Below are positions 1 to 32,977 of a stretch of DNA of 32,977 nucleotides, one piece after another (the first letter of the stretch is position 1; the number at the start of each line of letters is the position of its first letter). Where the stretch lies: positions 1-32,977 of the forward strand of contig JAICME010000017.1 of assembly GCA_025929425.1 (NCBI GenBank). Direction: 5' to 3'. Position numbers and translations under genes: made by a program. Under the pieces are notes generated by a model that was not told the origin of the DNA, searched no databases, and saw only the letters and a list, made by a program, of their open reading frames with translations. Source of the DNA: Thermoleophilia bacterium (lineage in GTDB: Bacteria > Actinomycetota > Thermoleophilia > Gaiellales > Gaiellaceae).

Positions 1-285
<285 letters not shown>

Positions 286-287
286 CG

Positions 288-710
288 ATGCCCGACCATC
301 CGCTCTTCCCGGTCTCGGTCGTGACGCCGGAGGGCCCGGCGTTCGAGGGCGAGGCCGAGATGTTGATCGTGCCGGGGGACGCGGGCGAGATCGGCGTGCT
401 CGCGCGGCACGCGCCGCTCGTCGCGATGCTGAAGGCGGGATCGACGCGGGTTCATCTCGGCGACGGCGAGGTGAGGGAGTTCGCGACCGGCCCCGGCTTC
501 TTCCAGGTGCTCGAGAACCGCGCGATCGCCCTCGTCGACGACGCGGTCGCGGCGGGCGAGATCGACACTGCGCGGGCGCAGCGTCAGCTGGAGGAAGCGC
601 AGGAGGAGCTCGCGCGCGTCGAAGCGGGCGACTCGACCGCCGACCGCTGGCAGCTCGAGCAGCGGATCAGGCACGCCGAGAACCAGCTCACGGTCAGCGG
701 CGCGGGCTAG
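288..710 (+). CDS. atpC: F1Fo ATP synthase subunit epsilon
   Basis: This 140-residue protein has the two-part architecture of F1 epsilon. The N-terminal beta-sandwich (about 1-85) contains FPVSVVTPEG, LIVPGDAGEIGVLARHAPLV and a GFFQVLENR-like strand. The C-terminal helical hairpin (about 86-140) is rich in Glu, Arg and Gln. Epsilon links the central stalk to the c-ring and can inhibit ATP hydrolysis. The ATG lies 2 bp after the atpD stop and has no strong Shine-Dalgarno sequence, so it is probably translated by coupling to atpD. It is the last gene of the ATP synthase operon, because the next gene converges on it. Confidence 0.97.
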   Translation: MPDHPLFPVSVVTPEGPAFEGEAEMLIVPGDAGEIGVLARHAPLVAMLKAGSTRVHLGDGEVREFATGPGFFQVLENRAIALVDDAVAAGEIDTARAQRQLEEAQEELARVEAGDSTADRWQLEQRIRHAENQLTVSGAG

Positions 711-713
711 GCG

Positions 714-1064
714 TCAGTAGCGGTCGAGCTCGACGAGCCGCTCGTCGCTGATGCCGAAGTGGTGCGCGATCTCGTGCAGGACGGTGCGCCGAACCTGACG
801 GCGTAGCAGCTCGGGATTGCCGTGGGTCATCCGCTCGATCGGGCCGCGGTAGATCGTGATCTTGTCCGGTAGCGCTCCCGCGTAGTACGGGCCGCGCCGG
901 TCGAGGGGAACACCCTGGTAGAGGCCGAGCAGCGGCTGGCCGGCAGGAGGCTCGTCCTCGACCGTGACGGCGACGTTCGCCATCACGCCGCGGATGTCGT
1001 CCGGCAGCTCGTCGAGCGCGTCGCTCACGAGCTGGTCGAACGCCGCAGCGCCGTCCTCGATCAC
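714..1064 (-). CDS. Small zincin-type metallopeptidase family protein (DUF1025-like)
   Basis: This 116-residue protein ends with a gluzincin-like motif: H97-E98-I-A-H101, then H-F-G104 and ISDERL. The HExxH provides two zinc ligands and the general base. The size and the HEIAHHFG.SDERL context match the minimal zincin family (PF06262-type), whose physiological substrates are unknown. Upstream, DEPPAGQPLLGLYQG is also typical of that family. The GTG start (1062-1064) overlaps the TGA of the upstream SARP regulator in a GTGA, so the two are probably co-translated. It has no signal peptide and is presumably cytoplasmic. The family call is firm; any proteolytic role in the regulator's pathway is inference from the coupling. 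Confidence 0.85.
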   Translation of the reverse strand: MIEDGAAAFDQLVSDALDELPDDIRGVMANVAVTVEDEPPAGQPLLGLYQGVPLDRRGPYYAGALPDKITIYRGPIERMTHGNPELLRRQVRRTVLHEIAHHFGISDERLVELDRY

Positions 1065-3856
1065 GACTGCGAAGCCTCTATGAAGACGCTTCCCTCGCGT
1101 AGCGCCTCTTCCAGCGGTGCGGCCATGGCCGAATCATGGATCGCGGAGTACTCCTCGCCGAGTCGTTCCTCGACAGAGGCCTTGGCATTCTCGAAGAGAA
1201 CGTGCTCGCTCGGCTGAAGGAGGACGCCGGCGTCGGCGAGCAGGCCGTCCGCGATTCCGGCGAGATGCGCCGCCCGAGCGGCATCGCCTTCGAGCAGCGA
1301 GAGGCGCGCGAACGCCGCGAGCGCATACGCCATGACCTCCTTGAAGCCCAGCTCGAAAGCCCGCGCGACCGCCAGCTCGAGCCACTCCCGCGCCGCCTCG
1401 AGATGGCCGGCATGGAGGTTGTGGCTCCCGAGGTTGTAGGTCGAGATCGCCGCGTTCGGCTTGTGCCTCGACTCGAGCGAGAGCGCTTCCTCGGTCACCT
1501 CGATCGCGCGCTCGTAGTCACCGAGCTGGCCGGCGATGTGACCGAGGTTGCCCAGCACCGTCGCAAGCCGTGCGGGCACGTCGAGCCTGCGGAAGAGATC
1601 CGCACTCTGCTCGAGCAGCGCGCTCGCGTCGTCGAACTCCTCGAGCGCCGCCGCGACCGTGCCCACGTCGCTGAGAAGGCGGGCGATCCAGAGCTCCTCG
1701 TCGAGCTCTCGCGCCATCTCGAGGGCGGCCTCGAAGCGTGTCCGCGCAAGCTCGAAGTCGCTGAGGCGGAAGGCGATGGTCCCGCTGGCCGAGAGTGCCC
1801 GTAGCCGCACCAGGGGAACGGCGTCGGTGGCGTGGGCGAGCGCCTCCTCGAGCCAGCGGCCGCCTTCGCTGAAGTAGCCGCGCACCTCCCAGAACAGCCG
1901 CAGGGAGCTCGCCAGCCGCAGCGCGAGCTCGGGCGTATCCTCGACCGACCAGGCGAGCGCGGCGCGGATGTTGTCGTGCTCGGGCTGGATGCGATCGAGC
2001 CACACTGTCGCGTCTTCGCCCGCCGTTGTCTGCTCCGCCATCGCCTCGGCGAGCTCGGTCAGCCACTCCGCGTGGCGCCGTCGCATCTCGGTCGCGCCGG
2101 CCTCTTCGAGCCGCTCGACCGCGAAATGGCGGACGGTCTCTAGCATGGTGAACCGCGAGTCGCGCCGCCGGAGCAGGTTGTTGTCGACCAGCGCTCCGAG
2201 GCTCTCGACCGGAACGTCGCACACGCGCTCGGCGGCCTCCAGCGTGCAGCCGCCGACGAAGACGCCCAGCCTGGCGAAGGCGCGGCGCTCGTCCTCCGCG
2301 AGGAGGTCGAAGCTCCAGCGAATCGTCGCGGCGAGAGTCCTCTGGCGCGCCGGTGCGTCGCGCGGTCCCGGCGGAAGGAGGTTCGGTTGGCGCGCGAGCC
2401 GCTCGAGGATCTCGCCCGGAGCGAGCAGCTTGGAGCGGGCCGCCGCGAGCTCGATCGCGAGCGGTAGCCCGTCGAGGCGGGCACAGACCCGGGCGACCTC
2501 GGGAGCGCTATCCCCGTCGAGCGCGAATCCCGGATCGACCGCGCGCGCTCTCGCCGCGAAGAGCCGCAGCGCGTCCGTCTTGACGAGTGACTCGAACGGC
2601 AGGCCGGCGTCGGGGGTGTCGAACGGCGGAACCGGATATTCGTGCTCGGCCGCCAGCCGGAGTGGCGCGCGGCTCGTCGCCACGACCCACAGGCGTGGAG
2701 CGGCAGCGAGCAGCTCGCCGACGAACGGCGCCGCGCCGAGGAGCTGCTCGAAGTTGTCCAGCACGACCAGCATCCGCCGCTCGCACAGGTGCTCGGTCAC
2801 GCCGGCGGCGAGCGAACGGGTGCCCTCCTTCACATCGAGTGCCTCGGCAATGGTCGGCACGAGCAGCTCCGGGTCCGAGACCGGCGCGAGGCCGACGAAC
2901 ACGGCCCCGTCCCGTAGCTCCGGCTCGAGCGCCTCCGCGAGCGCGAGCGCGAGGCGCGTCTTTCCCGTCCCGCCCGGCCCGGTGAGGGTCACGAGACGCG
3001 CGTTCTCGTCCCGGAACAGCGCGCTGACGGCGGCGAGTTCGAGCCGGCGTCCGAGGAGCGGCGTGGGAGGGACCGGCAGCGGCCTTGTGGATCGGGTCGG
3101 CCCGGCGGGGGCTGCGAGGCTCGGCTCCTGTCTGAGGATCGACCGCTCCAGCTCCTGCAGGGCCGGGCTCGGCTCGAGCCCCAGCTCGTCGGCGAGGGTG
3201 CGGCGCGCATTGCGGTAGACCTCGAGCGCCTCCGCCTGGCGGCCGCAGCGGTAGAGGGCGAGAAGCCGCTGCTGGAGGAACCGCTCGCAGTAGGGATGCT
3301 CGGCCGTGAGCGCTTCGAGCTCCGCGACGACGGCGTCGTGGCGGCCGGACGCGAGCTCGGCATCGAGCCGGAGCTCGAGTGCGGTCAGGCGGAGCTCTTC
3401 GAGCCGTTCTGCCTCCGCGCCGCGCCGTGTCTGTTCCGGCAGGTCGGCGAGCGCGGGGCCGCGCCAGATCGCGAGTGCGCCCCGCAGCTCGTCGGTGGCG
3501 TCGTCGAAGCGGCCGGCCTCGAGATCCGCTCGTCCGCGCTCGAGTGCGCGCTCGAAACGGTCGAGGTCGAGCTCTTCGTCGCCGACGACTGCGCGGTATC
3601 CGCGCCCTGACGTCTCGATGCGCTCGCTCCCGAGGACTTTTCGCAGCCCGTGCACGTAGACCTGCAGCGACTGGACCGCGGATGCCGGCGGATCCTCACC
3701 CCAGAGCCCATCGATCAGCTGGTCGGCCGAGACGACGCGTCTCCGGTTGACGAGCAGCAGGGCGAGCAGCGCCCGCTGCTTCGGCGCGCCGAGTGCCGCC
3801 CGACCATCGTCGATGAGGGCCTCGATCGGCCCCAGGATGCGGAACTGCGCCGACAA
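1061..3856 (-). CDS. SARP/AfsR-type transcriptional regulator with BTAD, NB-ARC-like ATPase and C-terminal repeats
   Basis: This 931-residue regulator starts with an OmpR-type winged helix (about 1-75; FRILGPIEA, GAPKQRALLALLL, LIDGLWG). A BTAD domain follows (about 85-240; RGYRAVV, LEVYRNARRTLADELGLEPSP). Next comes a STAND/NB-ARC ATPase with P-loop GPGGTGKT at 293-300, Walker B VVLDNFEQ near 360 and a [16 protein letters not shown] motif. The rest (about 600-900) is Ala/Leu-rich helical repeats resembling TPRs. This is the AfsR architecture, in which a ligand or phosphorylation signal controls DNA binding. The start is TTG 3854-3856, with GAGGAGG about 10 bp upstream. Heptamer repeats lie directly upstream and may be its own operator. 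A small metallopeptidase gene is coupled at its 3' end. Confidence 0.93.
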   Translation of the reverse strand: MSAQFRILGPIEALIDDGRAALGAPKQRALLALLLVNRRRVVSADQLIDGLWGEDPPASAVQSLQVYVHGLRKVLGSERIETSGRGYRAVVGDEELDLDRFERALERGRADLEAGRFDDATDELRGALAIWRGPALADLPEQTRRGAEAERLEELRLTALELRLDAELASGRHDAVVAELEALTAEHPYCERFLQQRLLALYRCGRQAEALEVYRNARRTLADELGLEPSPALQELERSILRQEPSLAAPAGPTRSTRPLPVPPTPLLGRRLELAAVSALFRDENARLVTLTGPGGTGKTRLALALAEALEPELRDGAVFVGLAPVSDPELLVPTIAEALDVKEGTRSLAAGVTEHLCERRMLVVLDNFEQLLGAAPFVGELLAAAPRLWVVATSRAPLRLAAEHEYPVPPFDTPDAGLPFESLVKTDALRLFAARARAVDPGFALDGDSAPEVARVCARLDGLPLAIELAAARSKLLAPGEILERLARQPNLLPPGPRDAPARQRTLAATIRWSFDLLAEDERRAFARLGVFVGGCTLEAAERVCDVPVESLGALVDNNLLRRRDSRFTMLETVRHFAVERLEEAGATEMRRRHAEWLTELAEAMAEQTTAGEDATVWLDRIQPEHDNIRAALAWSVEDTPELALRLASSLRLFWEVRGYFSEGGRWLEEALAHATDAVPLVRLRALSASGTIAFRLSDFELARTRFEAALEMARELDEELWIARLLSDVGTVAAALEEFDDASALLEQSADLFRRLDVPARLATVLGNLGHIAGQLGDYERAIEVTEEALSLESRHKPNAAISTYNLGSHNLHAGHLEAAREWLELAVARAFELGFKEVMAYALAAFARLSLLEGDAARAAHLAGIADGLLADAGVLLQPSEHVLFENAKASVEERLGEEYSAIHDSAMAAPLEEALREGSVFIEASQS

Positions 3857-3857
3857 C

Positions 3858-3887
3858 CCTTAAGTCCTCCTCAAGCGGATCTTAAGC
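3858..3887. promoter_or_regulatory. Candidate SARP operator: three heptamer direct repeats, 11-bp period
   Basis: On the minus strand the sequence reads GCTTAAG, 4 bp, GCTTGAG, 4 bp, ACTTAAG (plus-strand cores at 3859-3864, 3870-3875 and 3881-3886). Known SARP sites are direct heptamer repeats separated by 4 bp, placing each on the same face of the helix. This site sits in the 90-bp divergent gap between the SARP gene and the cupin operon. It overlaps the regulator's Shine-Dalgarno region. Binding by the neighbouring regulator is inference. Confidence 0.65.
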
Positions 3888-3946
3888 GCCGTCTCCGACG
3901 CTGCCTTCGACAGCCGCCGGCAACGGCCAACCGAGAAGGAGGCAGC

Positions 3947-4528
3947 ATGATCCGCGCAGGAGATTCGATCGAGAACCCGGTCACCGGCGAGCGCATCGTC
4001 TTCCGGCAGACGAGCCGCGAGACGAACGGCGCAGCCGTCGTGATCGAGACCTACGTCCAGCCGAACGGCTTCGTTGCCGCGGCGCACGTGCATCCGAGCC
4101 AGGAGGAGCGTTTCGAGGTGCTTCGTGGCACGGTCGGCTTCAGGTTCGGACGGCAGAAGCTCGTGGCCGGGCCCGGCAAGCGCCTCACTGTCCCGGCGGG
4201 AACGCCGCACAAGTTCTGGAACGCCGGGGACAAGGTCGCGCACTTCGTCTGCGAGATCCGGCCCGCGCTGCAGTTCGAGTCGCTGATCGAGACGATGTTC
4301 AACCTCGCGGCCGACGGTCGCACGAACCGCAAGGGCATGCCGAATCCGCTGCAGCTCGCGGTGATCGCGCAGGCGCATTTCGGCACCGTTCGCCTCCCGT
4401 TCCCGCCGGCCGTCGTGCAGCGGATCGGCCTCGCCCTCGGCAGCTCGCTCGGCCGCGTGCTCGGCTACGAGCCCGTCTATGTCCCCTCGGCGACGCCGCT
4501 CGGCGCGCCCGCCGCGACCGCAGCCTGA
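3947..4528 (+). CDS. Cupin-domain protein
   Basis: The start is ATG 3947, preceded by an excellent GAAGGAGG Shine-Dalgarno at about 3935-3942. The frame is open further upstream, but that stretch crosses the divergent regulatory region and lies antisense to the regulator's 5' end. The 193-residue product has a single conserved cupin barrel. It contains AAHVHPSQEERFEVLRGTVGFRFG (motif 1, with the H-x-H and Glu metal ligands) and PAGTPHKFWNAGD (motif 2). A C-terminal part of about 80 residues (from about 115) is mostly helical. Cupins include enzymes and small-molecule sensors, so the reaction cannot be named. It is the first gene of a coupled trio, read divergently from the SARP regulator and probably controlled by it. 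Confidence 0.88.
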   Translation: MIRAGDSIENPVTGERIVFRQTSRETNGAAVVIETYVQPNGFVAAAHVHPSQEERFEVLRGTVGFRFGRQKLVAGPGKRLTVPAGTPHKFWNAGDKVAHFVCEIRPALQFESLIETMFNLAADGRTNRKGMPNPLQLAVIAQAHFGTVRLPFPPAVVQRIGLALGSSLGRVLGYEPVYVPSATPLGAPAATAA

Positions 4529-4668
4529 TGCGTCGTCGCCTCTTCATGACAGGACTCGTCCTCGCGACCCTGCTCTTCGCGGGCCTCGGGGCTTGCATCT
4601 CGCTCGTCCGCTCGATCCGCGCGATCCTCGCGCCCTCCCTCGCCTTCGAAAGGAGCACTGTCCTGTGA
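4528..4668 (+). CDS. Putative 46-residue lipoprotein or single-pass peptide
   Basis: The start codon overlaps the cupin stop (TGATG, 4526-4530). Its TGA (4666-4668) overlaps the next gene's GTG (4665-4667). Both junctions are typical of translational coupling. The product begins MRRRLFMTGLVLATLLFAG, a positively charged n-region plus hydrophobic core. It then reaches LGAC, which fits a relaxed lipobox with Cys23 as the modified residue. A short tail of about 24 residues would remain outside the membrane. About 84% of codons end in G or C, as in the neighbouring genes, which supports real coding. No family is recognised. It may be a tiny partner of the following membrane protein (inference). 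Confidence 0.6.
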   Translation: MRRRLFMTGLVLATLLFAGLGACISLVRSIRAILAPSLAFERSTVL

Positions 4669-5288
4669 CCAACTCCGACAACCGCCGCTGGGGCCTCGTC
4701 GGCCCGCTCACCGTCGCCCTCTGGATCGTCGGCATCGCCCTTCTCACGCACCATCAGCCCGGCGATCACGCGACCGGAAGCGAGATCCTGGCCTGGTACA
4801 AGGGGCATTCGGACTCGATCCTGCTCGGCGGCTGGATCTTCATGATCGGCTGCGTCGGCTTCGTGACGTTCGTCGCCGGCCTGCGATCACGGCTCGGCGA
4901 GGCTTCGCAGCTCGCCCTCGTAGGTGCCGCGATCGGCGCTCTCTCAGGGATGTTGATGGCTGCGGTCGACGCTGCCGGTGCTCTGGACAAGAACGACATC
5001 GTTCCGGGAACCGCGGCGACGTTCCATCACGCCGTGGACATCTTCTTCATCTGCGCCGAGCTCGCCGCGGTGCTCCCGCTCGGGGTGCTCGCCGTCGTCG
5101 CCTGGCGGACGCGCGTCCTGCCGCGCTGGTGGGCCGCCTTCAGCGGGCTCGTGGCCGGGGTGCTGTTGGTCGGTCCGATCGGCTGGATCGGCCTGATCTT
5201 CGGGCTCCCGATCTGGACGTTCGGCACGAGCCTGTTCGTCCTGCTGGGCTCTCGTACGCAGGTCCGGGCTGCTGCGGCCACTGCCTGA
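4665..5288 (+). CDS. Multi-pass membrane protein, function unknown
   Basis: The GTG start at 4665 is chosen because GAAAGGAG (4648-4655) lies 9 bp upstream and because it overlaps the preceding stop as GTGA. The 207-residue product has about six hydrophobic segments: 14-28, 51-73, 82-107, 124-148, and two more in about 153-200 (WWAAFSGLVAGVLLVG and IGLIFGLPIWTFGTSLFVLLG). It resembles DUF4386-like or other uncharacterised actinobacterial membrane proteins in layout only; I do not recognise a family. It ends the cupin-lipoprotein-membrane protein unit and is followed by a strong hairpin. Confidence 0.85.
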   Translation: MTNSDNRRWGLVGPLTVALWIVGIALLTHHQPGDHATGSEILAWYKGHSDSILLGGWIFMIGCVGFVTFVAGLRSRLGEASQLALVGAAIGALSGMLMAAVDAAGALDKNDIVPGTAATFHHAVDIFFICAELAAVLPLGVLAVVAWRTRVLPRWWAAFSGLVAGVLLVGPIGWIGLIFGLPIWTFGTSLFVLLGSRTQVRAAAATA

Positions 5289-5299
5289 GGGCGGCAAGA

Positions 5300-5331
5300 G
5301 GGAGGCGCGCCTCGCGGTTGGCGCGCCTCCC
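5300..5331. terminator. Strong 12-bp hairpin between convergent genes
   Basis: Arms 5300-5311 and 5320-5331 are perfectly complementary (GGGAGGCGCGCC with GGCGCGCCTCCC) around an 8-nt loop. The hairpin sits between the end of the membrane-protein gene and the end of glgP. There is no T-run on either side, so it is a non-canonical, possibly bidirectional terminator or an mRNA 3' stabiliser. Confidence 0.6.
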
Positions 5332-5361
5332 GTCACACGCAGGCGCTACTGCGGCGCCGGC

Positions 5362-7413
5362 CTAGCCGACGCGGCTCGTTGTCCTCGTCGCGCCTTCGTG
5401 CGCAGGCAGATAGAGCCGCTCGACGTACTCCGCGACCATCCGCGCCGTGCCGAAGCGCGGTCCCAGCTCCGCGATCGACTCACGCATCAGCGCGATCCAG
5501 CGTTGCGGCAGCCCCGCATCGTCCCGCTCGTAGTACGCGGGGAGCGCCTGCTGCTCGAGCACGGCGTGGAGCGCGCCCGCGTCGGCCTCGTCCTGTTCCG
5601 CCTCTGTCGCGTCGTCCAGCGGAGCCTCGATGGCGAAGCCGACCGCCGGCGAGTACGCCTCCGCCCACCAGCCGTCGAGGATCGAGCAGTTGAGCACGCC
5701 GTTCAGTGCAGCCTTCATCCCCGAGGTGCCCGACGCCTCGAACGGCCGTCGCGGCGTGTTGAGCCACAGGTCAACGCCTTGCACCATCCGCCGCGCGAGC
5801 GTCATCTCATAGTCCTCGAGGAAGACGACGCGCCCTGCCGCGGCCGGCTCCCGCGCGAAGTCCACGACGAGTTGGATCAGATCCTTGCCTCCCTCGTCGG
5901 CCGGGTGCGCCTTGCCGGCGACGAGCACCTGGATCGGACGGTCGGGATCGGCGAGGAGCGAGGCGAGCCGGTCGGGCCGGCTGAAGAGGAGGTCGGCGCG
6001 CTTGTAGGTGGCGAAGCGGCGCGCGAAGCCGATCGTGAGGACGTCGGGGTCGAGCTCGCGCGCCCCGCGCGTGGTGAGGATGAACTCCAGCAGCCGCTCC
6101 TTGGCGCTGCGGTGCGCGGCCCACAGGTCGTCCGCCGCAAGCTCCCGCGCGTCCTCGAAGTGCGGCTCCGTGTCGCCGAGCAGCTGCTCGAGCTCGGGAG
6201 AGAGCCATGTCCGCTGGTGGACGCCGTTCGTGACCGAGGTGATCGGAACCTCGTCGATGCGCTTCTCCGGCCAGAGGCGGTGCCACATCTCGCGCGCCAC
6301 GGCGCCGTGCAGCTCGGAGACCCCGTTCGCGTGCTCCGAGGTGCGCAGCGCGAACGGCGTTAGCCCGAAGCCCTTCTCGTCCGGCTCGACCTTGCCGAGT
6401 GCGACGAAGTCCTCCCACGCGAGGCCGCAGCGCTCGACGAGCCCCCCGAGCGCTTCTCGCACGAGCTCGGGATCGAAGACCTCGTTGCCCGCCGGCACCG
6501 GCGTGTGTGTCGTGAAGACCGTCGACGCCCGCAATCGCTCGATCGCCTCGTCGGCCGGCAGGCCCTGCTCCTCGACGAGCTCGCGCATCCGTTCGAGTTG
6601 GAGGAACGCCGAATGGCCCTCGTTGAGGTGGAACACGGTCGGCTCGAGCCCCAACCGGCGCAGCACGCGGACACCGCCGACGCCGAGCAGGATCTCCTGC
6701 CGCAGCCGGTTCGCGCGATCGCCGCCGTAGAGCGTGTCGGTGACTGCCCAGTCGGGATTTCCCTCGAGGTGCGTGTCGATGAGGTACAGGCGGACGCGTC
6801 CGACGGTCGCCCGCCACACGCCGAGCCGCACCGGCACGAGGTTGCCGTCGTCGTCCGCGAGTTCGACGATAGGCGCCATCGGCACGAGCGCGAGCGGCAG
6901 CCGGGTCGTGAGGGTCAACGGGTAGTGCTCGATCTGCCGGTCGCTCTCGTCGAGCCGCTGCTGGAAGTAGCCGCGGCGGTAGAAGAGGCCGATGCCGACG
7001 AGGGGGACGCCGAGCTCCGACGCCGCCTTGAGATAGTCCCCCGCGAGCACGCCCAGACCGCCGGAGTAGATGGGAAGGCTCTCGTCGAGTCCGAACTCGG
7101 CGGAGAAATAGGCGGCGAGGAAGTCGGCCGGGCCGCTCCGCTCGCGCCACCACGTCTCCTCGCCCCGGTCGCGCGCAAGCCGCCCTAGAACGCGTGCGAG
7201 CCGCTGGATGTAGTCCGGTGTGAGCGCCCTCGCGAGGTCGTCGTCCGTCAGCTCGAAGAGGAGCGCGGTCGGGTTGTGCTGCAGCTCCGCGAACCGTCGC
7301 GGCTCGAGCTCGGCGAAGAGGAGCCGCGCGTCCGCGATCCACGTGAACGAGAAGTCGCTCGCGATCTCCATGAGCGTCGAGCGCAGCGTCGCGCCGTCGT
7401 GTACCTCGGACAC
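5362..7413 (-). CDS. glgP: Alpha-glucan (glycogen/maltodextrin) phosphorylase
   Basis: This 683-residue protein phosphorolyses alpha-1,4-glucans to glucose 1-phosphate. The first 60 residues resemble the DUF3417 cap of actinobacterial phosphorylases. GT35-family blocks follow: YSGGLGVLAGDYLKAASELGVPLVGIGLFYRRGYF, VFHLNEGHSAFLQLERM, TTHTPVPAGNEVF, FARRFATYKRADLL and EASGTSGMKAALNG. Lys567 in the last block is the expected pyridoxal-phosphate lysine. It is shorter than actinobacterial forms of about 850 residues, and most of the difference is at the C-terminus. The GTG at 7411-7413 is the likely start; an in-frame ATG at 7369-7371 is possible. It converges with the membrane-protein gene and diverges from metH. 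Confidence 0.93.
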   Translation of the reverse strand: MSEVHDGATLRSTLMEIASDFSFTWIADARLLFAELEPRRFAELQHNPTALLFELTDDDLARALTPDYIQRLARVLGRLARDRGEETWWRERSGPADFLAAYFSAEFGLDESLPIYSGGLGVLAGDYLKAASELGVPLVGIGLFYRRGYFQQRLDESDRQIEHYPLTLTTRLPLALVPMAPIVELADDDGNLVPVRLGVWRATVGRVRLYLIDTHLEGNPDWAVTDTLYGGDRANRLRQEILLGVGGVRVLRRLGLEPTVFHLNEGHSAFLQLERMRELVEEQGLPADEAIERLRASTVFTTHTPVPAGNEVFDPELVREALGGLVERCGLAWEDFVALGKVEPDEKGFGLTPFALRTSEHANGVSELHGAVAREMWHRLWPEKRIDEVPITSVTNGVHQRTWLSPELEQLLGDTEPHFEDARELAADDLWAAHRSAKERLLEFILTTRGARELDPDVLTIGFARRFATYKRADLLFSRPDRLASLLADPDRPIQVLVAGKAHPADEGGKDLIQLVVDFAREPAAAGRVVFLEDYEMTLARRMVQGVDLWLNTPRRPFEASGTSGMKAALNGVLNCSILDGWWAEAYSPAVGFAIEAPLDDATEAEQDEADAGALHAVLEQQALPAYYERDDAGLPQRWIALMRESIAELGPRFGTARMVAEYVERLYLPAHEGATRTTSRVG

Positions 7414-7447
7414 GAAGCGGCACCCTAGCCGGTGCTACGGTTGTGAA

Positions 7448-7525
7448 ACCCGGAGAGCTTTGACAGGCAGCTTGGCGACCGGGTCAACAAACGCCTAAAG
7501 CGCCCGAGAGCGACCGCTCCCGGGC
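7448..7525 (+). promoter_or_regulatory. metH upstream region with nested inverted repeats
   Basis: The 129-bp glgP-metH gap holds three complementary pairs. ACCCGG (7448-7453) pairs with CCGGGT (7479-7484). TTGAC (7460-7464) pairs with GTCAA (7483-7487). GCCCG (7502-7506) pairs with CGGGC (7521-7525) and has an inner GAGC/GCTC stem. The first two share bases and exclude each other. The third ends just before the metH ribosome-binding site. This could be a structured leader or a divergent operator. It does not match a riboswitch consensus that I can recognise. Confidence 0.3.
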
Positions 7526-7542
7526 CTCTGTAAGGAGACCAG

Positions 7543-11196
<3,654 letters not shown>

Positions 11197-11198
11197 GC

Positions 11199-11204
11199 TA
11201 TCCT
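11199..11204 (+). promoter_or_regulatory. Possible -10 element (TATCCT) for the LCP gene
   Basis: TATCCT fits the actinobacterial TANNNT -10 and lies just after the metH stop. It would give a leader of about 30 nt. That leader contains a small nested hairpin (GCGCC/GGCGC inside GCGAA/TTCGC) before the ATG at 11240. Confidence 0.4.
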
Positions 11205-11239
11205 CGTGGCGAAGCGCGCCGCGGTGGCGCCTCTTTCGC

Positions 11240-13234
11240 ATGCGGACGACGCTCAAGCGCGGTATCGGACGGGTCAACGGCCTGAACGGCAACGGCCACT
11301 CGGCGTTGCCGCCGGCGTTTGGACCGATCGTGCGCTACCGGCAGCCCGAGCCGCCGAAGCGCTCGGTCACGGGTGTCATCCTGCGCGGGTTCGGCTGGCT
11401 GGTGCTGGCGATCCTCGTCGTCGCTTCAGGTGCTGCGGGCGGCCTCTATCTCTACGGGCACGAGAGCCTCCAGTCCGTCTCCGCGCATACCCACCAGCTC
11501 GTCACCGCGGAGAAGAACGGAAGCCTCAATGTTCCCGACGCCTCCAAGCCGGCGATCGCCCTGGTCGCGGGCTACGACGTCCGCGGCAAGCCCAACGGGC
11601 CGAATCCCTATGCCGGCTCCAACTCGGACACCCTGATGCTGATGCGGGCGGACCCGGCGAACGACACGCTCTCGCTGCTGTCGTTCCCGCGCGACCTCTG
11701 GGTGAACATCTACTGCCACGGGGCGACGGTCTACACGCAAAGCCGGATCAACTCGGCCTGGTCACTCTGCGGGAACAACGGCCCGGCGGCGACGCTGAAC
11801 ACGATGGAACGCCTGACCGGCCTCAAGGTCAACTACCTGATCACGCTCGACTTCCACGCTTTCAAGCAGATCGTCAACCACCTGCACGGCGTGTACATGA
11901 ACATCGACCGCCGCTACTACATCCCGCCGCACTCGGGGACCTCGACGGTCAACCTTCATCCCGGCTACCAGAAGCTCGACGGAGGCGAGGCGCTCTCCTA
12001 CGTGCGGTACCGGCATACGGACAGCGACGTCTATCGCAACGGCAGGCAGCAGCTCTTTCTCGAGGCACTGAAGAGCAGGGTCAAGACGGGTCTTTCGATC
12101 ACGGACGTCCCGAAGCTGATCCACGATCTGAAGTCGAATGTGGAGATCGCCCGCGGCGGCGGCGGCTCCGTGACGTTCAAGGAGCTCGAGTCGTATCTCG
12201 GTCTCCTCTATCACCTGCCGCCGGGCAACCTCTTCCGCAACGCGATTCCGATCGCCGATCTCCCGACCGTCGTCACGGCCGGCGGGGCAGACGTGATCCA
12301 GGCCAGGCCCGGATCCGTCCAGGCCGCGGTGCAGAGGTTCCTCCATCCGGATGTGCGGGTCGGTACAGCGGTCAGCAACCAGTACTCCGGACACAAGAAG
12401 CCCCCCACGAAGACCAAGAAGCGACATCCGCTTCCGAAGTCGGCGATCTCGGTCCTCGTCCTCAACGCCGGCAAGACTCCGGGCGAGGCCTCGAACACGA
12501 CCTACCTCCTCGGCAAGCACGGCTACACGACGAAGACGCTCGCGGCAGGGCTTGCGGCGAACGCGCCCGCCGTGGAGCGCAACACGACCGTGTACTACAA
12601 CCCCGTCCAGCCGAACGCGTTGCAGGCGGCTCAGCAGATTCGGCCGCTGTTCGGCGCACACAGCGAGGTCGCGCAGATGACGACGAACATCGCGAACTTC
12701 GCACGACAGGCCGGAGACCCGCTCACGGTGGTAACCGTCGGGACGAGCTTCGGCGGCAAGCTCACACTGCCGCACCGGGTGAAGCTGCCGCCCAAGCTGC
12801 CGCCGGCGGTGAGTGACGGCGTCTCGGTGACCGCACAAGCCCTGCGCAGCGTTCGCTTCAAGGCGCACTTCCCGCTCAGGGTTCCGCACCGGATCGCGCA
12901 GTACGCGCATCTCTCGGACCAGGAGGGAGTGCGCGTCTTCAAGCCGCTCAAGAACCGGCACGAGGTCGTGCTGACCTTCGTGATGCCGGACGGGATCCAG
13001 TACTGGCAGATCGAGGAGACGGATTGGAGCACGGCGCCGATCCTCGCGAGCCCGACCCAGACCTTCTTCCACGACCACCAGAAGTTCCAGGTCTACACGA
13101 CCGGCGGCGCGATCCAGATGGTCGTCCTGCGGACGCCGAAGGCGAGTTACTGGGTCATGAACACGATCCTCAACCAGCTCTCCAACTCGACGATGATCGC
13201 GATCGCCGAGAGCCTGCAGCCGATTGGACGCTGA
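11240..13234 (+). CDS. LytR-CpsA-Psr (LCP) family glycopolymer ligase with LytR_C domain
   Basis: This 664-residue protein has a cytoplasmic N-terminus (1-43) and one transmembrane helix (about 44-72). The extracellular LCP domain (about 100-290) carries the family signatures LLSFPRDLWVNI, SRINSAW, GGEALSYVRYRHTDSDVYRNGRQQ and the conserved Arg/Asp residues that bind polyprenyl pyrophosphate. LCP proteins attach secondary wall polymers to peptidoglycan. A LytR_C-type domain starts near residue 403 (ISVLVLNAG..PGEASNTTYLLGKHGYTT). About 140 further residues (about 520-664) match nothing I recognise. No Shine-Dalgarno precedes ATG 11240. The next genes make sugar nucleotides, which suits an envelope role. 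Confidence 0.93.
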   Translation: MRTTLKRGIGRVNGLNGNGHSALPPAFGPIVRYRQPEPPKRSVTGVILRGFGWLVLAILVVASGAAGGLYLYGHESLQSVSAHTHQLVTAEKNGSLNVPDASKPAIALVAGYDVRGKPNGPNPYAGSNSDTLMLMRADPANDTLSLLSFPRDLWVNIYCHGATVYTQSRINSAWSLCGNNGPAATLNTMERLTGLKVNYLITLDFHAFKQIVNHLHGVYMNIDRRYYIPPHSGTSTVNLHPGYQKLDGGEALSYVRYRHTDSDVYRNGRQQLFLEALKSRVKTGLSITDVPKLIHDLKSNVEIARGGGGSVTFKELESYLGLLYHLPPGNLFRNAIPIADLPTVVTAGGADVIQARPGSVQAAVQRFLHPDVRVGTAVSNQYSGHKKPPTKTKKRHPLPKSAISVLVLNAGKTPGEASNTTYLLGKHGYTTKTLAAGLAANAPAVERNTTVYYNPVQPNALQAAQQIRPLFGAHSEVAQMTTNIANFARQAGDPLTVVTVGTSFGGKLTLPHRVKLPPKLPPAVSDGVSVTAQALRSVRFKAHFPLRVPHRIAQYAHLSDQEGVRVFKPLKNRHEVVLTFVMPDGIQYWQIEETDWSTAPILASPTQTFFHDHQKFQVYTTGGAIQMVVLRTPKASYWVMNTILNQLSNSTMIAIAESLQPIGR

Positions 13235-13244
13235 CGAAGCCGGT

Positions 13245-13250
13245 TAGGCT
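13245..13250 (+). promoter_or_regulatory. -10 element (TAGGCT) for leaderless ugd
   Basis: TAGGCT matches TANNNT and ends 6 bp before the GTG at 13257. That spacing puts the transcription start on or next to the start codon. No Shine-Dalgarno is present in the 22-bp gap, which supports a leaderless transcript. Confidence 0.6.
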
Positions 13251-13256
13251 AGGCAC

Positions 13257-14579
13257 GTGGCTCGAGTCGCAATCTTCGGGGCCGGCTACGTCGGCCTGGT
13301 AACCGGGGCATGCTTCGCCGACCTCGGCCACGAGGTCGTAGTCCGTGACGTCCTGCCCGAGCGGATCGAGCGGCTTCGCAACGGGGAGGTGCCGATCTAC
13401 GAGCCGGGGCTCGACGACGTCCTCGCGCGCAACCGCGACCGGATCTCGTTCACGCTCGACGTCCGGGAAGCCGTTGACGGAGCCGACTTCCTCTACGTGG
13501 CGGTCGGCACGCCGCCGACCTATGCCGGAGACGCAGACCTTTCCGCGGTCTGGACGGTGGTGGACGAGCTCCCCGACGACGCGCGCGCGACGATCGTCAT
13601 GAAGTCGACCGTGCCCGTCGGGACCGGTGAGAAGGTGCGCGCCGCGCTCGACGCGCGGGGACTCGAGGCGGTCGGCTACGCCTCGAACCCGGAGTTCACC
13701 GCGGAAGGCACCGCGGTGCGCGACTTCATGGAGCCCGACCGGATCGTGATCGGCGCGTTCGACGAGGCGGACGGGGATGCCGTCGAGGCGCTCCACGCGG
13801 GGATCGATGCCCCCGTGGTGCGCACGGACGTCAACTCCGCCGAGATGATCAAGCTCGCGGCCAACGCGTTCCTCGTCACCCGGATCAGCTTCATCAACGA
13901 GATCGCGAACGTGTGCGAGCTCATCGGAGCCGACGTGAAGAGCGTCGCGGAGGGGATCGGCCTCGACCACCGGCTCGGGCCCCATTTCCTGCGCGCCGGG
14001 ATCGGCTGGGGCGGCTCGTGCTTCCCGAAGGACTCGCTCGCGCTGAAGCAGCTCGCCGCCAACTCGGGCTACCACTTCCACCTCATGAACGCCGTGATCG
14101 AGGTGAACGAGCTGCAGAAGCGGCGCGTGCTGCAGAAGCTACAGCGGCACCTCGGCCGGCTGCGCGGCAAGCGCGTCGCGCTGCTCGGCCTCGCCTTCAA
14201 GCCGAACACGGACGACATGCGCGAGGCGCCGTCGCTCGTGCTCGCCTCGCGGCTCCTCGCGGAGGGCGCGGAGGTGCGCGGCTGGGACCCGATCGCGCGG
14301 CCGGACCTGCAGGGAGTCGAGTTCTGCGCCTCGCCGCTCGAGGCCGTGAGAGGCGCCGACGCAGCGGTCATCGTCACCGAGTGGCAGGAGCTCCTCGAGT
14401 TTCCGAGCGAGGAGACGCGCGAGGCGATGAGCCACCCGCTGATCATCGACGGGCGCAACCTGCTCGACGCCGACGCGGTGCGGGCGCTCGGCTTCGCCTA
14501 CGAGGGCGTCGGTCGCAGCGTCTCGCCGCTCGACGTCTTCCCGGAGACGGCCGAGCGCGACCCGGAGACGAGCGAGTAA
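13257..14579 (+). CDS. ugd: UDP-glucose 6-dehydrogenase
   Basis: This 440-residue enzyme oxidises UDP-glucose to UDP-glucuronate with 2 NAD+. The N-terminal Rossmann motif is IFGAGYVGLVTG (residues 5-16), followed by a YEPGLDDVL block. The central helical region has NPEFTAEGTAVRDFMEPDRIVIG. The catalytic cysteine is Cys255 in GIGWGGSCFPKDSLAL. The C-terminal UDP-binding half has LLGLAFKPNTDDMREAPS. The length matches the family. GTG 13257 appears leaderless. The product feeds glycan synthesis. The following nucleotidyltransferase gene overlaps its stop (TAATG). Confidence 0.97.
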   Translation: MARVAIFGAGYVGLVTGACFADLGHEVVVRDVLPERIERLRNGEVPIYEPGLDDVLARNRDRISFTLDVREAVDGADFLYVAVGTPPTYAGDADLSAVWTVVDELPDDARATIVMKSTVPVGTGEKVRAALDARGLEAVGYASNPEFTAEGTAVRDFMEPDRIVIGAFDEADGDAVEALHAGIDAPVVRTDVNSAEMIKLAANAFLVTRISFINEIANVCELIGADVKSVAEGIGLDHRLGPHFLRAGIGWGGSCFPKDSLALKQLAANSGYHFHLMNAVIEVNELQKRRVLQKLQRHLGRLRGKRVALLGLAFKPNTDDMREAPSLVLASRLLAEGAEVRGWDPIARPDLQGVEFCASPLEAVRGADAAVIVTEWQELLEFPSEETREAMSHPLIIDGRNLLDADAVRALGFAYEGVGRSVSPLDVFPETAERDPETSE

Positions 14580-15286
14580 TGGAGGCGCTCGTGCTCGCCG
14601 GCGGCAAGGCGGAGCGGCTCGGGGAGGCGGCGCAAGGGCTACCGAAGCCGCTCGTCCCGGTGGCGGGATTCCCTCTCGCCGAGTACGCGGTCGCGAGGCT
14701 CGTCGAGGGTGGAGTGACGCGTGTCATCGTGGCCTGCCGTGCCGGGGATGAGGACGCCTTCGTGAATGCGCTCACGGGTCTCGGTGCCGAGATCGAGGCG
14801 GTCGGGGAAGAGGAGCCTCTCGGCCGCGGCGGCGGCCTGCGCCTCGCGGGGTCGCGGCGGCAGGAGGAAGGACCGGTGATCGCGCTCAACGGCGACGAGC
14901 TCCTCGATGTCGACTTCTCTGCGCTCATCGCCGAGCACGGCGAGAGCGGTGCGGCTGCGACGCTCGTCGTCGCGCAGGTGCGCTCGCCGTTCGGGGTCGT
15001 CGACGTCGAGGAGGGCGGCACGATCACCGGCTTCCGCGAGGCTCCGCTGCTCGAGCACTGGGTCAACTCCGGCGTCTACGTCCTCGGCGAGGAGGCGCTC
15101 GCTCTTCTTCCGGAGAAGGGCGATCACGAGCTGTCCACCTTTCCGCAGCTTGCGAGCGAGCGGAGGCTGCACGCGCACCGTCACACGGGCGTCTGGCTCA
15201 CGGTCAACACGCCGAAGGATCTCCGTCGCGCGGCCGAGTTCATGACGGAGCATCCGGAGTGGCGTCCGCAGAGGCGGCTCGCCTGA
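14579..15286 (+). CDS. Sugar-phosphate nucleotidyltransferase (NTP_transferase family)
   Basis: The ATG at 14579 overlaps the ugd TAA as TAATG, which fixes the start inside a longer open frame. The 235-residue product begins MEALVLAGGKAERLGEAAQG and continues LPKPLVPVAGFPLAEYAV. This is the LAGG..RL...KP signature of nucleotidyltransferases that make NDP-sugars. ALNGDELLDVDF supplies the metal-binding Asp region, and WVNSGVYVLGEEAL and VWLTVNTPKDL are later family blocks. It has no C-terminal left-handed helix or hexapeptide domain. It could act on mannose-1-P or glucose-1-P; the cupin next door, which resembles the mannose-6-P isomerase type, leans towards mannose (inference). Confidence 0.88.
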   Translation: MEALVLAGGKAERLGEAAQGLPKPLVPVAGFPLAEYAVARLVEGGVTRVIVACRAGDEDAFVNALTGLGAEIEAVGEEEPLGRGGGLRLAGSRRQEEGPVIALNGDELLDVDFSALIAEHGESGAAATLVVAQVRSPFGVVDVEEGGTITGFREAPLLEHWVNSGVYVLGEEALALLPEKGDHELSTFPQLASERRLHAHRHTGVWLTVNTPKDLRRAAEFMTEHPEWRPQRRLA

Positions 15287-15693
15287 TGGTCGACTCGCCG
15301 AACTACGGTTCGCTCGACCGCTTCGCATTCGAGCCGCGCCGCGTGGAGAAGCCGTGGGGCTGGGAGCTGATCTGGGCTCATGCCGACGAGTACGTCGGGA
15401 AGATCCTCTTCATCAAGGCGGGCGAGTCGCTCTCGCTCCAGTTCCACCGGGAGAAGGACGAGAGCTGGTACGTCGAGAGCGGGCGTGCGAAGCTCGAGCT
15501 CGGGGAAGCGGGCCAGGAGGCGCTCGACGAGGAGGTCATCACCGCCGGCGCGTGCTTCCGTTACCGCCCCGGCACCGTGCACCGCGTGACCGCGCTCGAG
15601 GACACGACGATCCTCGAGGTCTCGACGCCACATCTCGACGACGTCGTCAGGCTCGAGGACCGCTATGGACGCGAGGGCACCAGTAACCCCTGA
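15286..15693 (+). CDS. Cupin protein resembling type II mannose-6-phosphate isomerase domain
   Basis: The ATG at 15286 shares a base with the upstream stop (TGATG), so the start is set by coupling. The 135-residue protein has the PWGWELIWAH opening of the isomerase-like cupins. It also has LSLQFHREKDESWYVESGRAKLEL (metal-binding His and Glu) and YRPGTVHRVTALEDTTILEVSTP (second cupin motif). Similar domains form the C-terminal half of bifunctional mannose-1-P guanylyltransferase/mannose-6-P isomerases. Here the nucleotidyltransferase and cupin are separate adjacent genes. Activity on mannose 6-phosphate is plausible but not proven by sequence; an epimerase or binding role is possible. Confidence 0.85.
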   Translation: MVDSPNYGSLDRFAFEPRRVEKPWGWELIWAHADEYVGKILFIKAGESLSLQFHREKDESWYVESGRAKLELGEAGQEALDEEVITAGACFRYRPGTVHRVTALEDTTILEVSTPHLDDVVRLEDRYGREGTSNP

Positions 15694-16393
15694 GCGCGTT
15701 CTCAGCTGGGACGGCTGTGTGAATGTCCGTGATCTCGGCGGGCTTCCGCTCGCCGACGGTGGCGAGACCGCGTACCGCGTCGTCGTGCGCGCGGACTCCC
15801 TGCCCGGGCTGACCGAGGCAGGTCGGCGGGCACTCGTCGACTACGGCGTCTCGCTCGTCGTCAACCTCCGGCCACAGAACGAGGACGAGGCGGCTCTCGA
15901 GCCCCTGCCGGTCCCGGTCGTGCGCCAGGCGATGGATCCGCGGCCGGTTCCGGCCGCGTGGGACTGGCCGTCGATGCGGGAGGCGTACCTTGCGCTCGCC
16001 GACCGCTACCGGGCGGAACTTGCGCAGGCGCTGACGATTCTCGGCGACGCCGATCCACCGGCCGCGATCCATTGCGCCGGCGGCCGCGATCGCACCGGCA
16101 TCGCCTGCGGGATGGCGCTCTGGCTCGCCGGCGTCGAGCCGGATGTGATCGCGGCCGACCACGCCCTGAGCGACGAGAGCTGGGCGCCGCACAACAACCC
16201 GTGGCTCGCGGCGGCGCCCGACGACGCGGAGCGGGAGCGCCGACTTCGTGTCTTGCAGCCTGCCGGCCGCACGCTCGCCGACGTGCTCGAGGAGATCGAG
16301 GCGGGGGAGGGGATTCGGAACCGGCTCCTCGCGGCCGGCGCCGACGAGGCCGCGCTCGACCGTCTCGTGGGGCGGCTCCGAGGCGAGGCTTGA
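15665..16393 (+). CDS. Tyrosine-protein phosphatase family protein (Y_phosphatase3-like)
   Basis: This 242-residue protein opens with a WDGCVNVRDLGGLPLADG block typical of the family. It has the C-x5-R phosphatase loop as HCAGGRDRTG, with Cys137 as the nucleophile and the Lys/Arg-Asp-Arg-Thr-Gly variant of MptpB-like and lipid/tyrosine phosphatases. An early GWR-like YRVVVRADSL segment and a C-terminal helical tail are also present. The ATG overlaps the 3' end of the cupin gene by 29 bp, so it belongs to the same transcript. It may dephosphorylate protein tyrosines, phosphoinositides or sugar phosphates; the sugar-nucleotide neighbours do not decide between these. Confidence 0.9.
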   Translation: MDARAPVTPERVLSWDGCVNVRDLGGLPLADGGETAYRVVVRADSLPGLTEAGRRALVDYGVSLVVNLRPQNEDEAALEPLPVPVVRQAMDPRPVPAAWDWPSMREAYLALADRYRAELAQALTILGDADPPAAIHCAGGRDRTGIACGMALWLAGVEPDVIAADHALSDESWAPHNNPWLAAAPDDAERERRLRVLQPAGRTLADVLEEIEAGEGIRNRLLAAGADEAALDRLVGRLRGEA

Positions 16394-16395
16394 GC

Positions 16396-16827
16396 GTGGA
16401 GGGCTGCCTTGCCTGCGACGCCACGGCCGGCCGCATCGAGGTTCCCGGCGGCATGATCGCCGAGACCGAGCACTGGCACGCCGATCACTGCATCGGGCCG
16501 TTCGGCGTCGGCGCCGTCGTCGTCAAGACCAAAGAGCACGTCGGGGATCTCTGGCATCTCCCGGATGGGGCTGCGGATGAGCTCGGCCCGTTCCTGCGCC
16601 GGATCTCCGGCGCGATCGTGGACGGGCTCGGCGCCGAGCGCGCGTACCTCACGATGTGGGTCGACAAGCCACCGCTCCACGTCCACATGGTCGTCTACCC
16701 GCGCTGGCCCGACGACCGCGACCGGGCGCTCGATCTGCAAGGTCGCCGGTGGGAGGAGGGGCCGCCGGCTGCAGCGGAGGCAGCCGAAGCCGCTGAGCGT
16801 CTGCGGATCCACCTCCGTAAGGCTTGA
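16396..16827 (+). CDS. HIT-like family protein
   Basis: The GTG at 16396, 2 bp after the phosphatase stop, gives a 143-residue product. It contains GPFGVGAVVVKTKEHVGDLWHL, typical of the HIT fold, and the active-site strand PLHVHMVVYPRW. The histidine triad HxHxHxx appears as H-V-H-M-V, so the usual third His is Val. The middle His, which is the nucleophile in HIT enzymes, is kept. N-terminal CLACD with later His-rich ETEHWHADHC could bind a metal. HIT proteins hydrolyse or transfer nucleotidyl groups on dinucleoside polyphosphates and similar substrates. Substrate and activity are open. Confidence 0.7.
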   Translation: MEGCLACDATAGRIEVPGGMIAETEHWHADHCIGPFGVGAVVVKTKEHVGDLWHLPDGAADELGPFLRRISGAIVDGLGAERAYLTMWVDKPPLHVHMVVYPRWPDDRDRALDLQGRRWEEGPPAAAEAAEAAERLRIHLRKA

Positions 16828-16844
16828 CACAGCTGTGTTAAGGT
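16824..16844 (+). promoter_or_regulatory. Palindromic operator adjoining -10 of leaderless merR-ahcY
   Basis: ACACAGCTGTGT (16827-16838) is a perfect 12-bp palindrome. It extends to TTGACACAGCTGTGTTAA (16824-16841) with a single mismatched pair. The -10 TAAGGT (16839-16844) directly abuts it and ends 7 bp before the merR ATG, which suits a leaderless start. MerR regulators bind palindromes between -35 and -10. That this MerR binds here is inference. Confidence 0.6.
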
Positions 16845-16851
16845 CGGCCCG

Positions 16852-17211
16852 ATGGATCCGCTTCACGTAGGCCATGCCGCGAAGCACACCGGCTGGTCCG
16901 CCCGGATGCTCCGCTACCTCGAGCAGGCAGGGCTCGTCGTCCCGTCGCGCACGGCCGCCGGCTACCGGCTCTACGGCCTGCGCGAGCTGAACCAGCTCCG
17001 CTCGCTCGCGGAGCTGCGCACGCGCTTCGGCCTCGGGATCGGCGACATCGCATTCGCCGCGCGGCTCCGCAGGGAGCCCGAGCTCCGCACCGCGATCGAC
17101 GGCTGGCTGGCCGACGTCGAGGAGCAGCTCGGTCCGGGGATCGCCGCAGGCGCTCCCAGCCGCTGGGTCGAGTGGGAGCAGCGCAAGCACGAACGACTTC
17201 TCGCCGCATAA
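16852..17211 (+). CDS. MerR-family transcriptional regulator
   Basis: This 119-residue protein has the MerR winged helix-turn-helix in residues 4-75: VGHAAKHTGWSARMLRYLEQAGLVVPSRTAAGYRLYGLRELNQL. A short helical C-terminal segment (76-119) follows. It has no cysteines, so a metal-sensing MerR type is unlikely. The C-terminus is too short for a large drug-binding domain. It lies 12 bp before ahcY with the same orientation, and the palindrome at its own promoter suggests autoregulation and control of ahcY (inference). No Shine-Dalgarno precedes the ATG, and the -10 spacing indicates a leaderless mRNA. Confidence 0.92.
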   Translation: MDPLHVGHAAKHTGWSARMLRYLEQAGLVVPSRTAAGYRLYGLRELNQLRSLAELRTRFGLGIGDIAFAARLRREPELRTAIDGWLADVEEQLGPGIAAGAPSRWVEWEQRKHERLLAA

Positions 17212-17223
17212 CGAAAGGAACCG

Positions 17224-18492
17224 ATGGCTACCATGCAACGCTACGACGTGAAAGATCTCGCCCTCGCGGAGGAGGGCAAGCGGAGGATCGAGTGGGCGGA
17301 TCGGCAGATGCCGGTGCTCGCGGCGATCCGCGAGCGGTTCGAGGCCGAGCAGCCTCTCGCCGGCCTCCGCATCTCCGCGTGCCTCCACGTCACGACCGAG
17401 ACGGCGAACCTCATGCGGACGCTTCAGGCCGGCGGCGCGGACGTCGTTCTCTGCGCGTCCAACCCGCTCTCGACGCAGGACGACGTCGCGGCTGCGCTCG
17501 TGTCGGAGTACGACGTGTCGGTCTTCGCGATCAAGGGCGAGGACAACGACACGTACTACGCCCACATCGAGGCTGCGGTCGACCACAAGCCGCACTTCAC
17601 GATGGACGACGGCGCCGACGTGATCGGCGTCCTCCACTCGGCGCGGCGCGAGCAGCTCGGCGAGATCATCGCCGGCACCGAGGAGACGACCACCGGCGTG
17701 ATCCGGCTCAAGGCACTCGAGGCGGAGGGGAAGCTCGGCTTCCCGATCATCGCCGTCAACGAGGCCCAGACGAAGCACATGTTCGACAACCGCTACGGCA
17801 CGGGCCAGTCGACGCTCGACGGGATCATCCGCGCAACGAACGTCCTCATCGCGGGCAAGCGCTTCGTCGTCTGCGGCTACGGCTGGGTCGGGCGCGGCGT
17901 CGCCTCTCGCGCGCGCGGCATGGGTGCGCACGTGATCATCACCGAGGTCGATCCGCTGAAGGCGCTCGAGGCGACGATGGACGGCTTCGAGGTGCTGCCA
18001 CTCGCGCGGGCGGCCGAGATCGGCGACCTGTTCTGCACCGCCACCGGCGACAAGCACGTGATCGCGCGCGAGCACATGGAGCTGATGAAGGACGGAGCGA
18101 TCCTCTCCAACACGGGCCACTTCAACGTCGAGATCGAGATCCCCGCGTTGCGCGAGCTGGCGGTCGAGACGAAGAAGGCGCGCGAGTTCGTGGAGGAGTT
18201 CACGCTCGCCGACGGACGGCGCCTGTACCTCATCGCCGACGGCCGGCTCGTCAACCTCTCCGCCGCCGAGGGCCACCCGGCGCTCGTGATGGACATGTCC
18301 TTCGCGAACCAGGCGCTCGCGCTCGAGTACGCGGCGCGGAACGCGAGCGAGCTCGATCGCAAGGTCTATCCGGTGCCGCCGGAGATCGACCGCGAGATCG
18401 CGCGGCTCAAGCTCGAGACGATGGGTGTCGCGATCGACACGCTGACGGAGGAGCAGGCGCACTACCTCGCGTCCTGGGACGAAGGCACCTGA
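17224..18492 (+). CDS. ahcY: S-adenosylhomocysteine hydrolase (adenosylhomocysteinase)
   Basis: This 422-residue enzyme splits S-adenosylhomocysteine into adenosine and homocysteine, removing the product inhibitor of methyltransferases. Family blocks present are [57 protein letters not shown] and the NAD-binding [13 protein letters not shown]. Near the C-terminus [23 protein letters not shown] is also conserved. It belongs to the shorter type (about 400-425 residues), which lacks the insertion and the Lys-Tyr terminus of the roughly 490-residue forms. ATG 17224 has AAAGGAA 3 bp upstream. It is probably co-transcribed with the MerR gene. Homocysteine made here is the substrate of MetH. Confidence 0.97.
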
Positions 18493-18514
18493 GCCGGCCC
18501 ACGGAGTCGCGTCG

Positions 18515-19285
18515 ATGAAGGCCGTCATCCTCGCGGCGGGCTACGCGACGCGACTCCGCCCGCTCACGGACGACATCCCGAAGCACCTGCTCCCGATCGG
18601 CGACCGGCCGATGCTCGACTGGGTGCTCGAGAAGGTTCGCGAGGTGGTCGAGGTCGACGGCGCCCACCTCGTGACGAACAGACGCTTCGCGCCGGCGTTC
18701 GCACGCTGGGCGGAGTCGAGCGGGGTCGTCGTGCATGACGACGGGACGACCTCGAACGACGACCGGCTCGGCGCGGTCGGCGACCTGCGGCTCGTGATCG
18801 AGGCTGCGGGTCTCGACGATCAGGAGCTGCTCGTCCTCGCCGGGGACAATCTGTTCGAGTTCTCGCTGCCGCGTCTCGTCGAGTGGTGGCGCGCCAAGCC
18901 GCAGCCCGCGAGCGCGGTCCCGCTCCACGACGTGGGCGACCTCGAGCTCGCAACGCACTACGGGATCGCGGACACCGACCGCGACGATCGCATCGTGCAG
19001 TTCGTCGAGAAGCCGAGCGATCCGCCGTCGACGCTCGCCTCGACCCTGGTCTATGTGCTGCCGTCCGAGCATGTGCGGCTCGTGGCGGCGTATCTCGACG
19101 CGGGCGAAAGCGCCGACAATGCCGGCAGCTTCCTCGGCTGGCTCGCGCGCCGCGAACCGGTCTACGGCTATCGCTTCGAGGGCAGCTGGTTCGACATCGG
19201 GAACCACGACCAGCTGCTCGAGGCGGACAACCGGGTGCGCCTGCAGACCGGGTTGCCGGAGCGCGAGACATACAGCCTCGACTGA
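18515..19285 (+). CDS. RmlA-like sugar nucleotidyltransferase
   Basis: This 256-residue protein begins MKAVILAAGYATRLRPLTDD, then PKHLLPIGDRPMLDWVLEKV. This is the glucose-1-phosphate thymidylyltransferase-type signature (G-x-G/A-T-R-L-x-P-L-T, and K for sugar phosphate). LAGDNLFEF carries the metal-binding Asp. VEKPSDPPSTLASTLVYVL and WFDIGNHDQLLEADN are typical later blocks. It has no acyltransferase domain. It condenses a sugar 1-phosphate with an NTP; the exact pair cannot be read. It starts 22 bp after ahcY and may be read through from that promoter. It is only distantly similar to the other nucleotidyltransferase at 14579. Confidence 0.88.
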   Translation: MKAVILAAGYATRLRPLTDDIPKHLLPIGDRPMLDWVLEKVREVVEVDGAHLVTNRRFAPAFARWAESSGVVVHDDGTTSNDDRLGAVGDLRLVIEAAGLDDQELLVLAGDNLFEFSLPRLVEWWRAKPQPASAVPLHDVGDLELATHYGIADTDRDDRIVQFVEKPSDPPSTLASTLVYVLPSEHVRLVAAYLDAGESADNAGSFLGWLARREPVYGYRFEGSWFDIGNHDQLLEADNRVRLQTGLPERETYSLD

Positions 19286-19298
19286 AGCGACACGATTC

Positions 19299-19315
19299 CG
19301 GCGCATGTAGCGCCG
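19299..19315 (+). terminator. 6-bp GC hairpin before comF
   Basis: CGGCGC (19299-19304) and GCGCCG (19310-19315) form a perfect stem with a 5-nt loop. It abuts the -10 of comF. There is no T-run. It may end the upstream nucleotidyltransferase transcript or act as an operator. Confidence 0.3.
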
Positions 19316-19321
19316 TAGCGT
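19316..19321 (+). promoter_or_regulatory. -10 element (TAGCGT) for leaderless comF
   Basis: TAGCGT fits TANNNT and ends 6 bp before GTG 19328. No Shine-Dalgarno is seen. The spacing equals that at ugd and at the thioesterase gene. Confidence 0.55.
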
Positions 19322-19327
19322 GGAGCC

Positions 19328-19984
19328 GTGCTCGATCTGCTCCTGCCGCAGCGCTGCGTCGTCTGCGGCAGCGGCGGACGGCAGCTCTGCTCCGGCTGCC
19401 GGGAGGAGCTGCCGCGGATCGAGCCGCCTCTCTGCGCCCGCTGCGGAGCGCCGACCGCGTGGCTCGTCGAGCGATGCCGCGAGTGTGCCGGACGCCGGCT
19501 CGGCTTCGCGACCGCACGTGCGGCGGTCGGCTACGACGAAAGGGTGCGGCGCCTCGTGCACGCGTGGAAGGAGCGCGGGCTCAGGCGACTCGCGGTCGAG
19601 GTCGCGGCGCTCGTCGTCGAGCGCGTCCCGCCTCCCGAGGTGGACGCCGTCACGTTCGTCCCGAGCGATCCCGCGCGGCGCCTGAAGCGCGGGCACAACC
19701 CGGCGGAGCGGCTCGCGCGCGAGCTCGCCGCGGCCTGGAAGCTCCCGTGCCTGCCGCTGCTCGAGCGGACGCGCGGCGGCCGCCAGCGCGGGAGCTCGGC
19801 GACCGAGCGCCGAAGCGTCCGCGGCGCCTTCCGCGCGACCGCCACCGCACCGCGCACGGTCGTGGTGATCGACGACGTCTACACGACCGGCGCGACCGCC
19901 GCCGCCACGGCGACAGCCCTCCGCGCCTCGGGCGCCCGCCGCGTCGAGGCGATCACGTTCGCCCGCGCGCTTCGTCGCAGCTGA
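19328..19984 (+). CDS. comF: ComF family protein (zinc ribbon plus phosphoribosyltransferase fold)
   Basis: This 218-residue protein has an N-terminal double zinc-ribbon with paired cysteines (CVVCGSG, CSGC, CARCGAP, CREC; about residues 11-55). A phosphoribosyltransferase-like domain follows, ending in the PRPP-binding loop VVVIDDVYTTGATAAATA. RRLKRGHNPAERLARELA is the other typical ComFC block. ComF proteins take part in DNA uptake in competent bacteria, but many carriers are not known to be competent. GTG 19328 looks leaderless. The order comF-hpf-secA-prfB resembles that of other bacteria. Confidence 0.93.
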   Translation: MLDLLLPQRCVVCGSGGRQLCSGCREELPRIEPPLCARCGAPTAWLVERCRECAGRRLGFATARAAVGYDERVRRLVHAWKERGLRRLAVEVAALVVERVPPPEVDAVTFVPSDPARRLKRGHNPAERLARELAAAWKLPCLPLLERTRGGRQRGSSATERRSVRGAFRATATAPRTVVVIDDVYTTGATAAATATALRASGARRVEAITFARALRRS

Positions 19985-20005
19985 CCGGGTAGCCGCGAGC
20001 GTCAG

Positions 20006-20011
20006 TAGGGT
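20006..20011 (+). promoter_or_regulatory. -10 element (TAGGGT) for hpf
   Basis: TAGGGT lies 38 bp before the hpf ATG. It would start a leader of about 30 nt that contains the strong GGGGGAGG Shine-Dalgarno near 20036-20043. Confidence 0.45.
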
Positions 20012-20049
20012 AAGAGGCACCGCACAGGCCGCAACAGGGGGAGGCGTCG

Positions 20050-20412
20050 ATGCAGCTTCACGTCAAGGGCAAGAACCTCGAAGTGAACGACTCCATCCGA
20101 AGCTATGTCGAGCAGAAGCTCCAGAAGCTCGACCGCCGCGTCCACGAACTGACGGAGGTCGAGATCGAGCTCGCGGTCGAGAAGAATCCGTCGATCGCCG
20201 AGTCCCAGGTCGCCGAGGCGACCGTTCATCTCAAGGGCCACACGCTCCGCGCCCGCGAGGCCGCGCACGACATGAAGGCAGCGATCGACGAGCTCGCCGA
20301 CAAGCTCGTCCGCCAGGTGAAGGACATCCACGACAAGCGTGTGCATGTCCGCAAGCAGGTCGACGAGCCGCCGGTCCCGGACCCGGCTCAGGTGGAGCCT
20401 CCTGAGGCCTAG
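20050..20412 (+). CDS. hpf: Ribosome hibernation promoting factor, short form
   Basis: This 120-residue protein matches the N-terminal HPF/YfiA domain: MQLHVKGKNLEVNDSIRSYVEQKLQKLDR, then EIELAVEKNP, VEATVHLKG and DMKAAIDELADKLVRQVKDI. It binds the 30S decoding region and stores inactive ribosomes. It ends in an acidic/Pro tail (PPVPDPAQVEPPEA) and lacks the C-terminal dimerisation domain of long HPF. It has a clear GGGGGAGG ribosome-binding site. The next gene begins directly at the base after its stop. Confidence 0.93.
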   Translation: MQLHVKGKNLEVNDSIRSYVEQKLQKLDRRVHELTEVEIELAVEKNPSIAESQVAEATVHLKGHTLRAREAAHDMKAAIDELADKLVRQVKDIHDKRVHVRKQVDEPPVPDPAQVEPPEA

Positions 20413-21009
20413 TTGGGGCTCTTCAGACGTCGGCGCGAGTCGCTGAACGAGCAGCTCCTCCGGGAGGCGGGCCTCGATCCCGCGCAGCTGCTCGGCGACC
20501 CGCGACCACGTCCTTTGCTGCAACCCCCGTCCATCCTGGCGGCGGCCGGCGTTCCCGACGGCTCCTCGCTCGGGCCGAAGGAGTGGGATGCCGCCGTCAC
20601 GGCCGACGTACCCGGACTGGCCGGGAACCGGATCGAGTTCACGACGATTCCGGACGGCGACGTGATCGTGGCCGACGAGACCGGTGACGCCGACCTCTCG
20701 CCGCTCGCCGATGCCGTCGAGCAGCGCATCGGTCCGCCGTACCGGGCGGTCGCACAACGCCAGGACGGCGATCTCTGGGCGGTGGCCGCGAGGCGGATCC
20801 AGGTGGCGCAGATCGCCTTCCCCGACGGCGACAAGCTCGAGTTCTCGCACCACGACCACTCGGGCGAGCTGCGCGTCGACGGGGAGCCGAGCGACGCGCC
20901 CGTCCCGCCCGAGCTCGAACGTCTCGCAGAGACTTCCGGCGAGAGCTACTACGTCGAGGCGGAGCGGATCGACGGTGACCTCTGGGAGGTCAAGGTGTCG
21001 GCCTTGTAG
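20413..21009 (+). CDS. Conserved-looking hypothetical protein between hpf and secA
   Basis: This 198-residue protein begins at TTG 20413, the first base after the hpf TAG, so it is almost certainly coupled to hpf. It starts MGLFRRRRESLNEQLLREAGLDP, basic then helical. From about 60 on it shows alternating beta-type and acidic segments with two similar motifs, RQDGDLWAVAARRIQVAQ and ERIDGDLWEVKV. These could be two repeats of one small fold. It has no signal peptide, membrane helix or known catalytic motif. I do not recognise a family. Its place next to hpf and secA suggests a ribosome or export-related role, but that is only context. Confidence 0.75.
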   Translation: MGLFRRRRESLNEQLLREAGLDPAQLLGDPRPRPLLQPPSILAAAGVPDGSSLGPKEWDAAVTADVPGLAGNRIEFTTIPDGDVIVADETGDADLSPLADAVEQRIGPPYRAVAQRQDGDLWAVAARRIQVAQIAFPDGDKLEFSHHDHSGELRVDGEPSDAPVPPELERLAETSGESYYVEAERIDGDLWEVKVSAL

Positions 21010-21014
21010 GTCGC

Positions 21015-21020
21015 TACCCT
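21015..21020 (+). promoter_or_regulatory. -10 element (TACCCT) for secA
   Basis: TACCCT fits TANNNT and ends 8 bp before GTG 21029. No Shine-Dalgarno is visible in the 19-bp gap, so secA may be transcribed leaderless from here as well as from hpf. Confidence 0.45.
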
Positions 21021-21028
21021 AGGTCCTC

Positions 21029-23651
<2,623 letters not shown>

Positions 23652-23674
<23 letters not shown>

Positions 23675-24350
23675 CCGGCTTGCCGGGAGCAAGGACACGG
23701 GGAAAAGCCCGCAGTCCGAGGCCGAGCGTCTCGCGGATTCGTGCCCGCAGGCCCGGCTCGGGCGCGACAGGGAGCTCGATCGTGAGGGCGTCGAGCTCCA
23801 CGAAGTAGAGCCGCATCCTGCCGAGGCCCTCCAGCTCCTGCTCGAGCGGCTCTGCGCGTCCTCGAATCTGCGGCTCCAGATCCTCGTACAGCGCCTCCGA
23901 CACCAGGACGTACTCCGTCGACGGGACGTCGTTCTTGAGCATCCGGTGGACGGTGATCACGTCCACGCCGACCAGCTTCTCGGTCTCGCGGATGCGCTGG
24001 GGCACCACATCGCCGAGGTGCGCGACGAACTTGACGTTCAGCTTTCCGATCCGACGGCAGGCATCGCAGACACAGAGGTTGTGGGCGACCATCCACTGCT
24101 GCTTCGTGTGAAACGCCCGGTACATCGCGAGTGCGGAGGCCATCAAATCCCCTCGAGTCTCGTGGGGAGCCGAGAGAAAGAGCGCGTCTCCTTCGACCTC
24201 GACGAGTCTCAGCGCAGGGGCTGCGTCGAGCATCGATTCGAGGAGGCGCCGGGTGATCTCCTGCGAGTGGGCGAGATTCAGCCGGTGAAGCCGCATGAAC
24301 TCCGTGTAGCCGGCGATGTCCGCCAGGAGGAGCAGCGCTCGATCAGCCAT
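23652..24350 (-). CDS. DUF2652-type nucleotide-cyclase-like protein
   Basis: The ATG at 24350 gives MADRALLLLADIAGYTEFM; a GTG at 24386 would add 12 residues. The 232-residue product has the class III cyclase fold pattern. Asp10 or its neighbourhood in LLADIAGYTEF matches the first metal-binding motif, and VEGDALFL holds the second Asp. A later VDVITVHRMLKN segment fills the place of the usual Asn/Arg helix, but with His-Arg-Met-Leu-Lys. CVCDACRRIGKLNVKFVAHLGD places three cysteines in a C-x-C-x2-C cluster in the middle of the domain. DUF2652 proteins are described as cyclase-related with unproven activity. It converges on secA with a 23-bp overlap and diverges from prfB. Confidence 0.78.
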
Positions 24351-24361
24351 CTGCGCCGCCC

Positions 24362-24367
24362 AGTCTA
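24362..24367 (-). promoter_or_regulatory. -10 element (TAGACT) for the DUF2652 gene
   Basis: On the minus strand TAGACT lies 11 bp before the ATG at 24350, giving a very short leader. It favours that ATG over the upstream GTG at 24386, which would lie before the start of transcription. Confidence 0.45.
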
Positions 24368-24415
24368 AGGCACCACTTCGGATCACGAAGGAACGGTGCT
24401 GCGAGCTGCGTGCCC

Positions 24416-24421
24416 TACGAT
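24416..24421 (+). promoter_or_regulatory. -10 element (TACGAT) for prfB
   Basis: TACGAT fits TANNNT and ends 10 bp before ATG 24432, giving a leader of only a few bases. No Shine-Dalgarno is visible. Confidence 0.4.
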
Positions 24422-24431
24422 GACCGGCGCC

Positions 24432-25530
24432 ATGGCGGCCGACGAAGTCCAGATCCCGCTTTCGGAGCAGCTCGAGGAGATCGGGGCCCAGCTCGACTGG
24501 GTCCGTGGTTACCTTTGACCCCGCTTCGCTGAAGACCCGCCAGGACGAGCTCGAGGAGGAGCTTGCGAAGCCCGACTTCTGGTCGGACCAGCAGCGCGCC
24601 GCTCGCCTGTCGGCCGAGCACCAGCGGACACAGCAGAAGCTCCAGCGCTATGACGAGCTGGTCTCGAACGTCGAGTTCTTGCGCGAGGGCGCGGGCACGT
24701 TCCCGGATGAGGAGCTCGAGCCTGTGCTGCGCGAGGTACACGCCGAGCTCGCGCGGCTCCAGGAGGCTGCGCTCTTCTCCGGCGAGTACGACGCGGGCGA
24801 CGCGGTCGTCACGATCCAGTCCGACGCGGGCGGCACCGACGCGCAGGACTGGGCCGAGATCCTCCTGCGCATGTACCTCCGCTGGGCCGAGCAGCGCGGA
24901 CTCAAGACCGAGGTGATCGAGTCGAGCCCGGGGGAGGAGTACGGGATCAAGTCGGCCGCCTTCACCGTGCGCGGGGAGAATGCGTACGGGATCCTCAAGG
25001 CCGAGCGCGGGAAGCACCGGCTCGTCCGCCTCAGCCCGTTCGATTCGGCGCACCGTCGTCATACGAGCTTCGCGCAGGTCATCGTCGCGCCGCTGCTCGA
25101 GGATGCCGGCGACATCGAGATCGCCGACGACGACATCCGGATCGACACGTATCGCTCCTCCGGCGCCGGCGGTCAGCACGTCAACAAGACCGACTCCGCC
25201 GTGCGGATCACGCACCTGCCGACCGGCATCGTCGTCGCCGTCCAGAACGAGCGGAGTCAGTCGTCGAACAAGGACACGGCGATGAAGATTCTCCGCTCAC
25301 GGCTCGCCGAGAAGGCCGAGGAAGAGCGCGAGGCCGAGCTCGCGCGAGAGCGTGGAGGCGTCTCGATGGGCTTCGGTGGCGAGACGATCCGGAGCTATGT
25401 CCTCCACCCGTACCAGCAGGTCAAGGACGCACGCACGGGCCACGAGGTCGGCAACACGCAGGGCGTTCTCGACGGCGATCTCGACGGTTTCATCCGCGCG
25501 TATCTCCTGCAAACTGCAGGAGAGGCTTAG
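24432..25530 (+). CDS. prfB: Peptide chain release factor 2 (programmed +1 frameshift)
   Basis: RF2 ends translation at UGA and UAA. The first 28 codons run from ATG 24432 to CTT 24513-24515 and are followed by an in-frame TGA at 24516-24518. Shifting by +1 onto GAC (24517) continues to TAG 25530, for 365 residues in total, the usual RF2 length. The codon-recognition SPF motif is in RLSPFDSAHRRHTSFA. The peptidyl-hydrolysis loop is SSGAGGQHVNKTDSAVR (GGQ). N-terminal WVRGYL followed by DPASL aligns with the known RF2 shift site. Low RF2 levels slow stopping at the TGA and so raise RF2 synthesis. It follows secA, as in many bacteria. Confidence 0.96.
24513..24519 (+). other. prfB: RF2 autoregulatory +1 frameshift site (CTT TGA C)
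   Basis: The heptamer CTTTGAC is the canonical slippery site of prfB. TGA is in the initial frame and C follows the stop, which is the weak termination context. The E. coli-type AGGGGG stimulator three bases before CTT is replaced by CGTGGT (24504-24509), a poor Shine-Dalgarno match. Confidence 0.93.
25504..25522 (+). terminator. 7-bp hairpin in the last codons of prfB
   Basis: CTCCTGC (25504-25510) and GCAGGAG (25516-25522) pair perfectly around AAACT. No T-run follows, so termination is uncertain. Confidence 0.3.
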
Positions 25531-25550
25531 GCTCGCGCCGAAAGCTTCGC

Positions 25551-25556
25551 TAGAGT
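25551..25556 (+). promoter_or_regulatory. -10 element (TAGAGT) for ftsEX-helicase
   Basis: TAGAGT fits TANNNT in the 92-bp prfB-ftsE gap. It would produce a leader of roughly 60 nt before GTG 25623. No convincing -35 is seen. Confidence 0.4.
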
Positions 25557-25622
25557 GAGGGTGCATCGCCCGCACTCCACCGGCCCCGGGCACATCGCTC
25601 GCCCCAACTCGAACCGGTAGAC

Positions 25623-26405
25623 GTGACTGACGTACAGATAGAGCAGCCCACAACGGCCGTCGTAGAGCCTTCGGCAAACGGCCAGGTGGCCACCGAGCAG
25701 GCGAAGCAGGCAGCGGGCTCGATGATCCTGTTCGAGCAAGTGAGGAAGATCTACGAGCCGGACGTCGTCGCCCTCGACTCGGTCAGCTTCGCGATCGACA
25801 AGGGCGAGTTCGTCTTCATCGTCGGCGCGTCGGGCTCCGGCAAGACCACGCTGGTGCGGCTTCTCCTGAAGGAGCTCGAACCGTCGGAAGGACGGATCAT
25901 CCTCAGCGGCCGCGACCTCGGCCGGTTGCGCCACTCGCAGGTTCCGCGGCTCCGCCGCAACATCGGCTGCGTGTTCCAGGACTTCAAGCTCCTGCCGCGC
26001 CGCACGGCGGCCGAGAACGTCGCCTACGCCTTGAAGGTGCAGGGTGAGAGCCGCGCCTCGATCCGGCGCAAGGTGCCCGAGGTGATGACCATGGTCGGCC
26101 TCGCGAACAAGATGAACTCGCTCCCCGACGAGCTCTCGGGCGGTGAGCAGCAGCGCGTCTCGATCGCGCGCGCCGTCGTCAACCACCCGCCGCTCCTCGT
26201 CTGCGACGAGCCGACGGGGAACCTCGACCCCGACACGAGCGTCGGGATCATGCAGCTTCTCTACCGCATCAACCGCGCCGGCACCACGATCCTCATGGTC
26301 ACGCACGACCGCGAGATGGTGGACAAGATGCGAAAGCGGGTGATCGCTCTTGAGGACGGCAAGCTGGCACGCGACGAGCGGCGCGGGGGATACACCTCCG
26401 AATGA
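25623..26405 (+). CDS. ftsE: Cell division ATP-binding protein FtsE
   Basis: This ABC ATPase partners FtsX and drives peptidoglycan hydrolase activation at the septum. Walker A is GASGSGKTT, the signature is [14 protein letters not shown], Walker B is [12 protein letters not shown] and the His switch lies in [28 protein letters not shown] is typical of FtsE. From GTG 25623 the protein is 260 residues, with a 33-residue polar N-terminal extension. The conserved core starts at [14 protein letters not shown], whose ATG at 25721 is an alternative start giving 227 residues. Neither start has a strong ribosome-binding site. The stop overlaps the ftsX start (ATGA). Confidence 0.95.
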
Positions 26406-27280
26406 GCCAGGTTCGTCTGCTGTTCACCGAGGCGTGGTCCTCGATCCGGATGAATCTCTCGACGACCTTCGCGGCCACGATGACCGTGCTGATCGGGATG
26501 TGCCTGCTCGGCCTGTTCATCGCGCTCGGCACGTGGGTGCTCTCGTGGAGCGGCCACATCCAGCGGGAGCTTCAGGTGCACGTCTACTTCCAGAGCGACG
26601 CGACGCGGCAGCAGGAGCATGCGGTCTTCGCGAAGCTGCAGAACGACCCGCGTGCGAAGTCGGTCGTCTTCGTCTCCAAGGCGCAGGCCGAGGCGAAGAT
26701 GAAGAGGCAGTACCCCAAGCTCTACACGATCAAGCTGCCGGGCAACCCGTTGCCCGACTCGTACACCGTGACGCCGACAAAGGCGACCTTCACGCCGCAG
26801 ATCGGCAAGGACGTGAGGGCCGCTCACTGGGCCGGTGTCGACACGGTGAGCTGGGGAAGCAAGACCGCGAAGCGGGTGCTCACGATCGCGAAGGTCATCT
26901 CCCTCGTCTTCCTGATTGCGGTGGTGATGCTCGTCGTCGCCTCGACCCTCCTGATCGCGAACACGATCCGTCTCTCGATCTTCGCGCGACGACGCGAGAT
27001 CGAGGTGATGAAGCTCGTCGGCGCAACCAACTGGTTCATTCGTGGCCCCTTCATGCTCGAGGGGCTGCTCTGCGGCCTGCTCGGCTCGGTCCTGGCTGTG
27101 ATCCTGCTCGTGCTCGGGAAGGCGATCGCGCTCCCCTCGATCCTGCCGCACATCGGGGGCAACAGCTCCGACGTGCACGCGCTCTCCTTCACGCTCAACG
27201 CGGTCCTGCTCCTCGCGGCGGGGCTGCTCCTCGGCGCGACCGGCTCGGCCGTGACGCTCCGCCGCTTCCTGCAGGTCTAG
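26402..27280 (+). CDS. ftsX: Cell division permease-like protein FtsX
   Basis: This 292-residue protein has the FtsX layout. A short cytoplasmic N-terminus begins [21 protein letters not shown]1 follows (about 22-47, VLIGMCLLGLFIALGTWVL), then a large extracellular loop (about 48-165). Three more helices come in the C-terminal half: VISLVFLIAVVMLVVASTLLIA, LLCGLLGSVLAVILLVLG and LNAVLLLAAGLLLGATGS. REIEVMKLVGATNWFIRGPFMLEG is the conserved coupling segment. It relays FtsE ATPase cycles to periplasmic/wall hydrolases. It overlaps ftsE by 4 bp. Its TAG shares a base with the GTG of the helicase gene. Confidence 0.96.
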   Translation: MSQVRLLFTEAWSSIRMNLSTTFAATMTVLIGMCLLGLFIALGTWVLSWSGHIQRELQVHVYFQSDATRQQEHAVFAKLQNDPRAKSVVFVSKAQAEAKMKRQYPKLYTIKLPGNPLPDSYTVTPTKATFTPQIGKDVRAAHWAGVDTVSWGSKTAKRVLTIAKVISLVFLIAVVMLVVASTLLIANTIRLSIFARRREIEVMKLVGATNWFIRGPFMLEGLLCGLLGSVLAVILLVLGKAIALPSILPHIGGNSSDVHALSFTLNAVLLLAAGLLLGATGSAVTLRRFLQV

Positions 27281-28917
27281 TGGCACGGGGGCGGCAGAAG
27301 CGCCCCAGCCGGAGCGAGCGCCATCGGCGGCGGAACCCCCCGCGGAGGCCCATCTCCGAGCTGACCGTCCGGCTGCCGGAGCGGCGCGTCGAGCCGGAGA
27401 CGGTGATCGCCCACCTGGGGCCGACGAACTCGGGCAAGACGCACGACGCGCTCCGCTTCCTCGTCGAGAGTGGTAAGGGTGTCTACGCGGCGCCGCTGCG
27501 GATGCTCGCGCAGGAGGCGCACCGGCGGCTCTCCGCCGAGATCGGCGAGGAGCAGGTCGGCCTCGTGACCGGCGAGGAGCGTGTGAACCCCGGCGCTCCG
27601 ATCGTCTGCTGCACCGCGGAGATGGCGCCGGCGAGCGGCGAGACGCTCGTGCTGGACGAGGTGCAGTGGGCGGAGGACGAGGAGCGCGGCTCGGCGTGGA
27701 CGCGGCTCCTGCTCGGCGGCGAGTACCGGCACATCCTCCTGCTCGGCGCCGTCGAGGCCCTGCCACTCGTCCGGCACGCGTTCCCGGAGGCCGAGATCCG
27801 CTTCTTCGAGCGGAAGGCGCCGCTCGACTGGACGGGCCGCCGCGCGATCACCGGCCTGCGCGCGGGAACCGTCGTCGTTGCCTTCAGCCGTCGCGCGGTG
27901 ATCGGTCTCGCAGGCGAGCTGAACCAGCTGCACCCGGGAGCGGTCGCTTGCCTCTACGGCGCGATGCCGCTCGCGTCACGCCGCGAGGAGATCGACCGGT
28001 TCATCGCCGGTCGCGCGGAGGTCTGCGCCGCGACCGACGTGCTCGGGCACGGGGTCAACCTGCCGTGCGAAACGCTGCTCTTCGCGGAGACGACGAAGTT
28101 CGACGGCAAGGAGCGGCGCGACCTCGAGCCGTGGGAGATCGCCCAGATCGCCGGCCGCGCCGGCCGGTTCGGCTTCCACGAGCGCGGCCATGTCGGCGTC
28201 CTCACAGGAGTCCCGTGGGCGGATCCGGATCCCGAGCTCGTCCGCGCCGCCCTCGTCCCGCACGTCCCGATCGAAGACGGCCATCTCGGCTACCGCGTCG
28301 TCGACTCAGGGCGCCTACGCCCGCAGCTCTCAGACCTCAACGTCGCGCGCGTCGACGAGCTCGAACCGGCGCTTCACGCGTGGCGCCAGGCGGCGCTCCG
28401 CTACTGGAGCGTCGACGGCTGGCTCGAGGTCGAATCGATCCAGCCGCTCCTCGTCCGCCTCGACGCGGTGCGCGACGCGCTCCATCACGCCCGACGCACC
28501 CTCGCGCTCGAGGACGTCTGGAAGCTCGTGCAGGCGCCCGTCGACGAGGACGGCGCGGCTCTCCTCGGCGCGCTCGCTGCGGCGGTGGCGGGAGACAAGC
28601 CGCAGCAGACGATCATCGGCTGGATCCTCGATCCCCGTCGCCTCGACGCGGCCGGGCTGGAGGAGGCCGAGCAGGCCGCCAGGGAGGCGTCGATCTTGCG
28701 GTGGTTCGCGCTGCAGTATCCGGGCGTCGCCGGGGTCACGATCGAGCGGGCGGCGGAGCTCGAGGAGACCGCTGCGGCTCGCGTCGTGCGGGAGCTGCGC
28801 GCCGAGATCGAAGAGCCGACAATCGGCCGCTGCCGCGTCTGCGGCGCCCGCACCGCGCCGTGGGCGTCCCTCTGCGACCGCTGCTTCATGGCGCGCGGCT
28901 ATCGGAGCAGGCGCTAG
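27280..28917 (+). CDS. Suv3-like ATP-dependent RNA helicase with C-terminal zinc ribbon
   Basis: The start is taken as GTG 27280, which overlaps the ftsX stop (TAGTG), giving 545 residues. A very basic N-terminus (1-25) precedes a superfamily 2 core. Walker A is GPTNSGKT (47-54), the distinctive form of Suv3. It also has APLRMLAQEA, VTGEERV, Walker B DEVQ (in place of DEIQ), ATDVLGHGVNL and motif VI QIAGRAGRFG. Suv3 unwinds RNA for degradation in mitochondria and some bacteria. The C-terminus adds Cys518, Cys521, Cys532 and Cys535, a CxxC-x10-CxxC zinc ribbon. Coupling with ftsX is unexpected. The stop overlaps the convergent thioesterase gene by 4 bp. Confidence 0.88.
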   Translation: MARGRQKRPSRSERHRRRNPPRRPISELTVRLPERRVEPETVIAHLGPTNSGKTHDALRFLVESGKGVYAAPLRMLAQEAHRRLSAEIGEEQVGLVTGEERVNPGAPIVCCTAEMAPASGETLVLDEVQWAEDEERGSAWTRLLLGGEYRHILLLGAVEALPLVRHAFPEAEIRFFERKAPLDWTGRRAITGLRAGTVVVAFSRRAVIGLAGELNQLHPGAVACLYGAMPLASRREEIDRFIAGRAEVCAATDVLGHGVNLPCETLLFAETTKFDGKERRDLEPWEIAQIAGRAGRFGFHERGHVGVLTGVPWADPDPELVRAALVPHVPIEDGHLGYRVVDSGRLRPQLSDLNVARVDELEPALHAWRQAALRYWSVDGWLEVESIQPLLVRLDAVRDALHHARRTLALEDVWKLVQAPVDEDGAALLGALAAAVAGDKPQQTIIGWILDPRRLDAAGLEEAEQAAREASILRWFALQYPGVAGVTIERAAELEETAAARVVRELRAEIEEPTIGRCRVCGARTAPWASLCDRCFMARGYRSRR

Positions 28918-29318
28918 CGCAGGATCAGCTGCGTCGCGCGGAGGAGCGCCATCGTGTGGCCCTCCGGGTCCGTGACGGCGGCATCCCAGACCTGCGTCGT
29001 GCGCCCGTGGTGCAGACGCCGGGCCTCACACTCGATCCTCCCTTTCCACGCGCTGCGGAGGAAGTTCGTCTTCAGCTCGATCGTGGTGAACCCCTTCGCA
29101 TCGTCCGGCAGGCTCAAGATGCAGCCGTAGCCGGCGGCCGTGTCCGCCAGTCCGACAACCGCGCCGGCGTGGAGGTACCCGTTCGGAGCCTGGTGCTTCT
29201 CGTGGAGGTCGAGGCGGGCACGGACGAAGCCGTCTCCCGCCTCGTAGACGTCGATCCCGAGCAGTCCGGGGAAGCCGGACGAGCCCATCTCGTGCAGCTG
29301 GGCGAGCGTGAGCTCCAT
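28914..29318 (-). CDS. PaaI-type hotdog thioesterase
   Basis: The ATG at 29318 is preferred because a -10 (TAGGGT) ends exactly 6 bp upstream; a GTG at 29321 would add one residue. The 134-residue product has the hotdog-fold thioesterase block HQAPNGYLHAGAVVGLADTAAGYGC. This is the HGG-like active-site loop with an Asp (Asp in LADTAAGYG). It also has TIELKTNFLRSA and GRTTQVWDAAVTDPEG. Such enzymes hydrolyse acyl- or aryl-CoA thioesters; the acyl group cannot be read. It is a single gene, converging with the helicase gene with a 4-bp overlap. Confidence 0.9.
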   Translation of the reverse strand: MELTLAQLHEMGSSGFPGLLGIDVYEAGDGFVRARLDLHEKHQAPNGYLHAGAVVGLADTAAGYGCILSLPDDAKGFTTIELKTNFLRSAWKGRIECEARRLHHGRTTQVWDAAVTDPEGHTMALLRATQLILR

Positions 29319-29324
29319 CACTCG

Positions 29325-29330
29325 ACCCTA
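29325..29330 (-). promoter_or_regulatory. -10 element (TAGGGT) for leaderless thioesterase gene
   Basis: On the minus strand TAGGGT is followed by 6 bp and then ATG 29318. No Shine-Dalgarno lies between them. This is one of the clearest leaderless starts in the window. Confidence 0.6.
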
Positions 29331-29344
29331 CAGGGAGGCTCTTC

Positions 29345-29815
29345 CTAGGCGACAGCCTTCACTGCGTCGGTCGCTGCGTTCCTCGCCCGCTTCGCGGTCG
29401 CGATCAGTTTCGCCATCTGCCCCCTGCGCCCCGACGTCGGAGCCTCGGTCCTGGTGAGGGCCGCCATCCCGACTTCGAGGACGCCGACCGCCAGGTGCGG
29501 TACCCAGTGCTTCTTGCCACGCCCGCGTGCGCCGGTGAGCTGGGGGAGGACCGCCAGCGTCGCGCCGCCGACGGCGTCGAGCGCGAGATGGACGCGCATC
29601 GGCAGGACCTTCTTCGCGCTCAGCTCGTAGTCGGTCAGGTTCGAGTAGACCGTCTCGGCGCCGCCGATGGCCCGCGCGACGATCCCCTCGGGGCTGGTGC
29701 GGCCGAGTCGCAGGACTGTCGGTGCCAGGACGAGCGCCGGCCCGACGACCTGGTCGACCGCACTGTGCACGCTCGTCGGGATGACTCGTATCTTCGAGAT
29801 GAATCGCATGTTCAT
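29345..29815 (-). CDS. Small hydrophobic protein of unknown function
   Basis: This 156-residue protein starts at ATG 29815, with GGAGGT 4 bp upstream. It has moderately hydrophobic stretches at about 24-40 (VVGPALVLAPTVLRL), 74-94 (LALDAVGGATLAVLPQL) and 107-120 (LAVGVLEVGMAALT). A basic C-terminus (KLIATAKRARNAATDAVKAV) follows. It may be peripheral to or embedded in the membrane. SPW-repeat-like proteins are one distant possibility, but I do not recognise a family. It lies 26 bp upstream of the thioesterase gene in the same direction and diverges from smpB, sharing a 68-bp promoter region with it. Confidence 0.7.
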   Translation of the reverse strand: MNMRFISKIRVIPTSVHSAVDQVVGPALVLAPTVLRLGRTSPEGIVARAIGGAETVYSNLTDYELSAKKVLPMRVHLALDAVGGATLAVLPQLTGARGRGKKHWVPHLAVGVLEVGMAALTRTEAPTSGRRGQMAKLIATAKRARNAATDAVKAVA

Positions 29816-29868
29816 CGAGACCTCCGTGTCTTCGTTGCGATTCGTGAGTTGCCGCCGGAGCCCATCCC

Positions 29869-29874
29869 TACACT
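29869..29874 (+). promoter_or_regulatory. -10 element (TACACT) for smpB
   Basis: TACACT fits TANNNT and ends 9 bp before ATG 29884. The gap reads TGCCCCTCC, with no purine-rich ribosome-binding site, so the mRNA is leaderless or nearly so. Confidence 0.5.
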
Positions 29875-29883
29875 TGCCCCTCC

Positions 29884-30351
29884 ATGGCTGGCACGAGTGG
29901 AGAGAAGCTGATCGTCGACAACCGGCGCGCGCGGCACGAGTACCACCTCTCGGACCGCGTCGAAGCCGGCCTGGTCCTTAGCGGGACGGAGGTCAAATCG
30001 CTCCGCGGCGGGCAGGCGACGCTGCAGCAGGCGTACGCCGAAGTGCGCGACGGCGAGGCGTGGCTGGTCGGCCTCCACGTGCCCGAGTACTCGGAGGGAA
30101 ATCGGGCGAATCACGATCCGGACCGGCCACGCAAGCTTCTTCTGCACCGGCGGGAGATCGAGCGGCTCGCTTCGAGCGTCGCCGAGAAGGGGTTCACGCT
30201 CGTGCCGACGCGGCTCTACTTCAAAGGCGGCCGCGTCAAGGTCGAGCTCGCTCTCGCACGCGGCAAGGAGCTGCGAGACAAGCGCCGCGATATCGCGACC
30301 CGCGACGCACAGCGGCAGATCGAGCGAGAGCTGAAGAGCCTGCGCCGTTAG
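29884..30351 (+). CDS. smpB: SsrA-binding protein SmpB
   Basis: This 155-residue protein delivers tmRNA to stalled ribosomes. It has [44 protein letters not shown] (oligonucleotide-binding barrel) and [72 protein letters not shown] includes the basic C-terminal tail that mimics the codon-anticodon helix. The length is standard. The ssrA gene for its RNA partner lies 2.5 kb downstream on the same strand. Its last bases overlap the convergent cyclase-ATPase gene by 4 bp. Confidence 0.98.
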
Positions 30352-32798
30352 TTCGGTCCGCCGAGGGCGAGCTCGACAGCCTCCTCGAACGGAAGCTCGA
30401 GCCCACGCGCGCGTGCCGCCTCGGCGTCCGACCCGAGGGCGAGGCGCGCAGGGGAGAGGTATCGCTCCAGCAGCCTGTCCCAGAAAGCGACGTGGAGGTC
30501 GGTGCCGAGCGACCGCCAGAGCCGTTCGACGGCGGCCGCCAGCTCGAGCGATCGGGCCGAATCGCCCTGTCCCGCGATCGCCATCGCAAGTCCCTGCACC
30601 TCGACGCTGGCTTCGAAGACATCGCCGAGGGCGAGCGCGGCGCGGAGGCTTTCCCGGTACCGCTCTTCGGCCTGCGCGCAGTCACCGCGAATCAGGGAGC
30701 AGTCGGCGAGAAAGTGAATCGCAAAGTGTGTCGTCCGCAGGTCGTCCTTCCCGAGCTCGAGGAGCTCGTGGGCAAGCGATTCGGCACGAGGGTCATCGAT
30801 GGCGACCAGCACCTGGCACACCCCCACGAGCGCTCGGGTCTCGCCCGGCCGGTCGCCGAGAGCCTGCCGGATCGACCGCGCCTGCTCGAACGCCGCAAGC
30901 GCGGCCGAGTCGTCGCCGGCGTCGTAGACGAGGAGCCAGCCGGACGCTTCCAGAGCGCCCGCGGTTTCCGCCTGGTCGTCCAGCGCGATCCAGCCGGCGA
31001 TCGCCTCTTCGAGACGCTGCCGCCCCTCGTCGACTCTCCCGCTTCGCGCAGCCAGAGCGCCGAACGCCGTCAGCGCTCTCGCCCTCACTCGACCGCCGGC
31101 CGTCGATGCCTTCAGCGCCGCCCGCAACCGCGTGTCGCCTTCGGCGAGATGGCCGTGCGTCAGCCAGAACCACCCGAGTGAGCCGGCGAGCTTCAGCGCC
31201 TCGTCGGGAGCGGTCCTCGTGAGCCGGTCGAGCGCCGCCCGGAGGTCGTCGTGGTTGCGATCGAGCCGGGACGACGCTTCCGCCTCGTCCTCGTGGCGAA
31301 GGGCGTAGGCCGTCTCGGCAAGCCGTGCAAATTCCGCCGCATGACGCGCGCGCACCGCTTCCTCCTCGCCGGAGGAGGTCAGCCGCTCGCGCGCGAATTC
31401 GCGCACGGTCTCGAGCAGCAACAGGCGATCGTCACCGACCTGCTTCAGGAGGCTGAGCTCGAGCAGCGCGGACAGCCCGCCCAGGGTCGCCTCGCAGACC
31501 GCCTCGGCCGCCTCGACCCGGAAGCCTCCGGCGAACACACCGAGTCGCGCGAGCAGCTGTCGACCGTCGGCATCGAGGAGGTCGAAGCTCCACTCGATGG
31601 TCGCGCGCAGCGTGCGCTGGCGCTCCGGGGCGTCGCGGGCACCGTCTGTTAGGAGCGGCAGGGCCTGCTCGAGGCGTTCGAGCAGTGCTTCAGGCGAGAG
31701 GAGCCGGGTGCGCGCGGCGGCGAGCTCGATCGCGAGTGGCAGCCTGTCGAGTCTCGCGCAGACCGCTCCCACCGTTGCGTCCGGTTCGAGCTCGCCGCCG
31801 CCTGCCGCCCGGGCGCGCTCGACGAAGAGGTCGGCCGCGTCGGTCGGGCTCAACGGCTCGAGCGAATACTCGAGCTCGCCGGCGATGCGCAACGGCGCCC
31901 GGCTCGTCACGAGGACACGCAGGCCCGCGGCGGCCGCGAGTAGCTCGGCGATCCGCGGAGCGGCAGCGAGGACATGCTCGAAGTTGTCGAGTAGGAGCAG
32001 GAGCTCGCGGCCGTGGAGGAAACCGCCCAGGTCGTCGGGCGCACCGACCGCGTGCGCAATCTCGCTGTCCACGAGGTCGGGGTCGGAGAGCGGGGCCAGC
32101 GGAACCCAGAACACACCATCCGAAGCCACGCCGACCAGCTCGGCGGCAACCTGAAGCGCGAGTCGGGTCTTGCCTGCCCCGCCCGGCCCGGTGATCGTGA
32201 TGAGCCGCCGGTCTCCCAGCAGCTCGACGAGCTCGGCCTCCTCCCGTTCCCGGCCGAGGAGCCGGCCGGGGGCGACCGGCAGGTTCGTCGTGTCGAGTGT
32301 CCGGAGCGGAGGAAACGTCTGCTCTCCGAGCTGGAAGATGCGCTCGGGTGCGCCCATGTCCTTCAGCCAGTGCTCGCCAAGATCGCGTAATTCGCTGCGG
32401 TTTACGAGAGCCGCCGTCGCCGTCGAGACCAGCACCTGCCCTCCGTGGCCGGCAGCGGCTATCCGGGCCGCACGATGGACGTCAAAGCCTGCGTAGCCCT
32501 CGTCGGTGAGCCGGGGAGTCCCGGTGTGAAGACCCATGCGCACCGGCAGGTCGAGCCCAGCCTGGGCCTCGCGGGCGGCGGCCAGCGCGGCGGGGGCAGT
32601 CGGGAAGGCGATGAAGAACGCGTCTCCCTGCGTGTCGACCTCGATGCCGCCGTGGCGCTCGAACGCTCCCCGCAGTACCCGGCGGTGCTCGGCGAGGCGC
32701 TCCGCGTAGTCCTCCACACCGAGGTCGTCGAGGAGCCGTGTCGAGCCCTCGATGTCCGTGAACAGGAAGGTGACCGTGCCTACGGGTAGATCGCGCAT
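30348..32798 (-). CDS. Class III adenylate cyclase domain fused to AfsR-like ATPase and repeats
   Basis: From ATG 32798 the product is 816 residues, starting with the family-typical [23 protein letters not shown] 32810 is an alternative. Longer starts would cross the divergent ssrA promoter and RNA. The cyclase homology domain (1-140) keeps both metal Asp residues (Asp15, Asp59 in GDAFF) and Arg112. The usual transition-state Asn is His108 (FDVHRAARI). A STAND ATPase follows, with P-loop GPGGAGKT at 204-211, [11 protein letters not shown] and [11 protein letters not shown]. Helical repeats run to the end. Its ATPase core resembles that of the SARP regulator at 1061-3856. It lies between smpB and ssrA, on the opposite strand. 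Confidence 0.9.
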
Positions 32799-32824
32799 CG
32801 CCGAGATCATGCCCGGGCGGTCGG

Positions 32825-32830
32825 TATAAT
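32825..32830 (+). promoter_or_regulatory. -10 element (TATAAT) of ssrA
   Basis: This is a perfect TATAAT, the strongest -10 in the window, 15 bp before the mature tmRNA 5' end. Transcription would begin near 32837 and leave a short 5' piece for RNase P to remove. The -35 region (about 32802-32807) is weak. Confidence 0.75.
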
Positions 32831-32845
32831 TGGTTTCGAACATAC

Positions 32846-32977
32846 GGGGGCGACCTGGCTTCGACGTGGTCGATCCATCCGGATGAGTTGCAAGCCGAGG
32901 TCGCCGGTTGGCCTCGTAAATCCACCGGCACAACGCAAGTGCGAAGAACGATCTCGCACTCGCCGCCTAGGGGAACC
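32846..32977 (+). ncRNA. ssrA: tmRNA, 5' part (truncated by window end)
   Basis: The RNA starts GGGGGCGACCUGGCUUCGACG, the conserved 5' end of the tRNA-like domain. Further in it has GGUUGGCCUCGUAAA, identical to the segment before the reading frame in E. coli tmRNA, and the preceding PK1-type complementarity (CGAGG with CCUCG). The tag frame reads GCA at 32935 through TAG 32968-32970 and encodes ASAKNDLALAA, ending in the LAA degradation signal. The 3' half, including the CCA end, lies outside the window. It acts with SmpB to rescue stalled ribosomes. The resume codon is assigned by alignment and could be off by one codon. Confidence 0.95.

Follow-up and report, generated by a model that had tools for sequence, protein, structure and literature searches.

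A three-heptamer array as the predicted operator of a large AfsR-type SARP at a divergent cupin operon in a Thermoleophilia bacterium

SARPs have been studied almost exclusively as antibiotic switches of Streptomyces. In the AfsR complex at the afsS promoter of Streptomyces coelicolor, two protomers are placed on 11-bp repeats, with the upstream repeat overlapping the −35 element TTCAGC (−38 to −33), sigma region 4 lying atop the protomers and a weak −10 element, CACTGT (PMC10936776). The operator of PimR, located in the pimM–pimR intergenic region of Streptomyces natalensis, consists of three heptamers with 4-bp spacers (PMC5930380), while EmbR of Mycobacterium tuberculosis is a SARP-type regulator of non-antibiotic function (PMC9239209; PDB 2fez).

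Within the window (the whole stretch of 32,977 nucleotides that was analysed), a first-pass annotation had described three heptamers with 4-bp spacers and an 11-bp period, adjoining a SARP gene and upstream of a cupin operon. Both the direct reading at 3859–3887 and the gene positions bear this out (Table 1). Read on the minus strand, the heptamers are GCTTAAG (3887–3881), GCTTGAG (3876–3870) and ACTTAAG (3865–3859), separated by N4 with a period of exactly 11, and thus have the form of heptameric direct repeats with an 11-bp period that characterises SARP operators. As CTTAAG is palindromic, the two outer repeats cannot by themselves be assigned to a strand. A consensus search of the window returned this array as the sole match. 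The array is real, its interpretation as a SARP operator is supported by the sequence comparisons described below, and it belongs to a known kind of operator, of which the instance at the cupin operon is a new member.

Table 1. Coordinates of the array, the promoter and ribosome-binding elements, and the adjacent genes in the window
Feature	Position	Strand	Basis
Distal repeat CTTAAGT (ACTTAAG on the minus strand)	3859–3865	+	Direct reading; gap alignment
Middle repeat CTCAAGC	3870–3876	+	Direct reading; gap alignment
Promoter-proximal repeat CTTAAGC	3881–3887	+	Direct reading; TAAG invariant in 12/12 gaps
Predicted weak −10 GACGCT (consensus GANNNT) of the cupin operon	3897–3902	+	CGANNNT in 12/12 gaps
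Predicted −10 TAAGAT of the SARP gene, inside the proximal repeat	3879–3884	−	Conserved AT; putative function
Large AfsR-type SARP, 931 aa (winged helix, BTAD, ATPase, TPR)	1061–3856	−	Domain and AfsR matches
Zincin_1 metallopeptidase-like protein	714–1064	−	Overlaps SARP stop; kept behind SARP in relatives
Cupin protein, 193 aa, predicted target	3947–4528	+	Cupin_2, E = 1.8e-12
Small single-span membrane protein, 46 aa	4528–4668	+	Overlaps cupin stop (TGATG)
Multi-span membrane protein, 207 aa	4665–5288	+	Overlaps 46-aa gene (GTGA)
Shine-Dalgarno AAGGAGG of the cupin gene	3936–3942	+	Direct reading
Shine-Dalgarno AGGAGG of the SARP gene, within the array	3866–3871	−	Not conserved in relatives

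In the 2.7-Mb bin (G000) the triple was present in two places, namely the array of the window and C150:9268–9295 (L009). C150 carries ATP synthase genes, zincin, SARP and cupin in the order found in the window, at 78–88% DNA identity. A paralogous origin of this copy was rejected on account of this gene order and identity, which indicate the same locus in a second, co-binned population. It should be noted that the bin mixes two related populations.

The SARP gene begins with a TTG start at 3856 on the minus strand. Profile matches showed a winged helix (Trans_reg_C, 5.9e-12) followed by a BTAD (4.3e-47), with AAA_22, AAA_16 and TPR_12 also matched for the ATPase (NOD) and TPR part, and phmmer matched the protein to the structures of AfsR and EmbR. 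It could be aligned with AfsR (8k60) over residues 4–817 (E 6.5e-51). However, it scored 228 bits against a cut-off of 1430 for the AfsR equivalog NCBIfam NF053617, and is thus a relative of AfsR and not AfsR itself. Residues W74, P79, R94 and K95 of AfsR are kept as W52, P57, R72 and K73, whereas the positions of its base-reading residues T88 and R92 are taken by V66 and G70, so the base contacts must differ in detail from those of AfsR. EmbR shares the SARP-type winged helix and BTAD and is by sequence the best PDB match of the domain, but carries an FHA domain in place of the ATPase-TPR part found here.

The Zincin_1 gene also trails the SARP gene in C150 and L039, and the two possibly form one operon. 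In the orthologous SARP frame of L019 (G070:C73) the conserved N-terminus is immediately preceded by a stop, and none of the starts ATG, GTG and TTG is present there; either the start codon is unusual or the sequence is in error. Elsewhere in the window, the DNA at 31380–32208 resembles a portion of the relatives' SARP genes (∼63–66% identity); as a BTAD was not detected in this segment, it perhaps represents a related ATPase regulator. On the cupin side, the 207-aa multi-span protein had no match in Pfam. The 46-aa product had been annotated as a lipoprotein, an identity which was rejected as its Cys is replaced by Ser or Ala in relatives, and the product is more aptly described as a small membrane protein with a single span.

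Orthologous loci were sought in 103 genomes of the family using the in-frame cupin protein as query. Together with earlier matches, this yielded 12 distinct SARP–cupin gaps, which represent at least six genera and whose SARP domains are 52–100% identical; these gaps are related sequences and not independent trials. Aligned on the array, all 12 contain three YAAG repeats in plus orientation with an 11-bp period and a consensus of CKYAAGC, with AA invariant in 36/36 repeats and G present in 33. The first-pass annotation had proposed the repeat spacing in orthologous gaps of related genomes as a check of its reading, and in each of the 12 the spacing is conserved. On the cupin side, CGANNNT lies exactly 9 nt past the last TAAG in 12/12 gaps, and the cupin ATG is 50–71 nt from the proximal repeat. 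The CTTAAG units are short and partly palindromic, and might be ascribed to chance or to a mutational tandem duplication without function. However, the consensus triple gave 0 matches in 100 dinucleotide shuffles of the window, the array is kept where SARP domains are only 52% identical and the flanks have turned over, and a period of 11 is prominent in 101 other gaps (see below). A chance origin is thus left with practically no probability and is considered refuted.

The arrangement of the array relative to the predicted cupin promoter resembles that at afsS. The 3′ repeat of a SARP operator lies ∼8 bp from the target −10, over the −35 region; here the predicted −10, GACGCT, begins 9 bp after the heptamer at 3881–3887. 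The TTAAGC of this proximal repeat aligns with the afsS TTCAGC at −38 to −33, and the spacing between the proximal repeat and the weak GACGCT is that between the downstream afs repeat and its own weak −10, CACTGT, the latter being placed at an assumed standard −12 to −7. On the basis of this alignment and spacing, activation along the plus strand, towards the cupin gene, is the best reading. The locus differs from afsS in having three repeats instead of two, and a divergent cupin/membrane operon as target. The PimR operator offers a second parallel, with the CAAG core of its CGGCAAG matching the YAAG seen here, and PimR-related operators likewise lie between a SARP gene and a single target gene. 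However, PimR, a SARP-LAL, serves polyene biosynthesis, and its operator is clear of the −35 and accompanied by a second one with a 10-bp period.

The array also lies close to the SARP gene, at a distance from its start which varies between 2 and 30 nt among the gaps. The array had been said to cover the Shine-Dalgarno of this gene, and this is so in the window (AGGAGG, 3871–3866), but given the variable distance the overlap is not a conserved feature. This proximity, together with a conserved TANNNT facing the SARP gene (A at 3879 in 12/12 and T at 3880 in 11/12 gaps, at the proximal repeat only), could suggest that the array acts solely on the SARP gene, as a site of self-activation or self-repression, and plays no part at the cupin promoter. 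Such an exclusive role seems improbable, as the CGANNNT at fixed distance sits on the cupin side in every gap whereas the SARP-side distance varies, the repeat orientation matching afsS points at the cupin gene, and activation of the SARP gene would need a −10 within the SARP coding sequence. Self-repression alongside activation of the cupin operon is nevertheless plausible, since the likely −10 of the SARP gene (TAAGAT) sits inside the array; its basis is this overlap and the AT conserved beside one repeat.

To score the gaps, a template of 16 positions was used. All 12 cupin genes with a divergent SARP scored 15–16 of 16, while the 16 cupin homologues that have no SARP beside them all scored 8–11, with the repeats and CGANNNT both absent. 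None of 20,000 shuffles of the window gap scored above 14. With one mismatch allowed, 16 sites were found in the 103 family genomes in comparison to one for a reversed control, and 13 of these 16 adjoin a SARP gene. Within the bin, the two known sites are the only perfect matches and weaker matches are no commoner than in the control, which suggests that at template stringency the regulon of this SARP is one target. In L153, a SARP of the same subfamily (helix LQVYVHGLR) has an unrelated, non-cupin target and both the repeats and the −10 are kept; the element therefore goes with the regulator rather than with the cupin gene. It was also observed that cupin genes without an adjacent SARP (L022–L037, L130 and L146) share another element, ∼GCCGACGAWW, ∼55–75 bp before the start codon, possibly for another regulator or sigma factor.

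These distributions bear on whether the array binds another winged-helix regulator, for example one of the OmpR/PhoB type such as PhoP, with the SARP gene adjacent only incidentally. PhoP of M. tuberculosis binds 7-bp direct repeats with a 4-bp spacer (PMC4832192), and the PhoP and AfsR sites of Streptomyces overlap at afsS (PMC10972967). A site of this type would be expected at many genes of the genome irrespective of SARPs, whereas the array is present exactly when a SARP is adjacent and is missing from the 16 cupin promoters without one. The near lack of further sites, with only two perfect ones in the bin, is also unlike a global response regulator, and operators differ between SARPs and track the recognition helix (see below). 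Binding by such a regulator is likewise very improbable. Very probably, the large AfsR-type SARP encoded next to the array uses it as its operator, activating the divergent cupin operon.

Arrays beside other regulators were analysed in a sample of 113 BTAD genes of the order, 101 of them non-orthologous, by scanning the upstream 150 bp for periods of 7 to 24. A period-11 triple scoring at least 15 of 21 was detected at 41 of the 101 non-orthologous genes, compared to 1–10 at any other period. The operators were aligned by an expectation-maximisation fit blind to the protein data; for L150 and L151 (orthologous) and L157 the automatic period search was off-register and the register was set by hand from the gap alignment. 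A possible −10 at the same offset as in the cupin gaps also occurs in non-orthologous arrays, with NANNNT 11 nt after operator position 6 in 15/38 and one repeat further in 9/38, against a mean of 1.9% at other offsets. In the N66 helix group a fourth repeat is present in degenerate form, which accounts for the −10 of this group being one repeat further (offset 22). The excess recurred in a second, separate sample of 78 BTAD genes, drawn for the most part from other actinobacteria and from Chloroflexi, of which 17 scored at least 16 at period 11 and 0–5 did so at other periods. Among the BTAD genes of other actinobacteria, upstream 11-bp arrays of other heptamers (GAAACTC, GAAAGCG and CCAAGG types) were seen in Nonomuraea (L058, L066, L073, L091), L093/L100/L111 and Geodermatophilus (L112, L115), the heptamers being consistent within a lineage.

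A strongly hydrophobic N-terminus is encoded by 11 of the 18 array-divergent genes with a near start and ribosome site, and array-divergent genes include those for a protein kinase, an MFS transporter and DMFA2_C-type proteins; no match to antibiotic biosynthesis families was found among those scanned. It had been remarked that the target at the present locus is not an antibiotic cluster, which agrees with its cupin and membrane-protein genes, and that this would be an unusual job for a SARP. The latter is valid against Streptomyces, but within the order such exported-protein, transporter and kinase neighbours seem usual, and to be placed beside them appears to be the normal job of its SARPs. 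Among the papers available to the literature search, none linked SARPs with Gaiella or Gaiellales.

Comparison of 49 regulator/operator pairs showed that operator similarity tracks helix similarity once similarity elsewhere in the domain is corrected for (partial Mantel r 0.28, p 5e-4). Of the pairs with K62, 11/12 have C at operator position 6, compared to 1/37 of those lacking K, and T at operator position 2 is similarly associated with Y67 (21/24, against 3/25 without Y67); among the orthologues, Y67 is found with CTTAAG and A67 with CGTAAG. On a tree built from the remainder of the domain, K62 and Y67 change repeatedly, with 8 and 11 parsimony steps, respectively, which argues against a single-clade effect, although the alignment is short and kinship is only partly removed. 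As operator letters co-vary with the helix in this way (K62/C6, Y67/T2), a SARP recognition code becomes testable.

A switch of the following kind is proposed. Two or three SARP protomers would bind next to one another on the three 11-bp repeats and keep sigma region 4 in position over a promoter lacking a −35 and having only the weak −10 GACGCT at 3897–3902. This would switch on the operon of the cupin, the small membrane protein and the membrane protein, with a start predicted near 3909, both this start and the two −10 elements being predicted from conservation. The bound SARP, or polymerase at the cupin promoter, would cover the predicted −10 of the SARP gene (TAAGAT, 3884–3879), so that SARP expression is probably limited by this very binding. 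As in AfsR, ATP and a signal are expected to control the switch by way of the ATPase and TPR part.

More broadly, the evidence leans modestly towards the AfsR-type SARPs of Thermoleophilia having radiated into local switches, each with its own diversified 11-bp array activating a divergent gene, often for an exported protein, with a readable code (K62/C6, Y67/T2) and mutually exclusive regulator and target promoters. At the present locus, the promoter architecture known from the antibiotic switches is kept across a soil lineage for non-antibiotic targets. As each regulator adjoins its own operator, regulator/operator pairs can be read in bulk, and these pairs predict targets of uncharacterised regulators and give testable hypotheses relating helix residues to bases. 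Such recognition hypotheses would aid in predicting or redirecting SARP control of silent gene clusters, and the wider value lies in an array and its regulator being readable in dozens of natural variants.
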